This document shows positions 1 to 64,000 of a stretch of DNA of 64,000 bases, piece by piece. Under the pieces are notes generated by a model. It saw nothing but the letters and a program-made list of their open reading frames with translations. It did no database searches and had not been told where the DNA came from. Origin of the DNA: Leeuwenhoekiella aestuarii (GTDB taxonomy: Bacteria > Bacteroidota > Bacteroidia > Flavobacteriales > Flavobacteriaceae); contig NZ_QOVJ01000002.1 of the NCBI RefSeq assembly GCF_004104055.1, positions 620,001-684,000 on the forward strand, written 5' to 3'. How positions within the stretch are numbered: the stretch's first letter is position 1; each line of letters opens with the position of its first letter. The translations under genes and the position numbers were made by a program.

Positions 1-326
1 TTTGCGGCATCGGTCTGCGTACTGCCGTAATAGACCTTATCGAGACGGGCCCAGTAGATCGCGCCCAGGCACATCGGGCAGGGTTCGCAGGAGGTATAAA
101 TGGTACAACCGGTTAATTGAAACGAATCGAGATTTTTACAGGCATCGCGTATGGCCGTGACTTCGGCGTGCGCCGTGGGATCATTGGTCGAGGTTACTTT
201 GTTGTTGCCTTTGCCTATGATCTTTCCGTCCTTCACGATCACACAGCCAAAGGGTCCGCCCTCGTTGTTTTGCATTCCGTTTAATGCTGTGTTTACGGCT
301 TCCTGCATAAAGTTTTTATGATCCAT
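1..326 (-). CDS. Guanine deaminase-like nucleoside deaminase (3' end cut by the window edge)
   Basis: The ATG at 326 opens a frame that runs off the left edge, so only about the first 108 residues are visible. The zinc site of the cytidine/deoxycytidylate deaminase superfamily is present: a TAHAEV motif with the Zn-binding His and catalytic Glu, then SCEPCPMC with the two Zn-binding Cys. The following GAIYWARLDKVYYG resembles the bacterial GuaD family, which deaminates guanine to xanthine in purine catabolism. A tRNA adenosine deaminase (TadA) is the main alternative, but the spacing and the CLGAIYWAR segment favour GuaD. No signal peptide is visible, so it should be cytosolic. Downstream of the start codon on the other side lies the repeat island, with no linked purine gene in view. 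Confidence 0.85.
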   Translation of the reverse strand, partial: MDHKNFMQEAVNTALNGMQNNEGGPFGCVIVKDGKIIGKGNNKVTSTNDPTAHAEVTAIRDACKNLDSFQLTGCTIYTSCEPCPMCLGAIYWARLDKVYYGSTQTDAA

Positions 327-377
327 TTTTAATATTGTTTTGAGTAAATATACAGGTAAATTGAAGATTGTAAGTTC

Positions 378-1885
378 TATTGATGCTTCTGTTCATTTTT
401 TACTCAGGAATATCTATTAAACGGGACTTCGTGAATCTGCGATTTCCATTGATGAAAAAACGAACCAAAAAAATCTAGGCTTACAGAAGCTTCTCTAAAT
501 TTTTTGTTCACTACGCTGCATGCGCTTAACTCGGCCGCTGGCCTCAGACAGAACCGCCTGCTACGCTACGTTCACTGCAAATTTAACGAGAACCTTCTGA
601 TAGGCCGGTGCTGACGTTTGAACAGGCATTCTTTAAAATAGATAAATTCGGTTTTATATATATTCCTGGTTGTTGTGAGTTTTTATTCTTTGGTCTTCTT
701 TTTCTTCAGTATAGCAAGAAGTACCCGTTAAGAATTTTCGAAGTATTCAAAATTTGAAATGCTATTGATATTTCCGTTCTTTTGCCTTGATGCCAAAGAA
801 CCAAAAGATCAAGGCTTACAGAAGCTTCTCTAAATTTTTTGTTCACTCCGCTGCATGCGCTTAACTCGGCCGCTGGTCTCAGACAGAACCGCCTGCTACA
901 CTACGTTCACTGTAAATTTGACGAGAACCTTCTGATATGCCGGTACTGAAGTTTGAACAGGCTTTTTTTCAAATAGATAAATTCGGTTTTATATATATTC
1001 CTGGTTGTTGTGAGTTTTAATATTTAGTCTTCTTTTTCTTCAGTATAGCAAGGAGTACCCGTTAAGAATTTTCGAAGTATTCAAAATTTGAAATGCTATT
1101 GATATTTCCGTTCTTTTGCCTTGATGCCAAAGAACCAAAAGATCAAGGCTTACAGAATGTTCTCTAAATTTTTTATTCACTCCGCTGCATGCGTTTAACT
1201 CGGCCCCTGGCCTCAAACAGAACCGCCTGCTACGCTACGTTCACTGCAAATTTAACGCGAACCTTCTGATAGGCCGTTACTGGCGTTTGAACAGGCGTTC
1301 TTCGAATAGATAAATTCGGTTTTATATATATTCCTGGTTATTATGAGTTTTAATATTTAGTCTTCTTTTTCTTCAGTATAGCAAGAAGTACCCGTTAAGA
1401 ATTTTCGAAGTATTCAAAATTTGACGAGAAGCTTCTGATATGCCGTTACTGACATTTGAACAGGCATTCTTTAAAATAGATAAATTCGGTTTTATATATA
1501 TTCCTGGTTGTTGTGAGTTTTAATATTTAGTCTTCTTTTTCCTCAGTATAGCAAGAAGTACCCATTAAAAATTTTCGAAGTATTCAAAATTTGAAATGCT
1601 ATTGATACTTCCGTTCATTTTTTACTCAGGAATATCTATTAAACGGGACTTCGTGAATCTGCGATTTCCATTGATGAAAAAACGAACCAAAAAAATCTAG
1701 GCTTTTTTTTACATCCTTGAAAACTACGCAAAGCCTTTATCGTGCGGATGGCAAACCGCTGCGTCTGTGCATTCCTCTCGTTCCACTCGTCGGATGCAGG
1801 CCTCCTCTACCCCGCGCTGCAGACTTCACATGTTTTACTACGGATCTAAAAAGTATGCCGTTACTGACGTTTGAATAAGCATTCG
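378..1885 (+). repeat. Repeat island, left array: tandem ~335-bp units (copies A-D)
   Basis: This stretch has no convincing gene. It holds direct repeats of a unit made of a GC-richer core and an AT-rich spacer. Cores lie at about 477-628 (A), 811-962 (B), 1145-1296 (C) and 1421-1466 (D, truncated). The spacer landmark GATAAATTCGGTTTTATAT occurs at 641, 976, 1309 and 1479, giving periods of 335, 333 and 170 bp. The core starts AAGGCTTACAGAAGCTTC, contains GGCCGCTGGCC and ends near TGACGTTTGAACAGGC. A second element of about 100 bp (containing AAACGGGACTTCGTGAATC) occurs at 378-481 and again at 1600-1703. All copies point the same way. I see no transposase and no clear terminal inverted repeats. 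Confidence 0.9.
1703..1885 (+). repeat. Chimeric GC-rich repeat segment with the shared 3' tail
   Basis: After the second copy of the 100-bp element comes a different GC-rich block at about 1711-1850 (key words CGGATGGCAAACCGCTGCG and CGGATGCAGGCCTCC). It then runs into the same tail that ends the main repeat cores, ATGCCGTTACTGACGTTTGAATA. The new block sits where the usual core would be, between shared flanks. This suggests a mosaic of repeat modules rather than simple tandem duplication. No open reading frame of note was seen in it. Confidence 0.6.
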
Positions 1886-1887
1886 CC

Positions 1888-2487
1888 TTAATAATACATT
1901 CTAAAATCTAAGACTTTACATGCGGTATAGTGCTTTTGATGCAGCTCTTCTACCACCTGAAACAGATCGTCATCTTCATTAAACAGGTGAAAGAAAACTT
2001 TATCGAGATTGGAGCTGCTTAACCCGTCAATGGCATTTCCATAACCGGAAAGGGCTCTTGCATTGGTAATATCCAGAAAATACTGAGCTTCTTCCCCGTC
2101 AAGATCCAGCACTTTAGCATTTGAAAAGTGAACGATTTTACCTCTTAACTTCCCTTCAAACAGTTCGGCTATTTCCTGAAGACTGTAGTAATAGTCATTT
2201 AAACAAATGCTATTGGCTTCTCCGGTCATTACCAAGTAGATGATTTCGTATTCTTTAAAGTAATGGTCGTCTAGGATCAGGATATTTAAGCTTGTTTCCA
2301 AGCCCTCAATGGTGTCACAGGTTTGATAAATGCTTGCCACACCAAACTGAAGCGCCAGTTCTTCCAGACTTTTTTGAACTTCGGTAATTTGATTGGCAGC
2401 TACATCGGGAACTCCTTCTAAACAATAAATGAATTTATCAGGATCTACATCGTGTTCCCGGGGTAATTGGCTTCGTTTTTCCAGCAC
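1888..2487 (-). CDS. Conserved-looking hypothetical protein, 199 aa
   Basis: I do not recognise this protein with confidence. It is acidic, has no signal peptide or membrane helix, and carries a FIYCLEGVPDV segment near residue 19 followed by alternating hydrophobic strands. It may belong to a Bacteroidota domain of unknown function; DUF6642 is a guess. The listed start is a GTG at 2487 and is doubtful. The same frame stays open upstream, and a GTG preceded by GGAGG at about 2508 is out of frame by one base across a run of eight A (2499-2506). A promoter-like TAACTTTG lies at 2620-2627. The gene is isolated inside the repeat island. Confidence 0.7.
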   Translation of the reverse strand: MLEKRSQLPREHDVDPDKFIYCLEGVPDVAANQITEVQKSLEELALQFGVASIYQTCDTIEGLETSLNILILDDHYFKEYEIIYLVMTGEANSICLNDYYYSLQEIAELFEGKLRGKIVHFSNAKVLDLDGEEAQYFLDITNARALSGYGNAIDGLSSSNLDKVFFHLFNEDDDLFQVVEELHQKHYTACKVLDFRMYY

Positions 2488-2529
2488 TTCTAAAACTTTT
2501 TTTTCACCTCCAAAGTGTATACTACCCCG

Positions 2530-2547
2530 TCGCGATAGTTATCGGGA
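2530..2547. repeat. Short palindrome TCGCGATAGTTATCGGGA
   Basis: The arms TCGCGATA (2530-2537) and TATCGGGA (2540-2547) pair with one mismatch around GT. Palindromes of the form TCCCGATAGCTATCGGGA are, from memory, scattered widely in flavobacterial intergenic DNA, and this looks like a diverged member. It lies between the putative promoter and start of the 199-aa gene. Confidence 0.5.
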
Positions 2548-2619
2548 TGCCTTGGATTCCGGTTTTGTTTTTTATTTACCTCTTTGGGTCTTACCTGAGG
2601 TAGTTTACGTTTATGCGCG

Positions 2620-2627
2620 CAAAGTTA
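2620..2627 (-). promoter_or_regulatory. Putative -7 box TAACTTTG for the 199-aa gene
   Basis: Read on the minus strand this is TAACTTTG, a perfect match to the Bacteroidota housekeeping -7 consensus TAnnTTTG. No clear -33 TTG was found at the usual 19-21 bp spacing. If real, the transcript would have a leader of roughly 125 nt before the GTG at 2487. Confidence 0.4.
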
Positions 2628-2689
2628 GAATTTAATGCAATTCTTTTTTCAGATTCTGAAAATCTTAGATTTTTAGAATTGTAGTTTTT

Positions 2690-3271
2690 ATAGGTAGTTA
2701 TTAAATATTTTCTAAGTATTCAAAATTTGAAATGCTTTTGATATTGCTGTTCTTTTGTCTTGATACAACAGAACCAAAAGATCAAGGCTTACAGAAGCTT
2801 CTCTAATTTTTTTGTTCACTCCGCTGCATGCGCTTAACTCGGCCGCTGGCCTCAAACAGGACCGCCTGCTACGCTACGTTCACTGCAAATTTAACGAGAA
2901 CCTTTTGATATGCCGGTACTGGCGTTTTAATAGGCGTTCTTCAAATAGATAAATTCGGGTTTATATATATTCGAGGTTACTACGAGTTTTAATCTTTGGT
3001 CTTCTTTTTCTTCAGTATAGCAAGAAGTACCCATTAAAAATTTTCGAAGTATTCAAAATTTTTTGAAGTGCTTTTGATATTTCTGTTCTTTTGCCTTGAT
3101 GCCAAAGAACCAAAAGATCAAGGCTTACAGAAGCTTCTCTAATTTTTTTGTTCACTCCGCTGCATGCGCTTAACTCGGCCGCTGGCCTCAGACAGAACCG
3201 CCTGCTATGCTACGTTCACTGCAAATTTAACAAGAACCTTCTGATAGGCCGGTGCTGACGTTTTAATAAGC
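2690..3271 (+). repeat. Repeat island, middle array: copies E and F
   Basis: Two more units lie here in the same orientation as copies A-D. Core E is about 2784-2935 and core F about 3120-3271. The spacer landmark GATAAATTCGG is at 2948, with a degenerate GATAACTTCC at 3286, a period of about 338 bp. A partial spacer (TATTCAAAATTTGAAATGC, about 2719) precedes core E. Both cores share the variant GTTTTAATA instead of GTTTGAACA near the 3' end, so E and F are closer to each other than to A-C. No coding potential beyond short chance frames. Confidence 0.88.
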
Positions 3272-3583
3272 ATTATTTTTAATAGATAACTTCCAACTCA
3301 AATGAGTGAAACAGATTACAAATTCATTTGGTGCACAATGTATTTTAAGTTCCTGTGAGTTTTAATTTTAGACGAATAAACCGGCGATAGGAGGTTTATG
3401 AGTTCCCGAAAAAATTAAAATACCACGAGTACAGGAAATGTACAGAAGATGTTCTGATTTAAAAATAATCAAACTTGAAATTGATTTTACCCTAAATATC
3501 TCAGGATAAAATGTATACAAGATGTATTGAATATTTGTGAATATCTATCTGCAACAAAAGCGTGTTTGGGCTTTGTGAAATCC
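3272..3583. other. Intergenic stretch before the DUF4494 gene
   Basis: After repeat copy F there is AT-rich sequence with no open reading frame that I can support. It contains no strong hairpin. The only signal is the promoter-like box that follows at 3584. Confidence 0.5.
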
Positions 3584-3591
3584 TATTTTTG
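3584..3591 (+). promoter_or_regulatory. Putative -7 box TATTTTTG upstream of the DUF4494 gene
   Basis: This matches TAnnTTTG exactly and ends 22 bases before the ATG at 3614. TTG triplets lie at 3566 and 3573, closer than the usual 19-21 bp, so the -33 element is uncertain. Confidence 0.45.
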
Positions 3592-3613
3592 GCGTCCTAA
3601 AATTTGAAAACCT

Positions 3614-4177
3614 ATGAGCGTAACCTGGTACGAATGCAAAGTAAAATATGCCAAATTTGATGAAGCTTCCGGACTTAGAAAACTAAAAACCGAGCCGTTT
3701 CTGGTAGATGCGGTTTCGTATACGGAAGCAGAAAAACGTATTACTGAGGAGATGCGCCCTTTTCTCAATGAAGGCGAAGGGATGTTGATCACGAATATCA
3801 AAGTGGCCAATTTTGCCGAAGTGCATCCTTTTGAAAACGCAGACCGCTGGTTTAAGGCTAAAGTTTCGCTGATTGCCTTTGATGAGCAAAGCGGCAAAGA
3901 GCGTAAAACCAATGAATACCTTTTGGTACAGGCCAACGATGTTAAAGAAGCCTTTGAAAATACCGTTCACGCGATGAAAGACACAATGGGTGAATACAGT
4001 ATTCCCGCCGTTGCCGAGTCCCCTATCGTTGATGTATTTCCCTATTTTACCGGAGAAGAAGAACATTCGGAACGAGCAGAAGAATTTATTCGTTTAAAAG
4101 ATTCTGTACCGGCATCTTATGAAGAAAATGAAGCTTTTGCTTTAGAAGATTCTTTAGTCGCTGAAGAGGAAGAATAG
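3614..4177 (+). CDS. DUF4494 family protein, 187 aa
   Basis: The N-terminal about 145 residues match, by recall, the Bacteroidota-specific DUF4494 family: WYECKVKYAKFDE at the start, then FLVDAVSYTEAEKRI and ADRWFKAKVSLIAFDE. This is a duplicated beta-rich pattern in which two WYECKV/WFKAKV-like strands begin each half. The C-terminal about 40 residues are highly acidic and probably disordered. There is no signal peptide or membrane segment. The molecular function is unknown. The gene is monocistronic, preceded by a TATTTTTG box and flanked on both sides by copies F and G of the repeat. Confidence 0.85.
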   Translation: MSVTWYECKVKYAKFDEASGLRKLKTEPFLVDAVSYTEAEKRITEEMRPFLNEGEGMLITNIKVANFAEVHPFENADRWFKAKVSLIAFDEQSGKERKTNEYLLVQANDVKEAFENTVHAMKDTMGEYSIPAVAESPIVDVFPYFTGEEEHSERAEEFIRLKDSVPASYEENEAFALEDSLVAEEEE

Positions 4178-4328
4178 AAATTATAGATTCGTGTATTAAA
4201 AAAGCTGTTTCTCGATTCGGAGAAGTATGTCTTTGAGCGATTTGATGGGGGTGCAACGTAAAAGGTCCCGGATCAGGTTATGTTGTAAATGCTGTCCTTT
4301 TGCCTTTATGCCAAAGAACCAAAAGATC

Positions 4329-4473
4329 AAGGCTTACAGAAGCTTCTCTAAATTTTTTGTTCACTCCGCTGCATGCGCTTAACTCGGCCGATGGCCTCAA
4401 ACAGAACCGCCTGCTAGGCTACCGTTCACTGCAAATTTAACGAGAACCTTCTGATAGTCCGGTGCTGGCGTTT
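4329..4473 (+). repeat. Repeat island, isolated copy G
   Basis: A single core follows the DUF4494 gene in the same orientation as the others, with AAGGCTTACAGAAGC at its 5' end and CTGGCGTTTTA at its 3' end. It is preceded by the usual CTTTATGCCAAAGAACC spacer end but lacks the downstream GATAAATTCGG spacer. It carries private changes (GGCCGATGGCC, and an extra C in GCTACCGTTC). Confidence 0.85.
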
Positions 4474-4513
4474 TATTAAAAATAGTGCTGACTTTAGAAT
4501 CGATTCTGTTATT

Positions 4514-4552
4514 AAAAAAAGCCTTAGTGATGAATTCCACTAAGGCTTTTTT
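4514..4552. terminator. Bidirectional intrinsic terminator
   Basis: Stem GCCTTAGTG (4521-4529) pairs with CACTAAGGC (4538-4546) across an 8-nt loop. It is flanked by A7 on the left and T6 on the right, so it can act in either direction. It probably ends the PfpI-like gene (minus, stop at 4587) and any plus-strand transcript from the DUF4494 gene. Confidence 0.85.
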
Positions 4553-4586
4553 AATTCTAGCTATTTTGTTTTTAAGAACGCTGAAA

Positions 4587-5267
4587 TTAGTTCAGTTTTT
4601 TGACCAAGAGTTCGGCAACAGCTTCTGAAGATGCAGGATTCTGACCGGTTATCAGCAATCCATCTTCCAATGCGTAAGACGCCCAGGCTTCTTTTTTAGA
4701 ATAGATTCCGCCTTTCTTTTTAAGCATATCTTCTACTAAGAAGGGTACAACCTCTGTAAGCTGAACCGCATCCTCTTCCTCATTGGTAAAGCCGGTAACT
4801 TTTTTTCCGTTTACTAAAGAAGTTCCATCTGCATTTTTAGTGTTCTTAAATACTGCTGGTGCGTGACATACTGCAGCAACCGGTTTTCCATTTTTATAAA
4901 AATCTTCTATTAAAGCAATGGAATAAGTGTCTTCTGCAAGATCCCATAAAGGTCCGTGCCCCCCAGGATAGAATACGGCATCGTAATCTTGTTGATTGAT
5001 GGTCTCTAATTTTAGGGTTTTTGCTAAAGTTTCTTGCGTTTCTTTATCATTTTTGAACCGCTCTGTAGCAGGGGTCTGCGCGTCAGGAGCATCACTCTTA
5101 GGGTCTATAGGCGGCTGACCACCCTGAGGAGAAGCCAATGTAATATCAAAGCCTTTATCTTTTAGAAAATAGTAAGGAGCTGCAAATTCTTCGATCCAAA
5201 AACCTGTTTTTTCTCCGGTTGTTCCTAAGTCTTCGTGACTGGTTAATACGATCAATATCTTTCTCAT
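4587..5267 (-). CDS. DJ-1/PfpI-family class I glutamine amidotransferase-like protein
   Basis: At 226 residues this is the size of the Hsp31-like branch of the DJ-1/PfpI superfamily. The flavodoxin-like fold is evident from the N-terminal strand RKILIVLTSHE. The YPGGHGPLWDL loop and the nucleophile elbow AAVCHAPA carry the conserved Cys, followed by His. Members act as glyoxalase III, protein/nucleotide deglycases, chaperones or proteases. The exact activity here cannot be read from sequence. It is cytosolic with no signal peptide. A TAATTTTG -7 box lies at 5297-5304, about 30 bases upstream, so it is probably transcribed alone and ended by the terminator at 4514-4552. Confidence 0.88.
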   Translation of the reverse strand: MRKILIVLTSHEDLGTTGEKTGFWIEEFAAPYYFLKDKGFDITLASPQGGQPPIDPKSDAPDAQTPATERFKNDKETQETLAKTLKLETINQQDYDAVFYPGGHGPLWDLAEDTYSIALIEDFYKNGKPVAAVCHAPAVFKNTKNADGTSLVNGKKVTGFTNEEEDAVQLTEVVPFLVEDMLKKKGGIYSKKEAWASYALEDGLLITGQNPASSEAVAELLVKKLN

Positions 5268-5296
5268 AGTATTATATTTTTTAGATTTTATAGGGT

Positions 5297-5304
5297 CAAA
5301 ATTA
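5297..5304 (-). promoter_or_regulatory. Putative -7 box TAATTTTG for the DJ-1/PfpI gene
   Basis: Minus-strand TAATTTTG matches TAnnTTTG and lies 30 bases from the ATG at 5267. The expected -33 TTG is replaced by a T-rich stretch. Confidence 0.45.
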
Positions 5305-5516
5305 GAAGTTCAGTACGTATTAAAAATTGATGTATGCTAAGAGGTTGTGTTAAAACCCTTCTAATTAGAAACAGGCTTGAACTGATATTCGCTCAATTCA
5401 AAATAACCTCAGTATACAACGTCCGGGTATCAAAACCTTTAGCGGTATCAACAACAATGCTAAAACTAAAAATGCCACCTAATCGGTAGCATTATCAGAC
5501 TAACAGTTACAAAGTA

Positions 5517-5990
5517 TTACGCTAAATCCTCAAGCGTCTTGATGTTGCTTAAGCTTTGCTCTACTTCTCGTTTTTGGCTGGTTATGATGTTAGTTATTTC
5601 TGGTCGGTATGGCTTTTTTTGCAATACTTCCTCGTATTCTTCAATACTGGCTTTTTCTCCCCGTATGCACTCTTCTAGAATGGCTTCGTCTTTATCTGTA
5701 TTGAAAGCTTGTTTGATATTCATCCAAGTTCTGTGTAGATCTCCAGTAGTACTTCCCTTTTCCCTGGGTTTTTCATCCAAACGAATTAATGCATCACTCA
5801 ATTCTGTCGCAAAGCGGTCTCGTAATGCTGCACGCTCTTTGAGGTACTTTTTTAAATGCACATGTTCTGCCTTTTTTAAAGCTTCTTTATAACCAGCTGT
5901 CGCATCATAGGTTTTCTCTAAAAGCTCTTGTAAACTGGCTACAGTTTCATCGTGCGATTGCTGTTTGGCTTGTTCTCTCGTTGTTTCCAT
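5517..5990 (-). CDS. DUF2383 / PA2169-family four-helix-bundle protein
   Basis: This 157-residue, entirely helical and highly charged protein has the ferritin-like repeat pattern of DUF2383. Two helix pairs contain the metal-site-like ExxxK/ExxH rhythm (KKAEHVHLKKYLKERA, and GEKASIEEYEEVL). Family members are stress-associated four-helix bundles of unknown biochemical role. No signal peptide or membrane segment. A 43-codon frame ends 27 bases upstream on the same strand and may form a small operon with it. Confidence 0.85.
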   Translation of the reverse strand: METTREQAKQQSHDETVASLQELLEKTYDATAGYKEALKKAEHVHLKKYLKERAALRDRFATELSDALIRLDEKPREKGSTTGDLHRTWMNIKQAFNTDKDEAILEECIRGEKASIEEYEEVLQKKPYRPEITNIITSQKREVEQSLSNIKTLEDLA

Positions 5991-6016
5991 AGTTCTTTTT
6001 TTAATTTTGATAGGGT

Positions 6017-6148
6017 TTAAAAAATGCGGCGTTTAACTTTCTTCAAATTCGGGACAAACTCTTCTTTAAACGAACGTTTATTTTTAATCCAGTCATAGGT
6101 ATAATAAGCCATTTGGGCAACAGTTATAATCCGCAGTAATTTTCTCAT
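6017..6148 (-). CDS. Small basic hypothetical protein, 43 aa
   Basis: An ATG at 6148 opens a frame that starts MRKLLRIITVAQMAYYTYDW and ends with a very basic tail (KKVKRRIF). The first half could be a short amphipathic or membrane-associated helix. It lies 27 bases upstream of the DUF2383 gene on the same strand, and such general-stress genes are often paired with tiny membrane proteins. No homologue is recognised. Support is limited to a clean start, plausible composition and position. Confidence 0.4.
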   Translation of the reverse strand: MRKLLRIITVAQMAYYTYDWIKNKRSFKEEFVPNLKKVKRRIF

Positions 6149-6264
6149 GATTTTTTGTTTCCTCTAAGCTATAATTATCTCTCGTAATATTGTTTTTATT
6201 AATATCTTTTAACTTCAAATAGTTAAATTAACTTAATATACAGTGCAAGAGGGCGTTCTGACTA

Positions 6265-7068
6265 TTATGGATCATCACAAGAAAAATGGAAATAGGGTTT
6301 TGAGCGTATTCTGAATTCAGGTTTGGGATAGTTCTCTGCTTTCAATTGAACATATGAATCTGAATTATGGGATTCTGTCTTCGGATATATGGGATTTTCC
6401 GGGTCTAATCGTGTTGGAAACTGAATGGTATTTAAATACTTCTTAAAGTAATATAAGTCTTCCTCTGAAAGTGAGGACCAGGGATGTTTCTTGCCCAATG
6501 TATTCATGGTAAGTGAAAATTCTTTTACCTCAGTATAATCTGGTTTGAGGTTGATGATCAAAAACTCATTGAAATTTTGATCGTTTGTAAACTCATACAT
6601 CGGAGTTTCCGGAAGGTACGCTGAGTTTTGCAATAAGTATATTTTTTTCACCTCCTGATCTAAATCAAGGATATACGGAGGCATAAAACAATTGGCCTCC
6701 TTATTGAATACCGGGGTCATCTCCCCTGCCAGCGTATTCCAGGCAACAAGAGTTTGGTTGGGTTCATTTATTTTAAAACGTATTTGAGTTCCTTTTAAAC
6801 CTGCTACATAACGCCCATAACAACTATAATGTGGCACTGCAGTCGTTTTAAAATTGATCTGGTCTCCCTGCTGCTGCCACATCCCCTTGAGCATACCTCC
6901 AAAAAAAGCGATGACGAATTGCTGGTCTGGAAATAATATATAATTCGTTCCCCCTTCCGGACTGTTTCCGCGTTGGTGATAGATACCTGCGGAATTCTCT
7001 GCCGGTTTTTCTTGTGCATTCACACCGACCGAAAGCAAAAAGACTATTAGTAAAATGGTATTTTTCAA
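6265..7068 (-). CDS. Secreted hypothetical protein, 267 aa
   Basis: The N-terminus is a clear Sec signal peptide (MKNTILLIVFLLSVGVNAQ, cleavage after NAQ or nearby). The remaining about 248 residues look like a soluble periplasmic or surface protein, rich in Tyr, Asn and Pro, with isolated Cys (HYSCYGRY, ANCFMPP, FSCDDP). I recognise no domain. No T9SS-like C-terminal domain is obvious. It lies 20 bases downstream of the oxidoreductase stop on the same strand, so the two may be cotranscribed, although a functional link is not evident. Confidence 0.75.
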   Translation of the reverse strand: MKNTILLIVFLLSVGVNAQEKPAENSAGIYHQRGNSPEGGTNYILFPDQQFVIAFFGGMLKGMWQQQGDQINFKTTAVPHYSCYGRYVAGLKGTQIRFKINEPNQTLVAWNTLAGEMTPVFNKEANCFMPPYILDLDQEVKKIYLLQNSAYLPETPMYEFTNDQNFNEFLIINLKPDYTEVKEFSLTMNTLGKKHPWSSLSEEDLYYFKKYLNTIQFPTRLDPENPIYPKTESHNSDSYVQLKAENYPKPEFRIRSKPYFHFSCDDP

Positions 7069-7088
7069 GGCTTGGATTATAGAATCGA

Positions 7089-8102
7089 TTAAAACACGAT
7101 CACATTTTTCCCGATGCTGGTTCCGCTCTCCTGAAGTTCGTGGGCCTTCTTGAGATTTTCGACGTTAAAACCTTTAAAAGTGGTCGTCAGCGTGTGTTGC
7201 AAAGTACCCTCATCCAAGAGTTCGGCGGCCTGATTTAGAATATCATGCTGACGCTGCATATCGGGTGTCTGGTGCATAGAACGGGTGTACATCAACTCCC
7301 AAGAAAACGTAACACTTTTGTTTTTAAGCACATTCAGGTTAAGCGGTTCACTACTTCCTGTGATCGAAACGATATGTCCTTGTGGTTTAATGAGTTCTGA
7401 AAGTTGTTGCCAGTATTGCTTTAAGTCTACAAAATCCATTATAAAGTCGATTTGCTCGTGACCGATTCCTTTCAGTTCCTCCTTTAAGTAGTGGTGATTT
7501 ACCACGTGATCTGCTCCCATCTTTTTACACCAGGCCTGGGTTTCTTCTCTGGAAGCCGTGGCGATCACTGTAAGATCAGTTAACTTTTTGGCCAGTTGGA
7601 TCGCGATGGAGCCTACCCCACCGGCACCATTAAGAATCAGCAGGCTTTTGCCTTTATCAGTCTGTGGATTGTATTTAATGCGGTCAAATATACTTTCCCA
7701 GGCGGTTAGCGTGGTTAAGGGCATGGCAGCAGCCTCGGTAAGGCTCAGTTTTTTAGGTTTGTGACCAACGATACGCTCATCAACCAATTGATATTCGGCA
7801 TTGCTTCCGGGTCTGGTTAGATCGCCGGCATAAAATACCGCGTCCCCGGCTTTGAAGAGACTTACCTCCTCGCCTACTTCTTCGACGATTCCCACGGCAT
7901 CCCAACCAATGATCTTTGGAGTATCCAGTTCTTCATCTTTGGCAGCATTCTGTCTTATTTTATAATCAACCGGATTAACCGATATCGCCTGGATCTGAAC
8001 CAAAAGATCCCGTCCTTCGGGTTTGGGTTTTTCGGTCTCAAAGGCGATAAAACTGTTGGATTCGGTTATGGGAAGTGATTTTTTAAATCCTATTGCTTTC
8101 AT
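7089..8102 (-). CDS. Zinc-type alcohol dehydrogenase-like / quinone oxidoreductase (MDR superfamily)
   Basis: The protein (337 aa) has the GroES-like N-terminal domain (LVQIQAISVNPVDYKIR) and a Rossmann domain with GAGGVGSIAIQLAKKL for NADP(H). The cluster of structural-zinc cysteines found in true alcohol dehydrogenases is missing, so it belongs to the zinc-independent quinone-oxidoreductase branch of the MDR superfamily. It probably reduces quinones or alpha,beta-unsaturated carbonyls. Cytosolic. It may share a transcript with the secreted 267-aa protein just downstream. Confidence 0.85.
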   Translation of the reverse strand: MKAIGFKKSLPITESNSFIAFETEKPKPEGRDLLVQIQAISVNPVDYKIRQNAAKDEELDTPKIIGWDAVGIVEEVGEEVSLFKAGDAVFYAGDLTRPGSNAEYQLVDERIVGHKPKKLSLTEAAAMPLTTLTAWESIFDRIKYNPQTDKGKSLLILNGAGGVGSIAIQLAKKLTDLTVIATASREETQAWCKKMGADHVVNHHYLKEELKGIGHEQIDFIMDFVDLKQYWQQLSELIKPQGHIVSITGSSEPLNLNVLKNKSVTFSWELMYTRSMHQTPDMQRQHDILNQAAELLDEGTLQHTLTTTFKGFNVENLKKAHELQESGTSIGKNVIVF

Positions 8103-8251
8103 AGTTTCTTTTTTGCTAAAGTTAACGGCTTCATCCCAATTTACCTGAGTCTTTCCACCCGTATATCTGTCAAAATTTCCTTAAAAAACATTCTTTTACG
8201 ACCTCATGATTTGAGGAAATTCCTAATCATTGATTAGCTTTCGCTATGAGC

Positions 8252-8289
8252 AAAAAAGAAGCAGTACACTTTAGGTGCACTGCTTTTTT
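8252..8289 (-). terminator. Intrinsic terminator of the PepSY-helix gene
   Basis: GCAGTACAC (8261-8269) pairs with GTGCACTGC (8275-8283) with one mismatch and a 5-nt loop. On the minus strand the hairpin is followed by a mixed T-rich tract (complement of the A-rich 8252-8260). It sits 17 bases past the stop of the gene ending at 8306. Confidence 0.75.
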
Positions 8290-8305
8290 AATAAAAATCA
8301 ATGTA

Positions 8306-8821
8306 TTATACAAACAGTAAAAGGATAGTAAGGACGATTCCTGCTGCAGCAAAATATATTCCTTTTCTAAAAATACTGGTTTTGGGTAAAAACATATAAA
8401 ACGCCGAAATCACAAAGAACAACAAGCTAACCCCAAAGAAAATATTGAAAAAAAACAGGGGATCCCCTGTTTTTGCTTTGTGAAAATGAGTCATTTTTGA
8501 AAGGATAATCGGGAGTTCGGCCTTGGTATAAACAACTTCACCCGTTACGGTGTTGTAATTACCACCCTTAAAATAATACATACCGTTTTCTTCGCGATCA
8601 ACCTTTAAGCGGCGGTTGCCTATAGCATTACCCATTTCCGTTTTTTTAAGATCAGGATCCAGGTTTTTGATTATTTCGGTTTTGATCTTTAGAAAATCAG
8701 AGTCTCTAAAAATCAGGACAATCCCACTTACCGAATAGACTGCCATGATACCGGCCAGGAAAAAGCCCAGATACCTGTGGTATTCCCGCATTTTAAGGGA
8801 AAGTTCGCGTTTTGAAATCAT
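8306..8821 (-). CDS. PepSY-associated transmembrane-helix protein, 171 aa
   Basis: Residues 12-36 form a first membrane helix beginning REYHRYLGFFLAGIMAVYSVSG, typical of PepSY-associated TM proteins. A periplasmic PepSY-like segment follows (residues 40-105, with a YNTVTGEVVY strand), then two C-terminal helices (FFNIFFGVSLLFFVISAF and FAAAGIVLTILLLF). Such proteins often sit beside iron or haem uptake and ferric-reductase systems. No such neighbour is in view. It seems monocistronic, ended by the hairpin at 8252-8289. Confidence 0.8.
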   Translation of the reverse strand: MISKRELSLKMREYHRYLGFFLAGIMAVYSVSGIVLIFRDSDFLKIKTEIIKNLDPDLKKTEMGNAIGNRRLKVDREENGMYYFKGGNYNTVTGEVVYTKAELPIILSKMTHFHKAKTGDPLFFFNIFFGVSLLFFVISAFYMFLPKTSIFRKGIYFAAAGIVLTILLLFV

Positions 8822-9102
8822 AGATTACGGTTTAAAAATGCTGTTATTCTGACGTCTTTATGCCAAAGGTTTAATGCTTAAACTTTTAAGTGCAATTTTA
8901 AGAATAGCTGTTTGAAAAAGAGCTGAGGATTTGATGTTTTTTGATACTAAAAACTGAGAAATCGAGATTTAAAATTCAACACCAATTTTCAAACTGAAAC
9001 AGTTGGTGTGTGAGTTAAGCTTGTATTTAGAACTCTATGTTATTCTGTATTTATTTTAGTTTCAGAGGAGCTGGTACTCGTGTAGTACTTGATTTTGGGA
9101 AA

Positions 9103-10011
9103 CTACTTTGCTTCAGCCTTATTTTTGCTTCTTCCGGTGTTGATGAAGTACACTCCGGTGATGAGGATGGCTGCTGCAACAGCCGATTGCGTAGTGATTT
9201 TTTCATTTAAAAAATACCAGCCCAGAAACAGCGCGATAACCGGGTTTACATAGGCCGAAGTCGTTACTTTTTCGGTAGCCACATTTTTCAGCAAATAATT
9301 AAATGCCGAAAATGCTGCAATACTACCAAAGAATACCAGACAGAGCATCGCGATTTGCGTCCGCAATTGCCAAGATAAGGGGTTGCTCCACTCCTCGCCT
9401 ATAACCAGACTTGCAAGTAGTAAAACAAGCCCTGCAGCAGTCATCTGGTAGGCAGTACTTACAAAGTGATTTTTGGGCGTATCAACCTGAGCAACCATCA
9501 GACTGCCACAACTCCAGCTAAAAATTGCCAGTACTGCCAGGCCAACACCCACCCAAAAATCAGGTGCTACCGCCAGCTCCCGCTGACTGACGAGCAAAAT
9601 CATACCGCAAAGCCCTAAAACCACCCCAAAAACCGTCATTTTCTTCAATTTTCGCTTTTGTACCAGCATCATAATTAGAATCGTAAACAAGGGATACATG
9701 GAAGCGATGAGCGAACCAAAGCCGCTGTCAATGTATTTTAATGCGCAGACAAAGACTCCGTTACCGACAGAAAGAAACAGAATCCCCGCCAAAATCGAAT
9801 TGCCCAATTGTTTCCAACTGATGCGCAGGGAATGCCCCAAAGAGCGTGCAATACCAAAAATAATTACTCCAGCAGTACAGAAACGCATTCCGGCAAGCAT
9901 AAGAGGCGGAAGTTCACTAACCGCCATTTTATTCCATAAATAGGTAGAACCCCAACATACATATATTGCTAAAAAGGATAAAATTATAAGGCTGGATTTC
10001 TTTTGAAGCAT
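9103..10011 (-). CDS. EamA/DMT-family exporter (first of two)
   Basis: About ten hydrophobic segments over 302 residues give the 5+5 inverted-repeat topology of EamA drug/metabolite transporters. The conserved start (AIYVCWGSTYLWNKMAVSELPPLMLAGMRF) and the repeat-2 counterpart near residue 240 (SAFNYLLKNVATEKVTTSAYVNPV) are recognisable. Homologues such as RhtA or YedA export amino acids or metabolites across the inner membrane. The substrate here is unknown. The neighbours do not suggest one. Confidence 0.87.
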   Translation of the reverse strand: MLQKKSSLIILSFLAIYVCWGSTYLWNKMAVSELPPLMLAGMRFCTAGVIIFGIARSLGHSLRISWKQLGNSILAGILFLSVGNGVFVCALKYIDSGFGSLIASMYPLFTILIMMLVQKRKLKKMTVFGVVLGLCGMILLVSQRELAVAPDFWVGVGLAVLAIFSWSCGSLMVAQVDTPKNHFVSTAYQMTAAGLVLLLASLVIGEEWSNPLSWQLRTQIAMLCLVFFGSIAAFSAFNYLLKNVATEKVTTSAYVNPVIALFLGWYFLNEKITTQSAVAAAILITGVYFINTGRSKNKAEAK

Positions 10012-10108
10012 TCGGCTTGAGGGTGTATCATACTTGGGGCAAAAAACCCGACAAATGTAAGCATAAGGCAGGGTCTAGATTTTAAAAAGATCACATAAAT
10101 ACACCAGA

Positions 10109-10624
10109 TCAATAATCACCTGATAATCGGTCTGAATTTACCTGAGTGCGGTATTTATCAAGCAGCAGCTGTATTTTAGGTTCGATATACCGCTCACAAA
10201 ACGGTTTTTCGGGATTGCTGAAGTAATAGTCCTGTAAACTTTCCCGAGAGGCTTTAAATTCTGAAAAAGGTAAAACCTGAGTTACGAGTTGGTAATCAAA
10301 ATCAAGTTGCAGCTTTAGAAGAATCCCGGTTGCCTCTTTATGTTTTTTGGCCGAAAAAGTATAAACAGCCGATCGGTATTTGGTTCTGAAACTGTGCGCC
10401 GAAGTACTCCTATGTGTATACAGGTGAATTTCGATAAGCATTGCGAGCGTAATCAATTCTGGATTGAAATGAACGATAACGCCTTCAGAAAAAGAGCTGT
10501 TCGCACGGGTTGATGCTATATAGCCCTGCTCTACCCGTTCTACTCCTTTTAAAGATTGAAACACGGCTTCGGTACACCAATGACAGCCGCCACCTAAAGC
10601 TATTTTTTGCAAGCGTTTATCCAT
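10109..10624 (-). CDS. msrA: Peptide-methionine (S)-S-oxide reductase
   Basis: The MsrA signature with catalytic Cys is seen at residues 9-18 (GGGCHWCTEA; the common form is GCFWC-E). It is followed by VEQGYIAS and the YRSAVY segment near residue 85. MsrA reduces methionine-S-sulfoxide in proteins. I place the start at 10624 rather than 10654, because the ATG there begins MDKRLQKIALGGGC and overlaps the stop of the upstream gene by 8 bp (ATGGATAA), a typical coupling arrangement. The catalytic domain is slightly diverged (HSFRTKYRS in place of the more usual QYRS), so it may be a less canonical MsrA branch. Last gene of the SelO operon. Confidence 0.85.
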   Translation of the reverse strand: MDKRLQKIALGGGCHWCTEAVFQSLKGVERVEQGYIASTRANSSFSEGVIVHFNPELITLAMLIEIHLYTHRSTSAHSFRTKYRSAVYTFSAKKHKEATGILLKLQLDFDYQLVTQVLPFSEFKASRESLQDYYFSNPEKPFCERYIEPKIQLLLDKYRTQVNSDRLSGDY

Positions 10625-10874
10625 TGATCGGTTTAAAATTTTTAAGAAAATCAATCACTTTTTCCCGGGGCATTTCACAGGGTTTGAGTACGTCTTTGCT
10701 TTCGGTTCTGTAGAAATTAAGGCTGATAAAATCAGTTCCGCCCAATTCTTCCGCATAGATTTTTAAGCTTTTGCCGTTATTAAAATCGGTACGCGTGATG
10801 CCGTATTTTCGGTCGTTAAACATTCCTTCCGAATAACCTGAGGGAATGCGGGTGATGCAGCGTCTGAGGTTCAT
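10617..10874 (-). CDS. Small hypothetical protein, 85 aa, between selO and msrA
   Basis: The frame is open from 10901, but the ATG at 10874 (MNLRRCITRIPSGYSEGMF) is preferred. Its first base is the first base of the minus-strand SelO stop context (TAATG), giving a one-base overlap with selO and an 8-bp overlap with msrA. The protein is basic at the N-terminus with two Cys and no membrane segment. The motif RKYGITRTDFNNGKSLKIYAEELGG reads like a small conserved beta-rich fold. I do not recognise a family. Tight overlaps on both sides imply translational coupling with selO and msrA and hence a role tied to redox protein modification or repair. Confidence 0.75.
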   Translation of the reverse strand: MNLRRCITRIPSGYSEGMFNDRKYGITRTDFNNGKSLKIYAEELGGTDFISLNFYRTESKDVLKPCEMPREKVIDFLKNFKPING

Positions 10875-12436
10875 TACGAACTGCAGGAAAGCATAGAACA
10901 ACCCACTTTATCCCGTGCCCATTCCGGTCGTTTGGCAAACCATTTTTCGTATTCCGGCTGGTCTTCGTATGGTTTTTTAAGCATTTGGTATAAGGTGTCG
11001 ATCAGTGCATAGTCCCCTTCATCAGCAGCATCAATAGCCAACTGTGCCATATAATTGCGCAATACATATTTAGGGTTAACCCGGTTCATCGCTGCCTGGC
11101 GCTCATCATCAGAACAGGATTCCTGTTGTAAACGTTTTGCATATTCAGAAAACCAAACGGTCCATTGACTTTTAACTTCTTCAGTTAGTTCATTGGGAGC
11201 GTAAAAGGCATCTTCAATGAGCTCAAAACCAGCAACCGAATCATTCTTTTTAAAATCACCCAGTTTGCGGAAGAAAATCGTCATATCGGTTTCGGTGAGT
11301 TGCAAGCACTCCTCTAGATCAGCAATGAGTTTTAAATCGTCTTCCCCCGGATTTGTAATTCCCAGTTTATCAGCCATCATCTTCAGAGACTTGATAGCAT
11401 ACTCTTTTTTATAGCCATCCAGAATTTCCTCAAAAACTTCAGCCTCCTCAACCAGCGGATATAGAGCATTGGCCAACTGGTATAAATTCCACAATCCAAT
11501 ATTGGGCTGATTGCCGTAGCGGTAGCGTTTGTGCTGTCGGTCTGTAGTATTGGGCGTCCAGCCCCACTCAAAACCTTCTAACCAGCCGTAAGGTCCGTAA
11601 TCAATGGTAAGTCCCAGAATGCTCATATTATCGGTATTCATTACGCCATGCACAAAGCCCACGCGCTGCCAGTGTATGATCATCGTAAGCGTACGTTGTG
11701 TTACTTCTTCAAAAAACTTTAAATACGTCTCCTTTGAGGGCGTACCCAGATGACTAAAATGTGTTTCAATGGTATAATTCACCAGTTGCTGCAAACTTGC
11801 TATATCGTTACGGGACGTAAAAATCTGATAATTCCCAAAACGCAAAAAGGATTCGGCAACACGCGAAACAACGGCCCCTTTTTCATAGGCCGGATTACCA
11901 TCATACATCACATCGCGCAAAACGGAATCGCCGGTCAGCGCCAGAGAAAGTGCCCTGGTGGTGGGAATTCCCAGATGATGCATTGCTTCACTCATTAAAT
12001 ACTCTCTAATGGACGAACGTAATACCGCAAGACCGTCTGCCGATCGCGAATACGGAGTCTCCCCTGCCCCTTTAAGCTGTACCGCCCAGTCCTGGGTTTT
12101 TCCTTCGGCCTCAAACAAGTTGATAGCACGCCCGTCACCCAGTTGTCCCGCCCAGTTGCCGAACTGATGCCCACCATACACCATCGCATAGGGATTGGTT
12201 TCGGGTAACACACTGTTTCCGGTCATCAGGTTTAAAAAATTATCTGACTGGGTTTCTGCCTGATCAAGATCTAACTCTGTTACCATTTCATCAGAAACAT
12301 GCAGGAGTTTTGGTTTATTTGTTTGCTTAGGTGTGACATAAGAATAAAACCCCTGAGTAACCTGCCGTCGGGAATTTTCAGGGTTGGGATCTGCGGGAAG
12401 ATTTTTAGAAAAGCGGTTATTGATCTTAAAAGGCAT
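10874..12436 (-). CDS. selO: SelO/YdiU protein adenylyltransferase (pseudokinase-fold AMPylase)
   Basis: SelO has a protein-kinase-like fold but transfers AMP to Ser/Thr/Tyr of redox proteins. Visible hallmarks are GGHQFGNWAGQLGDGRA, the nucleotide loop KGAGETPYSRSADGLAVLRS, the catalytic/metal segment VHGVMNTDNMSILGLTIDYG, and the C-terminal CSMLSCSS. In eukaryotes the C-terminus carries selenocysteine; here it is Cys/Ser. The length, about 520 residues, is typical. The ATG at 12436 is preferred over a TTG six codons upstream because a TAGCTTTG -7 box lies at 12452-12459. The gene is followed without a gap by the 85-aa protein and msrA. Confidence 0.93.
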   Translation of the reverse strand: MPFKINNRFSKNLPADPNPENSRRQVTQGFYSYVTPKQTNKPKLLHVSDEMVTELDLDQAETQSDNFLNLMTGNSVLPETNPYAMVYGGHQFGNWAGQLGDGRAINLFEAEGKTQDWAVQLKGAGETPYSRSADGLAVLRSSIREYLMSEAMHHLGIPTTRALSLALTGDSVLRDVMYDGNPAYEKGAVVSRVAESFLRFGNYQIFTSRNDIASLQQLVNYTIETHFSHLGTPSKETYLKFFEEVTQRTLTMIIHWQRVGFVHGVMNTDNMSILGLTIDYGPYGWLEGFEWGWTPNTTDRQHKRYRYGNQPNIGLWNLYQLANALYPLVEEAEVFEEILDGYKKEYAIKSLKMMADKLGITNPGEDDLKLIADLEECLQLTETDMTIFFRKLGDFKKNDSVAGFELIEDAFYAPNELTEEVKSQWTVWFSEYAKRLQQESCSDDERQAAMNRVNPKYVLRNYMAQLAIDAADEGDYALIDTLYQMLKKPYEDQPEYEKWFAKRPEWARDKVGCSMLSCSS

Positions 12437-12451
12437 ACGAGGCGTTTTATA

Positions 12452-12459
12452 CAAAGCTA
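12452..12459 (-). promoter_or_regulatory. Putative -7 box TAGCTTTG for the selO operon
   Basis: Minus-strand TAGCTTTG matches TAnnTTTG and ends 15 bases before the ATG at 12436. This supports that start over the TTG at 12454. No obvious -33 TTG was found. Confidence 0.4.
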
Positions 12460-12567
12460 CAGGTTTTAAATCTTTGTCGGGACCTGTTGGCTTTCCTGTC
12501 TGTAGAAACGAAAAAATCCTGCCACAACAGTAGTTGTATCTTTACAATTTTAAGATCGTAACAAATG

Positions 12568-13107
12568 TTAGCTTCCCATTTTGGAACTATGTTCAAACTC
12601 ATTGGAATCGCCGGGAGAACCATCAGAATTCGTTCGGGTGTATTCCGAATGAAGCTTTTCAAAGTAAATCAACCAGTCTTCTCTGGGCTTGTTGTCTTCT
12701 GTAGTGCCTTCAACGTTATACGAAGAGATCACAGCATTCGTCAAGGTATAGGTTAAATAGGAATCTGCATTCTGACCTGAGGCCGAATTGATTAAACTGA
12801 GTTTTACTTCATCAAAACGAATGCTCTTGGTCAATGCATCCAGCATTGGGTTTGTGGCAATATCTACTTTCTTCTTCAGGGTAATCCCAGAAACTCTAGG
12901 AGTACTGCGTTGCCTGCCTGATCCCATTTTAGATTTGGGACTTTGGATTGAAAAGGAAAAAGCATCAATCTCGATCTGATCCTCAAAATTCGCACGTTGA
13001 GATTCTCCTTCAATATCAGGAATTTCCAAATACATTAGGGTTTGTGCATTTACAACAGCTAATCCCAAAAAAAACAGAAACAAAAGTGTGATAAAAGTGC
13101 GTTTCAT
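12568..13107 (-). CDS. Hcp-like (type VI secretion tube fold) protein with a Sec signal peptide
   Basis: After a clear signal peptide (MKRTFITLLFLFFLGLAVVNAQ) the sequence follows the Hcp family: YLEIPDIEGESQRANFEDQIEID at the N-terminus, then SGITLKKKVDIATNPMLDAL, LTYTLTNAVISSYNVEG and IYFEKLHSEYT. Hcp normally forms hexameric tube rings of the T6SS and is exported by the apparatus without a signal peptide. Here no T6SS gene is nearby and the protein should enter the Sec pathway. It is probably a secreted stand-alone Hcp-fold protein of unknown role. The C-terminus (DGSPGDSNEFEHSSKMGS) is short and polar. Confidence 0.8.
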   Translation of the reverse strand: MKRTFITLLFLFFLGLAVVNAQTLMYLEIPDIEGESQRANFEDQIEIDAFSFSIQSPKSKMGSGRQRSTPRVSGITLKKKVDIATNPMLDALTKSIRFDEVKLSLINSASGQNADSYLTYTLTNAVISSYNVEGTTEDNKPREDWLIYFEKLHSEYTRTNSDGSPGDSNEFEHSSKMGS

Positions 13108-13332
13108 AATAATGACTTTTTGTTTGTACTAAGTTATTGGGAAGCTGTACGTATTACGACAGGGATTAAACCCTATTTTGACAGGAATAAAACCTTTTCT
13201 TAGGATTGATTCTAACACAATTTTATAATTAGAAGATCGGTTCTACTAAACTTTTATTAAAGTATTCTGCCAAATTATTTTATAGCATGTACTTTAAGTA
13301 ACTTACTCTGTATAAACTAAAAAAGAAAAATT

Positions 13333-13596
13333 ATGACAACTAGAAATCAAAATGCAGGAATCGCAGCAGCCCTACTAGGATTAGCAGGAGGACTTTTTGC
13401 TTGGTGGAAATATAACAATGCTACTCCAGAAGAAAAAGAGCGTCTTAAAAACAAAGTAAATGACCTAGGTACTAAACTTAAGGACAGCTATACTGAAGTA
13501 GAAGATACGGTTTCTGATAATTTAGCAACATTGAAAAATAAACTTGCTAAAGAAAAAGAAACAGTTTCTGACGAAATAGAAAAAGTAGCGAGTTAA
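13333..13596 (+). CDS. YtxH-like small membrane-anchored coiled-coil protein, 87 aa
   Basis: An N-terminal hydrophobic segment (residues 9-25, GIAAALLGLAGGLFAWW) is followed by a long charged amphipathic helix (NKVNDLGTKLKDSYTEVEDTV and further). This layout is typical of YtxH-like or apolipoprotein-like stress proteins in Bacteroidota. It should be anchored in the inner membrane with the helix in the periplasm or cytosol. Many such genes are induced by general stress. Transcribed alone and ended by the terminator at 13621-13648. Confidence 0.75.
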   Translation: MTTRNQNAGIAAALLGLAGGLFAWWKYNNATPEEKERLKNKVNDLGTKLKDSYTEVEDTVSDNLATLKNKLAKEKETVSDEIEKVAS

Positions 13597-13620
13597 ACTA
13601 ACCGCAAGGTCTATAGGAAA

Positions 13621-13648
13621 AGAGCGACCGTAAAGTCGCTCTTTTTTG
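13621..13648 (+). terminator. Strong intrinsic terminator
   Basis: AGAGCGAC (13621-13628) pairs perfectly with GTCGCTCT (13635-13642) around CGTAAA and is followed by a T run. It ends the YtxH-like gene 24 bases past its stop. Confidence 0.9.
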
Positions 13649-13686
13649 TTTAACTATACTGAGCGGTTTTTTGCTATATTCGTCAA

Positions 13687-14589
13687 ATGAGAATTGTATA
13701 TCAGATTGTATTTGCTGTATTGAGCGGCTCCTTACTACACGCACAAAACTATATAGACCTCGCCAATCTGTCGTACAGTATAACTCCTCAGAATCAGTTT
13801 GAAGACTATGAAGCACAAACTCAAGTTGAGGAGGTAGAATTTCAATTTACCTTTCCAAAGGTTTTAGATGATAAAAATACATTTATAGCAACTGTAATGC
13901 TAGAATCGAACGCATTACGATTAGACCCTACTATAACTCAGCGTACAACTTTGGCATCTTTGGGACTGGCTTTGGGGTTCAATCATAAATACTCAGATCA
14001 GTTGGCAATAACCTACCTCGTAATACCAAAAATAGCATCAGACCTTAGTTTTATTTCCAGTGAGGGGTTGCAATTGGGTGGTCTGGCTTTAGCGACGCTG
14101 AAAAAAAACGAAAATTTCAATTATAAAATTGGTTTATATGCCAATACCGAAGCGTTTGGTCTCTTTCTTGTACCTTATGTAGGTTTTTATTATTTGAGTC
14201 CATCAAAACGATTTGAAGCATACATTACCACCATTAATGGCGATATCAATTATATGCTCACCGATAAACTAAACATAGGTGGTGATGTAAACGGTCTGAC
14301 TTCAAGTTATGCTTTATCTGAGCCTTATTTCGGCACTTCGCCAGAGTATTTTGCCAAAAACACCACAGAGTTTTTTGCCTATTTGAGATATCCTATTTCC
14401 AAAGGCTTATATCTAAAAGCGAAGGCCGGTTATTCTATAACCAGAACCTATAAAGTATTTGAACAAGATGATAAAGTTGCTTTGGGATTAAGTCTTTTTT
14501 ATCTGGGAGATGACCGCAACCAATTGAATACGCCTTTACAAAAAGGAGCTTTATTTAAATTAGAATTACTGTATCGCTTTCAACTTTAG
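13687..14589 (+). CDS. Probable outer-membrane beta-barrel protein (DUF6268-like), 300 aa
   Basis: A signal peptide (MRIVYQIVFAVLSGSLLHAQ) precedes about 280 residues of alternating amphipathic beta strands with frequent aromatic ends (NFNYKIGLYANTEAFGLFLV, FFAYLRYPISKGLYLKAKAG). It closes with LFKLELLYRFQL, a C-terminal strand ending in a hydrophobic residue as in outer-membrane barrels. The layout resembles the DUF6268 family of Bacteroidota; function unknown. The stop overlaps by 4 bp the stop of the convergent LpxD-like gene. Confidence 0.75.
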   Translation: MRIVYQIVFAVLSGSLLHAQNYIDLANLSYSITPQNQFEDYEAQTQVEEVEFQFTFPKVLDDKNTFIATVMLESNALRLDPTITQRTTLASLGLALGFNHKYSDQLAITYLVIPKIASDLSFISSEGLQLGGLALATLKKNENFNYKIGLYANTEAFGLFLVPYVGFYYLSPSKRFEAYITTINGDINYMLTDKLNIGGDVNGLTSSYALSEPYFGTSPEYFAKNTTEFFAYLRYPISKGLYLKAKAGYSITRTYKVFEQDDKVALGLSLFYLGDDRNQLNTPLQKGALFKLELLYRFQL

Positions 14590-15578
14590 CCTTTACCCAA
14601 TTTACGAACAGCTGCCCACTCTTTGAGTTTTGCACGAGAATCTGTTGCAGGGTATCCCAGTACGGTCTTTCCGGCAGCCACATCGCCCATAACTCCAGAT
14701 CCAGCCGCGACTATTGCCCCAGAGTGGATGGTTGTATGATCTTTAATTGATGCACTTCCACCAATAATAACGCCATCTCCTAAGGTAACTGAACCAGCAA
14801 GACCACTATGTCCTGCCATAATACAACAACGGCCTAAAATGCAGTTATGCGCTATTTGAACCAAATTGTCTATTTTACAGCCATCACCTATAATAGTAGC
14901 ATCGAATTTTGCACGGTCTACACATGAGTTTGCTCCTATTTCTACACCATTACCAATGATCACATTACCGATGTGTACGATTTTAACCAGGCCGCTACCA
15001 TCTTCAGCAGGTCTGTAACCAAAACCATCTGCACCAATACTTACATTATTGTGAAAAATACAATATGCACCAATTTGAGAACGTTCCCTAATTACTGTAC
15101 CCGGCCAGATCATGGTTTTCGTACCTATAGAACAATCATCTAAAATGGTAACGTTAGGATATATAATTACCCCGTCAGCTAAGCTAACGTTAGCGCCTAT
15201 ATAGCTACCCACACCTATTTTACAGTTTTCGCCAATACTAGCTGTGGGGTGTATATAGGCCTGTGGACTAATAGCTGTCTCAAAAACGGGAGATTCGGGT
15301 TCATAAAGACTCAATAATTTTGCCATAGCAAGGTCTGCATTGGGCACTACCAGTAATGGTATTTCTCCGGAAACTAAATGTTTGAGATTTTCATTGATAA
15401 CCACTGCACCTGCCTTAGAATCTGCATACAGCTTCGTGTATTTAGAAGAACCTATAAAACTTACCTGATTTGCCGAAGCACTTTCTAAGTGATTTAAACC
15501 GGTGAAGTTCTCAACGCTTTCACCAATTAGAGTTGCAGAAATATGTTTTGAAAGGTCTTCTAAAGAATAGGATATCAT
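14586..15578 (-). CDS. LpxD-like UDP-3-O-acylglucosamine N-acyltransferase paralogue (first of three)
   Basis: The protein (330 aa) has the LpxD layout: a uridine-binding N-domain (residues 1-100, ASANQVSFIGSSKYTKLY), then a left-handed beta-helix of hexapeptide repeats, then a short helical tail. The catalytic His is kept in QIAHNCILG, and the second His position is KDHTTI. It lies away from the lipid A cluster at 52-57 kb and is monocistronic. The cluster lpxD (55826-56854) is the better candidate for the housekeeping gene. This paralogue may handle a different acyl chain or another sugar N-acylation. Confidence 0.85.
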   Translation of the reverse strand: MISYSLEDLSKHISATLIGESVENFTGLNHLESASANQVSFIGSSKYTKLYADSKAGAVVINENLKHLVSGEIPLLVVPNADLAMAKLLSLYEPESPVFETAISPQAYIHPTASIGENCKIGVGSYIGANVSLADGVIIYPNVTILDDCSIGTKTMIWPGTVIRERSQIGAYCIFHNNVSIGADGFGYRPAEDGSGLVKIVHIGNVIIGNGVEIGANSCVDRAKFDATIIGDGCKIDNLVQIAHNCILGRCCIMAGHSGLAGSVTLGDGVIIGGSASIKDHTTIHSGAIVAAGSGVMGDVAAGKTVLGYPATDSRAKLKEWAAVRKLGKG

Positions 15579-15686
15579 AAAATTAAATAAGTTAATTCTG
15601 AGTTCAAGTATGCTACTTGTAAGAGGAATTAACCTATTAGAAGTTTTGTAAGTTACTTATAAATTTTTAGAATAATTTAGAAAAAT

Positions 15687-15713
15687 AAAAGCAGCCTTGA
15701 CCAGACTGCTTTT
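15687..15713 (-). terminator. Intrinsic terminator, about 200 nt past the Crp-type gene
   Basis: AAAAGCAG and CTGCTTTT pair across an 11-nt interior (15687-15713). On the minus strand a TATTTTT tract follows. The region between the stop at 15911 and this hairpin holds no supported gene. It may be a long 3' UTR or a small transcript; nothing in the sequence decides this. Confidence 0.6.
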
Positions 15714-15910
15714 CACAATAAACAATTAGGTTTTAGGGAACGCCTAATCATAAACTAATTAATACTATCCGTTGGGTGAGGGAGCAATTAATTATTGTTA
15801 TTTTTAATTATACAAATTTGATAATTTTTCCCTTTAAAAAAATTGATAAATATCAAATAATCAAATTAATACGTTATTTGTTAGCTAATTATTAATTTTA
15901 GACACTGAAG

Positions 15911-16480
15911 CTAATCAAGCTTAGCCCGAATTCTACTTAGGGTTTCTTGTGTTATTCCTAAAAAGGAAGCAATATAGGATAAGGGTACTTTTTGAACGAT
16001 TTCAGGCTGTCTCTCCAATAAATTCACATAGCGTTTTTTGGCACTTTGAAACACTATACTGTCCATACGTTGCTGAGAAAAGACTAGTGATCTGGCAAAC
16101 ATCCTAATGGCGAGTTGCCCTATTTTTAAATTGGTTTTACTCAAACCAAGTAAACCGTCTTTGTGCAAATAAATAATCTCAGAATCTTCAATGGTCTCAA
16201 TGAGCAATTTACTTGGGACATTGTTAAAATAACTCTCTATTGAAAAACAAAATTCATATTTACCAGCGAACCATTCGGTAATTTCTTTATTCTCTTTATA
16301 GTAGTACTGTCTTGCAAAGCCTTCATTCAAAAAATAAATGTGGTCGCAAACTTCACCTGAATTTAAAATATAGTTTCCCTTTGGTATTTTTTTTACCGAT
16401 ATGTATTTGATGAGCTCTTCCTTCTCGGTCTGGCTAACCAAACTAAACTCGTTTAACTTATTGAAGTAATTATCAAGCAT
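15911..16480 (-). CDS. Crp/Fnr-type transcriptional regulator (Bacteroidota branch)
   Basis: The N-terminal about 115 residues form a cyclic-nucleotide-binding-like beta roll (IPKGNYILNSGEVCDHIYFLNEG). The C-terminus holds a winged-helix recognition segment (LSYIASFLGITQETLSRIRAKL). The classical cAMP-contact Glu/Arg pair is not evident, which is usual for this family in Bacteroidota, so the ligand is unknown. At 189 residues it is normal size. Direct and inverted AAGATACT/TATCTT repeats lie 13-43 bases upstream of the ATG and may be its own operator. Confidence 0.88.
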   Translation of the reverse strand: MLDNYFNKLNEFSLVSQTEKEELIKYISVKKIPKGNYILNSGEVCDHIYFLNEGFARQYYYKENKEITEWFAGKYEFCFSIESYFNNVPSKLLIETIEDSEIIYLHKDGLLGLSKTNLKIGQLAIRMFARSLVFSQQRMDSIVFQSAKKRYVNLLERQPEIVQKVPLSYIASFLGITQETLSRIRAKLD

Positions 16481-16492
16481 ATAATACTGTAA

Positions 16493-16523
16493 AAGATACT
16501 TTTAAGATACTAAGAATTATCTT
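16493..16523. promoter_or_regulatory. Operator-like repeats upstream of the Crp-type gene
   Basis: AAGATACT occurs at 16493-16500 and 16504-16511, exactly 11 bp apart (one helical turn). The second copy is also the left half of an inverted repeat, AAGATA (16504-16509) N8 TATCTT (16518-16523). This is the symmetry expected for a dimeric Crp-family regulator and suggests autoregulation. No direct evidence of binding. Confidence 0.45.
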
Positions 16524-16573
16524 AATTATATACGATAAGGTTGCTGTACAGGTTTTAGTTGATTGAAAATAGT

Positions 16574-16789
16574 TTAAAATTTAGTTCGTAAATAAAGTGT
16601 CTCTACTTTTTGTCGTGCCCAATCAGTCTTACGTAAAAATTTTAAACTCGAATTTACGGAAGGATTAGATTTAAAACAGTTTATTTTTATTTTTTCCGCC
16701 AGAGTTTCCCAGCCATAATGATCAACTAATCGTTGAAGAATCAGAGCTAATGTAAGTCCGTGTAACGGGTTGTTAGGTTGTTTTTCCAT
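16574..16789 (-). CDS. VF530-family (DUF2132) DNA-binding-like protein, 71 aa
   Basis: This small protein matches the VF530/DUF2132 family: [21 protein letters not shown], then [20 protein letters not shown]. The family is a compact helical fold with reported DNA-binding-like structure; its cellular role is unknown. The start lies 1 base past the stop of the upstream zinc-ribbon/SDR gene, so the two are almost certainly cotranscribed. Confidence 0.88.
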
Positions 16790-16790
16790 A

Positions 16791-18341
16791 TTACCAATCT
16801 ATTGGGAAATAGTCTTTTAAAAATTTACCACTCCAATGTTTACCGGTATTTATTCCGTCTAAAAGAGGATCTATCACGCGTGCAGCTCCATCTACAATAT
16901 CCAGTGGTGGCTGAAAATCGTGTTGTTCTACTTTGCGTTTTGCCAATTCAGCAGGGTCTTCATCTGTAACCCAACCGGTGTCTACTGCATTGATGAAAAT
17001 ACCTTCTTTAGCAAGACTTCCTGCAGCGGTATGGGTTAGCATATTGAGGGCAGCTTTTGCCATATTTGTATGTGGATGGCGATCTTCTTTAAAAAACCTA
17101 TGGAATTTTCCTTCCATCGCAGAAACATTGATGATGTGTTTTTTACCGGTGTGATCTTTCTTCATAATTTCTGAAAGTCGGTTACACAATACAAAAGGCG
17201 CAACTGAATTTACCAGCTGAACTTCTATCATTTCTGTAGTTTCGATCTCCCCTAGTTTTAGACGCCAGCTATTTGTTTTACGCAAGTCTACTTGTTGTAG
17301 ATCGGCATCCAGTTTACCTTCAGGAAACACTTCTGATGCTTGTAATGAATTGTCAAAACTATACGGAATTTGAGAAAGCTTTGCTGAAGCTCTAATTCCT
17401 ATACCCGGCTCTGGCCCGTGCCAGGTGACCGGCATATTTTTAGTGCCACTAGCTGTTGTACTTAATGCTTTTAATTCATCAAGACAGTTCAAGTGATCAA
17501 CTAATAATTTTGTAGCCACTTTAGGCAACTCAGTTACCGGCATTTCTTCTTTAGCCATTAAATGCTGATAAAAACCAGCAGGCCTTCTTACGGTTTGCGC
17601 AGCATTATTAATGAGAATATCTAAGCGCTCGTAATGTTGTTCTATATAATTACAAAAAATCTCAACACTCGGAATATGTCGTAGATCAAGTCCGTGAATT
17701 TTTAAGCGATCAGCCCAAATATGATAATCCTCTTCTTTTGCAAAACGCAATGCAGAATCGACGGGAAAACGGGTTGTCGCGACTACGGTTGCTCCTGCGC
17801 GTAAGAGCATCAAGGTGATGTGATAACCAATTTTTAAACGTGATCCGGTGATAATAGCTACTTGTCCGGTTAAATCAGCATTCTGAAAACGCTTTGCATA
17901 ATTATAATCCCCACATTCGGTACACATGGTATCATAAAAGTGGTGCAGTTTAGTGAATTCAGTTTTGCAAACGTAGCAATTGCGAGGTGTTTGTAATTCT
18001 GGAGTATCTATATTTTGAAGATCTGCAGCTGCGAGTAATTTTGGGGCTGTAAAAATAGCTGCCTCACGCGCACTGCGAATTCCGGTTACTTTACGTGCAG
18101 CACGATCTTTTGCGGCTTGCTTACGCTTCTGTGCTTTTTTGGCATCTTTTTTACGCCGGGAAAACTCCTCACGACTCGGTCGAGAAAGTTTACCGGAAGC
18201 TTTTAAAACTGCAACGCGATCTTCTTTAGTAAGCTCAAAAATAAGGTTTGTGTTGGTATTTAATTGTTCCAATACACGAATACACGTCTGTAGATCTTCA
18301 GGAGATATATCAGAAGGTAAAGCTTCTTCTAGCTGATTCAT
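16791..18341 (-). CDS. SDR-family protein fused to a basic helical region and a zinc ribbon, 516 aa
   Basis: Residues 1-105 are helical and, from about 55, very basic ([20 protein letters not shown]). Residues about 122-142 form a zinc ribbon (CYVC ... CTEC). From about 152 a Rossmann fold begins ([21 protein letters not shown]) with the SDR motif [11 protein letters not shown] and a conserved Ser (INVSAMEG). The YxxxK motif is altered: the Lys is in [11 protein letters not shown], but Tyr is replaced by Thr. Normal reductase catalysis is therefore doubtful. The zinc ribbon and basic tail suggest nucleic-acid or protein binding. Coupled to the VF530 gene downstream. Confidence 0.82.
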
Positions 18342-18412
18342 TTGTAAAAATTAAATGGGGCTAAATTAATGTAAAAAGTTTTAGGTGATTCCTTAAAAAT
18401 AAGACATAAAAA

Positions 18413-18434
18413 AAGCCTTCAATATGAAGGCTTT
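18413..18434 (-). terminator. Intrinsic terminator of the cold-shock gene
   Basis: AGCCTTCA and TGAAGGCT pair around ATA (about 18413-18434). On the minus strand the hairpin is followed by a T7 tract. It lies 25 bases past the stop of the Csp gene at 18459. Confidence 0.88.
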
Positions 18435-18458
18435 TACGCTTAAAAAGGTAAGCTATGA

Positions 18459-18653
18459 TTAGTCAATCACACGAACGTTAATCGCGTTGATTCCTTTTTT
18501 TCCTCTTTCAGTTTCAAACTCCACACGGTCGTTCTCACGAATCTCATCGATTAATCCACTTGCGTGAACAAAAATATCTTCGTTTGAATCTTCTGGATTG
18601 ATAAATCCAAATCCTTTAGTGGTGTTAAAAAACTTTACTGTTCCTTCTTTCAT
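18459..18653 (-). CDS. Cold-shock domain protein (CspA family), 64 aa
   Basis: A complete single cold-shock domain: GTVKFFNTTKGFGFI carries RNP1 (KGFGFI) and DIFVHAS carries RNP2. These OB-fold proteins bind single-stranded RNA/DNA and act as RNA chaperones. The frame is open 18 codons further upstream (MNAIQRFVNKLI...), but the ATG at 18653 starts MKEGTVKFF exactly where the family begins. I therefore treat the upstream part as leader. A long structured 5' region precedes it. Confidence 0.92.
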   Translation of the reverse strand: MKEGTVKFFNTTKGFGFINPEDSNEDIFVHASGLIDEIRENDRVEFETERGKKGINAINVRVID

Positions 18654-18986
18654 TACTTGTACTCTATTATTAATTAATTTATTTACAAAACGTTGTATTG
18701 CATTCATGTTTTCAATTTTAGGACTCGATTGCCGAGACTTTAAATTATTTGAATCATCTTATGATTCAACAATTACAGGGTATTTAAAAGGTTCTTATGG
18801 AATTAGAACTAATGAAGAAGTAGTATTTGAAACGTATAAGTGAATTGGAACATTCACCATTTATTTAAACTGAAACTTGCCTCGAGAGAGCTATTGTCTT
18901 ATTAAATGTACTGCACTATTGCTATTAAAAGATTTACGAGCAGTGGTTGTTAGGCATTGTCTAAATAATTTAACGAGGCAAATGTA
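18654..18986 (-). promoter_or_regulatory. Long structured 5' leader and promoter of the cold-shock gene
   Basis: A minus-strand TACATTTG (18979-18986, matching TAnnTTTG) would start transcription near 18972 and give a leader of about 320 nt. Within it lie a perfect 9-bp stem with a 3-nt loop (TTGAATCAT/ATGATTCAA, 18749-18769) and a smaller CTCG/CGAG stem at 18724-18736. A long-range pair TTGCCTCG/CGAGGCAA (18877-18884 with 18974-18981) is also possible. Long structured leaders acting as thermosensors are established for enterobacterial cspA; a similar role here is inference. Confidence 0.45.
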
Positions 18987-19325
18987 GACTAAATAAACGA
19001 CACATTCACTAAAATATGATTTATCTTTCAATAATTTTAATTTTTTGATTTTCAGTGGGTTTGGTAAACTAGTTTTATCGCAACGACTATTTAAGGACTA
19101 ATCGGCATTCTTGAGTAGTACAGCTCAATTCTTTACATTAATGGCTTTCCAGCTTCAGCGTAGCGAAAGTGTAGCATTATCAACAGTAGTTTTTATTTAC
19201 AAGCCGATTCCTTAAGCTTTAATCATTATTTAACGAGGGATTTCATGATACTTCTTTAACTTTAACAATTCCGACTCTAGCGGAAGCCTATTCTTTTAAC
19301 CAAAACCAACGTATAAAAACTATCT
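18987..19325. other. Intergenic stretch between the cold-shock promoter and treS
   Basis: AT-rich sequence without a supported reading frame. It presumably contains the plus-strand promoter and leader of the trehalose synthase gene, but I see no clear TAnnTTTG box near 19326. Confidence 0.4.
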
Positions 19326-22300
19326 ATGGCAATCACTTCCTTTGTTGACGATCAAAAAAACTGGTATAAAGACGCAATTATTTATGAGTTACACATCAAA
19401 GCTTTTTTTGATAGCAACAGTGACGGTATAGGAGATTTTGAAGGATTGCTTCAAAAACTGGACTATTTAGAAGATCTTGGTGTCACTGCTATCTGGTTGC
19501 TTCCTTTTTACCCTTCTCCATTGCGCGATGATGGTTATGATATTGCTGATTATTACAGCATCAATCCCTCTTATGGAGAAATTGAAGATTTTAAACGCTT
19601 AGTCGAAGAGGCTCACAAGCGCGGTTTAAAAGTGATTACAGAGTTGGTGATCAATCACACCTCAGATCAGCATGAGTGGTTTCAGCGGGCACGTAAAGCT
19701 CCTGAAGGTTCTAAATACCGAGACTATTATGTCTGGACCGATAACATTGACAAGTATAAAGATGCCCGTATCATTTTTACAGATACCGAACCTTCGAACT
19801 GGACGTGGGATGCCGAAGCAAATGCTTATTACTGGCACCGCTTTTTCTCCCATCAACCTGATTTAAATTTTGACAATCCTGATGTTCAAAAAGAGGTTTT
19901 TGATATTATGGATTATTGGTGTGAACTGGGCGTTGATGGTTTTAGGTTGGATGCCGTGCCTTATCTCTTTGAACGAGACGGCACTAATTGTGAGAATTTA
20001 CCCGAAACTCATGTTTTTCTTAAAAAATTGAGAGCCCATATTGATGCCAATCATGATAATAAACTCTTATTGGCTGAAGCTAATATGTGGCCTGAAGATT
20101 CTGCAGCATATTTTGGTGAAGGTGACGAGTGTCATATGAATTACCACTTTCCTATTATGCCGCGTATGTTTATGGCGGTTAAGATGGAAGACCGCTACCC
20201 GATTATAGATATAATAGACCAAACTCCTACTATACCAGAGTCCTGTCAATGGGCTATTTTCTTGAGAAATCATGACGAACTTACCTTAGAAATGGTAACC
20301 GATGAGGAGCGTGATTATATGTATAAAGTTTATTCTCAGGATCCCAAAGCAAAAATCAATGTGGGGATCAGACGCCGACTGGCTCCTTTACTTGACAATA
20401 ACCGGAATAAGATTGAATTGATGAATGTTTTGTTATTCTCACTTCCGGGAACACCCGTTCTTTATTACGGAGATGAAATAGGTATGGGGGATAATTTTTA
20501 TCTGGGGGACCGCGATGGCGTACGAACCCCTATGCAATGGACAGCAGATAGAAATGCAGGTTTCTCCATGGCCAATCCGCAAAAATTATATTTACCTACG
20601 ATTATAGATCCACAGTATCGCTCTGAGTCAGTTAATGTAGAAGCACAGCAAATGAACCCTTCTTCTTTGTTGTGGTGGATGAAGCGTGTGATGCATATGC
20701 GTAAAAGCTTTAAAGCTTTTGGTCGCGGAGATATCAATTTTTTATCGCCTTCTAACGCAAAAATATTGGCATTTACCCGTACTTATGAGGATGAAACGAT
20801 TCTGGTTTTAGCGAATTTATCACGCTTTTCACAGGCGGTAGAACTCGAACTGGAAGACTATATAGATTATATTCCTGTAGAAGTTTTTAGTCACAATAAG
20901 TTCCCTAAAATTACAAACAGGCCCTATTTGTTCACGCTTGCCCCACACGGTTATTACTGGTTCTCTTTAACACACCGTGAAAGCGAAACTCAAGACGGTC
21001 CGTTGTCAAAACTCAACACGAGTGATTGGGATACCTTATTTGATGCAAAAAACAGTAAAGTCCTTGAGCGAAAGATTCTACCAGCCTATTTTAAAAGTAA
21101 ATACTGGTTTGGGGATTCAAGCAGAATCATTCAATCTATGACTATCACCAATATGCTTGACCTTTCAGATGATACAGTTCTTGTAAAGAATCTTATCGTT
21201 GAAGTTAATTTTAATGAAGGGTTGCCTGAAATCTATCAATTGCCCCTCACCTATCTTTCCCATACTCAGGAAAGTCTGGTAGAGGCGGTTCCGCAGAAAG
21301 GGATTTTAGCTGAAATAACATTGGATAGTGGTTCTGGCTTACTGGTAGATTCTGTTTATGTTGAGCCTTTTAGAGCGCAACTTTTTTACGGCTTACAGGA
21401 TGGAAAAACTCTGAAATTCGGCAAAGAAAAACTGGCTTTTATAAAAGGAAATCTGACACCAGATTCTGAAATTAAGGATGTTAGTTCTCGAATTATTGAA
21501 TCTAAACAAAGTAATACTTCGATCATTTATGATCACCGCTATTTTTTAAAATTATACCGTCGTTTAGACAACACCATTAATCCTGATGCAGAACTGGCGC
21601 AGTATTTAACCGAAACTGTAAAATATGCTAATACGCCTGATTTTATGGGTAAGCTGGTATACCATACTCAAAAACGCAATGAAGCGGTGCTGGGAATGAT
21701 GCAGGATTTAGTAACAAATGTGGGTACCGGCTGGGTCAATGCAAAAGATGCCGCACATCGCTATATGGAACGTGTACAGACCCAAGCTCAGGAGCATCAT
21801 CCAAGCTATGATCTTACCAAACGTTCACAACCTTTGCTTTTTGAAAATCTTGAAGAACAAGAGCAAGATCTTATAGACAGCTTATTTCCAGAACGGGTAA
21901 GTTTATTGGGGCAACGCAGTGCAGAAATGCATCAAGCGCTTGCCAGTCATAAAGAACTCAGTGGTTTTGAACACGAAGCTTTCTCATTGCATTATCAACG
22001 CTCATTATATTCCTCACTGCAAAGTGTAACCCGTGAAGCTTTTGAAAATCTAAGAAAGTCTATACCCAGTCTTCCGCTTACAATTCAAGGAGAAGCAGAA
22101 GCTATTTTAAGCCGAAAAAGCGAAGTATTGGCGTGTTTTAAACGTGTTTTTAAACATAAAATAAATACCGTAAAAATACGTACACACGGTAACTTTCAAC
22201 TGGGGCAACTGCTATGGACGGGGAAAGATTTTGTTATTATCAATTTTGAAGGTGAACCGTCTCGCCCATTTAGTGAGCGCCGTATTTTGCGTTCAGGATT

Positions 22301-22640
22301 GCGTGATGTCGCCTCGATGATTCGCTCTTTTCACTACGCTGCTTACAGTCCATTAATGCAACAAAATTATGCAGAAGAATACCGCGAGTCACATCTAGAA
22401 GATTGGGCAGAAGCCTGGTATTATTACATTTCCCGATTTTATTTAAATGGGTATAATAAGACTGTTGTAAACTCAGACTTGATACCGGATACTGGTCGAG
22501 ATTACACAGTTCTTCTGGAAACCTTTTTATTGGAAAAAGCTGTTGTTGAACTCAATCATGAACTCAACCACAGACCCATTTTTGCATTGATTGCACTCCG
22601 CGGAATTAAAGCAATTCTAGACGGAAGTAAAAAAGAATAA
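19326..22640 (+). CDS. treS: Trehalose synthase / maltokinase-like fusion (GH13 + Pep2-like domain), 1104 aa
   Basis: Residues 1 to about 550 are a GH13 maltose alpha-D-glucosyltransferase that interconverts maltose and trehalose. The catalytic regions are intact: VITELVINHTSD, GVDGFRLDAVPY (nucleophile Asp), LLAEANMWPED (acid/base Glu) and FLRNHDELTLEM. Residues about 570-1104 are a maltokinase (Pep2) domain, which normally makes maltose 1-phosphate for GlgE. Its motif reads THGNFQLGQLLW and INFEGEP, where active enzymes have HGD(Y/L)HLGQ and DFEGEP. Asn956 and Asn973 thus replace the catalytic and metal-binding Asp, and Gln958 replaces His. The codons AAC (22191) and AAT (22242) confirm this. 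No glgE or glgB is in view. Confidence 0.92.
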   Translation: MAITSFVDDQKNWYKDAIIYELHIKAFFDSNSDGIGDFEGLLQKLDYLEDLGVTAIWLLPFYPSPLRDDGYDIADYYSINPSYGEIEDFKRLVEEAHKRGLKVITELVINHTSDQHEWFQRARKAPEGSKYRDYYVWTDNIDKYKDARIIFTDTEPSNWTWDAEANAYYWHRFFSHQPDLNFDNPDVQKEVFDIMDYWCELGVDGFRLDAVPYLFERDGTNCENLPETHVFLKKLRAHIDANHDNKLLLAEANMWPEDSAAYFGEGDECHMNYHFPIMPRMFMAVKMEDRYPIIDIIDQTPTIPESCQWAIFLRNHDELTLEMVTDEERDYMYKVYSQDPKAKINVGIRRRLAPLLDNNRNKIELMNVLLFSLPGTPVLYYGDEIGMGDNFYLGDRDGVRTPMQWTADRNAGFSMANPQKLYLPTIIDPQYRSESVNVEAQQMNPSSLLWWMKRVMHMRKSFKAFGRGDINFLSPSNAKILAFTRTYEDETILVLANLSRFSQAVELELEDYIDYIPVEVFSHNKFPKITNRPYLFTLAPHGYYWFSLTHRESETQDGPLSKLNTSDWDTLFDAKNSKVLERKILPAYFKSKYWFGDSSRIIQSMTITNMLDLSDDTVLVKNLIVEVNFNEGLPEIYQLPLTYLSHTQESLVEAVPQKGILAEITLDSGSGLLVDSVYVEPFRAQLFYGLQDGKTLKFGKEKLAFIKGNLTPDSEIKDVSSRIIESKQSNTSIIYDHRYFLKLYRRLDNTINPDAELAQYLTETVKYANTPDFMGKLVYHTQKRNEAVLGMMQDLVTNVGTGWVNAKDAAHRYMERVQTQAQEHHPSYDLTKRSQPLLFENLEEQEQDLIDSLFPERVSLLGQRSAEMHQALASHKELSGFEHEAFSLHYQRSLYSSLQSVTREAFENLRKSIPSLPLTIQGEAEAILSRKSEVLACFKRVFKHKINTVKIRTHGNFQLGQLLWTGKDFVIINFEGEPSRPFSERRILRSGLRDVASMIRSFHYAAYSPLMQQNYAEEYRESHLEDWAEAWYYYISRFYLNGYNKTVVNSDLIPDTGRDYTVLLETFLLEKAVVELNHELNHRPIFALIALRGIKAILDGSKKE

Positions 22641-22646
22641 CCCGTT

Positions 22647-22811
22647 ATGAGTGCAGGTGTAGAAGTGTTTTATGCTAGAAGCACAGTAGCAGACAGCGTT
22701 GAATCCGCTCCGGAAAATCTACCGGTTTACCGTGTTGTAAGTGTTCATATAAAAAACTATAATTTTTTTAGTTTTTCCAATTTCAATAGAAAAACAGGAC
22801 TGGTAAACTAG
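22647..22811 (+). CDS. Possible 54-aa ORF after treS
   Basis: Six bases after the treS stop, an ATG opens a frame of 54 codons (starting MSAGVEVFYARSTVADS, ending NRKTGLVN). Composition is plausible in the first 35 codons and AT-driven (Asn, Phe, Lys) at the end. No homologue or domain is recognised. It could be chance or the remnant of a lost downstream gene. Confidence 0.25.
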   Translation: MSAGVEVFYARSTVADSVESAPENLPVYRVVSVHIKNYNFFSFSNFNRKTGLVN

Positions 22812-22849
22812 AATTAATTATTTTTCGGGCTTAATTAAAGATGTTTTTA

Positions 22850-24712
22850 ATGGTATCGGTTAAGCAATTAGGTATTCTCTTATTCTTTCTCAACTTTGGT
22901 TTTGTCCTTGCACAGAACGATTCTACGGCGGTTGTTGTAGATAGTGTTGCAACACAAACTACAGGAGATGATTTTATAAAAAAACTTGCCGATCTAGAAA
23001 AACAACGCTTTGCAGATTCTATACGCAGAGCTGATTTGGAACAACGCATCAATGCTTTAGGTTCATCCAATAAAGACCGGAGTGAGCTTGAAGCACAACT
23101 TCAACAATTTAAAGCTAAAGATTCCTTACATCGGGAAACTAAAAAACAACAAATAGCTTCTTTAAAGGCAACTACAAAGGGGTATCCGGTCATCGGTTTT
23201 CATGAGGATACCTTATTTCTGATCTATAATCGTATTGCAAGCTTTTCAGCACAAGACCGTGCTGATGCTATTTCTCAACGTATCAAAAAACTTCCTGAAG
23301 CATTAAGTTTTGATACCGATTCTTTAAAAATTTCTGAAAATGAAGCTACGGTAGATGTTATCTATGAATCACAAACAATAATTAGTATCACCGATGTGGA
23401 TGCTCTCTGGTTTGAAACCACTCAGCTCGAATTAGCTACCACTTATAAAAATATTATAGGTGCTGAAGTAGTTCGGTATAAAAAAGAAAACAGCTTTTTA
23501 AATCTACTAAAAAGCTTTGGTCTTGCCCTAGTTGTTTTAATCATAATTGGTCTGATCATTAAATATGTTTTACGCCTTTTTAGGTGGACAGCCCTCAAGA
23601 TTCAGCGGCAAAAGCACAAGCGTTTAAAAGCACTCACTATCAAGAACTATACGCTGCTTGACACAGAGCGACAAGTACACGTACTGCTACTCTTAAACCG
23701 CATTTTAAAATGGGTTACCGTTTTATTTGCGATCTATGTTGCGCTGCCTATTATATTTGGTTTCTTTCCGCAGACAGAATCTTTTGCAAATGCGTTATTT
23801 GGATACATTATCAACCCTATAAAAAGTATTTTCTTAGCCTTCTGGAATTACTTGCCAAACATTTTTGCGATATTGGTTATCATTATCGTTTTCAGGCTAA
23901 TTTTAAAAGGTTTGCATTTTTTGAAAGTAGAAGTTGCAGAAGAGCGTCTAAGTTTTAATGGCTTTTATCCAGATTGGGCAAATCCTACCTATCAATTAGT
24001 CCGTGTGCTGGTTATCGCTTTTGCATTTGTTGTGATATTCCCGTATCTGCCGGGAAGCGAATCTCCTGTATTTCAAGGTATTTCAGTGTTTTTAGGTTTC
24101 TTGTTTACTTTTGGTTCCGCGGGATCTTTATCTAATGTTATTGCCGGTCTGGTACTCACCTATATGCGTCTGTTTAAGATTGGTGATCGGGTTAAAATTG
24201 GTGAGATCGTAGGTGATGTGATAGAAAAATCATCTTTAGTCACTCGTGTTCGTACCCCAAAAAATGAGATCATTTCTATCCCAAATTCTACGGTAATGAG
24301 CAGTCACACTATAAACTACAGCAGTGATGCACCAGAAAAGGGTCTCATTATACATACCACAGTTACCATAGGTTATGACGTCCCCTGGAAAGATATGCAT
24401 CAGGTACTTATTGATGCCGCTTTGCGTACAGATCTGGTTTTAAAAGATCCACAGCCATTTGTTTTACAGACGAGTTTAGAAGATTTTTATGTGGCTTACC
24501 AAATTAATGCATACGTGCGTGAGGCCAATAAACAGGCTTCTATTTACTCGCAACTGCATCAAAATATTCAGGATGTATGTAATGAAAATGGTATCGAGAT
24601 CCTTTCTCCGCATTACCGAGCAGCACGTGATGGTAATCAAACTACCATCCCTTCTGATTATTTACCCAAAGATTATGAAGCCCCCAGTTTTACTGTAAAA
24701 TCAAAGAAATAA
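22850..24712 (+). CDS. MscS-family mechanosensitive ion channel with periplasmic N-domain
   Basis: A signal peptide (residues 1-22, ending FVLAQ) precedes a coiled-coil periplasmic region (DDFIKKLADLEKQRFADSIR onward). Four to five membrane helices then lie at about residues 223-420. The pore and beta domain of MscS is evident in GSAGSLSNVIAGLVLTYMRLFKIGDRVKIGEIVGDV and in IISIPNSTVMSSHTINYS. The channel opens on membrane tension during osmotic downshock. The ATG at 22850 is preferred over that at 22841 because it gives the more compact signal peptide. Its position next to treS (trehalose, a compatible solute) suggests a shared osmotic context. Confidence 0.9.
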   Translation: MVSVKQLGILLFFLNFGFVLAQNDSTAVVVDSVATQTTGDDFIKKLADLEKQRFADSIRRADLEQRINALGSSNKDRSELEAQLQQFKAKDSLHRETKKQQIASLKATTKGYPVIGFHEDTLFLIYNRIASFSAQDRADAISQRIKKLPEALSFDTDSLKISENEATVDVIYESQTIISITDVDALWFETTQLELATTYKNIIGAEVVRYKKENSFLNLLKSFGLALVVLIIIGLIIKYVLRLFRWTALKIQRQKHKRLKALTIKNYTLLDTERQVHVLLLLNRILKWVTVLFAIYVALPIIFGFFPQTESFANALFGYIINPIKSIFLAFWNYLPNIFAILVIIIVFRLILKGLHFLKVEVAEERLSFNGFYPDWANPTYQLVRVLVIAFAFVVIFPYLPGSESPVFQGISVFLGFLFTFGSAGSLSNVIAGLVLTYMRLFKIGDRVKIGEIVGDVIEKSSLVTRVRTPKNEIISIPNSTVMSSHTINYSSDAPEKGLIIHTTVTIGYDVPWKDMHQVLIDAALRTDLVLKDPQPFVLQTSLEDFYVAYQINAYVREANKQASIYSQLHQNIQDVCNENGIEILSPHYRAARDGNQTTIPSDYLPKDYEAPSFTVKSKK

Positions 24713-24806
24713 TAAACTACCCCAGGGCAGTCTCTAAAAAGAAATTTCTTGTTTTTAAGACAAGCTTCAAAGATATCAGACCTCTTGGCAGTACCAATAA
24801 AAGTAT

Positions 24807-24856
24807 AGATACTAAAAAAATCCGCCTGAGTAATCAGGCGGATTTTTTTAGTATCT
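24807..24856. terminator. Perfect 23-bp bidirectional terminator with GTAA loop
   Basis: The arms 24807-24829 and 24834-24856 are exactly complementary and contain A7 TCCGCCTGA and its inverse T7. The loop is GTAA, a GNRA-type tetraloop. The A and T runs inside the arms make it work in both directions, ending mscS (plus) and the alcohol dehydrogenase gene (minus). Confidence 0.95.
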
Positions 24857-24869
24857 AATGTGCTCTTTA

Positions 24870-25919
24870 TTAGTTTCGTAAGGATTCCATGTCAATTACA
24901 AAACGGTATTTTACATCTCCATTTACAACGCGTTCATAAGCTTCGTTTATAGTATGCATATCAATCATTTCGATATCACTTACAATGTTGTGTTCTCCGC
25001 AGAAATCAAGCATTTCCTGAGTTTCTTTGATACCGCCAATTAAAGAACCGGCAACGTTTTTACGTCCAATAATTAAGCTTCCACCGTGAACAGCTTCGAG
25101 CGGTTCAACCGCACCTACCATACACATGGTCGCATCGATCTTCAATAAACTCAAATACGGATTGATGTCGTGACCTACCGGTACAGTATTTAGTAGAAAA
25201 TCAAAAGAATTTGCATGCTTTTTCATCGCATCAGAATCTTTAGAAATCAATACTTCGTCTGCTCCCAATCGTTTAGCATCTTCCGCTTTACCCGGACTTG
25301 TTGTAATCATTACAACGTGAGCACCCATTGCGTGCGCAAATTTGATTCCCATATGTCCTAATCCGCCAAGACCTATAACACCTACTTTATCGCCTTTACT
25401 TACTTTCCAATGATTTAAAGGTGAAAATGTTGTAATACCTGCACATAATAGCGGAGCTACGGCATTCTCATCTAAATTATCAGGTACGCGTAATACGTAG
25501 TAATTATCTACTACAATTTCTTCAGAATAACCACCAAACGTATGTCCTCCTAAATGTTTGTCTCTACCGTTATAAGTCCCTACCATTCCTTGCTCACAAA
25601 ACTGCTCCAGATCCAGTTTACAAGGCTCGCATTCGCGGCACGAATCTACCATACAACCTACGCCAACGGTGTCACCGACTTTAATATTCTCTACTTCGTT
25701 ACCAATTTCTAATACTTTACCAATTATTTCGTGACCCGGTACAACGGGATATTTAGATCCGCCCCAATCGTCACGCACGGTATGAATATCACTGTGGCAA
25801 ACTCCACAATAGGTAATCTTGATTTTCACATCTCTGGGTTGAATAACTCTGCGTTCAATTTTTATTTCTTTAAGGTCTGCTTTAGAATCAGCAGCTCCAT
25901 ATGCTTTTACTTCGCTCAT
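24870..25919 (-). CDS. Zinc-dependent NAD(P)-alcohol dehydrogenase (YahK/cinnamyl-type)
   Basis: The protein (349 aa) has the catalytic zinc site TYCGVCHSDIH with GHE, and the four-Cys structural zinc loop GCMVDSCRECEPCKLDLEQFC. The Rossmann motif is VIGLGGLGHMGIKFA. This is the cinnamyl-alcohol/YahK branch of medium-chain dehydrogenases, which reduces a wide range of aldehydes with NADPH. Cytosolic. Monocistronic and ended by the shared terminator at 24807-24856. Confidence 0.92.
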   Translation of the reverse strand: MSEVKAYGAADSKADLKEIKIERRVIQPRDVKIKITYCGVCHSDIHTVRDDWGGSKYPVVPGHEIIGKVLEIGNEVENIKVGDTVGVGCMVDSCRECEPCKLDLEQFCEQGMVGTYNGRDKHLGGHTFGGYSEEIVVDNYYVLRVPDNLDENAVAPLLCAGITTFSPLNHWKVSKGDKVGVIGLGGLGHMGIKFAHAMGAHVVMITTSPGKAEDAKRLGADEVLISKDSDAMKKHANSFDFLLNTVPVGHDINPYLSLLKIDATMCMVGAVEPLEAVHGGSLIIGRKNVAGSLIGGIKETQEMLDFCGEHNIVSDIEMIDMHTINEAYERVVNGDVKYRFVIDMESLRN

Positions 25920-26089
25920 AGGTATAATTTTATTAGTATCACCAAGGGTTTACTCCCCGAGGCTTGCTTTGGAATCAAATTACGGCTATGCTTATCGGTT
26001 CCCAAATGCTGAGAAGTGATTTAAATAAAGTTTAACGCAGTTGCCTAACCTAGGTTAAGATTTTGAGGAATACTAGCTTCAGTAAGCTC

Positions 26090-26941
26090 TTAAGAAGCTT
26101 TACGGTTAAGACGCGAAATAAAAAAACTACTGAGTAAAATAAAACTTCCGCCCAGATAGGTATTCCAGCTTAGTTGTTCATCAAGAATTAAAAAACTCAG
26201 AATTACGGCACTCAAAACTTCGAGATACATCAAAGAAGCTGCTGTAGTAGCATTTAAGTGTTTTAAGCCGAAGAAAAACAAACTAAATTGGACGATTCCT
26301 ATCAATAAACCGTAAAAAACACCAATGCCTATGTGTGCCAATTCAACCTGTTGTACCCCGAAAAGAAACGGTAAAAATAGCAATGCGCCTGCAATATTCT
26401 GATAAAACAATAACTGATTGCGGTTACAATCCTGAGTTTGTCTTTTAAAAATACAAACGAAAAATGCATAGCCCAAAGCAGCCAAAACTGCTGCAAGCAT
26501 ACCTATAAAATCTCTTGACGCAAAGCTGAATTCTTTATCAGCATAAGTTACCGCTATCCCTGCAAAGGCTAAGAGCATCAGTAAAATCTGATTGCGTTTG
26601 ATGGGTGTTTTGTAGATCAGCGTTTCGATTATCGTGATAAAAAGCGGATACACATAAAACAATACAACTGCATTACCCACTGAGGTATATACAAAAGCCA
26701 GCAAGAAAAAATAAGTGCGAACTGCATTGATGACAGAGGCCAGTACCAGCATTTTAGTATTGCCTTTAACCCGCAACTCATTAGCCTTGATCAAGCCCGG
26801 TAACAAGAATAAAACCGGGACTCCTGCTCTAAACCAACCAATCGCACCGGTTGTCAAACTGGGCATTGCTTTGATTAGAATACCGTTTGAACCCGCAATT
26901 AGGGCAGCAATTACAATGGCATAAATGGCTTTTTTAGTCAT
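26090..26941 (-). CDS. EamA/DMT-family transporter (second)
   Basis: Ten predicted helices over 283 residues with the EamA pattern: AALIAGSNGILIKAM at the start, SVGNAVVLFYVYPLFITIIE closing the first repeat, and ATTAASLMYLEVLSAVILSF in the second. Probably a metabolite exporter of the inner membrane; substrate unknown. The start lies 18 bases past the stop of the J-domain gene, so the two are likely cotranscribed. Confidence 0.87.
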   Translation of the reverse strand: MTKKAIYAIVIAALIAGSNGILIKAMPSLTTGAIGWFRAGVPVLFLLPGLIKANELRVKGNTKMLVLASVINAVRTYFFLLAFVYTSVGNAVVLFYVYPLFITIIETLIYKTPIKRNQILLMLLAFAGIAVTYADKEFSFASRDFIGMLAAVLAALGYAFFVCIFKRQTQDCNRNQLLFYQNIAGALLFLPFLFGVQQVELAHIGIGVFYGLLIGIVQFSLFFFGLKHLNATTAASLMYLEVLSAVILSFLILDEQLSWNTYLGGSFILLSSFFISRLNRKAS

Positions 26942-26959
26942 CAGCCGCTAATTTACAAA

Positions 26960-27409
26960 TTAAGCCTCCTGCAGCAAGCGTTTTGACTTTCGGTATAAGA
27001 AAGAATTGTAGATATTCCGCTTTGCGAAACGCACTTGATTACCTGCGTTGTGAAATTTTAAAAACATAGGCTTTTGCACACCAAAGTATTCATACGTACT
27101 ACCATCAGTAAAGGTGATTTCTAACAATAAGCCTTTATGCTGATAATCTGAAATACCAGAGTTGGTAATCGTTTCTGTATACGTTTCTAAAGTAGCTTCT
27201 TTAGTTTCGGGAGCGATACTCACTAAAAAATGATAGGCATCAATGATCTCCCGACTTTTAAGTTCAGCTTCTTCTTTACGCGCATCACCTTCCTGAAATT
27301 TATCAGGATGCCATTCTTTAACAAGATTTCTGTAAGCAGATTTAAGTTGTTTCAAATCAGCATCTTTATCTGTGTTGAATAACTTGCGGTAAGCGGTAAT
27401 ACGTTTCAT
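26960..27409 (-). CDS. J-domain plus KTSC-domain protein, 149 aa
   Basis: Residues 5-70 form a DnaJ-like J domain, with the HPD motif in LVKEWHPDKFQEG. Residues 88-140 match the KTSC domain (SDYQHKGLLLEITFTDGSTYEYFGV, ending in FAKRNIYNSFLY). A J domain normally stimulates DnaK; the KTSC domain has been suggested to bind nucleic acid or lysyl-tRNA synthetase partners, but its role is unsettled. A CCTTCTT/AAGAAGG hairpin (27412-27429) abuts the ATG. Confidence 0.85.
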   Translation of the reverse strand: MKRITAYRKLFNTDKDADLKQLKSAYRNLVKEWHPDKFQEGDARKEEAELKSREIIDAYHFLVSIAPETKEATLETYTETITNSGISDYQHKGLLLEITFTDGSTYEYFGVQKPMFLKFHNAGNQVRFAKRNIYNSFLYRKSKRLLQEA

Positions 27410-27411
27410 AA

Positions 27412-27429
27412 CCTTCTTTTTTAAGAAGG
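27412..27429 (-). other. Hairpin directly upstream of the J/KTSC start codon
   Basis: CCTTCTT (27412-27418) and AAGAAGG (27423-27429) pair with a 4-nt loop. The 3' base of the stem is 2 bases from the ATG, so folding could mask the start in the mRNA. Confidence 0.5.
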
Positions 27430-27537
27430 CGCAAAGCTAGTCTATTTCTAGGCACCAATTACACAATTCTCAACGAGTTTTATAAAGAACCTATTTTCGT
27501 CTTTATTAAAATCTAAAACATCAATTTCTAGCACGAT

Positions 27538-28581
27538 CTATTCAAAAGTTTCCCACCATTTTTCAGTTTGGGCAGCTTGATCAAGATGCATGAGTTGGCC
27601 TAATCTGGGTAAGGTAAAATTCAATTGTTGTAGTGTTGCCGCTTTTAGAAAACGTTCTGCAGGTTCTTTCCAGGGGTGAAAAGCAAGCTTAAAACCACCC
27701 CAATGATATGGTGTAGCTCTTTTGATTCCTGCATCTTGAGCGGCAGTAACCGCTTCTTCAGGAAACATATGTATACTGTGCCAGCGCTTATTGTATTGCC
27801 CACATTCTACAAAGCCAAAATCAAACGGACCCAACTTTGCTCCTATTTCTTTAAAATGTGCACCATAACCCCCGTCACCAGTATGATATACTGAAACAGA
27901 TTCGGTTTTTAGAACCCAGCCTCCCCATAAAGATTTTGCACGATCGCGTAGTCCACGTCCTGAAAAATGACGACTTGGCGTAAATGTCAATTCAATCCCC
28001 TCAAAAGTATGCGTGTCCCACCAGTCAAACTCTGTAATTTTAGAAGCCGGTATGCCCCAGGATTCCAAATGCCTACCGGAACCCAGGGCTACATAATAAT
28101 TCTTGATCTTAGGAAAAAGTTTTTTCATACTTGCATAATCCAAATGATCGTAGTGATCGTGGGTTAAGAGTAGTAAATCAATCTCGGGGAAATCTTGAAT
28201 AATATCTAATGTGTTCTCTGAAAAGCGACGTGTAGTTGTAGGAGCAATAGGTGCAGAATCAGGTCCGAGCATCGGGTCGATCAAAATGGTTTTGCCTGCT
28301 AAACGTATTAAATAAACCCCATGACCATACCAGATGTATTTTAAAGAATCATCCGGAGCTAAAAAAGCTGTTTTATCAAATGTTTCAAGAGGTAAGTTGC
28401 TCTTTGGAATAGATTTCCCTTTACTAAAAAACATTTTATAGATTAATCCTGGCATTTCTGTAATACCAATGTCCATCGAGGTTTCTTCTAGGTTTTGAAA
28501 ACAACCGTCATACCAATTGGGCGACTGCTCATATCGTTTTATAAGTTCGGGAGTGAGTTTACCTCCAAATTGTTTAAACAT
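27538..28581 (-). CDS. Metallo-beta-lactamase-fold hydrolase (NAPE-PLD/UlaG-like)
   Basis: The metal motif is LLLTHDHYDHLDY (HxHxDH), with further ligands in YHTGDGGYG and the C-terminal TPYHWGGFKL. The layout and the 347-residue length resemble N-acyl-phosphatidylethanolamine phospholipase D-like and UlaG-like MBL hydrolases. An N-terminal FGGKLTPELIKRYEQSPNW precedes the fold. The substrate is not determinable, though a phosphodiester or lipid-derived one is plausible. No signal peptide. Confidence 0.87.
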   Translation of the reverse strand: MFKQFGGKLTPELIKRYEQSPNWYDGCFQNLEETSMDIGITEMPGLIYKMFFSKGKSIPKSNLPLETFDKTAFLAPDDSLKYIWYGHGVYLIRLAGKTILIDPMLGPDSAPIAPTTTRRFSENTLDIIQDFPEIDLLLLTHDHYDHLDYASMKKLFPKIKNYYVALGSGRHLESWGIPASKITEFDWWDTHTFEGIELTFTPSRHFSGRGLRDRAKSLWGGWVLKTESVSVYHTGDGGYGAHFKEIGAKLGPFDFGFVECGQYNKRWHSIHMFPEEAVTAAQDAGIKRATPYHWGGFKLAFHPWKEPAERFLKAATLQQLNFTLPRLGQLMHLDQAAQTEKWWETFE

Positions 28582-28599
28582 ATTCTTTACTATTTGCTA

Positions 28600-28928
28600 T
28601 TAATTTTGACTCCTAAGCATCCTTTTAGGTCCATACCACAACAAAAAACCTGTTATGGTAAACAGCAAAAGAGCGATACTCATAATCCCGGTATACATCA
28701 ATTTGAATTAGCCGCTCGAGCTAAATAATTATCTATAATTGAGCCATCGTGAATATTTTCTACAACATCAGAGCGCCTTTTGTCTATATGTAGAACTTCG
28801 CCGGTGGCGCCGTCTAGTTGAATTCCGTAATAGTGCTTATCAAAAATAAATTTTACAATTCCTTTTTCACTGCGCACATCAATACGATTTAGCTTAGTAT
28901 CTAATTCTGGTGAAATTGAATCATGCAA
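28600..28928 (-). pseudogene. Frameshifted PepSY / PepSY-associated membrane protein remnant
   Basis: The frame from 28928 (TTG start, MHDSISPELDTKL) gives 76 residues with a PepSY-like IQLDGATGEVLHIDKR and ends ARAANSN-stop at 28698. In a different frame, immediately after, 28698-28600 encodes MYTGIMSIALLLFTITGFLL followed by WYGPKRM. This is the conserved C-terminal helix of the same family. Reading FKLMYTGIM in the second frame just before the stop shows the join. The usual N-terminal membrane helix is also missing, because a TGA lies 4 codons after an in-frame ATG at about 28973. The gene looks decayed or carries a sequencing error. Confidence 0.6.
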
Positions 28929-29038
28929 AACCGCAGTACTAGATTTAGCCGTTGAATCTCAAAAATAGCGCATAATTGTTAATGGCAAAGACTTGTCTTG
29001 TTAAAGCTGTTGAACAATTGCTAGCCTGAGTTTTCCTA

Positions 29039-29055
29039 TTTTCGCAGAGCGAAAA
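29039..29055 (+). other. Start-proximal hairpin TTTTCGC-AGA-GCGAAAA
   Basis: TTTTCGC (29039-29045) and GCGAAAA (29049-29055) pair perfectly with a 3-nt loop. The stem ends 12 bases before the TTG start of the pseudouridine synthase gene. It is one of several similar hairpins just upstream of starts in this window. Confidence 0.6.
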
Positions 29056-29067
29056 AGAAACTTAATA

Positions 29068-29646
29068 TTGGCAGAGCACAAACATTTTATAGTCTTTAAA
29101 CCCTATGGTTTTATCAGTCAGTTGACCAGTAATGATTTACGCCAGAGGCGGAAGAAAAAATTCTTAGCAGAACTCTACGATTGGCCGGAAGAAATTATGC
29201 CCATAGGCCGTTTAGATGAGAATTCTGAAGGTTTAATACTCATGACTACAGACGGAAAGTTGAGTAACCACATCAACCGTAGTGGTATTGAAAAAGAATA
29301 TTATGCACTTGTTGATGGAATTCCGACTGAAGAACAACTCTTGCAACTGCAACATGGAATAGAAATAGGTCTGGACGGTAAAAAGTATACTACAAAGCCC
29401 TGTGCTGTCAAATCCCTGATAGCGTCGCCAAACTTACCTAACCGTGGTAAAAAGATACGTGACGCACGCCACGGACCAACGACCTGGTTGAGCATTACGA
29501 TACAAGAAGGTAAGTTTAGACAAGTCCGCAAAATGACTTCGGCAATTGATTGTCCTACCCTGCGCCTGGTTCGCATTAGGGTTGGAAATCAACAGCTAAA
29601 CACCATGCAACCCGGTGAGATTGTAGAATGGAATGGAGAGATTTGA
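29068..29646 (+). CDS. rRNA pseudouridine synthase (RluE/RsuA family)
   Basis: The protein (192 aa) starts with KHFIVFKPYGFISQLT and carries the catalytic motif IGRLDENSEGLILMTTDG with the active Asp. It lacks the S4 RNA-binding domain, as in RluE, which modifies U2457 of 23S rRNA. The C-terminal GKFRQVRKM segment is typical. The start is a TTG (29068) because no ATG is available and homologues begin near this point. Position preference (rRNA site) is inferred from the family only. Confidence 0.9.
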   Translation: MAEHKHFIVFKPYGFISQLTSNDLRQRRKKKFLAELYDWPEEIMPIGRLDENSEGLILMTTDGKLSNHINRSGIEKEYYALVDGIPTEEQLLQLQHGIEIGLDGKKYTTKPCAVKSLIASPNLPNRGKKIRDARHGPTTWLSITIQEGKFRQVRKMTSAIDCPTLRLVRIRVGNQQLNTMQPGEIVEWNGEI

Positions 29647-29670
29647 GTCTAGTGATAAATAATGAAAGAC

Positions 29671-29850
29671 TTAAGCCTCTTTTTTCTTAAACAGATCACT
29701 GATAGGCAATTGAGAACCTAAAATTAAGAACGCAGGAACCATAAACGCTTTAATGGTGAGTTCTGCTTCTATAACATCTGTGTAATACAGTAGAATCCCC
29801 AAAAGGAGAATGAAGTTTCCTAAAGCTATTGCTATTTTAGTTTTAGACAT
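29671..29850 (-). CDS. Small membrane protein, 59 aa
   Basis: A clean ATG-to-TAA frame encodes MSKTKIAIALGNFILLLGIL and a second hydrophobic segment (KAFMVPAFLILGSQLPI), ending in FKKKEA. This gives two membrane helices with a short acidic loop between them. No family is recognised. Codon usage resembles the neighbours and the frame fills the gap between the pseudouridine synthase and the FAD enzyme, which supports it as a real gene. Confidence 0.6.
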   Translation of the reverse strand: MSKTKIAIALGNFILLLGILLYYTDVIEAELTIKAFMVPAFLILGSQLPISDLFKKKEA

Positions 29851-29887
29851 ATTTTATAAGTTTATCTGTAAAAGTAAATATTTTTTC

Positions 29888-31129
29888 CTAATTATTTCCT
29901 AGCACCTGAATCAACCCCAATGCTGCCCGTTCGCCGGTCATCATCGCGGCATTTAAAGAACCATTAAGCAACTGGTCTCCCGCAAGAAAAATAGTACTTG
30001 TCAAACGGGTTTCGCCGGGATCAATACTGTATTTCAAATTGTCGAGTTTAGGCAAGGCTTTTGGGATGTTGTAACGTCTTAAAAAGCAAATCACTTTGAT
30101 TTTAGCCTGTTCTTCTAATTCCTTCTTAACCTGAGCGATAAGTTCGGGTTCTGAAAGTGAGTGTTTTTTTACAACGGAAACAGAAAGCAACTGGTTTGCT
30201 CCCTTAATTTCAGTTTCTATACTGCTGGGATAAAAGATGTTATTGATGAGTCCATCTTGAGAAAATAAACCAATAATTGGCTTATCGAGAACCCTATTTT
30301 GGACTTCAAAATACAGGCAATCTACCGCTTTCCATATCGTTTGTTGATTCTTCAAATTTGCCACCAGCATGCTCGCTTCGGTAGCAATAATAGTTCCTGA
30401 ACTCTCTAAATGGGTTCCGTCGCTTAATGTAATCACTCCATCTTTAACTTCCTCAACCTTCGTGTTGAACTTAAATGTCGTTTTTTTAAGATTTGCCTTC
30501 AGTTGTTTTGGTATAGCTTCGATTCCTCCTTTTGGAATTACAGCAAGGCCTTCGCCAAACATTTTATAAACAAACTCAAACATCCTACTGGAAGTTTGCA
30601 GGTCTTTCTCTAGAAATATTCCTGTAAAGAAGGGTTTAAAAAAGTCTTCTATAAACCGATTTGAAAACCCATATTCCCGCAGATATTGCCAGGTAGTTTT
30701 TTCTTCAGTATCAAATATGGTTTCAATATCTTTTGAGGCAAGGTCGCTGTTTAAGCGCATGACCTTTATCTTGTCGCGAATACTACCAGAAGCTGCTAAA
30801 ACAGTAGGTATTGCCAGAGAAAGTGCTCGTAAAGGATCACCAAGGGTTTGACTGTTGCCATTCTCAAAAATCACAGCTCCCGGAAGGAGTTTTTGGAGTT
30901 CGAGCTTTTGGTAGTCTAAATATTCTTTGGATTTTGGATATGCATCCAGCATAACCTGAAAGCCACGATCTAACTGATAGCCTTCTAAGATATCTGTCTT
31001 AAGACGACCACCTACGCGGTCTGAAGCTTCTAAAATGGTTGGAGAAAAACCATTTCTTTCGAGAATAGTAGCAGCGATAAGACCGCTCACTCCTGCTCCT
31101 ATAATGTAAATTGAATTGTTTTTAAGCAT
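29888..31129 (-). CDS. FAD-dependent amine-oxidase-like oxidoreductase
   Basis: The N-terminal dinucleotide motif IYIIGAGVSGLIAATIL is followed by LEASDRVGGRLKTD (the GG doublet). The C-terminal FAD motif is TIFLAGDQLLNGSLNAAMMTG. These place it in the flavin amine oxidase / protoporphyrinogen oxidase / phytoene desaturase superfamily. The specific substrate is not clear. The ATG at 31129 (MLKNNSIYIIG) is preferred over that seven codons upstream. Cytosolic or peripheral. Confidence 0.88.
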   Translation of the reverse strand: MLKNNSIYIIGAGVSGLIAATILERNGFSPTILEASDRVGGRLKTDILEGYQLDRGFQVMLDAYPKSKEYLDYQKLELQKLLPGAVIFENGNSQTLGDPLRALSLAIPTVLAASGSIRDKIKVMRLNSDLASKDIETIFDTEEKTTWQYLREYGFSNRFIEDFFKPFFTGIFLEKDLQTSSRMFEFVYKMFGEGLAVIPKGGIEAIPKQLKANLKKTTFKFNTKVEEVKDGVITLSDGTHLESSGTIIATEASMLVANLKNQQTIWKAVDCLYFEVQNRVLDKPIIGLFSQDGLINNIFYPSSIETEIKGANQLLSVSVVKKHSLSEPELIAQVKKELEEQAKIKVICFLRRYNIPKALPKLDNLKYSIDPGETRLTSTIFLAGDQLLNGSLNAAMMTGERAALGLIQVLGNN

Positions 31130-31239
31130 AGTTGATTTGGGCTGAATCAATAAGCTTAAAAGTAGGATTTTTAGTTAAATTTTTAGACTGAAATCTATAC
31201 TATTTTAACATTTAAAATCTGTTTTTTTTAAAACTGAAA

Positions 31240-32586
31240 TTATTTTTTATACCTACGGTTGAAGCTTTTGTCCCCGCGGGTTTTTGGTTTTTTATATTTT
31301 TTAGCAATCTCACGCTTGTATTTTCCACCTAAATTAACCTTCTTGTTTTTTTCTTTTTTCTCGTGAAAACTAGCTCCACGTTCCTCATTACGTTTGGTGG
31401 GATTGTTTATTTCTACATAATCAGGCTCCTCTTCCGGCAACAATCGTTTTGAGACTTCAAGGTCCTCAGGCACGTCATATTGAGGGATTTTCATTTCCAT
31501 CAATTCTTCTATTGCTGCTTTGCGTTCTGCTTCATCAGGAGTTCCCAGTAAATAACTACTACCCGTTGTTCCGGCACGACCGGTACGCCCTATTCGGTGC
31601 ATATAATTTTCAGGGAAACGCGGTACATCTGTATTAAAAACGTGTGTGATTTGATCGAGATCCAGACCGCGAGCCATCACATCTGTAGTCACCAGAATTC
31701 TATAGGTACCCGCATCAAATTGCTCAATAGCATTAATACGGTAGTTTTGCGTTTTATTGGCGTGAATTACACCTACAGAATCTCCGTAAACTTCTTCTAA
31801 AGTTTGAAAAAGCCGGTCTGCGTGCTTTTTATTAGAAACAAAGATCAAGGCTTTTTTAAAAGTGTCTTTGTCTTTAAGCATTTTGATAAGCAGATTTGCC
31901 TTAGTATAAAAGTTAGGCAACTCATAATAATACTGTTCAATCGCATCAAGAGGTGTTCCACTTAAAGCAACCTGAATACGCTCTGGAGCGGTAAAAAAGG
32001 TATCCATCAATTCGTCAACTTCATCAGTCATCGTAGCCGAAAACATAATATTTTGACGACGCGGTGGTAACAGGTCAAATATATTTACCAATTGAAAGCG
32101 AAACCCAAGATCCAACATGACATCAACTTCATCAATGATGAGTTGTTTTATAGATTTAAGCTGTAAAGTTCTGCTTACAGCAAGATCATAAAGTCTACCG
32201 GGAGTTCCTACCAGGATATCGCATCCTTGCGCCACTTCTTGTCGTTGTGTATTGATGTTTGTACCCCCATAAACACCAAGAACTCGTATAGAACTGTATT
32301 TACCGTATTCTTTAATCTGGTCTACAACCTGTAAAACCAATTCTCGCGTAGGGACTAAAATTAAAACCCGTGGATTTACTTGTTTTGAAAATTTTAAACC
32401 TTCTAGTACCGGTAACATATAAGCAAAGGTTTTTCCCGTACCGGTCTGCGCAATACCAACAACATCTCTACCTGAACGTACTACTCCAAAAGCTTCTTGC
32501 TGTATGGGTGTGGGTCCTGAAAAACCAAGGTCTTCAATGGCGTATCGTAACTGCTTATTTATTTTAAAATCTTCAAAAGATTGCAT
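31240..32586 (-). CDS. DEAD-box ATP-dependent RNA helicase (RhlE-like)
   Basis: All superfamily-2 motifs are visible: Q motif (FSGPTPIQQEAF), motif I AQTGTGKT, Ia PTRELV, II as DEVD, III SAT, IV LIFVSNK, V TDVMARGLD and VI HRIGRTGRAG. Motif II is DEVD rather than DEAD. The C-terminal about 60 residues are Lys/Arg-rich (KRNEERGASFHEKKEKNKK) and would bind RNA. Such helicases act in ribosome assembly, cold adaptation and mRNA decay. Confidence 0.93.
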   Translation of the reverse strand: MQSFEDFKINKQLRYAIEDLGFSGPTPIQQEAFGVVRSGRDVVGIAQTGTGKTFAYMLPVLEGLKFSKQVNPRVLILVPTRELVLQVVDQIKEYGKYSSIRVLGVYGGTNINTQRQEVAQGCDILVGTPGRLYDLAVSRTLQLKSIKQLIIDEVDVMLDLGFRFQLVNIFDLLPPRRQNIMFSATMTDEVDELMDTFFTAPERIQVALSGTPLDAIEQYYYELPNFYTKANLLIKMLKDKDTFKKALIFVSNKKHADRLFQTLEEVYGDSVGVIHANKTQNYRINAIEQFDAGTYRILVTTDVMARGLDLDQITHVFNTDVPRFPENYMHRIGRTGRAGTTGSSYLLGTPDEAERKAAIEELMEMKIPQYDVPEDLEVSKRLLPEEEPDYVEINNPTKRNEERGASFHEKKEKNKKVNLGGKYKREIAKKYKKPKTRGDKSFNRRYKK

Positions 32587-32673
32587 AACTCGTATTTTGC
32601 TGCAAAGGTACGTTTTTAAACGAGTAGGTTTCTGATGAAAATAAAATAGGTTTTGAGCTTTTGTAAAAGCAGT

Positions 32674-33711
32674 TTAAGCGGGAATTTGTTGACTTAAGCA
32701 GTGTAAGGTTCCTAAGCCCCAGATCAGGTCATGTGCGCTTATTCCTATTATTTCTCTATCCTGAAATAGATCTGCCAATATAGAAAGTGCGGTGCGATCT
32801 TTAGTGTCATTAAAAGTTGGCACTAATACACAATGATTGAGAATTAAAAAGTTAGCGTAACTCGCCGGAAGCCTTAGATCTTCATAATTTAAGCGCCGTG
32901 GCATAGGCAACTCAACGATTTTTGGTGTAGTACCATCTTCAAGTTTTGCTTGTTTCAGTCGTTTTAAATTCTCTTGAAGCGGCTCGTAATTTTTATCAGT
33001 TTTGTCGTATTCTACCACAGTCACAATTGTAGTAGGGTTAACAAATCTGCATAAGTCGTCTATATGGCCGTGGGTATCATCACCTTCAATACCACTACCT
33101 ACCCAGATCGTATTGGTAACACCAAAATATTTTTCAAATACAGCTTCATAATCAGCTTTAGTAAAACCGGGATTACGCACTTGTGTATGTTGATCCATCA
33201 AACATTCTTCTGAAGTAATAAGCGTTCCTTTACCGTTAACATCTATTGCTCCTCCTTCAAGAATCACCGGTTCACTATTGTAGCAAACCTGCTTAAGCGG
33301 AATACCTAAAAAATCTGAAATACGCCGGGGTATCATCTTGTCTAACCGGAAGTTTCCATATTTCGCCCAACCGTTAAAATTGAAATCTAAGGCTTCTCGT
33401 TCCCCATTATTTTTAACAATAATAGGTCCTGAATCGCGCATCCAGCTTCGGTTTGTTTTTTGAAGTATAAAGGTGATTTTACTCATATTGGCGTGCGCTG
33501 CTTCAAGTAGGGCTATCACCTTATCTTTGATGCTTTCACGCCCCACTAAAAGAAAGACCGTTTCATGCTCGGCTATTTTTTTTATAAAATCTATGAATAC
33601 AAATTGCACTGCCTGATATTTACCAGGCCAATCGTTACCGTTACTGGGAAAACATAATAGAATTCCTTGTTGCTTCTCCCATTCTGCCGGTAAACGCCTG
33701 TTGCTTTTCAT
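32674..33711 (-). CDS. aguA: Agmatine deiminase
   Basis: This 345-residue protein of the peptidyl-arginine-deiminase fold hydrolyses agmatine to N-carbamoylputrescine. Key features are RSWMRDSGPI, EGGAIDVNGKGTLITSEECLMD, GIEGDDTHGHIDDLCRF (catalytic Asp/His) and the C-terminal Cys in GTLHCLSQQIP. It lies 3 bases past the stop of aguB on the same strand, and the two form a complete agmatine-to-putrescine route. Confidence 0.95.
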   Translation of the reverse strand: MKSNRRLPAEWEKQQGILLCFPSNGNDWPGKYQAVQFVFIDFIKKIAEHETVFLLVGRESIKDKVIALLEAAHANMSKITFILQKTNRSWMRDSGPIIVKNNGEREALDFNFNGWAKYGNFRLDKMIPRRISDFLGIPLKQVCYNSEPVILEGGAIDVNGKGTLITSEECLMDQHTQVRNPGFTKADYEAVFEKYFGVTNTIWVGSGIEGDDTHGHIDDLCRFVNPTTIVTVVEYDKTDKNYEPLQENLKRLKQAKLEDGTTPKIVELPMPRRLNYEDLRLPASYANFLILNHCVLVPTFNDTKDRTALSILADLFQDREIIGISAHDLIWGLGTLHCLSQQIPA

Positions 33712-33714
33712 ATA

Positions 33715-34602
33715 TTAATCGAGTGCTCGTTTAGTTATTTCACCATAAAAATCAATTCTTCGATCTCTAAAAAACGGCCAGTTCTGACGCACATTTTCCT
33801 GAAGATCCAAGTCTACTTCTGCAAGCAATATTTCTTCCTGATCAACAGAAGCTTGTGCTAAAATTTCGCCTTGCGGCCCACAAATAAAAGATTGTCCCCA
33901 GAACTCAATTCCATTTGTATCCGGGATATATTGTTCTAAACCTATTCGGTTAGCTGCTGCTACAAAAACCCCGTTAGCTACTGCGTGACCTTTCATCACA
34001 TTCATCCACGCCCCGTGTTGATTCACACCATATTGAGCTTTCTCCTGAGGATGCCAGCCGATTGCTGTAGGATAAAACAAAACTTCTGCACCTTGCAATG
34101 CGGTTAATCGTGCTGCTTCCGGGTACCACTGGTCCCAACAGATTAATGTGCCTAAATCTGCTTTTTTAGTTTTTATAGTTTTAAACCCTAAATCTCCCGG
34201 TGTGAAATAAAATTTCTCGTAAAAGTGAGGATCATCAGGAATATGCATTTTGCGGTATAAACCGGCTTCACTTCCATCTGTATCGATGATATAGGCACTG
34301 TTGTGGTAAATACCGCTCATACGCTTTTCAAAAAACGGAACGATGATCACTACACCTAATTCTTTAGCTAACTCACTAAACGCAGTAAACGAAACATCGT
34401 AAAGCGGTTCTGCGTATTTAAAATTGTCAACATCCTCATCCTGACAGAAATAATGACTACTGTATAATTCAGGTAGACAAATGACTTCTCCTCCTTTTAC
34501 AGCGGCATCACGTACCCATTTTTTACACTTCTCCAGATTATTTTCTGGTGTGTTATTGAGGTTTAATTGCAGTACCGCAATGGTATATTTTCTAGATTTC
34601 AT
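33715..34602 (-). CDS. aguB: N-carbamoylputrescine amidohydrolase
   Basis: A nitrilase-superfamily enzyme of about 295 residues. The catalytic triad is visible as Glu in VICLPELYSSHYF, Lys in YRKMHIPDDPHFYEKFYF and Cys in TLICWDQWYPEAARL. The last motif is characteristic of AguB-type amidases, which release putrescine, CO2 and ammonia. The ATG at 34602 (MKSRKYTIAVLQL) is preferred over 34611. First gene of the aguBA operon; divergent from recQ across 260 bp. Confidence 0.94.
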   Translation of the reverse strand: MKSRKYTIAVLQLNLNNTPENNLEKCKKWVRDAAVKGGEVICLPELYSSHYFCQDEDVDNFKYAEPLYDVSFTAFSELAKELGVVIIVPFFEKRMSGIYHNSAYIIDTDGSEAGLYRKMHIPDDPHFYEKFYFTPGDLGFKTIKTKKADLGTLICWDQWYPEAARLTALQGAEVLFYPTAIGWHPQEKAQYGVNQHGAWMNVMKGHAVANGVFVAAANRIGLEQYIPDTNGIEFWGQSFICGPQGEILAQASVDQEEILLAEVDLDLQENVRQNWPFFRDRRIDFYGEITKRALD

Positions 34603-34862
34603 ACAAAACAAGTTTACTAATTAATTTAAAAGCTATAACAAGGTTCTAACGGATTTGTAAAGCATAAGATAGAGAATTATGCATTTTTCAATTTGACTAT
34701 GTAAAAATGCATTATGTTTAAAAATCAGATATAGATTTTAGGGTTTCTATAACGTTAGCGTAGCGGTCTTAAAATTGTTCAAGTTTTGGTCTGATTTATT
34801 TAAACTTAAATGGCTGCAGGTCTGCTTAAAAATTCCGTTTTTTGTAAAAAAAAAGGATTCTG

Positions 34863-36977
34863 ATGGCCGCTGAAATTGAAAAATCTACTCTGCTTACTAC
34901 GCTTAAAACCTATTTTGGATACGATACCTTTAGAAATCAGCAACGTGAGATTATAGCAACTGTTCTTGCCGGAACTGATGCGATTGTAATTATGCCTACC
35001 GGCGGCGGAAAATCTATTTGTTATCAGCTTCCAGCGTTACATTTTAAAGGCTTAACACTGGTTATTTCTCCCTTAATCGCATTGATGAAAGATCAGGTAG
35101 ATGGTCTAAAAGCAAATGGAATTGAAGCTGACTTTTACAACAGCAGTCAGGGTGCAACGCTTCAGCAAAGTATAATTAACAAAGCGGCAGCGGGTAAATT
35201 AAAATTACTTTATGTTGCTCCCGAAAGTTTAGCAGGCTTGTCGCCTATTCTCAATGAGAATTACATCAGCTGTGTAGCTATTGATGAGGCGCACTGTATC
35301 TCCAGCTGGGGACACGATTTTAGACCTTCTTATCAACAATTGGGCTTTTTAAAGAAAACCCTACCCAAGTCTCCTGTTATAGCTTTAACAGCTACCGCAG
35401 ATAAGGCTACGCGTCAGGATATCGCAGACCAACTCAATATCTCTCACGCACAACAATTTTTAAGTTCTTTTGATCGAAAAAATATCACGTTAGAAGTTCG
35501 TGCTGCAGATAAACGTCTGGATCAGATCAAGCGTTTTTTAGCCAAAAGACCAGATACCAGCGGAATCATTTATTGCCTAAGCCGAAAAACTACAGAAAGT
35601 GTTTCTGAAGCTTTAAAGGTAGAAGGGATCGAAGCTACTTCTTATCATGCTGGTTTAAGTTTTGAAGAGCGTAATAAAGTTCAGGAAGATTTTATTTATG
35701 ATAAAACTCAAGTGGTTTGCGCTACCGTTGCTTTTGGGATGGGGATAGACAAGTCTAATGTGCGCTGGGTAATTCACTACAATATGCCAAAGAATCTTGA
35801 AGGATATTATCAGGAAATTGGTCGGGCGGGTCGTGACGGACTAAAATCTCATGCGTTACTTTTTCACAGTTATGCAGATGTTTTGCAACTCCGTAGGTTT
35901 ACGCAAGGAGCTGGCAATGAAGAAGTACAAAACGCCAAGCTAGACCGTATGAAGCAATATGCCGAAGCAACTACTTGCCGGCGAAAAATATTATTGAGTT
36001 ATTTCGGAGAATTTCTAGAGCAAGATTGTGGTAATTGTGACGTATGTAAAAATCCACCACAGTTTTTTGAAGGAACTATTTTAGCTCAAAAAGCACTTTC
36101 TACCATTGCCCGGGCAAAAGAAACTCAGCCTATAGGTGTGATCATAGATATTTTGCGCGGTGCGAAAAATGCACAGATTCTGGATACTGGTTTGGATCAA
36201 ATTAGTACATATGGGATAGGAGCTGATGTTTCCTGGAAAGACTGGCAACATTATATACTGCAGCTTATTAATCAAGGGTATTGCGAGATTGCTTTTCACC
36301 TAAGAAACAGCCTGCATTTAACTCAATCTAGCAAAGCTGTTTTATTTGAGGGAAAAAAGGTTAGTCTTACTCATCCCACAGAAGCGATAAAACAAGAGGT
36401 TCTCACGGAGAAGAAACCTAAAATCAAAAAAGGAAATGATCTTTTTGAAAAACTTCGTTCTTTGAGATCTGAAATTGCTAAAGAGGAAGAGATACCTGCT
36501 TATTTAGTTTTTAGTGATAAGACCCTAAAAGAAATGGAACAGGTAAGACCTACTACCGAAATGGAGCTTCTTGAAATAAGCGGTGTAGGACAACGCAAAC
36601 TAGATGTCTATGGAGATGCTTTTATTGATGCTATTTTAGATTTTCAACAACAAAAGCTGAAAAAGAAAGGTAGTAAAACTGCAACGCATCAGGTTACTTT
36701 TAATATGCTAAAAGATGGACTTTCAGTTGATGAAGTTGCTAAAAAGAGAGACCTGAAAGATACAACCGTGTACTCCCATTTAGCCAAACTAGCACAAGAT
36801 GGCGCTGATCTGGATTTATACAATTATGTAAGTAAAACAGAAGTGGAACAAATTAAATCTGCTAAAAAGGATCTAGACAATCCAGAAGGGCTCAAGCCTT
36901 ATTTTGAACATTTTGAAGAGAAGATTCCCTATTACAAAATACGTTTAGCACTAACGCTGATTGATATGGAAGGCTAG
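34863..36977 (+). CDS. recQ: ATP-dependent DNA helicase RecQ
   Basis: Superfamily-2 motifs lie in the first about 350 residues: TGGGKSICYQLPAL, DEAHCISSWGHDFRP, and VRWVIHYNMPKNLEGYYQEIGRAGRDG. The zinc-binding RQC segment follows (TTCRRKILLSYF, QDCGNCDVC), then an HRDC domain (about 535-605, TEMELLEISGVGQRKLDVYG). A C-terminal helix-turn-helix extension of the HTH_40 kind is last (NMLKDGLSVDEVAKKRDLKD). Total 704 residues, normal for Bacteroidota. Works in recombination repair and fork restart. Confidence 0.95.
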   Translation: MAAEIEKSTLLTTLKTYFGYDTFRNQQREIIATVLAGTDAIVIMPTGGGKSICYQLPALHFKGLTLVISPLIALMKDQVDGLKANGIEADFYNSSQGATLQQSIINKAAAGKLKLLYVAPESLAGLSPILNENYISCVAIDEAHCISSWGHDFRPSYQQLGFLKKTLPKSPVIALTATADKATRQDIADQLNISHAQQFLSSFDRKNITLEVRAADKRLDQIKRFLAKRPDTSGIIYCLSRKTTESVSEALKVEGIEATSYHAGLSFEERNKVQEDFIYDKTQVVCATVAFGMGIDKSNVRWVIHYNMPKNLEGYYQEIGRAGRDGLKSHALLFHSYADVLQLRRFTQGAGNEEVQNAKLDRMKQYAEATTCRRKILLSYFGEFLEQDCGNCDVCKNPPQFFEGTILAQKALSTIARAKETQPIGVIIDILRGAKNAQILDTGLDQISTYGIGADVSWKDWQHYILQLINQGYCEIAFHLRNSLHLTQSSKAVLFEGKKVSLTHPTEAIKQEVLTEKKPKIKKGNDLFEKLRSLRSEIAKEEEIPAYLVFSDKTLKEMEQVRPTTEMELLEISGVGQRKLDVYGDAFIDAILDFQQQKLKKKGSKTATHQVTFNMLKDGLSVDEVAKKRDLKDTTVYSHLAKLAQDGADLDLYNYVSKTEVEQIKSAKKDLDNPEGLKPYFEHFEEKIPYYKIRLALTLIDMEG

Positions 36978-37676
36978 TTAACGGACTTGCTCAATGGTCA
37001 TAAAGGTACTGTTACCGTTACTACTACTAGCTAATGTTAAGGATAAGGCAGTTATACTTCTAAAAGTGATCTCTTCACCAGCTGCTAGTTGTACAAGTGT
37101 CGAAACTGATCTTACCGGTGGAGATACTTTTACCAATCCTAGGCCTACTTCTACATTGAGATAGTTTTCTTCAGCTATTTTAGAATAGGTTGTTCTACTT
37201 GAATCATTTTTATATATGGCAATACCAAACTCTCCAGCAGAGAGTAAAGAGCTACTTGATCTAAGTTGTGCTGTAATTCTATAAATACCATTAGCTGCAG
37301 CGGTAAAGATACCGGTAGAATTATCATATTCACTTTTAATATCAAAACTCTCATTATCAAATCGTACTCTTTTCTCTCCACTAATGCTTATATCGATCAA
37401 AGCTCCAGAACTAGTAGAAACTCCAGCACGAACTAAAGACTTATCCAAATTAGCAAGCAAGGTCTTTGTGGCAATACGATGCACCACTCCCCGACCATCT
37501 AAAACAACCAGAGAATCTTTTGCTGCTTCATCACTCCCATCATTATAATCACGTATTCTTAATCTGCCATTAATATCAAGCATTACATCTGGATGCGGGT
37601 CTGTAGTCCCCACACCTACTTGGCTAAATACTAGTGTGTTGCATATCAAAAAAAAGAGAAGTAAAAATTTTCGCAT
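36978..37676 (-). CDS. Secreted protein with a C1q/TNF-like domain
   Basis: A signal peptide (MRKFLLLFFLICNTLVFSQ) is followed by VGVGTTDPHPDVMLDINGRLRIRDYNDG. This is the pattern seen at the N-terminus of many Bacteroidota surface proteins that carry a repeated head region. From about residue 90 a jelly-roll C1q-like domain is visible: FDNESFDIKSEYDNSTGIFT, then GIYRITAQLRSSSS, ending STFMTIEQVR. It is probably a surface or extracellular adhesin-like protein; function unknown. The start at 37676 is preferred over 37688. Its stop abuts that of the convergent recQ. Confidence 0.75.
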   Translation of the reverse strand: MRKFLLLFFLICNTLVFSQVGVGTTDPHPDVMLDINGRLRIRDYNDGSDEAAKDSLVVLDGRGVVHRIATKTLLANLDKSLVRAGVSTSSGALIDISISGEKRVRFDNESFDIKSEYDNSTGIFTAAANGIYRITAQLRSSSSLLSAGEFGIAIYKNDSSRTTYSKIAEENYLNVEVGLGLVKVSPPVRSVSTLVQLAAGEEITFRSITALSLTLASSSNGNSTFMTIEQVR

Positions 37677-37688
37677 AAATGATTTCAA

Positions 37689-38075
37689 TTGGTTATTCTA
37701 AATTCCCAATTAATACGATTAAATGCAAGTATATCAGGTTAAAGGGGTGTTTGTACCCTATTAAGTTTTCCCTAAATCCTTTAACTATTATAATTCTACT
37801 TGTAAATTACTGATGTACAGTAGTGAATAATAAAATCAATAATTTTCAATATGTAATATAATTCTTATAAAGAATACGTTAATAATATCATTTGAACTAG
37901 ATTATTGTTATTTTTAAACGCTATTGAAAATTCCTACAAGTAAAATATTACTGAATTATTCTATTTTAAACAATTTTCAGTCAAAAGAGCAAATTTGATA
38001 GCGTAAAAAGGATGAAAAACATCTTTAAAACGACGTAAAACGTCGAATTGTAAATACTTATGTTTCAAAATCAAA
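37689..38075. other. Intergenic stretch upstream of the C1q-like gene
   Basis: About 390 AT-rich bases with no supported reading frame and no clear hairpin. It should contain the promoter of the C1q-like gene. No TAnnTTTG match with a good -33 was found. Confidence 0.4.
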
Positions 38076-38104
38076 AAGGGATAGCTCTATTAGAACCATC
38101 CCTT
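38076..38104 (-). terminator. Probable terminator of the histidine operon
   Basis: AAGGGAT (38076-38082) and ATCCCTT (38098-38104) pair, with an inner TCTA/TAGA stem. On the minus strand a short T-rich tract (TTTTTGATTTT) follows. It sits 23 bases past the hisIE stop. Confidence 0.65.
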
Positions 38105-38126
38105 ATTAATAGAAGTTGTATTAAAA

Positions 38127-38720
38127 TCACTTTTTTCGATCTTCTAAAACATGTTCAATATCCTGAAGTCCAAAACCTTTAGCTTTAAGTAAAATTAGAT
38201 AATGAAAAAGCAAATCGGCACTTTCATTAAGAAACAGATCATCGTCATCATCCTTAGCTTCTATCACAACCTCTACTGCTTCCTCCCCTACCTTCTGAGC
38301 TATCTTATTAATTCCTTTTCTAAAAAGATCGGCAACATAGCTTTTTTCGTTATCCTGATTGGCTTTACGTTCTGCAATAGTTTGCTCAAGATCTGAAAGA
38401 AACCCAAAAGACTGTTCATTATTTTCGCCCCAGCAATTGTCTGTTCCTGTATGACAAGTCGGCCCTTGTGGAATTACACTTATCAATAAAGTATCATTGT
38501 CACAATCGTTTTTTATAGAAACGAGATCTAAAAAATTACCACTTTCTTCACCTTTTGTCCAAAGGCGCTTTTTGCTACGGCTATAGAAGGTTACTTTTTT
38601 AGTTTCATTGGTTTTTAGATATGCTTCTTCATTCATATAACCCAGCATCAAAACTGTTTTTGTTTTAGCGTCCTGAATTATTGCAGGCACCAGGCCCTTT
38701 TCATCATAATTAATTTTCAT
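38127..38720 (-). CDS. hisIE: Bifunctional phosphoribosyl-AMP cyclohydrolase / phosphoribosyl-ATP pyrophosphohydrolase
   Basis: The HisI half (residues 1-105) shows GYMNEEAYLKTNETKKVTFY, SRSKKRLWTKGEESGN and the zinc-binding CDND ... CHTGTDNCW. The HisE half (about 112-197) shows RKGINKIAQKVGEEAVEVVIEAK and the ADLLFHYLILL helix. These are the second and third steps of histidine synthesis. The ATG at 38720 (MKINYDEKGLVPAI) is preferred over 38741 because it matches the family start and leaves a TTCGC/GCGAA hairpin upstream. Last gene of the operon. Confidence 0.95.
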   Translation of the reverse strand: MKINYDEKGLVPAIIQDAKTKTVLMLGYMNEEAYLKTNETKKVTFYSRSKKRLWTKGEESGNFLDLVSIKNDCDNDTLLISVIPQGPTCHTGTDNCWGENNEQSFGFLSDLEQTIAERKANQDNEKSYVADLFRKGINKIAQKVGEEAVEVVIEAKDDDDDLFLNESADLLFHYLILLKAKGFGLQDIEHVLEDRKK

Positions 38721-38734
38721 AACTCTTGAGTTAG

Positions 38735-38748
38735 TTCGCAAAGGCGAA
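38735..38748 (-). other. Start-proximal hairpin before hisIE
   Basis: TTCGC (38735-38739) and GCGAA (38744-38748) pair with a 4-nt loop, 14 bases upstream of the hisIE ATG on the minus strand. Part of the recurrent hairpin set. Confidence 0.5.
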
Positions 38749-38756
38749 AATTTTAT

Positions 38757-39512
38757 TTAAATCCGTACCGGAATATTTTTATTTTTTAATTCGAGTTTCA
38801 ACTCTAGGATGTCAATCTCATGAAAATGAAATACACTCGCTGCCAAAGCTGCATCAGCCTTTCCATTAATGAATGTATCTGTAAAATGATGCATCTTTCC
38901 CGCTCCACCTGAAGCAATAATTGGAATATTGAGCAGTTCACTTAGTTTTGCCAGGGCTTCATCAGCAAAACCGTTTTTAGTACCGTCGTGATCCATTGAC
39001 GTAAATAGGATCTCTCCAGCACCACGCTGCTCTACTTCCTGAGCCCATTCAAACAAATCTAATTCAGTGGGCACTTTACCTCCTACCAAATGCACTGTCC
39101 ATTTCCCATTGATCTGTTTTGCATCAATGGCGACCACAACACATTGTGAACCAAATTTTGCCGCTAACTCATTAATTAACTGCGGATTCTTCACTGCCGA
39201 AGAATTGATAGAGACTTTATCTGCTCCGTTCTGCAATAAAACATCTACATCTTCAACAGAAGAAATTCCGCCACCTACCGTAAACGGAATATTGATCTTT
39301 TCTGCGACGCGCAAAACCAGATCAGCTAAAGTTTTACGACGCTCTTCAGTAGCCGAAATATCGAGAAACACCAACTCGTCTGCACCGGTCTCTGCATACT
39401 TGGCTGCTAATTCTACAGGATCACCGGCATCGCGTAAAGCAACAAAATTGACACCTTTTACAGTTCTTCCGTTTTTGATATCCAGACAAGGAATTATTCG
39501 TTTTGTAAGCAC
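38757..39512 (-). CDS. hisF: Imidazole glycerol phosphate synthase cyclase subunit
   Basis: A TIM barrel of 251 residues starting [22 protein letters not shown]. The catalytic Asp is in CLD and in VVVAIDAKQ, and the phosphate loops are GGGISSV and ASGGAGK. With HisH it converts PRFAR and glutamine-derived ammonia to IGP and AICAR. The gene is preceded by a TTTCCGCC/GGCGGAAA hairpin in the hisA-hisF gap. Confidence 0.97.
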
Positions 39513-39530
39513 GTTATTCTACTTTTTACT

Positions 39531-39571
39531 TTTCCGCCATTCCATAAATAAAGAATAAACTTCGGCGGAAA
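39531..39571 (-). other. Intercistronic hairpin between hisA and hisF
   Basis: TTTCCGCC (39531-39538) and GGCGGAAA (39564-39571) are perfectly complementary, with a 25-nt loop. The stem ends 18 bases upstream of the hisF ATG. Same sequence theme as the other start-proximal hairpins. Confidence 0.6.
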
Positions 39572-39576
39572 ACTCA

Positions 39577-40329
39577 TTATTGATTCACTATAAATCCTTC
39601 CAATTGTTTCATTGAAATTCTTCCTTCATAAATGGCTTTACCGATAATGGTTCCTTCGCAACCCAGTTCAGCTAGTTTTGGTAATTCATCAAAATCAGAG
39701 ATACCACCTGAGGCTATTAGTTTAAAGTTCTTGACTGGCCCTTCTACATGCTCACCCTGACATTCTTCTAATATTTTCTTATAAAGATCAAAAGAGGGGC
39801 CTTCCAACATTCCGTCTTTGCTGATGTCTGTACAAATAACGTAAGAAATGCCTTCTTTCTGATACTCCTGTATAAACGGAATCAATTCTTCTTTAGATTC
39901 CTCTAACCAACCGCTAACGGCTACTTTTTCATCTTTAGCATCAGCTCCAAGAATGATTTTATCTGCACCAAAATTTGTTAACCAACTTTTAAAAGTCTCT
40001 CTATCTTTTACTGCAATGCTTCCTCCTGTAATTTGACTAGCACCACTTTCAAAAGCGATACGCAAATCATCATCGGTTTTTAAGCCACCACCAAAATCGA
40101 TTTTAAGGGAGGTTTGTGAAGCGATTTGCTCCAGAACTTTATGGTTTACTATATGTTTACTTTTCGCTCCGTCCAGATCAACCAGATGTAAAAATTTAAT
40201 TCCGTGTGCTTCAAATTCTTTAGCAACTTCTAACGGACTCTCGTTGTAAACCTTTTTAGTATCATAATCCCCTTTAGAAAGGCGTACGCACTTCCCGTCA
40301 ATAATATCTATTGCTGGTATAATTCTCAT
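39577..40329 (-). CDS. hisA: ProFAR isomerase
   Basis: 1-(5-phosphoribosyl)-5-[(5-phosphoribosylamino)methylideneamino]imidazole-4-carboxamide isomerase, a TIM barrel of 250 residues. The start is [22 protein letters not shown], with the catalytic Asp in AIDI and the second Asp in [12 protein letters not shown]. Phosphate loops are [11 protein letters not shown] and [11 protein letters not shown]. Its start overlaps the end of hisH by 4 bp, so the two are translationally coupled. Confidence 0.97.
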
Positions 40330-40907
40330 AAACTCAAGAAATTTTTAAGTATTTGTTCTCCAACGACACCTGATTTTTCCGGGTGAAATTGCACTCCGTA
40401 AAAATTTTCTTTTTGCAAAGCCGAAGCATAGTCGAGCTCATAATGTGTCGTTGCAATCATTTCAGCACATTTTGGCGCATAAAAACTATGAACCAGGTAC
40501 ATATGTGAGTTTTCAGGAATACTGGTCAAAAACTCGCTTTGCAAGTTTGTAATTTCATTCCAGCCTATTTGTGGAACTTTTACTTCTTTTGAAAACTTTA
40601 TCACATCTACATTAAAAATACCAAGTCCGGTAGTATCTCCTTCTGTAGAATGGTTACACATCAATTGCATACCCAGACATATACCCAGAACCGGTTGTTT
40701 TAAGGTTGGAATGATCTTATCTAATCCAGTAGCTTTTAGTTTAGCCATAGCACTGCTCGCCTCCCCTACGCCAGGAAAAATAACTTTATCTGCAGCTTTT
40801 ATTTCTTCAGCATCATCAGAAAGTACCGCATCTATTCCCAATCGTTTAAAAGCGAATTTGATGCTTTGTATATTTCCGGCACCGTAGTTTATAATTACTA
40901 ATTTCAT
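40326..40907 (-). CDS. hisH: Imidazole glycerol phosphate synthase glutaminase subunit
   Basis: Class I glutamine amidotransferase of 193 residues. The nucleophile Cys is in [12 protein letters not shown] and the His/Glu of the triad in [15 protein letters not shown]. The oxyanion-strand segment is [16 protein letters not shown]. Supplies ammonia to HisF. Overlaps hisA by 4 bp. Confidence 0.97.
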
Positions 40908-40917
40908 TTTTTAAACT

Positions 40918-42075
40918 TTAGAGCATTCCTTTTGTACTAGGCAAAACCATTTTATCAGGATCCCGTTTTACGGCTACTTTTATCGCTTTTGCAAAAGCTT
41001 TAAAAATGGCTTCAATTTTATGATGCTCATTGGTTCCTTCAGCTTTTACATTAAGATTCGCTCTGGCTCCATCGGTGAAAGATTTAAAAAAATGATAGAA
41101 CATTTCTGTTGGCATTTCTCCTATTTTCTCGCGTTTAAAATCTGCTTCCCAAACCAACCAGTTTCTGCCACCAAAATCAATTGCTACCTGTGCCAGACAG
41201 TCATCCATAGGCAGGCAAAATCCATAACGCTCTATACCAAGTTTATTTCCCAAAGCTTTGGCAAAGACTTCTCCCAGAGCAATTGCAGTATCTTCAATCG
41301 TATGGTGCTCATCAACTTCCAGATCGCCATCTACGCGAATCTTTAAATCCATAGAACCGTGGCGGGCCAACTGATCTAACATATGATCAAAAAAGGCTAA
41401 ACCGGTTTTGATATCACTTTTTCCGGTTCCGTCCAAGTTGAGTTCTATTTCAATATCGGTTTCATTTGTTTTTCTTGAAATGGAAGCGGTACGCTCTTTT
41501 AACTTTAAAAACTCATAGATCTCTTTCCAATCATTAGTTTCAAGAGCAATATAACTTTCTAATTCTTCACGCTTTGTAGTGATTTCATCAGAACCTAAAT
41601 CAGTATGATCGTTTATAAAAATTCCTTTAGCACCTAAATTTTTTGCTAGTTCGATATCTGTAATACGATCTCCAAAAACAAAGCTGTTTTCTAAATCATA
41701 TTCATCAGAGAAAAATTCGGTAAGCATACCAGTTCCTGGCTTACGCGTATTTGCATTTTCTTCAGGAAAAGTTTTGTCTATGAAAACATCGTCAAAAATC
41801 ACACCTTCATTTTCGAAGGATTTTAAAATGAAATTATGCACAGGCCAAAAGGTATCTTCAGGGAAAATATCAGTTCCTAAACCATCTTGATTGGTAATCA
41901 TCACTAGTTTATAATCGAGCTCTTTTGCGATTTTACTTAAATATCTAAAAACTTTTGGGTAAAAGGTTACTTTTTCAAAAGCATCGACCTGATAGCCGGG
42001 TGGTTCTTGTATAATCGTTCCGTCGCGATCTATAAACAGGACTTTTTGTTTTTTGGTGGTAGTTTCGGTAGTCAT
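40918..42075 (-). CDS. hisB: Bifunctional histidinol-phosphatase / imidazoleglycerol-phosphate dehydratase
   Basis: The N-terminal HAD phosphatase (residues 1-190) shows [20 protein letters not shown] and [15 protein letters not shown]. The C-terminal IGP dehydratase (about 197-385) shows [35 protein letters not shown] and [17 protein letters not shown], with the metal-binding His pairs. It therefore catalyses steps 6 and 8. The fused form is also found in enterobacteria. Confidence 0.96.
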
Positions 42076-42081
42076 ATTTTA

Positions 42082-43134
42082 TTAAGCTAGTTCTTTTAGT
42101 GCAGCAATTAGTTTCTCGTTTTCGGCAGGAGTTCCCACGGTGAACCGCAGCGTATTTTCACATAATGCCTGTGTGCTTCTGTTGCGTACTACAATTCCTT
42201 TTTTGATTAATTGATCGTATCGTTTATCAGCATCATCTACTCTGGCCAAAATAAAATTAGCCTCTGTAGGGAATATTTTATCAACAAAATTTACTTGAAG
42301 TAACACTTTAGATAAGACTTCTCTTTCGGTTAAAATTGAGCTTATTTCCTTTTGAATACTATCTGCATCCAAGATGCGTTCTAAGGCTTTTTTCTGAGTG
42401 AGTTCATTTACATTGTACGGAGGTTTAATTTTGTTGAGTACCGCTATAATCGCTGCGGAAGCATAACAAATTCCTAACCGTATTCCGGCTAAACCATAAG
42501 CTTTTGAAAGGGTTTGAATAATTACCAAATTTGGATAATTATGAAGTTTTGTTGACCAACTTTCACCTTTCATAAAATCAACATAAGCTTCATCAACAAC
42601 GACTATTCCTTTAAACGATTCTAACAATTCGCTAATCTTTTCTGCTTCAAAACTATTTGCAGTAGGATTGTTGGGAGAACATAGAAAGATCATTTTAGTC
42701 TGGTGATCTACCTGCTCTAAAACTTGCGCTACATTCGGCTGAAAGTGTTCAGTAAGCAATACTTCACGATTTGCAATATCATTAGTAGCTGCGAGTACAC
42801 TATACATACCGTATGTAGGTGGCAGTGTAATTACATTGTCTTTTTTAGGTTCGCAAAAGGCTCTAAACAATAAATCTAAAACTTCGTCGCTCCCATTTCC
42901 TAAAAGAATCTGATCTGTAGGAACCCGCTTTGCAGTTGATAAATGCTGCTTTAAAGTTATTTGTTGCGGATCTGGATATCGGTTTACCCCATTATTATAT
43001 GGATTCTCATTAGCATCCAGAAAAATCATATCCTCATTAAAATCTTTAAACTCATCACGAGCTGAAGAATACGGCTTGAGTTTTGAAACATTTTCACGCA
43101 CCAGCCTTTCTAAATTAAATGTTGAAGTACTCAT
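42082..43134 (-). CDS. hisC: Histidinol-phosphate aminotransferase
   Basis: Fold-type I PLP enzyme of 350 residues. It shows LDANENPYNNGVNRYPDPQQ at the N-terminus, ILLGNGSDEVLDLLFRAF, SPNNPTANSF, VVDEAYVDF, and the PLP lysine in IQTLSKAYGLAGIRLG. Converts imidazole-acetol phosphate to histidinol phosphate. Two bases separate it from hisD. Confidence 0.96.
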   Translation of the reverse strand: MSTSTFNLERLVRENVSKLKPYSSARDEFKDFNEDMIFLDANENPYNNGVNRYPDPQQITLKQHLSTAKRVPTDQILLGNGSDEVLDLLFRAFCEPKKDNVITLPPTYGMYSVLAATNDIANREVLLTEHFQPNVAQVLEQVDHQTKMIFLCSPNNPTANSFEAEKISELLESFKGIVVVDEAYVDFMKGESWSTKLHNYPNLVIIQTLSKAYGLAGIRLGICYASAAIIAVLNKIKPPYNVNELTQKKALERILDADSIQKEISSILTEREVLSKVLLQVNFVDKIFPTEANFILARVDDADKRYDQLIKKGIVVRNRSTQALCENTLRFTVGTPAENEKLIAALKELA

Positions 43135-43136
43135 AA

Positions 43137-44426
43137 TTAGTTTTTAGCTAATTTATTTAAACGTAATGTAACCGCATTTTTGTGAGCCTGTAAGCCTTCT
43201 GCTTCAGCCATTAATTCAATTGCGTTACCTATATTTTTTATACCTTCAGGAGACAATTCCTGAAAGGTCATACTCTTCGTAAAGCTATCTAGATTTACAC
43301 CACTGTACTGTTTTGCATAACCATTTGTTGGTAATGTATGATTAGTTCCTGAAGCATAATCTCCGGCACTTTCCGGCGTATAATTGCCTATAAAAACCGA
43401 CCCTGCGTTAGCGATATTATCTACATAAAATGCATTATCATTGGTCGCAACAATAAAATGTTCCGGACCGTATTCATCTATCAATTCAAGAGCTGTTTTA
43501 TGATCTTTTACATAAATGAGCTTACTATTTGCAATAGCTTTTTCAGCAATAGATTTACGGGGGAGTTGAACCAATTGAGTATTGATTTCATCTTCCACAG
43601 AAACAATCAATCCTTTTGAAGTTGAGACCAAAATCACTTGACTGTCAACACCGTGCTCAGCCTGGCTCAATAAGTCTGAAGCTACAAAAGAAGCATCTGC
43701 AGTATCATCTGCAACTATCAGTAATTCTGAGGGACCAGCCGGCATATCTATACTCACATTGTATTTTGTCGCCATTTGCTTTGCAACAGTCACAAACTGA
43801 TTACCGGGACCAAAAATTTTATACACTTTAGAAATACTTTCAGTACCAAAGGTCATTGCTCCTATGGCTTGAATACCCCCTACTTTGTAAATTTTATCAA
43901 TACCACAAAGTTGAGCTGTAAATAAAATCGCCGGGTTGATGTTACCGTTCTTGTCTGGTGGAGTACACAAAACAACTTCTTTACATCCTGCAATTTTAGC
44001 AGGAATCGCGAGCATCAATATTGTCGAAAAAAGTGGCGCTGTACCACCGGGAATATAAAGTCCAACCTTTTGAATGGGTCGTTTCTCTTGCCAGCAAATA
44101 ACGCCCGGAGCAGTTTCAACACTTACAGGAGTTGTTTTTTGTGCTTGGTGAAATACTTCTATATTCTTTTTAGCAAGTTCTATTGCTTCTTTTAAATCTT
44201 GTGAAAGCTCATTTACCGAAGTATTTATTTCATCTTGCTGTACTTCAAGATTATTTATCAAAATTCCATCAAACTTCTCTGTATACTGCTTAACAGCAGA
44301 GTCACCATAAGATTTAATATTGTCAAAAATCTCAAGAACCGTACTTTCAATCTGATCGTAAGTCTGCGTTGGGCGTTTAAGAATTTCTGCCCAGGTAGAA
44401 CGATCTGGATTTTCTATTTTATTCAT
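43137..44426 (-). CDS. hisD: Histidinol dehydrogenase
   Basis: A zinc-dependent NAD enzyme of 429 residues for the last two oxidations to histidine. Signature segments are GLYIPGGTAPLFSTILMLAI, DMPAGPSELLIVADD, LLSQAEHGVDSQVILV (zinc Gln/His) and GTNHTLPTNGYAK. Preceded by a perfect TTTCGCA/TGCGAAA hairpin 11 bases upstream of the ATG. Confidence 0.96.
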   Translation of the reverse strand: MNKIENPDRSTWAEILKRPTQTYDQIESTVLEIFDNIKSYGDSAVKQYTEKFDGILINNLEVQQDEINTSVNELSQDLKEAIELAKKNIEVFHQAQKTTPVSVETAPGVICWQEKRPIQKVGLYIPGGTAPLFSTILMLAIPAKIAGCKEVVLCTPPDKNGNINPAILFTAQLCGIDKIYKVGGIQAIGAMTFGTESISKVYKIFGPGNQFVTVAKQMATKYNVSIDMPAGPSELLIVADDTADASFVASDLLSQAEHGVDSQVILVSTSKGLIVSVEDEINTQLVQLPRKSIAEKAIANSKLIYVKDHKTALELIDEYGPEHFIVATNDNAFYVDNIANAGSVFIGNYTPESAGDYASGTNHTLPTNGYAKQYSGVNLDSFTKSMTFQELSPEGIKNIGNAIELMAEAEGLQAHKNAVTLRLNKLAKN

Positions 44427-44437
44427 AGCTTTTATCT

Positions 44438-44453
44438 TTTCGCATTTGCGAAA
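44438..44453 (-). other. Start-proximal palindrome between hisG and hisD
   Basis: TTTCGCA (44438-44444) TT TGCGAAA (44447-44453) is a perfect hairpin 11 bases upstream of the hisD ATG; its distal edge touches the hisG stop. Best-formed member of the hairpin set. Confidence 0.65.
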
Positions 44454-45314
44454 TTACAATACCATTTTTTCGATATCACTAACTAGAATTCCCTGAGCTC
44501 CAGAATCTTTTAATTTGTCTATAACCTCCCAGAATTCATTTTTATCAATTACTGAATGTACACTGCTCCATCCTTCTTCTGCAAGCGGAAGAACTGTAGG
44601 GCTTTTCATCCCGGGAAGCATTTTTATGATTTCATCTAAACGATCATTAGGTGCATTAAGCAATACATATTTATAATCGCGACCTTTTAGAACAGATTGT
44701 ATTCTGAAAAGTAGTTTATCTAAGATTTCTTGACGCTCTGTGTCTATTTTAGACGAAACAGCAAGCACAGCCTCAGACTTGAGCATTACTTCAACCTCTT
44801 TAAGCCCGTTTTTAAATAACGTGCTCCCGCTTGAAACAATATCACAAATAGCATCGGCAAGACCAATATTGGGTGCAATCTCTACAGACCCGTTAATTAT
44901 ATGCAAATCAGCTTTTACATTAAATTGAGAAAGGTACCCTAAAACAGTATTAGGATAAGACGTTGCAATCTTTTTACCCTCAAAGTCCTTTACAGAATCA
45001 TATTTGGTTCCTTTAGGAACAGCTAGTGAAACACGACATTTTGAAAAACCCAACTTTTGAGCAATGGCTATGTCGTCTCCTTTTTCTATCAAAACGTTTT
45101 CTCCAATTATAGCGATATCTACAACCCCATCTCTCAAATACTGAGGTATATCACCATTACGCAAATAAAACACCTCTAATGGAAAATTTGCAGCACTGGC
45201 CTTGAGTTGATCGCGCCCGTTATCTATAGATACTCCGCAATCTTTTAAAATTTGCAGAGAGTCTTCATTAAGTCTGCCTGATTTTTGAATAGCAATTCTA
45301 ATTTTTTTTGTCAT
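44454..45314 (-). CDS. hisG: ATP phosphoribosyltransferase (long form)
   Basis: Catalyses the first step of histidine synthesis. The 286 residues from the ATG at 45314 (MTKKIRIAIQKSGRLNEDSL) include the periplasmic-binding-like catalytic core (GDIPQYLRDGVVDIAIIGEN, ADAICDIVSSGSTL). A C-terminal ACT-like domain of the long HisG form follows (VLPLAEEGWSSVHSVI), which gives histidine feedback inhibition. The frame is open to 45398, but that part overlaps the attenuator hairpin and is not coding. First structural gene of the operon. Confidence 0.95.
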   Translation of the reverse strand: MTKKIRIAIQKSGRLNEDSLQILKDCGVSIDNGRDQLKASAANFPLEVFYLRNGDIPQYLRDGVVDIAIIGENVLIEKGDDIAIAQKLGFSKCRVSLAVPKGTKYDSVKDFEGKKIATSYPNTVLGYLSQFNVKADLHIINGSVEIAPNIGLADAICDIVSSGSTLFKNGLKEVEVMLKSEAVLAVSSKIDTERQEILDKLLFRIQSVLKGRDYKYVLLNAPNDRLDEIIKMLPGMKSPTVLPLAEEGWSSVHSVIDKNEFWEVIDKLKDSGAQGILVSDIEKMVL

Positions 45315-45353
45315 CTTACATTGGTTTGTTAGCTTGAGCCACCCTAAACAGAA

Positions 45354-45380
45354 AACCCGTTTGAATGACTCAAACGGGTT
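45354..45380 (-). terminator. Attenuator terminator of the his operon
   Basis: AACCCGTTTGA and TCAAACGGGTT form a perfect 11-bp stem (arms 45354-45364 and 45370-45380) with a 5-nt loop. On the minus strand TTTTCTGTTT follows. It lies between the leader peptide stop and hisG, 40 bases upstream of the hisG ATG. The 5' arm (minus sense) can instead pair with the end of the leader ORF: CGTTTGAGT at 45368-45376 with ACTCAAGCG at 45425-45433, one G-U wobble. This would be the antiterminator. Confidence 0.88.
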
Positions 45381-45418
45381 ATTGTTATTTTTATACATGA
45401 ATTACAAATACAACATCT

Positions 45419-45475
45419 TTACCTCGCTTGAGTGCGTGAATAAAAATGATGATGATGTAATGCTGTTCCTTTCAT
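45419..45475 (-). CDS. hisL: his operon leader peptide, 18 aa, with four His codons
   Basis: The ATG at 45475 opens a frame of 18 codons reading MKGTALHHHHFYSRTQAR and stop. Four consecutive CAT codons lie at 45446-45457. Downstream are the antiterminator segment (codons 14-17) and the terminator at 45354-45380. In enterobacteria the equivalent leader senses charged tRNA-His: stalling at His codons frees the antiterminator segment, while full translation covers it and the terminator forms. Every element needed for that mechanism is visible here. It is too short for standard gene calling. Confidence 0.88.
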   Translation of the reverse strand: MKGTALHHHHFYSRTQAR

Positions 45476-45566
45476 AAATAGGAGACGAATTTAAAAAAAA
45501 AATACGATTAACTTGCATTATATCGAATAGATTTAACCAACTGATGATCATTTTATCACAATGTGT

Positions 45567-45574
45567 TATTTTTG
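45567..45574 (+). promoter_or_regulatory. Putative -7 box TATTTTTG for the OmpA-like gene
   Basis: An exact TAnnTTTG match 16 bases before the ATG at 45591, so transcription would start only a few bases upstream of the start codon. No TTG at the usual -33 spacing. Confidence 0.45.
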
Positions 45575-45590
45575 AGGAAATTCAGAAATA

Positions 45591-46310
45591 ATGAGAAATT
45601 TCTTAATAGCCTTCTCCGTATTCCTATGCTGGTGCGTAATAGGGCTGTATTTTCTGAATTCTAGCGGCTCTACAACTAGAAATAGTCTTTTTATAAAGTA
45701 TAAGCCAATTGAAAATAATATTCAAAAATTAGTGCTTGATTCCTTAACTACCTCGCAATCTTTGGATAACCTTGAAGGTAGCAATTCTGAAATTACAACT
45801 AAGAATACGTATACAGATAGCAGCCTTAATAGTTCTGGAACCAATGACAAGCTTATAGAAGAGCTACAGAGCAGACTGGAGCGAACCAAACACGCTATGG
45901 AGGATGACCAAGAACGCCTTAGATTAGCTAAATTAAAGCAAGTAGAAGTACACTCTAAATCTGTGGTTAGAAATGTTGACATAACATTTAGACCTGTATT
46001 TAAAATGGCACGATTAGTAAGAGACCAAAATGCGGCAGAATTTTTAGCTGAAGTAAAACGTAAATTAAGAATAAAACCGCAAGCCAGAATTGACATTATA
46101 GGATATACTGATCATATTGGCGATGATAGAGATAATTATGAACTCGCTCTTGATCAGGCTGAAAAGATTAGGTTATTTCTAATAAAAAGCCTTAATTTAC
46201 CTGAAAATCAGGTTTTTGCATATTCTAAAGGAGAAGATGATCCACTTTACACCAGAGATATGGAAGATAAAATTAAGTTGAATAATAGATACGAATTGAT
46301 ATTTAATTAA
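45591..46310 (+). CDS. OmpA-domain protein with N-terminal membrane anchor
   Basis: An N-terminal hydrophobic helix (FLIAFSVFLCWCVIGLYFL) is followed by a Ser/Thr/Asn-rich linker and a coiled coil (residues 85-120, EELQSRLERTKHAMEDDQER). The C-terminal about 100 residues form an OmpA-like peptidoglycan-binding domain (ARIDIIGYTDHIGDDRDNYELA, then AEKIRLFLI). It probably tethers an envelope complex to peptidoglycan. Its stop overlaps the start of the next gene by one base (TAATG), which indicates coupling. Confidence 0.82.
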   Translation: MRNFLIAFSVFLCWCVIGLYFLNSSGSTTRNSLFIKYKPIENNIQKLVLDSLTTSQSLDNLEGSNSEITTKNTYTDSSLNSSGTNDKLIEELQSRLERTKHAMEDDQERLRLAKLKQVEVHSKSVVRNVDITFRPVFKMARLVRDQNAAEFLAEVKRKLRIKPQARIDIIGYTDHIGDDRDNYELALDQAEKIRLFLIKSLNLPENQVFAYSKGEDDPLYTRDMEDKIKLNNRYELIFN

Positions 46311-46912
46311 TGGTTAGTCTGATATACATACAAGCCAATGACAATATCTCAATACCCTTCATCTTTATAGAAGTTGGGATATTAATGCTTGTATCGTTTC
46401 TTATTGGGTACTTTTTTGCATTGTATTATCAAAAGGGGAAATACCTGAAAAAAATAAGCGCTTTACGTCAGAAATTATCTTCAAAGTCTGCTGATGATGT
46501 TGATTTGGATTTTAATGAAGATGATCTTGAAGAGGTAGAAGAAAGTAATATTGCAGCTAAAAATCAAAAAAATATCAAAGACCTTAAAGTTTATGATACT
46601 CCCGAGGCAAATACCGGAGAACTTGATTTTTCAAGAATAGGTTATGCAGATAGTGAAGATGCAGATGATTTACAAAAAATTATAGGTATTGGCCCCTATA
46701 CGGAAGAGAAACTCAATACTATTGGGATCTTCACATTTGATCAGATAAGCAAATTCAATTCTCATGATATTGAAATCGTCACAGAACTCATTCAGTTCTT
46801 TCCTGATCGTATTGTAAATGACAACTGGGTTTCTAAAGCTAAAATGTTAGAACAATCTAAACAACGTATGAAACTTAGAAAAGATCGTTCGGTACGAATG
46901 AAAAAAGCATAA
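46310..46912 (+). CDS. Membrane-anchored helix-hairpin-helix protein, 200 aa
   Basis: A single N-terminal membrane helix (residues about 17-41, FIEVGILMLVSFLIGYFFALYY) is followed by a charged acidic linker. A helix-hairpin-helix domain lies near residues 122-170 (DDLQKIIGIGPYTEEKLNTI). It resembles the COG3743-type 'flap endonuclease-like' HhH proteins often found beside OmpA-like genes in flavobacteria. The HhH may bind DNA or simply serve as a protein-interaction domain. Coupled to the OmpA-like gene. Confidence 0.75.
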   Translation: MVSLIYIQANDNISIPFIFIEVGILMLVSFLIGYFFALYYQKGKYLKKISALRQKLSSKSADDVDLDFNEDDLEEVEESNIAAKNQKNIKDLKVYDTPEANTGELDFSRIGYADSEDADDLQKIIGIGPYTEEKLNTIGIFTFDQISKFNSHDIEIVTELIQFFPDRIVNDNWVSKAKMLEQSKQRMKLRKDRSVRMKKA

Positions 46913-46919
46913 AAAAAAA

Positions 46920-46943
46920 CGAATCTTAACGATTCGCTTTTTT
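46920..46943 (+). terminator. Intrinsic terminator of the OmpA-HhH operon
   Basis: CGAATC (46920-46925) and GATTCG (46931-46936) pair with a 5-nt loop, preceded by A9 and followed by C and T7. It lies 8 bases past the stop. Confidence 0.85.
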
Positions 46944-46979
46944 TATGAAATTTATTAGGTCCTGTTTCTGATTCATTTT

Positions 46980-47795
46980 CTAATTGTTCCCTAATATAAT
47001 AGGTAATCCACCTTCTCCAGATCCTATTACAATCACCTTAGAATTTGGAGATTCAGATAATTTTAAAGTCGCTTCAATACCCTTATCTTTTAAGATTTGA
47101 TCATTAAGAGATTGACTTAAAATACGGTTTGCATCAGATTTACCTTGAGCTTCTATCACCTGGCGTTCTGCTTCTTTTTGAGCAGATATCAATCTGAATT
47201 CGTACTCCAACGATTCTTGTTCTTGTTTCAGCTTACGCTCTATAGCTTCTTTTATAGTCGCCGGTAAGGTCACATCACGCACTAGAACTTCATCTAATTC
47301 AATGTATTGATCTTTGATTATTTTTCGGGTTTCATCAAAAATTTCTGCCTGAATGGCATCTCTTTTAGAAGAGTATAATTGCTCTGGAGTATAACGCCCA
47401 ACAACAGATCTTGCAGCAGATCTAATAGTTGGTAGTAAAATTCTATTTAGGTAATCCTCACCTATTTCCTGATGCAGTTTACCTAGATTTAATGCTTGGG
47501 GTTTGTACCACACAGAAGCCTCGAGTTTAATATCAAGACCGTTAGAAGACAAAACATTCATGATTTCCTTAAGTTCCTGTCTTCTTACTTCATAAATGAA
47601 GACTTTATTCCAAGGAGCAACAATATGAAAACCTTCGCCTAATGGGGGTTCGTCTGTAACAACTCCCCCATCAAAAGGTTTATAAAGCACCCCGGCTTCA
47701 CCAGAATCTATAGTAACTGCAGATTTTGCAATAATCACTATTAAAATTATTATACCAAGAATAACGGGTATTCCTATTTTAGGTAACCTTTCCAT
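46980..47795 (-). CDS. Prohibitin-family (SPFH/Band 7) membrane protein
   Basis: A single N-terminal membrane helix (IPVILGIIILIVIIAKSAV) is followed by an SPFH domain (GEAGVLYKPFDGG ... VRRQELKEIMNVLSSNGLDI) and a helical coiled-coil tail (AIERKLKQEQESLEYEFRL). It is close to mitochondrial prohibitins in layout. Such proteins form ring-shaped membrane scaffolds that modulate membrane proteases and lipid domains. Transcribed with the VWA-like gene, 17 bases away. Confidence 0.9.
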   Translation of the reverse strand: MERLPKIGIPVILGIIILIVIIAKSAVTIDSGEAGVLYKPFDGGVVTDEPPLGEGFHIVAPWNKVFIYEVRRQELKEIMNVLSSNGLDIKLEASVWYKPQALNLGKLHQEIGEDYLNRILLPTIRSAARSVVGRYTPEQLYSSKRDAIQAEIFDETRKIIKDQYIELDEVLVRDVTLPATIKEAIERKLKQEQESLEYEFRLISAQKEAERQVIEAQGKSDANRILSQSLNDQILKDKGIEATLKLSESPNSKVIVIGSGEGGLPIILGNN

Positions 47796-47812
47796 AAAAA
47801 TGTAATTTTTGT

Positions 47813-49852
47813 TTATATAAGTCCGTTGTATTTTCTAATGAACCATTCTGCGGTCAGACAAGCGACAATAAGTGCTAATAACCAAACGAAGTTGATTAAA
47901 GGTACGTTTTTTTTAACAGCTCGCTCAACCGGTATAAACTGGTCACTGTTTAGTAATTTGTCAACAAGGTTATTGTAATTTTCAAGTGTGTATATGCTTC
48001 CGCCACTTTCCTGAGCTAATGTTTTCATTTTCTGAAAATTTGCATTTAGACTCTGTCGCTCTAAATCAAAAGGAATTATTGTAAAACTACCATCAGAACT
48101 TACATTTTGATCGGTTTCAGTTATACGGAACGTGTAGTCACCGGGTTCTAAATTAGCTAATTCTACCTCGTATGCAGATCCCTTAAAAACCAGGGGTGAT
48201 TGATAGGTTTCTTCTGAATTTTCATTTCTCAATTCAATCTGAAGCGATGCGCCGGGATCAAACACATAATTCTTATCAAAGTATTGAGCCTGAATATTTA
48301 TAAAGTTTCCTTTATAATACAATTGCTCATAACTAATTTCTAATCTTTTTTTACGCTGATTAGAAGCGGCATATTGAATCAACTTATCTAAGAAGTTATC
48401 AAAATTGTCAAAGCTCTGGTTGTCTATAAAACTTTGACTACGCCATTGAAAAATACCTGTACCCAGTAAAAAAACCTCTCTCCTTCCTGAACGTTCTGTA
48501 ACTGCCAGTAAGGGATTTTGTGTAGTAACACCATTTATTCGTTGATAAAACAAAACATCAGAATCACCCATAAATAGAGCTTTTCCAAAAATACTGGCCA
48601 AAGGTGGATAATTGTTGAATGAAAGTTCTTCTAATTGAAACGCAACAAAAGATTCGTTTTTATCTGGCTGAACCAATTCAGACTCATTATTCTTCGGAAA
48701 AACCCCTGTCTGCTGAATACTGTTTAAAAAACTCAGATCTGTTTGAGTACCAATAATAGTAAAGCGGTTTTTATTCTCCTTATTTAGCTCCTTATAAACC
48801 GAAGAAAAAGATTGTTTGGGCTCAAATAAAATAACAAGGTCGTAATCGTTAAACTCGCTTAAATTGACTTCAGAAATCTCTTTTAAAGTAACTGCTCTTA
48901 GTTGATTGCTTTCTATACTTTTCTTAAGTGTTCCCAAATCAGGATGCAAAACACTATAAACAATTAAAACGTTAGACCTCTGATCTATTACTTCTACTGC
49001 AAAATTCTTTATATTGTTTTCTAAATTCTTTTCATTATCTAATCCACTTACGGTTACCTGATACCGCTGTACTCCTATCGAAGAAGCGTTCAAATAAAAA
49101 TTGGTCCGTTGGGAACTATTTTCCGGATTAAAAGTCTGTTTTTCTTTATGTATTATTCTTCCGTTTTGAGAAACAGAAACTGTCGCATTCACATCAAATT
49201 TACCCGTATACGATGTGATCAATTCAACAGGAAATTCATTATTGAGATACGCGTACTTGTTAGTATTAATACGGTCTAAACTTAAATCTTCATAAACCAA
49301 AGTATCACCTATTGCTAAGAAATAAAATGGATTGCTGTTGTTCTCCTGTGCTGTGTATCGGTAATCAGCTCCTAAATTTGAATTTCCATCAGTAACAATA
49401 ACAGGAGTAAAATCAACTCCTTTATAAATCTGATTTAGATCTTTTAGACTCTTCGCAATATCAGTCTGACCTTCACTAAAGTTGAGCGTTGTTAATGCCT
49501 GAAGATCTTTACCAAAGCTGTAATAATCAATATCAAAGCGATTGTTTAACTCTTCATTTTCATAGAAAGAATCGAAAACCGATTGAATTTGGAGAGTGTC
49601 TCCCAGATATTCTATCGATCTGGAATTGTCGATAGCCAAACTCAGTTTTGGCTTTATAGTACTATATGTGACTTGCTTAAAGCTGGGATTTATAAGTAAA
49701 ATCAGTACCAAAAATAAGGTCAAAAACCGAAGCGTACTTAATATAAACTGTACTTGTTTTGATCGTTGTGGCTTGTAGAAGTAAAAAAAAATGGCAGCAC
49801 CTAATGCTATAATCCCACTAAGGATGATGTATAGAATTGTAGATGCTGCCAT
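47813..49852 (-). CDS. Large membrane protein with VWA-like domain, 679 aa
   Basis: Two N-terminal membrane helices (ILYIILSGIIALGAAIFFYF and a second at about 40-60) precede a Rossmann-like VWA region. Its metal-site-like motif is SLAIDNSRSIEYLG (DxSxS form). Residues 190-650 are mostly beta-rich periplasmic domains, possibly Ig-like, and a last helix (INFVWLLALIVACLTAEWFI) anchors the C-terminus. The layout resembles the uncharacterised VWA/BatA-like membrane proteins of Bacteroidota. Function unknown; an envelope role is plausible. Confidence 0.72.
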   Translation of the reverse strand: MAASTILYIILSGIIALGAAIFFYFYKPQRSKQVQFILSTLRFLTLFLVLILLINPSFKQVTYSTIKPKLSLAIDNSRSIEYLGDTLQIQSVFDSFYENEELNNRFDIDYYSFGKDLQALTTLNFSEGQTDIAKSLKDLNQIYKGVDFTPVIVTDGNSNLGADYRYTAQENNSNPFYFLAIGDTLVYEDLSLDRINTNKYAYLNNEFPVELITSYTGKFDVNATVSVSQNGRIIHKEKQTFNPENSSQRTNFYLNASSIGVQRYQVTVSGLDNEKNLENNIKNFAVEVIDQRSNVLIVYSVLHPDLGTLKKSIESNQLRAVTLKEISEVNLSEFNDYDLVILFEPKQSFSSVYKELNKENKNRFTIIGTQTDLSFLNSIQQTGVFPKNNESELVQPDKNESFVAFQLEELSFNNYPPLASIFGKALFMGDSDVLFYQRINGVTTQNPLLAVTERSGRREVFLLGTGIFQWRSQSFIDNQSFDNFDNFLDKLIQYAASNQRKKRLEISYEQLYYKGNFINIQAQYFDKNYVFDPGASLQIELRNENSEETYQSPLVFKGSAYEVELANLEPGDYTFRITETDQNVSSDGSFTIIPFDLERQSLNANFQKMKTLAQESGGSIYTLENYNNLVDKLLNSDQFIPVERAVKKNVPLINFVWLLALIVACLTAEWFIRKYNGLI

Positions 49853-49875
49853 AGATTGTGTCGTGTCGTGAAGAT

Positions 49876-50622
49876 TTAGGTTAGCATACCGCCATCTACC
49901 TGAAGTACCTGACCCGTAACGTATGCACTCATATCACTTCCTAAGAACACACAAGCATTTGCAATATCTTCGGGAGTTCCTCCTCGTTTTAATGGGATAG
50001 CATCTCTCCACCCTGCGACTGTTTTTTCGTCTAATTTAGCAGTCATTTCAGTTTCTATAAAACCGGGAGCAACTACATTGGTTCTTATGTTACGAGAACC
50101 TAACTCTAAAGCCATAGATTTTGAAAAACCTATAATGCCTGCTTTTGAAGCCGCATAATTTGCCTGTCCGGCATTACCTTTAACACCCACAACAGAGCTC
50201 ATATTGATGATGCTTCCGTAGCGTTGTTTCAACATAGTTCGTTGTACTGCTTTAGTCATATTGAAAATCGACTTTAGGTTTACTTCAATAACTTTATCGA
50301 AATCCTCCTCACTCATACGCATCAATAAATTGTCTTTTGTAATTCCGGCATTGTTTACCAAAACATCAATAGAATCAAAATCCTCTGAGATTTGTTTGAT
50401 AAGTTCCTGGCATTCTTCAAAAGAAGCAGCGTTAGATTTATAGGCTTTTGCTTTAACTCCTAAAGAAGTCAATTCTTTTTCTAATTCTTCTGCGGGTCCT
50501 GGAGAAGAACTGTATGTAAAGGCAACATTAGCGCCATTTTCTGCAAAAACTTTGGCAATGCCATTACCTATTCCGCGGCTGGCACCAGTTATAATTGTAT
50601 TCTTTCCTTCTAAAAGTTTCAT
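49876..50622 (-). CDS. fabG: 3-oxoacyl-[acyl-carrier-protein] reductase
   Basis: Classical SDR of 248 residues with GASRGIGNGIAKVFA (NADP), LVNNAGITKDNLL, catalytic Ser in IINMSSVVG and YAASKAG with the active Tyr/Lys. FabG reduces 3-ketoacyl-ACP in fatty-acid elongation. The C-terminal GQVLQVDGGMLT is typical. A strong terminator lies just upstream, so it has its own promoter. Confidence 0.93.
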   Translation of the reverse strand: MKLLEGKNTIITGASRGIGNGIAKVFAENGANVAFTYSSSPGPAEELEKELTSLGVKAKAYKSNAASFEECQELIKQISEDFDSIDVLVNNAGITKDNLLMRMSEEDFDKVIEVNLKSIFNMTKAVQRTMLKQRYGSIINMSSVVGVKGNAGQANYAASKAGIIGFSKSMALELGSRNIRTNVVAPGFIETEMTAKLDEKTVAGWRDAIPLKRGGTPEDIANACVFLGSDMSAYVTGQVLQVDGGMLT

Positions 50623-50695
50623 TCTAATTGAGTATCAAATATTAGTTAGTTTGAACAGCGGTAAATATAGCAAACTTGAACTGTTTGCTCATAAA

Positions 50696-50724
50696 AAAAC
50701 CGACACATTAGGTGTGTCGGTTTT
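50696..50724 (-). terminator. Intrinsic terminator of sucD
   Basis: AAAACCGACACA (50696-50707) and TGTGTCGGTTTT (50713-50724) form a perfect 12-bp stem with a 5-nt loop. On the minus strand the stem runs into T7. It lies 20 bases past the sucD stop. Confidence 0.93.
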
Positions 50725-50744
50725 AAAAAAGGAATGGTAAAAGA

Positions 50745-51617
50745 TTAGCTTAAAAGTTCAGCTACTTTCTTACCTATTTCTGCAGGAGAATCAACTACGT
50801 GAACTCCGTTTTCTCTTAATATTTTTTTCTTGTCTGCAGCAGATTCACCTTCGCCAGAAACAATTGCTCCTGCATGACCCATTGTTCTACCAGCCGGAGC
50901 GGTCTCCCCAGCGATAAAACCTATTACTGGTTTTTTAGTTCCGCTAGCTTTGATCCATTTTGCAGCATCAGCTTCTAACTGACCACCTATTTCACCAATC
51001 ATTACTACAGCTTCAGTCTCAGGGTCGTTAATGAGTAATTCTACAGCTTCTTTAGTAGTAGTACCAATTATTGGATCTCCACCTATACCAATTGCTGTTG
51101 TAATTCCTAAACCTTGTTTTACAACCTGATCTGCAGCTTCGTAAGTAAGTGTTCCTGATTTAGAAACAATACCTACTTTACCTTTCTTAAAGACAAATCC
51201 TGGCATAATACCCACTTTTGCTTCTCCCGGAGTAATCACACCCGGACAGTTAGGACCTATGAGTCTGCAATCTTTATCTTTAATATAGTCAGCAGCTTTA
51301 ATCATATCTGAAACAGGAATACCTTCAGTAATTGCTATAATCACTTTTATTCCTGCATTAGCAGCTTCCATAATCGCATCAGCAGCAAATGCAGGCGGAA
51401 CAAAAATAATAGATACGTCTGCTCCAGTTTCTTTTACTGCTTCTTCAACAGTATTGAAAACAGGCTTGTCTAAATGGCTCTGACCTCCCTTACCAGGAGT
51501 TACACCACCCACTACATTTGTGCCGTATTCAATCATTTGACCCGCGTGAAAAGTACCTTCACTACCGGTAAAACCTTGTACAATTATTTTGGAATCTTTA
51601 TTTACTAAAACGCTCAT
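50745..51617 (-). CDS. sucD: Succinate-CoA ligase (ADP-forming) subunit alpha
   Basis: The 290 residues contain the CoA-binding domain ([29 protein letters not shown]), [13 protein letters not shown], and the phosphohistidine segment [15 protein letters not shown]. Catalyses the substrate-level phosphorylation of the TCA cycle together with SucC, which is not in the window. Its separation from sucC is common in Bacteroidota. Confidence 0.96.
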
Positions 51618-51676
51618 GAGTTGTTTGAATTTTGTGGTACAAAAGTAAATTTTTATAGATGAATGCTAAAGGATTT

Positions 51677-52090
51677 TTATGACTTTATACGGATGTGCGC
51701 ATCATTATTCTGAGGATCTTCATCACTAGGCTGACTTATCTGATAGCCTCTATAAAGCAGACCATCTTTTAGTTCCCAGATTGCCATAAAATGGATGATC
51801 CCTACTTCTTCATCAGGATTTTCTACAGCCTTAATATAGTATGTAAGCCTTGCACTCACCTTGTCATCTTCAGCAATCAAGTGACTTATAGAAGATCTTA
51901 ATGATATAAAAGATTTTCCCATTTCTGAAGACATATCAGCAATGTCACTGTATGTCATTTTTGAGAAACCCGTAGATGCATTCCAATATAGTTCTGCATC
52001 TTCATGTAAATATTGCTTTAGAACACTAGAATCATTAAAAAAATCTGATTCATACAAACCTCTTACAAGGTCTTTAGCTGATTTACTCAT
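51677..52090 (-). CDS. NTF2-like (SnoaL/DUF4440-type) protein, 137 aa
   Basis: A small cone-shaped alpha+beta fold is suggested by an N-terminal helix (AKDLVRGLYESDFFND), a strand with Trp (EDAELYWNAST) and paired C-terminal strands (IIHFMAIWELKDGLLYRGYQIS). These are typical of NTF2-like proteins, which are often small-ligand enzymes or binding proteins. No signal peptide. One base separates it from the LpxD-like gene upstream, so they are cotranscribed, which may hint at a role in lipid A modification. Confidence 0.75.
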   Translation of the reverse strand: MSKSAKDLVRGLYESDFFNDSSVLKQYLHEDAELYWNASTGFSKMTYSDIADMSSEMGKSFISLRSSISHLIAEDDKVSARLTYYIKAVENPDEEVGIIHFMAIWELKDGLLYRGYQISQPSDEDPQNNDAHIRIKS

Positions 52091-52091
52091 T

Positions 52092-53024
52092 TTATTTTTT
52101 TATTTGTTCTAAAATATAAGGAATTTGACGAATTGATGCCAGTTCCCTAAACTTCTTCTTGCTGTCTTCTGCCGGTGTACCCAAATACGATTTACCACCT
52201 TCTAAGCTTCTACCTACACCACTTTGCGCAAAAATTACCGCTTTTTCTTTAATTCTAATTCCACTGGCAATACCTACCTGACCCCAAATCACAACATCAT
52301 CTTCAACGACAACACATCCTGCGATCCCAGACTGGGCTGCTATAAGTACCCGTTTTCCTATTTGGGTATCGTGACCTATATGAACTTGATTATCCAATTT
52401 AGAATCTTCACCAATTATCGTATCTCCAGAAACTCCTTTATCAATCGTACAAAGTGCTCCTATTTCTACAAAGTCGTGAATAACAACTCTTCCTCCAGAA
52501 ATCAATTTATCAAAACCGGTATCACGCTTTTTATAATAAAAAGCATCTCCTCCTAAAACAGCTCCAGAATGTATGATAACACCATTTCCTATAACTGCAT
52601 TATCATAAATAGTAACATTTGCATGAATTAAACAGTCTGTTCCTATTTTCACATTATTCCCAATGAAAGAGTTGGGCTGGATGATTGTCCCTGCTCCCAT
52701 CTGAGCCGTTTCAGCAATTGAGGAAGTTGCTCTTACAAAAGGTTTAAAATAGCGAGTTAATTTATTAAAGTCTGAAAAGGGATCTTCTGAAATAAGTAAA
52801 GCTTTGCCTGCCGGGCAATCTACTTTTTTATTGATCAAAACAATTGTTGCTGCAGATTCTAAAGCTTTATCGTAGTATTTGGGATGATCTACAAAAACAA
52901 TATCCCCGGGTTCAACGACGTGAATTTCATTAATTCCATAAACCGGAAATTCAGCATCCCCTACAAATTCAACATCAAGAATTGTAGCAATCTGAGCTAA
53001 GGTATGTTTTTGTGGAAATTTCAA
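52092..53024 (-). CDS. LpxD-like N-acyltransferase paralogue (third), 310 aa
   Basis: An N-terminal LpxD-type domain (PGDIVFVDHPKYYDKALESA) is followed by a hexapeptide left-handed beta-helix. The catalytic His is kept in VHIGHDTQIGKR. The second His of canonical LpxD (GH in VGHITIG) is replaced by ASGIRIK, unlike the other two paralogues. It sits at the distal end of the lpxD-lpxC/fabZ-lpxA-efp cluster. It may act on a different acceptor or acyl donor. Confidence 0.83.
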   Translation of the reverse strand: MKFPQKHTLAQIATILDVEFVGDAEFPVYGINEIHVVEPGDIVFVDHPKYYDKALESAATIVLINKKVDCPAGKALLISEDPFSDFNKLTRYFKPFVRATSSIAETAQMGAGTIIQPNSFIGNNVKIGTDCLIHANVTIYDNAVIGNGVIIHSGAVLGGDAFYYKKRDTGFDKLISGGRVVIHDFVEIGALCTIDKGVSGDTIIGEDSKLDNQVHIGHDTQIGKRVLIAAQSGIAGCVVVEDDVVIWGQVGIASGIRIKEKAVIFAQSGVGRSLEGGKSYLGTPAEDSKKKFRELASIRQIPYILEQIKK

Positions 53025-53027
53025 CTG

Positions 53028-53594
53028 TTATTCTTTAATACGCTCTTTGTAAGTACCCTTTTCTGTTTCAACCTTAATCTTATCTCCTTCATTTATAAAT
53101 AAAGGTACAGAAACTTCTGCTCCTGTTTCTACAGTTGCAGGTTTTGTTGCATTAGTTGCAGTATTGCCTTTAACTCCGGGCTCTGTAGCAGTAACAGTAA
53201 GTATCACATGAGCAGGCATATCTACAGATAGCGGCAAACCATCTTCGGTATTAATCGCAATAGATACCACTTCACCTTCTTTTAAAAGTCCGGGCTGATC
53301 TAAGGCAGATTCTAAAAGACGTATCTGCGTATAATCATCTGTATTCATAAAGTGGTACCATTCACCGTCTTCATATAAAAACTGATATCCTTTAGTCTCT
53401 ACACGTACTTCCTCAATTTTATGTCCGGCAGAAAAAGTGTTATCCAGCACTTTTCCGTTAGTAACACTCTTAAGTTTTGTTCGCACAAAAGCAGGTCCTT
53501 TACCAGGTTTAACGTGTAAGAATTCAATAATTTTATAAATATCGTGGTTGTAATGAATACACATTCCATTACGAATATCTGATGTATTTGCCAT
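53028..53594 (-). CDS. efp: Elongation factor P
   Basis: The 188 residues contain the three-domain EF-P layout: KOW-like N-domain (MANTSDIRNGMCIHYNHDIY), the modification loop VKPGKGPAFVRTKLKSV (Lys in GKG), and the OB domains ending GDKIKVETEKGTYKERI. EF-P relieves ribosome stalling on polyproline. The Lys of the PGKG loop is the position that is modified in many bacteria. A TTCCGC/GCGGAA hairpin lies 23 bases upstream of the ATG. Confidence 0.96.
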   Translation of the reverse strand: MANTSDIRNGMCIHYNHDIYKIIEFLHVKPGKGPAFVRTKLKSVTNGKVLDNTFSAGHKIEEVRVETKGYQFLYEDGEWYHFMNTDDYTQIRLLESALDQPGLLKEGEVVSIAINTEDGLPLSVDMPAHVILTVTATEPGVKGNTATNATKPATVETGAEVSVPLFINEGDKIKVETEKGTYKERIKE

Positions 53595-53617
53595 AATTAA
53601 ATTTTAATTCTATGCTA

Positions 53618-53632
53618 TTCCGCAAAGCGGAA
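53618..53632 (-). other. Start-proximal hairpin between lpxA and efp
   Basis: TTCCGC (53618-53623) and GCGGAA (53627-53632) pair with an AAA loop. It lies just past the lpxA stop and 23 bases upstream of the efp ATG. Confidence 0.6.
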
Positions 53633-53636
53633 AAAA

Positions 53637-54422
53637 TTAATTTGTTGTAAAATAACCTTTCATAATACCACGCTGTGAGTTCTTGATAAACTGAAGAATT
53701 TCATCTCGCTCCGGAGTAGCTTCCATTTCAGCTTCTATAATATTTACAGCCTGCGTATTGTTATAATTTTTCTGGTAGAGAATTCTGTAAATATCCTGAA
53801 TCTCTCTAATCTTTTCAGTAGTAAAACCTCTTCTTCTCAATCCAATTGAATTGATACCTACATAAGAAAGCGGTTCACGACCTGCTTTTACATAAGGAGG
53901 AACATCTTTACGTACTAATGAACCACCGGTAACAAATGCGTGGCTACCTATAGTACAAAACTGCTGAACTGCAGCCATACCTGCTAACACAACGTAATCA
54001 CCAACAAGGATATGTCCCGCTAGCGTGCTGTTGTTTGAAAAGATACAGTGATCGCCTACAATACAATCGTGTGCAATATGGCTATAGGCCATAATCCAGC
54101 AGTTGTTACCTATTTGAGTTTTCATACGATCAGAAGTACCACGGTTTATCGTAACACATTCTCTAATTGTTGTGTTGTCTCCTATGATGGTAACAGTATC
54201 TTCATCGTCAAATTTCTTATCCTGCGGTACTGCAGATATAACTGCTCCCGGAAAAATACTTACATTTTTACCAATGCGAGCTCCTTCCATTATAGTTACG
54301 TTAGATCCTATCCAGCTGCCTTCGCCAATAACTACATTATTATTAATTGTAGTAAAAGGCTCTATCACTACATTTTTAGCGATTTTGGCACCAGGATGAA
54401 CATATGCTAAAGGTTGATTCAT
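53637..54422 (-). CDS. lpxA: UDP-N-acetylglucosamine acyltransferase
   Basis: Trimeric left-handed beta-helix enzyme of 261 residues that begins lipid A synthesis. The catalytic His lies in YSHIAHDCIVGDHC, and the family segments MAAVQQFCTIGSHAFV and GINSIGLRRRGF are present. The C-terminal helices start at about residue 192. Adjacent to lpxC-fabZ with a 4-base gap. Confidence 0.95.
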   Translation of the reverse strand: MNQPLAYVHPGAKIAKNVVIEPFTTINNNVVIGEGSWIGSNVTIMEGARIGKNVSIFPGAVISAVPQDKKFDDEDTVTIIGDNTTIRECVTINRGTSDRMKTQIGNNCWIMAYSHIAHDCIVGDHCIFSNNSTLAGHILVGDYVVLAGMAAVQQFCTIGSHAFVTGGSLVRKDVPPYVKAGREPLSYVGINSIGLRRRGFTTEKIREIQDIYRILYQKNYNNTQAVNIIEAEMEATPERDEILQFIKNSQRGIMKGYFTTN

Positions 54423-54426
54423 AAAT

Positions 54427-55836
54427 CTAGTCTTTCTTTACTTTTACGATTTGAGCCATAAGCTCTGCTTCAGAAACTAATTTACCGTTAACATATGCGC
54501 TTCCTTGCATATGACAGATTCCTCTGCGAATAGGTGAAAGTAAATCTAATTTAAAAATTAATGTATCGCCGGGTACAACCTGTTGTTTAAATCTAACGTT
54601 ATCTATCTTCATAAAATAGGTAAGGTAATTCTCGGGGTCGGGTACCGTGCTCAATACTAATATACCACCAGTTTGTGCCATTGCTTCAACCTGAAGTACG
54701 CCCGGCATTACAGGCGCTCCGGGAAAATGCCCAACAAAAAATGGCTCGTTCATTGTAACGTTTTTTAAACCTACAACTCCCGTATCTGTTATTTCTAATA
54801 TTTTATCTACTAATAAAAATGGCGAACGGTGAGGCAACATAGCCATTATCTCGTTTACATCTTTAACAGGAGGCTTAGATAAGTCAAATTTAGGTACGTT
54901 ATTCCGTTTCTCTAATTTGATGATCTTCTTAAGTTTCTTTGCAAACTGGGTATTTACATAATGCCCTGGTTTGTTAGCTATCACCTTACCTTTTATGGGC
55001 ATACCTACGAGTGCTAGGTCACCTATAACATCTAGTAACTTGTGACGTGCAGCCTCATTAGGATGATGTAATGTAAGGTTGTCTAAAATTCCATTAGGCT
55101 TAACTGAAATCGAATCTTTATTAAAAGCTTCTCTCAATTTATCCATTGTTTCTGGAGATAATTCTTTATCTACATACACAATGGCATTATTAAGATCACC
55201 GCCCTTGATCAAACCATGTTCAAGAAGCATTTCTATTTCATGAAGAAAGCTAAAGGTTCTCGAGTCTGATATTTCATCTTTAAATTCTGAAATATTCTTG
55301 ATACTTGCATTTTGAGTACCTAAGATTTTTGTCCCAAAATCTACCATTGTAGTAAGTTGATACTCCTCTGAAGGCATCAACATTATTTCACTACCTGAAT
55401 TTTCATCTACATAACTGATAACTTCAGTTACCACATACTCTTCTCTGCAAGCTTCTTGTTCAACAACTCCGGCCTTTTCTAAAGCTTCTACAAAAAACTT
55501 AGATGATCCATCCATTATAGGTGGTTCAGAAGCATCGAGTTCAATACAAATATTATAAATACCAAGTCCCACACAAGCTGCAAGAACATGCTCGCTAGTC
55601 TGAATGTGAACTCCCATTTTCTCAAGGTTTGTTCCTCTCTGAGTATTTACTACATAGTCAGCATTGGCTTCTATGATGGGCTGACCTTCAAGATCAACAC
55701 GTTTAAAAAACATGCCAGTATTTTCTTCAGCAGGTTTAAAGGTTAGGGTTACGTTTTTGCCCGTATGTAAACCAACGCCGGTTAAGGAAACCTCACCGGC
55801 GATTGTTTTTTGCTTTCCTTCAGCTTTACTTATCAT
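54427..55836 (-). CDS. lpxC-fabZ: Fused LpxC deacetylase / FabZ dehydratase
   Basis: Residues 1 to about 305 are LpxC, the zinc-dependent UDP-3-O-acyl-GlcNAc deacetylase. Zinc His lies in VHIQTSEHVLAAC and in TLHHPNEAARHKLLDVIGD. Residues about 320-469 are FabZ, the 3-hydroxyacyl-ACP dehydratase, with LPHRSPFLLVDKILEI and VGHFPGAPVMPGVLQVEAMA. The fusion couples lipid A and fatty-acid synthesis and is typical of Bacteroidota. Its start overlaps the end of lpxD by 11 bp. Confidence 0.96.
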   Translation of the reverse strand: MISKAEGKQKTIAGEVSLTGVGLHTGKNVTLTFKPAEENTGMFFKRVDLEGQPIIEANADYVVNTQRGTNLEKMGVHIQTSEHVLAACVGLGIYNICIELDASEPPIMDGSSKFFVEALEKAGVVEQEACREEYVVTEVISYVDENSGSEIMLMPSEEYQLTTMVDFGTKILGTQNASIKNISEFKDEISDSRTFSFLHEIEMLLEHGLIKGGDLNNAIVYVDKELSPETMDKLREAFNKDSISVKPNGILDNLTLHHPNEAARHKLLDVIGDLALVGMPIKGKVIANKPGHYVNTQFAKKLKKIIKLEKRNNVPKFDLSKPPVKDVNEIMAMLPHRSPFLLVDKILEITDTGVVGLKNVTMNEPFFVGHFPGAPVMPGVLQVEAMAQTGGILVLSTVPDPENYLTYFMKIDNVRFKQQVVPGDTLIFKLDLLSPIRRGICHMQGSAYVNGKLVSEAELMAQIVKVKKD

Positions 55837-56854
55837 TGGATTTTTGTTTTTCCAAATTATTTATTTGTTGTACCAGACCTGGTAAATTTTTAAAATGTAC
55901 ATACGACTTGTTAAAGTCACTGTATGATAATGCAGGAGAGCCTTGAACCGTCTCATCATCTTTCAAATTACGCCCAATACCAGACTGAGCCTGAATCTTA
56001 ACACGATCTCCTATAGTAATATGCCCCACAATACCAACCTGACCACCTATAAGACAATTTTTACCGATTTTAGTTGAACCGGCAATTCCTGTTTGAGCAG
56101 CTATAGCAGTATGCTCGCCAATCTCAACATTATGAGCTATCTGTATCTGGTTATCAAGTTTCACCCCTTTTCGAATAATTGTAGAGCCTAGAGTAGCACG
56201 ATCTATTGTAGTACCTGCACCCACGTCTACATTATCTTCAATCACAACATTCCCAGTTTGCGGAATACGGCTATATTCACCAGAATCATTGGGAGCAAAA
56301 CCAAAACCGTCTGCACCAATTATAGCCCCGCTATGAACGTAGACAGTATCTCCTAAAATACTATCTGAATAAATTTTAGCTCCTTGGAAAATCACACAAT
56401 TATCACCTATAACACAATTGTCTCCAATATAAACATTCGGGTAAATTTTTACATTGTCCCCTATTTTCACATTATTACCTAAATAAGCAAAAGCACCTAG
56501 ATAAATATTGTCACCATAAGTGGCATTTTCAGAAACAAAAACAGGTTCTTCTATTCCAGTCTTGTTAAGTTTTACCAGATTATAATATTCCAGAAGTTTT
56601 GAAAATGATTTATAAGCGTCATCTACCCGTATGAGCGTTACATCAATTTTATGTTCTGGTTGAAAATCTTTATTTACTATAGCTATTGAAGCTTTAGTCT
56701 TATATATATATGAGGTATACTTAGGGTTCGCTAAAAATGTGAGCGACCCTTGCTTTCCTTCTTCAATTTTTGAAAGTTTAGAAACTTCTATTTCGGGGTT
56801 GCCATCAACAGAACCTTCTAAAATTCCAGCAATTTGTTCAGCTGTAAATTTCAT
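55826..56854 (-). CDS. lpxD: UDP-3-O-acylglucosamine N-acyltransferase (cluster copy)
   Basis: The best candidate for the housekeeping LpxD: 342 residues, N-terminal uridine domain (EEGKQGSLTFLANPKYTSYI), beta-helix, both catalytic-site His kept (QIAHNVEIGEHTAIAAQTGI and GIVGHITIGDRV), and the C-terminal helix (VHFKNLPGLVQQINNLEK). I use the ATG at 56854, the second of two adjacent ATGs. First gene of the lpxD-lpxC/fabZ-lpxA group. Confidence 0.94.
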   Translation of the reverse strand: MKFTAEQIAGILEGSVDGNPEIEVSKLSKIEEGKQGSLTFLANPKYTSYIYKTKASIAIVNKDFQPEHKIDVTLIRVDDAYKSFSKLLEYYNLVKLNKTGIEEPVFVSENATYGDNIYLGAFAYLGNNVKIGDNVKIYPNVYIGDNCVIGDNCVIFQGAKIYSDSILGDTVYVHSGAIIGADGFGFAPNDSGEYSRIPQTGNVVIEDNVDVGAGTTIDRATLGSTIIRKGVKLDNQIQIAHNVEIGEHTAIAAQTGIAGSTKIGKNCLIGGQVGIVGHITIGDRVKIQAQSGIGRNLKDDETVQGSPALSYSDFNKSYVHFKNLPGLVQQINNLEKQKSNDK

Positions 56855-56878
56855 CATCGCAAAAATAGAAAAAAAGGG

Positions 56879-58108
56879 TTAATTTAAATGCTTCGGGTAA
56901 CAGATATAGTTTTTTGTAATTACCTTAGATAAAGCCTTCAGACTCAGTTGGTCACTTGCTGAAATAACATCTACAACCTTTCCTTTTTTTGTCAAAATAT
57001 TGATTGCTTCTTTTTTAAAGGTATAAGCTTGATTGGTTAATGTTCCCGTAAAAACAAAGTATTCTACTTCTTCTTCAGTTAAGTTATATTGCTGCTGCAC
57101 ACGTTCTTTTTCGTCCTCAATAAACTCATTTTTAAAGGGTTTCTTTTTGATTTTTATCCGAGGAAGTTCTCTGTTGATAATAATCTTTGAGAGTCTGCTC
57201 AAAACAAAATCATCTTCGGTACACCATGCTTTCATTGCCGAAATAATATCATAATCATCTAATGAAGCAAAAATATCGAGCGCGTTTTTATCAAATGCAC
57301 CTTCTGCATTTTTCTTCTTTAAAAAGAAAGCTAATGGCTCACTTGCCGGCAATTCAACACCCAGTTGTGTCAACTCTTTTGCACGCATTAAAACACGTAC
57401 TAAAATTTGTTCAGCAACAAGGCTAGTTTTATGTAAATAGACCTGCCAATACATAAGACGTCTTGCTACCAGAAATTTTTCGATGGTGTAAATTCCCTTC
57501 TCCTCTACCATCAGTTCGTCATCTTTAACATTTAGCATCGCCAGGATCCGGTCTGTGTTGATGTTTCCTTCAGCCATACCGGTATAAAAACTGTCACGTT
57601 TCAGATAATCTGTGCGATCCATATCTAATTGTCCCGATACCAACTGATGTAAAAACGGGCGATCGTAAGTTCCCTTAAAAATGTTAAGAGCAAGGGTTAA
57701 ACTTCCGTTAAACTCCTCGTTCAGCGCCTGCATAAATTGAAGCGATATTTGCTCGTGATGTACGTCTTCTACGATACTATTTTCCATTGCATGCGAGAAT
57801 GGTCCGTGACCTATATCGTGAAGCAAAATCGCAATCATCGCAGCTTGCTTTTCTTCTTCAGAAATCTCAACACCCTTTTGTTCAAGCTTTTCTAAAGCTT
57901 TCCGCATAATATGTAAGCAACCTATAGCGTGATGAAAACGGGTATGGTGAGCCCCGGGATATACCAAGTATGACATTCCCATCTGCGAGATTCTACGCAG
58001 GCGCTGAAAGTATTTATGTTCAATGAGATCAAAAATGAGTCCTTTAGGTATGGTAATAAACCCATAAATAGGGTCGTTAATTATCGTAAGTTTGTTAGAA
58101 GTCTTCAA
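56879..58108 (-). CDS. HD-domain phosphohydrolase (dNTPase-like)
   Basis: The HD motif is in YPGAHHTRFHHAIGCLHI and AILLHDIGHGPFSHAMEN, with the HD/H metal ligands. Further segments QLDMDRTDYLKRDSFYTG and the ILVRVLMRA helix match the dGTPase/SAMHD1-like family. The frame is open to 58162, but a TTG at 58108 gives MKTSNKLTIINDPIYGF, the usual family start, and clears the space of the divergent porX. Probably hydrolyses dNTPs or another nucleotide. Confidence 0.88.
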   Translation of the reverse strand: MKTSNKLTIINDPIYGFITIPKGLIFDLIEHKYFQRLRRISQMGMSYLVYPGAHHTRFHHAIGCLHIMRKALEKLEQKGVEISEEEKQAAMIAILLHDIGHGPFSHAMENSIVEDVHHEQISLQFMQALNEEFNGSLTLALNIFKGTYDRPFLHQLVSGQLDMDRTDYLKRDSFYTGMAEGNINTDRILAMLNVKDDELMVEEKGIYTIEKFLVARRLMYWQVYLHKTSLVAEQILVRVLMRAKELTQLGVELPASEPLAFFLKKKNAEGAFDKNALDIFASLDDYDIISAMKAWCTEDDFVLSRLSKIIINRELPRIKIKKKPFKNEFIEDEKERVQQQYNLTEEEVEYFVFTGTLTNQAYTFKKEAINILTKKGKVVDVISASDQLSLKALSKVITKNYICYPKHLN

Positions 58109-58186
58109 TAGAAAGGCTTTATAATTATTTACGCAAAAGCGCATTTGAATTGGTTTTATCACCAGTTCTATAACAAAGATACTATT

Positions 58187-59737
58187 ATGAATACGATAAA
58201 AATACTGTGGGTTGATGATGAGATTGATTTACTTAAGCCACATATTCTTTTTTTAGAGAAGAAAAATTATGAAGTTACCACCTGTCAAAGTGGAACAGAG
58301 GCCATAGAATTAGTGGAAGAACAGAATTTTGACGTTGTTTTTCTTGATGAGAACATGCCAGGTCTTACCGGGCTAGAAACTTTAAGTGAAATAAAATCTA
58401 AAAGAGACACCTTACCGGTAATTATGATTACTAAAAGTGAGGAAGAATATATTATGGAAGAAGCGATAGGTTCTAAAATCGCAGATTACCTTATAAAGCC
58501 GGTAAATCCCAATCAGATTCTTCTAAGTTTGAAAAAGAATCTAGACACCAGTCGCCTTGTTTCAGAAAAAACAACACTCAGTTATCAGCAAGAGTTTAGA
58601 AAAATTGCGATGGATATGGCGCAGGTCAACTCCTATGAGGAATGGTCAGAACTGTATCAAAAGCTTATTTATTGGGAATTAGAGTTAGAAGCTATTGAAG
58701 ATCAAAGTATGCAAGAAATACTTGAATCTCAAAAAACAGAAGCCAATAATCAATTCTTTAAATTCGTAGAACGTAATTATGAAGATTGGTTCACAGATGA
58801 AGACAGGCCAACAATGTCTCATACTTTATTTAAAGACAAAATTGTTCCTCATTTAGGCGAAAGTGAAGAACCTGTCTTATTAATAGTTATAGACAATCTT
58901 AGGTATGATCAGTGGAAATCTTTTGAACCTATTATTAGCAATTATTATAAGAAGGAAAGTGAAAGTACGTATTACAGTATACTCCCTACCGCTACTCAAT
59001 ATGCAAGAAATGCCATTTTCTCAGGTTTGATGCCTAGTGAAATGGAAAAAAAACATCCCGATTTATGGTTAAATGATACTGATGAAGGCGGAAAGAATTT
59101 AAATGAAGACAAATTTCTAGATGCTCAACTGAAACGCCTGGGGTTAAATTTAAAATGGGAATATCACAAGATCACGAACTTAAAGAGTGGAAAGAAATTG
59201 GTAGAGAACTTCAATTCCCTGAAGAATAATGACTTAACCGTGTTGGTTTATAATTTCGTAGACATGCTAAGTCATTCTAAAACTGAAATGGAAGTTATCA
59301 AAGAACTAGCCAGCAACGATAAATCGTATCGCTCACTAACTGAAAGTTGGTTTAAGAATTCCCCATTATTAGAAATGATTCAAAAATCTCAGCAATTAGG
59401 TTTTAAAATCATTCTAACAACAGACCACGGAACTATCAATGTGAAGAATCCTTCAAAGGTTATTGGAGATAAAAATACCAGTCTAAACCTCAGATATAAA
59501 ACTGGCCGAAGCCTAACCTATGACAAAAAAGATGTTCTGGAAGCAAAAGAACCAAAAGCAATACACTTACCTACCATCAATATGAGTAGCTCCTTTATTT
59601 TTGCTAAAGGAGATCTTTTCTTCGCGTATCCCAATAATTATAACCATTACGTAAGTTATTTTCGCAACACCTATCAACACGGTGGTGTATCATTAGAAGA
59701 GGTTATTATCCCTTTTGTGGTTTTAAATCCCCGTTAG
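58187..59737 (+). CDS. porX: PorX: response regulator with PglZ domain (T9SS regulator)
   Basis: The receiver domain (residues 1-120) has the acidic pair ILWVDDEID and phosphorylation Asp54 in VVFLDENMPG. The C-terminal region (about 210-515) is a PglZ-type alkaline-phosphatase superfamily domain (LLIVIDNLRYDQWKSF, TATQYARNAIFSG and LTTDHGTINV). PorX with PorY regulates type IX secretion and gliding in Bacteroidota, and homologues hydrolyse cyclic or linear oligonucleotides. The ATG at 58187 (MNTIKILWVDDE) is preferred over 58145. Followed by tsaE after 20 bases. Confidence 0.95.
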   Translation: MNTIKILWVDDEIDLLKPHILFLEKKNYEVTTCQSGTEAIELVEEQNFDVVFLDENMPGLTGLETLSEIKSKRDTLPVIMITKSEEEYIMEEAIGSKIADYLIKPVNPNQILLSLKKNLDTSRLVSEKTTLSYQQEFRKIAMDMAQVNSYEEWSELYQKLIYWELELEAIEDQSMQEILESQKTEANNQFFKFVERNYEDWFTDEDRPTMSHTLFKDKIVPHLGESEEPVLLIVIDNLRYDQWKSFEPIISNYYKKESESTYYSILPTATQYARNAIFSGLMPSEMEKKHPDLWLNDTDEGGKNLNEDKFLDAQLKRLGLNLKWEYHKITNLKSGKKLVENFNSLKNNDLTVLVYNFVDMLSHSKTEMEVIKELASNDKSYRSLTESWFKNSPLLEMIQKSQQLGFKIILTTDHGTINVKNPSKVIGDKNTSLNLRYKTGRSLTYDKKDVLEAKEPKAIHLPTINMSSSFIFAKGDLFFAYPNNYNHYVSYFRNTYQHGGVSLEEVIIPFVVLNPR

Positions 59738-59757
59738 TTTAATTAAGAAGTACTACT

Positions 59758-60165
59758 ATGGAATTGGATTATGATTTATCTGAAGTGAACAAAGTGGCCA
59801 AAGAATTAATTCATCAACTTAGATATGACACCATTTTATTTTATGGCGACTTGGGCGCAGGTAAAACAACCTTAATAAAAGCACTAGTTAAAGCGTTGGG
59901 CTCGAATGATACCGTATCGAGTCCAACTTTTTCGCTTATAAATGAGTATAAAACTGAAACTAATGCTAGTATATTCCACTTAGATTTATACCGTCTAAAG
60001 AATGAAAATGAAGCCTATGACCTTGGAATTGAAGAAATCTTAGAAAGCGACAGTATAAAATTAATTGAATGGCCTCAAAAAATTAACACTTTACTTGAAA
60101 ATGATGTTCATTCGGCGAAATTATTTTCGATAAATGAAGCAACACGAAAAATTCAATTTATTTAA
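59758..60165 (+). CDS. tsaE: tRNA t6A biosynthesis ATPase TsaE
   Basis: A P-loop protein of 135 residues with FYGDLGAGKTTLIKAL (Walker A), the SSPTFSLINEY segment and FHLDLYRLKNENEA (Walker B-like). TsaE drives the TsaB-TsaD complex in threonylcarbamoyladenosine synthesis at tRNA position 37. Downstream of porX in the same orientation and likely cotranscribed, as in other flavobacteria. Confidence 0.94.
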   Translation: MELDYDLSEVNKVAKELIHQLRYDTILFYGDLGAGKTTLIKALVKALGSNDTVSSPTFSLINEYKTETNASIFHLDLYRLKNENEAYDLGIEEILESDSIKLIEWPQKINTLLENDVHSAKLFSINEATRKIQFI

Positions 60166-60421
60166 ATTGTTAAATATATGTTAAAGGGTTAATACCTCTT
60201 TTGAAGAAATTTCTTACATTTTAAGCAATCATTAAAAGTTGTAGATAAAATTTGTTCGAGTAAGTTAATTATTCCTAAATTAGTCTGATAAATATAATCG
60301 TCGAAACGTGTTAAATAAAATGCTTAGGATGCAAAAGTAGTGCTATTATAAAATGCGGCAGTCTGTTTAAGGTTTTTGATATTTGAATCAACAAATCATT
60401 AATACTCAAACACATTTTATT

Positions 60422-60559
60422 ATGAAAATTAAAGCATTACTCCTAGGTCTTTTAATTGCAGGTGCAACAGCAGTTACTTACACAGTTCAAGACAGCAAAG
60501 CAGATTATGCAGCAAAAAAAATCGAAAGGAGTCGGATCAAAATCCCTACTAACGGGTAG
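60422..60559 (+). CDS. Small hypothetical protein, 45 aa, with signal-peptide-like N-terminus
   Basis: The ATG at 60422 opens MKIKALLLGLLIAGATAVTY, a convincing secretion or membrane signal, followed by a short charged tail ending in IKIPTNG. It overlaps the start of the following membrane-protein gene by 53 bases in another frame. The clean 3' end and good N-terminus suggest a real small exported protein. No homologue is recognised with confidence. Confidence 0.5.
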   Translation: MKIKALLLGLLIAGATAVTYTVQDSKADYAAKKIERSRIKIPTNG

Positions 60560-61070
60560 TCTTATTGCAGCTTTTATAACTGCATCTCCTTATTTTTTTT
60601 ATTTATATGAAGGTTTCCCTCGCTCAAAAGTGTGGGAAACTTCTTTTTTAGGAATAAGTCTAAAATACGAAAGCGGTAATTTTGATGGTGTTGATGTTAT
60701 AGCTTGGATTGTCTTTAGCAAAGCTGTCCCACTACTTTTATTTTTTATTTGGTTTCTAACTTGTAAACATTGGTGGTATCATGCTATTTTAGTTCCTATA
60801 TGTATGTACTCTTTCCAAATTGTAAGTACGTTTAATGATGATTTAGCTTTTACCGATAGTGTGGATATTTATTATATGGCTCCAATCATTTTTATAGCAT
60901 TAATATTTTTATATACTATTAGAATGAAAATTTTTGATCGGATTCATAACATTGATCTTTCTGAACTAGAACGTGTTTCACTTAAAGGAGAAATTAAAGA
61001 TGAGGACGAACCAACTTCTCCATATTCCTCTGTTGATGAAGATGATGACGAGCCCCTGTTTATGGGTTAG
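60507..61070 (+). CDS. Integral membrane protein, 187 aa, acidic C-terminus
   Basis: Starting at the ATG at 60507 (MQQKKSKGVGSK), four hydrophobic segments are visible: LLTGSLIAAFITASPYFFYL, DVIAWIVFSKAVPLLLFFIW, WYHAILVPICMYSFQIV and APIIFIALIFLYTI. The tail is acidic (DEDEPTSPYSSVDEDDDEP). No family is recognised. The frame is open to 60456, but the internal ATG gives a typical positively charged N-terminus. It overlaps the 45-aa gene by 53 bases. Confidence 0.7.
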   Translation: MQQKKSKGVGSKSLLTGSLIAAFITASPYFFYLYEGFPRSKVWETSFLGISLKYESGNFDGVDVIAWIVFSKAVPLLLFFIWFLTCKHWWYHAILVPICMYSFQIVSTFNDDLAFTDSVDIYYMAPIIFIALIFLYTIRMKIFDRIHNIDLSELERVSLKGEIKDEDEPTSPYSSVDEDDDEPLFMG

Positions 61071-61155
61071 TATCTAATAGTCATTCCTATAAATCATCTT
61101 TTCTATTCAATATATTTATACTTACTTTGAAGTCTAGTATTCCATAATTTTTAAA

Positions 61156-62352
61156 ATGATTTCAAACAGTCCGTTTACACGCGAACAACTTATTCCTCAG
61201 GAAGAAAAACTTGAGATAGAGCAACGCAAAGGTTCTCTTTTTATAGGAATTCCTAAAGAAAATCATTTTCAGGAAAAACGAGTGTGTCTCACTCCAGATG
61301 CAGTAGGAGCTTTAGTAGCGCACGGTCATCGGGTTTTAATGGAATCTAAAGCTGGTGAAGATGCTCGTTTTACAGATCATGATTATTCTGAAGCTGGAGC
61401 AGAAATCACATCAGATCGTTCTAAGGTATTTGGTTGCCCAATGGTTCTTAAAGTAGAACCGCCTTCTCTAAAAGAACTCGAACTGGTTAACCCTCAGACA
61501 GTACTTATATCTGCTCTTCAACTTAAGACTCAAAAAAAAGAGTATTTCAAAGTTCTCGCCACTAAACGCATAACAGCACTCGCATTTGAATTTATAAAAG
61601 ATGCAGATGGCACCTACCCTGCCGTTAGAGCATTAAGTGAAATTGCCGGGACTGCATCCGTGCTCATCGCTTCTGAGATAATGTCTCGGCAAGACGAAGG
61701 AAATGGGTTGATGTTTGGGAATATAAGTGGTGTCCCTCCTATTGAAGTTGTTATTATTGGTGCCGGAACTGTAGGTGAATTTGCCACTCGATCGGCGCTA
61801 GGTCTTGGTGCCAATGTAAAAGTCTTTGATAATTCGTTGACAAAGCTGCGTAATCTTCAGGTAAATGTGGGGAGACCCCTATATACTTCTACCATTCAAC
61901 CAAAAAACTTATTAAAGTCGTTAAGACGGTGCGATGTAGCTATAGGAGCAGTTAGAGGTAATGATCGCTCACCGATTATTGTTACCGAAACCATGATCGA
62001 ATATATGAAACCGGGCTCTATTATTATTGATGTAAGTATCGATATGGGCGGTTGTTTTGAAACCAGTGAAGTTACTTCTCATGATAAGCCGACATTTAAA
62101 AAGCATGGTGTTATTCATTATGGCGTCCCTAATATCCCTTCCAGGTATGCCCGAACATCCTCACTTTCAATCAGTAATATTTTCACACCATACCTTCTGG
62201 AAATTGGTGAACATGGAGGACTAGAAAATAGTCTGCGTATGAACAAAGGTTTAAAAAACGGGTTGTACTTTTACCGTGGAATTCTAACTAGCAAATCTGT
62301 TGCAGAGTGGTTTGATCTTCCGTTCAGAGATATTAATCTCTTGTTTTTTTAA
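61156..62352 (+). CDS. ald: Alanine dehydrogenase
   Basis: The protein (398 aa) has the AlaDH/PNT N-terminal domain (FIGIPKENHFQEKRVCLTPDA, HRVLMESKAGEDARFTDHDY) and the NAD-binding VVIIGAGTVGEFATRSALG. The C-terminal PNIPSRYARTSSLSISNI is typical. Interconverts L-alanine and pyruvate with NAD. With no beta or transhydrogenase partner subunit nearby, alanine dehydrogenase is favoured over PntA. The next gene starts 15 bases downstream. Confidence 0.9.
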   Translation: MISNSPFTREQLIPQEEKLEIEQRKGSLFIGIPKENHFQEKRVCLTPDAVGALVAHGHRVLMESKAGEDARFTDHDYSEAGAEITSDRSKVFGCPMVLKVEPPSLKELELVNPQTVLISALQLKTQKKEYFKVLATKRITALAFEFIKDADGTYPAVRALSEIAGTASVLIASEIMSRQDEGNGLMFGNISGVPPIEVVIIGAGTVGEFATRSALGLGANVKVFDNSLTKLRNLQVNVGRPLYTSTIQPKNLLKSLRRCDVAIGAVRGNDRSPIIVTETMIEYMKPGSIIIDVSIDMGGCFETSEVTSHDKPTFKKHGVIHYGVPNIPSRYARTSSLSISNIFTPYLLEIGEHGGLENSLRMNKGLKNGLYFYRGILTSKSVAEWFDLPFRDINLLFF

Positions 62353-62367
62353 TTCTTAATAAATTAC

Positions 62368-62751
62368 ATGAAAGTTTTATATAGATTCGGTTTTTATCTG
62401 GGTGGCTTTGCAATTGGCCTTATTTTACTGGCTTTTTTTATTAAAGGTAGTGGTGTAGAATTACCCTCTTGTGATTATATGCCAAATGCTCGCGTTTTAA
62501 AAACCATTAGAAATAACGGATATTCCATTTCTGAAAATGCCGAGAGACAACTCAGCGCTTTAAAATTAGATACTACTGATCTCAATACGGTTTTCTTAGA
62601 AGGTGAAGTAGATTTTAGTACTAGTGATACTCAAAAAAAACCTTGTGGTCTCTACACCATACATTCTCAAAAGACAATGCCAACCCCAATCATTACAACT
62701 TTACAGCTTTGTGATGAAAAGTTTGAAGTTTTAACAGTTAAAAGAAAATAG
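62368..62751 (+). CDS. Membrane-anchored small protein (DUF4258-like), 127 aa
   Basis: An N-terminal helix (FGFYLGGFAIGLILLAFFI) is followed by an about 95-residue soluble part with CDYMPNARVLKTIRNNG and two further Cys (PCGLY, LCDEK). The length and the N-terminal YMPNARVL motif resemble DUF4258-type proteins, but the match is recalled, not computed. It lies 15 bases after ald and may be cotranscribed. Confidence 0.65.
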   Translation: MKVLYRFGFYLGGFAIGLILLAFFIKGSGVELPSCDYMPNARVLKTIRNNGYSISENAERQLSALKLDTTDLNTVFLEGEVDFSTSDTQKKPCGLYTIHSQKTMPTPIITTLQLCDEKFEVLTVKRK

Positions 62752-62764
62752 TAAAACAGTTTTC

Positions 62765-62806
62765 AAAAAGTAAAAGCTCAATACCCTTATCAAGCTTTTA
62801 CTTTTT
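62765..62806. terminator. Bidirectional terminator between the DUF4258-like gene and proline dehydrogenase
   Basis: AAAAAGTAAAAGCT (62765-62778) and AGCTTTTACTTTTT (62793-62806) form a perfect 14-bp stem with a 14-nt loop. T and A runs at the ends serve both strands, ending the plus-strand ald transcript and the minus-strand proline dehydrogenase. Confidence 0.8.
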
Positions 62807-62813
62807 CTTAAAA

Positions 62814-63992
62814 TTATTTCTTGTGTTTTCTTCGTTTATATTCTTCCTTGATTAAGGTAAGTTCTCTATTTGTCTGACCGGCAACAGAAGTATTTTCTTC
62901 AGCACGTCTAATTAGGTATGGCATTACATCTTTAACAGGGCCAAACGGCAAATATTTAGCTACATTGTAACCTGCTTCTGCAAGATTAAAACTGATGTGA
63001 TCACTCATTCCATAAAGTTGACCAAACCAGACTCTAGGATCGTCGTTAGCAATTTCCTTTTGTGCCATTATTTCAATAGCCAGATAATTACTCTCTTCAT
63101 TGTGAGTTCCTACAAAGGCCCAAATATCATCAAGATTATCAAAGATATAAACCAGCATCGCATTAAAATGCGCATCTGTCTCGGGTTTATCTTTACAAAT
63201 TGGAGAAGCATAACCATGCTTATCTGCACGAGCTCGTTCCTTTTCCATATAAGCTCCACGAACAATTTTAACTCCTAAATGATATCCTTTTTCAATACCA
63301 TCCAGATGTAACTCTTTGAGATATGCTAAACGATCCCAGCGGTAACATTGTAAGGTTGTAAATACAATAGGTTTTTCTTTATTATATGTTTGCATCATCT
63401 CTAAAACCAAATCATCTACCGCTCCCTGCATCCAACTTTCTTCAGCATCTATGAGTAGTTTTATATCACAAGCTTTTGCTTTTTTACAAACTTCATGAAA
63501 TCGTTCTTGAATACGTTTCCATTCTGCTCGCTCCTTGTCTGATAGTTTTTCGTTTTCAGTCACTTTACGCAAAACTTCAAACCTTCCAAAGCCTGTAGGC
63601 TTAAAAACAGCAAAAGGAATACCTGCTCTATCTTTAGCAAAATCGATAATGCTTACCACCCTCTTTAATGCGGCGTCAAAAAGTTGTTCTGTTTCCTTTC
63701 CTTCTACAGAAAAATCTAACACCGAATGTACATTTTTAGAATACATTGCTTCTATTGTATCCGTGCAATCTTTTTCACTTTCGCCTCCACAAAAATGATC
63801 AAATACAGTAGCCTTAACCAGTCTCTTTATTGGTAAATTTGCATTTAGAGCAAAATTTGTAACAACCGATCCTACTTTAACTAATGGCTGAAGCGATATC
63901 ATTTTAAACAAATAATAGGCACGAGTCAGTTCACTATCTGATTTTAAAGAAAAAGCAGTTTTTGTATCATCAAATATTCTTTGTTCTAACAT
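62814..63992 (-). CDS. Proline dehydrogenase
   Basis: A monofunctional ProDH of 392 residues, the FAD TIM barrel that oxidises proline to pyrroline-5-carboxylate. Visible motifs are FAVFKPTGFGRFEVL, LLIDAEESWMQGAVDD, VKIVRGAYMEKERARADKHGY, GTHNEESNYLAIEIM and the C-terminal YLPFGPVKDVMPYLIRRAEEN. The length matches the stand-alone Bacteroidota form, and the ATG at 63992 appears to be the true start. The stop is 8 bases from the shared terminator. Confidence 0.93.
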   Translation of the reverse strand: MLEQRIFDDTKTAFSLKSDSELTRAYYLFKMISLQPLVKVGSVVTNFALNANLPIKRLVKATVFDHFCGGESEKDCTDTIEAMYSKNVHSVLDFSVEGKETEQLFDAALKRVVSIIDFAKDRAGIPFAVFKPTGFGRFEVLRKVTENEKLSDKERAEWKRIQERFHEVCKKAKACDIKLLIDAEESWMQGAVDDLVLEMMQTYNKEKPIVFTTLQCYRWDRLAYLKELHLDGIEKGYHLGVKIVRGAYMEKERARADKHGYASPICKDKPETDAHFNAMLVYIFDNLDDIWAFVGTHNEESNYLAIEIMAQKEIANDDPRVWFGQLYGMSDHISFNLAEAGYNVAKYLPFGPVKDVMPYLIRRAEENTSVAGQTNRELTLIKEEYKRRKHKK

Positions 63993-64000
63993 ATTGAAAA

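Follow-up and report, generated by a model that had tools for sequence, protein, structure and literature searches.

In enterobacteria, the his attenuator is a translation-coupled choice of RNA structures. The 5' strand of the E. coli his antiterminator is unlike the one in the locus described here, where the end of the leader open reading frame (ORF) serves. The E. coli hisL region (L366, NC_000913.3) shares with this locus a leader peptide with a run of His codons upstream of hisG and a terminator. It differs in that the MFE fold after hisL keeps the terminator intact, and by eye it has no downstream complement like the one called strand C below.

Structured 5' elements were reported in 2021 in Flavobacterium psychrophilum; the one upstream of hisG is conserved in other Flavobacteriaceae genera and has no Rfam match, and the transcriptome of that species gave “strong clues” that leader peptides attenuate amino-acid operons (PMC9723704). 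The passages of that paper on the hisG element do not call it a His-codon attenuator and describe no third strand and no class-wide spread. Passages of a 2010 survey place leader-peptide systems only in Proteobacteria and Actinobacteria, besides ermC and the authors' own case in bacilli, and the strings “bacteroid-” and “flavobact-” are absent from its main text (PMC2965389). Excerpts from a study of Bacteroidota his genes mention attenuation once, for enterobacteria (PMC8305728), and those from a B. thetaiotaomicron transcriptome describe 5'-UTR ORFs as reminiscent of leader peptides in general (PMC7366714). Leader genes near structural genes are treated for many phyla, Bacteroidetes included, in passages that give no description of the element studied here (PMC4833913).

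The basic form of the his attenuator in this study is of a known kind and has been partly reported. Lopatovskaya et al. (2010) reportedly carried out a comparative attenuation study, in which his leaders of Bacteroidetes may already be predicted. Nothing like strand C was found in the excerpts of the matches listed in the attenuation and leader-peptide literature, a search whose scope lay mostly outside subscription journals. Strand C makes the his attenuator differ from the known form and is new here.

Leader, terminator and antiterminator upstream of hisG

The window is the whole stretch of 64,000 nucleotides of Leeuwenhoekiella aestuarii DNA that was analyzed. The features of the his locus, all on the minus strand, are as follows, with the basis of each in parentheses.

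45486..45493, minus strand: TAAATTCG, possible -7 promoter box, 10 nt upstream of the leader ATG (sequence; genus relatives by eye)
45419..45475, minus strand: His leader ORF, 18 codons plus TAA, MKGTALHHHHFYSRTQAR and stop (sequence; His-codon leader in 223/223 family loci)
45446..45457, minus strand: four CAT (His) codons, codons 7-10 of the leader ORF (sequence)
45425..45433, minus strand: strand a, putative 5' partner of the antiterminator, last leader codons ACT CAA GCG, ACTCAAGCG (sequence, comparison, fold)
45370..45380, minus strand: strand A, terminator 5' arm AACCCGTTTGA, common partner of a, B and C (sequence, fold)
45365..45369, minus strand: terminator loop GTCAT, which covaries with C (comparison)
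45354..45364, minus strand: strand B, terminator 3' arm TCAAACGGGTT (sequence)
45346..45353, minus strand: T-rich tail TTCTGTTT (sequence)
45332..45351, minus strand: strand C, core GGGTGGCTCAAGC at 45332-45344 and extended arm 45332-45351, complementary to A, the loop and the start of B (fold, comparison)
44454..45314, minus strand: hisG, first gene of hisGDCBHAF-IE (ORF and NCBIfam)
38127..44426, minus strand: hisD, hisC, hisB, hisH, hisA, hisF, hisIE (ORFs and NCBIfam)

The original prediction placed an 18-codon ORF with four CAT codons upstream of hisG, and this ORF was recovered at 45475-45419 with its CAT codons at 45457-45446 (minus strand). It is the one short ORF with at least four consecutive His codons in the 64-kb window; one other short ORF in the window has a run of three, and a run of four occurred in 0/20 block shuffles. 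The operon was predicted as hisGDCBHAFIE, and NCBIfam assigned its eight ORFs to hisG, D, C, B, H, A, F and IE, in that order. The hisG protein and its counterpart in Leeuwenhoekiella polynyae (L144) are 100% identical. Two terminator-like sites, which are one hairpin scored on both strands, were found in 45250-45700, against a shuffle mean of 0.1. The 11-bp hairpin is perfect, as predicted, while the T-tract is interrupted. The region 45475-45330, from the leader through the terminator to C, has a folding z-score of -5.0, and 0/200 shuffles folded equally well. None of 4227 Rfam families, leader and T-box families included, reached its gathering score in the window.

The 9-bp pairing predicted between the terminator 5' arm and the end of the leader is present, with ACTCAAGCG (45433-45425) opposite CGTTTGAGT (45376-45368) and one G-U among the nine pairs. 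In the window, RNAfold extends this a:A helix by GGU:ACC beyond a bulged A, and the predicted energies are -20.3 kcal/mol for the antiterminator region and -14.9 kcal/mol for the terminator.

A scan for sigma-70-type promoters found none at the his leader. The sequence TAAATTCG was read as a possible -7 box after the Bacteroidota -7 consensus, and similar boxes were seen by eye in genus relatives. With 10 nt between the end of this box and the leader ATG, the 5' UTR of the leader mRNA may be very short. Starting from an in-frame ATG at 45398, the hisG frame would run across the terminator and code for 314 aa; this codon is ACG in L. polynyae, so the upstream start is probably not used. The intergenic region that holds the his leader is bounded on its other side by a divergent OmpA-like gene (45591-46310, plus strand).

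The comparison rests on 223 hisG loci from the family, which comprise 13 genus, 130 family and 80 named records that overlap and contain 207 distinct upstream regions. The 130 family loci (30 plus 100) came from the 250 genomes with a match among 299 sampled and were the best-scoring ones, with no random draw, and the named records are the best 80 of 167. In addition, 26 hisG loci were taken from the order (4 of them Flavobacteriaceae), 19 from the class outside the order, and 24 further loci from the phylum, 21 of them outside the class.

In 220/223 family loci, an automatic scan detected a short ORF upstream of hisG with a run of two or more His codons, and the three others (L020, L048, L058) have leaders with separated His codons by eye. 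The longest run among the 220 loci is two codons in 16, three in 111, four in 89, five in 3 and six in 1. In 197/220, the stop codon ends 27 nt past the last His codon. A short ORF with three consecutive His codons (HHH) occurs in 204/223 family upstream regions, compared with 11/3990 random 400-bp stretches of the window. A terminator-like hairpin was found in 217/220 loci by a strict scan and in 223/223 with one mismatch allowed; the loci that failed the strict scan (L181, L019, L051) pass with one mismatch. Thus, the alternative that leader ORF and hairpin stand together by coincidence, the hairpin being an ordinary terminator near divergent genes, has practically no probability, even though the hairpin scores on the plus strand too: leader and hairpin are kept in 223/223 family loci with the spacing fixed in 197/220, the antiterminator covaries, and the neighboring gene (45591-46310, plus strand) is divergent and needs no terminator here.

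Beyond the family, HHH is found in 18/26 order loci and in 13/19 class loci outside the order. A looser criterion of three His codons anywhere gives 24/26 and 18/19, and is also satisfied by 425/3990 random stretches. In the phylum sample, a short ORF with at least three His codons precedes hisG in 14/24 loci, 11 of these among the 21 outside the class. That His leaders are common across the class Bacteroidia, as these scans of sequence indicate, is new here. Five loci of one family outside the class (L342, L349, L351, L352, L362) have hisG leaders with 9-10 His codons and no obvious intrinsic terminator, which suggests another control route in that family.

Pairing between the end of the leader ORF and the 5' arm of the terminator reached the chosen score in 173/176 nonredundant loci with a usable leader, compared with 182/528 shuffled leader ends. 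Two positions covary. The loop base after GAG pairs with the opposing leader base in 78/132 loci, where 52.3 were expected (0/5000 permutations); in the leaders displayed, this base stands at the first position of a codon, and a change in it alters the amino acid (Thr, Ser, Ala or Pro). Similarly, the Gln codon is CAG in 8/8 loci with C for the second T in the 5' arm (GTCTGA), compared with 30/155 loci with T. The terminal a:A helix is in the MFE of 152/152 loci, which had been preselected for the 27-nt spacing and the arm motif, and by predicted energies the antiterminator is stronger than the terminator in 116/152. The ratio of G-U to A-C in a:A is 54:33, with no clear skew, in a fixed 9-nt window that includes the usual A-C beside the core. 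For a possible protector structure, which would sequester strand a while the leader is untranslated, the folds are mixed: the leader upstream of the terminator folds better than shuffles, with a median z of -3.3 (156 loci), but the mean pairing probability of strand a exceeds 0.5 in only 56/156.

The consensus fold of the region from a to A has six nearly invariant pairs. An inner hairpin between a and A appears in single folds and was rejected, being absent from the consensus fold. After the leader stop (45405-45418), many relatives have a stretch like ATGTTGTAT or AATGTATTG, which forms a hairpin in single folds and has no support from the consensus fold.

These comparisons indicate that the locus is very likely a ribosome-mediated transcription attenuator of the his operon. 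When His-tRNA is short, the ribosome would stall on leader codons 7-10, just short of strand a. Strand a would then be left free, a:A would form in place of the terminator, and RNA polymerase would read into hisG. When His-tRNA is plentiful, a ribosome at the stop codon would cover a, so that A pairs with B and transcription terminates. The footprint of a ribosome usually extends some 12 nt past the first nucleotide of the A-site codon. In the window the last His codon lies 12 nt from strand a, so with this footprint a stall at any of the four His codons would free a, and a ribosome at the stop codon would cover it. The geometry of the leader spacing is what the attenuation mechanism needs, and it is from this geometry that we infer the part of the ribosome.

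The original prediction had proposed aligning hisG leader regions across Flavobacteriaceae to see whether His runs are conserved and stems covary, and both proved to be the case (His codons in 223/223; a:A in 173/176, covarying). Its extension of the his-attenuation logic to this locus is supported by the comparison; the account was incomplete, since it missed a conserved strand, C, downstream of the interval it covered.

Strand C and its pairing with the terminator hairpin

RNAfold of the leader picks a longer hairpin over the terminator. In this hairpin (H:C), the terminator sequence pairs with a downstream stretch ending in GGGTGGCTCAAGC. A shuffle test compared the complementarity of the downstream sequence to its own terminator hairpin with that of mononucleotide shuffles, and was passed at p <= 0.01 by 11/13 genus, 81/130 family and 62/80 named loci, or 154/223 family loci. 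It was also passed by 15/26 order loci, three of them from the same family, which leaves 12/22 from other families (seven families by label). Outside the order, C was found in 0/18 class loci, a figure that as a control is slightly overstated because the hairpins of L261, L262 and L265 were mis-called. C was not significant by the shuffle test in 69/223 family loci, and thus the operon can do without it.

Several results argue that C is a selected RNA pairing. First, C coevolves with its hairpin. In a swap test on 202 nonredundant of 249 loci, the own partner scored -16.4 kcal/mol and a foreign partner -12.1 kcal/mol, a mean gain of 4.3 (0/2000 permutations). Among 97 disjoint pairs of nearest relatives with different loops, taken with no selection on pairing and not as strict tree contrasts, the own combination was better in 82, the swapped one in 11, and 4 were tied. 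When the pair test was limited to strongly pairing loci, the own combination was better in 56, the swap in 4, with 2 ties.

Secondly, G-U is much commoner than A-C in the pairing of C. With a register that has no preference between G-U and A-C, the C score was passed by 110/187 loci, compared with 13/561 shuffles. The ratio of G-U to A-C was 143:25 in the 110 passing loci and 26:16 in the 13 passing shuffles, and it was 119:23 over the 81 distinct pairs. G-U far above A-C indicates RNA pairing in the mRNA sense only. An earlier version of this count gave 198:185 over flanks in the significant group; because the energy-based p-value that defined the group itself favors G-U, it was replaced by the preference-free register.

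Third, the position of C is tight relative to the gene. In the window, the end of C lies 17 nt from the hisG ATG. Among 94 loci, the median distance to the AUG is 16 nt (IQR 14-17), the spacer between terminator and C is looser (IQR 13-22), and C is 13 nt long in 54/94. In addition, C recurs with different sequences, for example in L247, L224 and L107. Inserts resembling palindromic repeats (CCCG...CGGG) lie between terminator and hisG in L071, L112 and L025.

Inverted repeats can homogenize without selection, and C might accordingly be a functionless mutational by-product of template switching that mends quasi-palindromes in DNA. DNA-level repair gives no such asymmetry as the excess of G-U over A-C, which is specific to RNA in the mRNA sense, and the tight position relative to the AUG and the recurrence of C with different sequences (L247, L224, L107) also speak against this explanation, which we regard as highly improbable. 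On these comparisons of sequence we are highly confident that C is a real, selected RNA pairing.

Other attenuators of the genus served as controls. Leader peptides and terminators also precede pheA (MSYVPYFFNRYYFFFFWREMGPL), ilvD (MRKQLISVRSIIVIKLF) and trpE (ending NTWWWISQQ), both in the genome studied (L280, L294, L330) and in genus relatives, which makes attenuation look like a general feature of amino-acid operons here. At p <= 0.05 in the shuffle test, C was detected at 0/13 pheA and 0/12 trpE loci, and at 2/12 ilvD loci, one of which has a mis-called hairpin (L293). The 13-mer C score was reached by 3/37 control loci, namely L272 (pheA, 20), L293 (ilvD, 20) and L295 (ilvD, 18.5). This control set leaves out ilvD L284, the fragment L296 and eight weak second trpE-family matches (L334-L341), and thrA loci were excluded because the flank fell short of the gene start, as seen in the two loci inspected. 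The counts at pheA (0/13), trpE (0/12) and ilvD (2/12) reject C as a general attenuator part in the genus.

Possible roles of strand C

In the window, the predicted energy of the H:C hairpin is -22.0 kcal/mol, compared with -14.9 kcal/mol for the terminator, and the RNAfold equilibrium with a stalled ribosome gives H:C 0.97 and a:A 0.01. Because equilibrium favors H:C over a:A, the attenuation model needs a kinetic order of events. C is transcribed only after the terminator has been passed, and thus it cannot act on that termination event. In readthrough RNA, C, made last, would capture A and the loop to give a longer hairpin that ends about 16 nt before the hisG AUG. Since a and C compete for the same A bases, we infer a second, post-transcriptional layer in which C would reduce translation of hisG except when A is held by a. 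Such control of hisG translation by C in readthrough mRNA is a guess, to which we give somewhat less than an even chance. We are equally tentative about the wider proposal that the Flavobacteriales his leader is a three-partner switch, in which the leader end, B and C would contest A and the loop, so that one stalled ribosome could govern transcription readthrough and also how the resulting mRNA is translated or what becomes of it.

In Flavobacterium johnsoniae, low structure between -20 and +20 and adenines at positions -12 and -13 favor initiation of translation (PMC6847099); the edge of the C hairpin lies at about -16. In the window, the hisG start region is predicted to be almost equally open in the states compared. 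Predicted accessibility was also compared in 63 loci drawn from the 128 nonredundant loci with C. Sequestering A lengthened the unpaired run that immediately precedes the AUG in 22 loci, shortened it in 17 and left it unchanged in 24. The mean unpaired probability at -30..-1 rose from 0.52 to 0.57, being higher in 36 and lower in 11 of the 63 loci, a small rise that follows trivially from freeing C. Control of translation by opening of the hisG start thus has no clear support in the window or in the 63 loci, and it is kept on the strength of the position of C and of the competition for A. Passages on Bacillus subtilis vmlR describe one leader with both transcription and translation attenuation, as guessed here for C (PMC9226507). 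The difference is that vmlR is an antibiotic resistance factor and that the translation layer of his is a guess without clear support.

Two other functions of C were considered. First, C could be a processing or stability element, a hairpin of 13-20 bp that is cut by an RNase or protects the 5' region of the his mRNA, with no sensing of histidine. The greater stability of H:C than of the terminator in the window, the tight distance from C to the AUG and the lack of a consistent change between states in the unpaired stretch before the AUG all fit such an element. Against it, C pairs with the switch strand and the loop, and 54/94 C strands are only 13 nt long, which is short for an RNase III substrate, so we consider this role unlikely, with an appreciable chance of being right.

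Secondly, the terminated leader RNA could act in trans, its exposed terminator loop pairing with C of existing his mRNAs and shutting them off when histidine returns. As the accessible part of the hairpin, the loop could serve as a seed; C is complementary to it and has coevolved with it where the loops of relatives differ, and a trans role of an attenuator product has been reported for the Sinorhizobium trp leader (PMC7298713). In the Sinorhizobium system the trans role is that of the leader peptide, whereas an RNA complement is all that is known here. The loop sequence also occurs in cis, where its local concentration is far higher, and leader RNA would be required to accumulate; we rate action in trans as decidedly unlikely.

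Implications for Bacteroidota

Leader-peptide attenuation is textbook knowledge in enterobacteria and is little described, in the literature searched, for Bacteroidota, where the coupling of transcription and translation is poorly known. If confirmed, strand C, which predicts a layer of control after termination, would be a new attenuator part. That the His run, its distance from the antiterminator and the pairing are all conserved implies close coupling between ribosome and RNA polymerase in these bacteria. The his leader would thus offer a ready test of coupling in a phylum that does without Shine-Dalgarno sequences.
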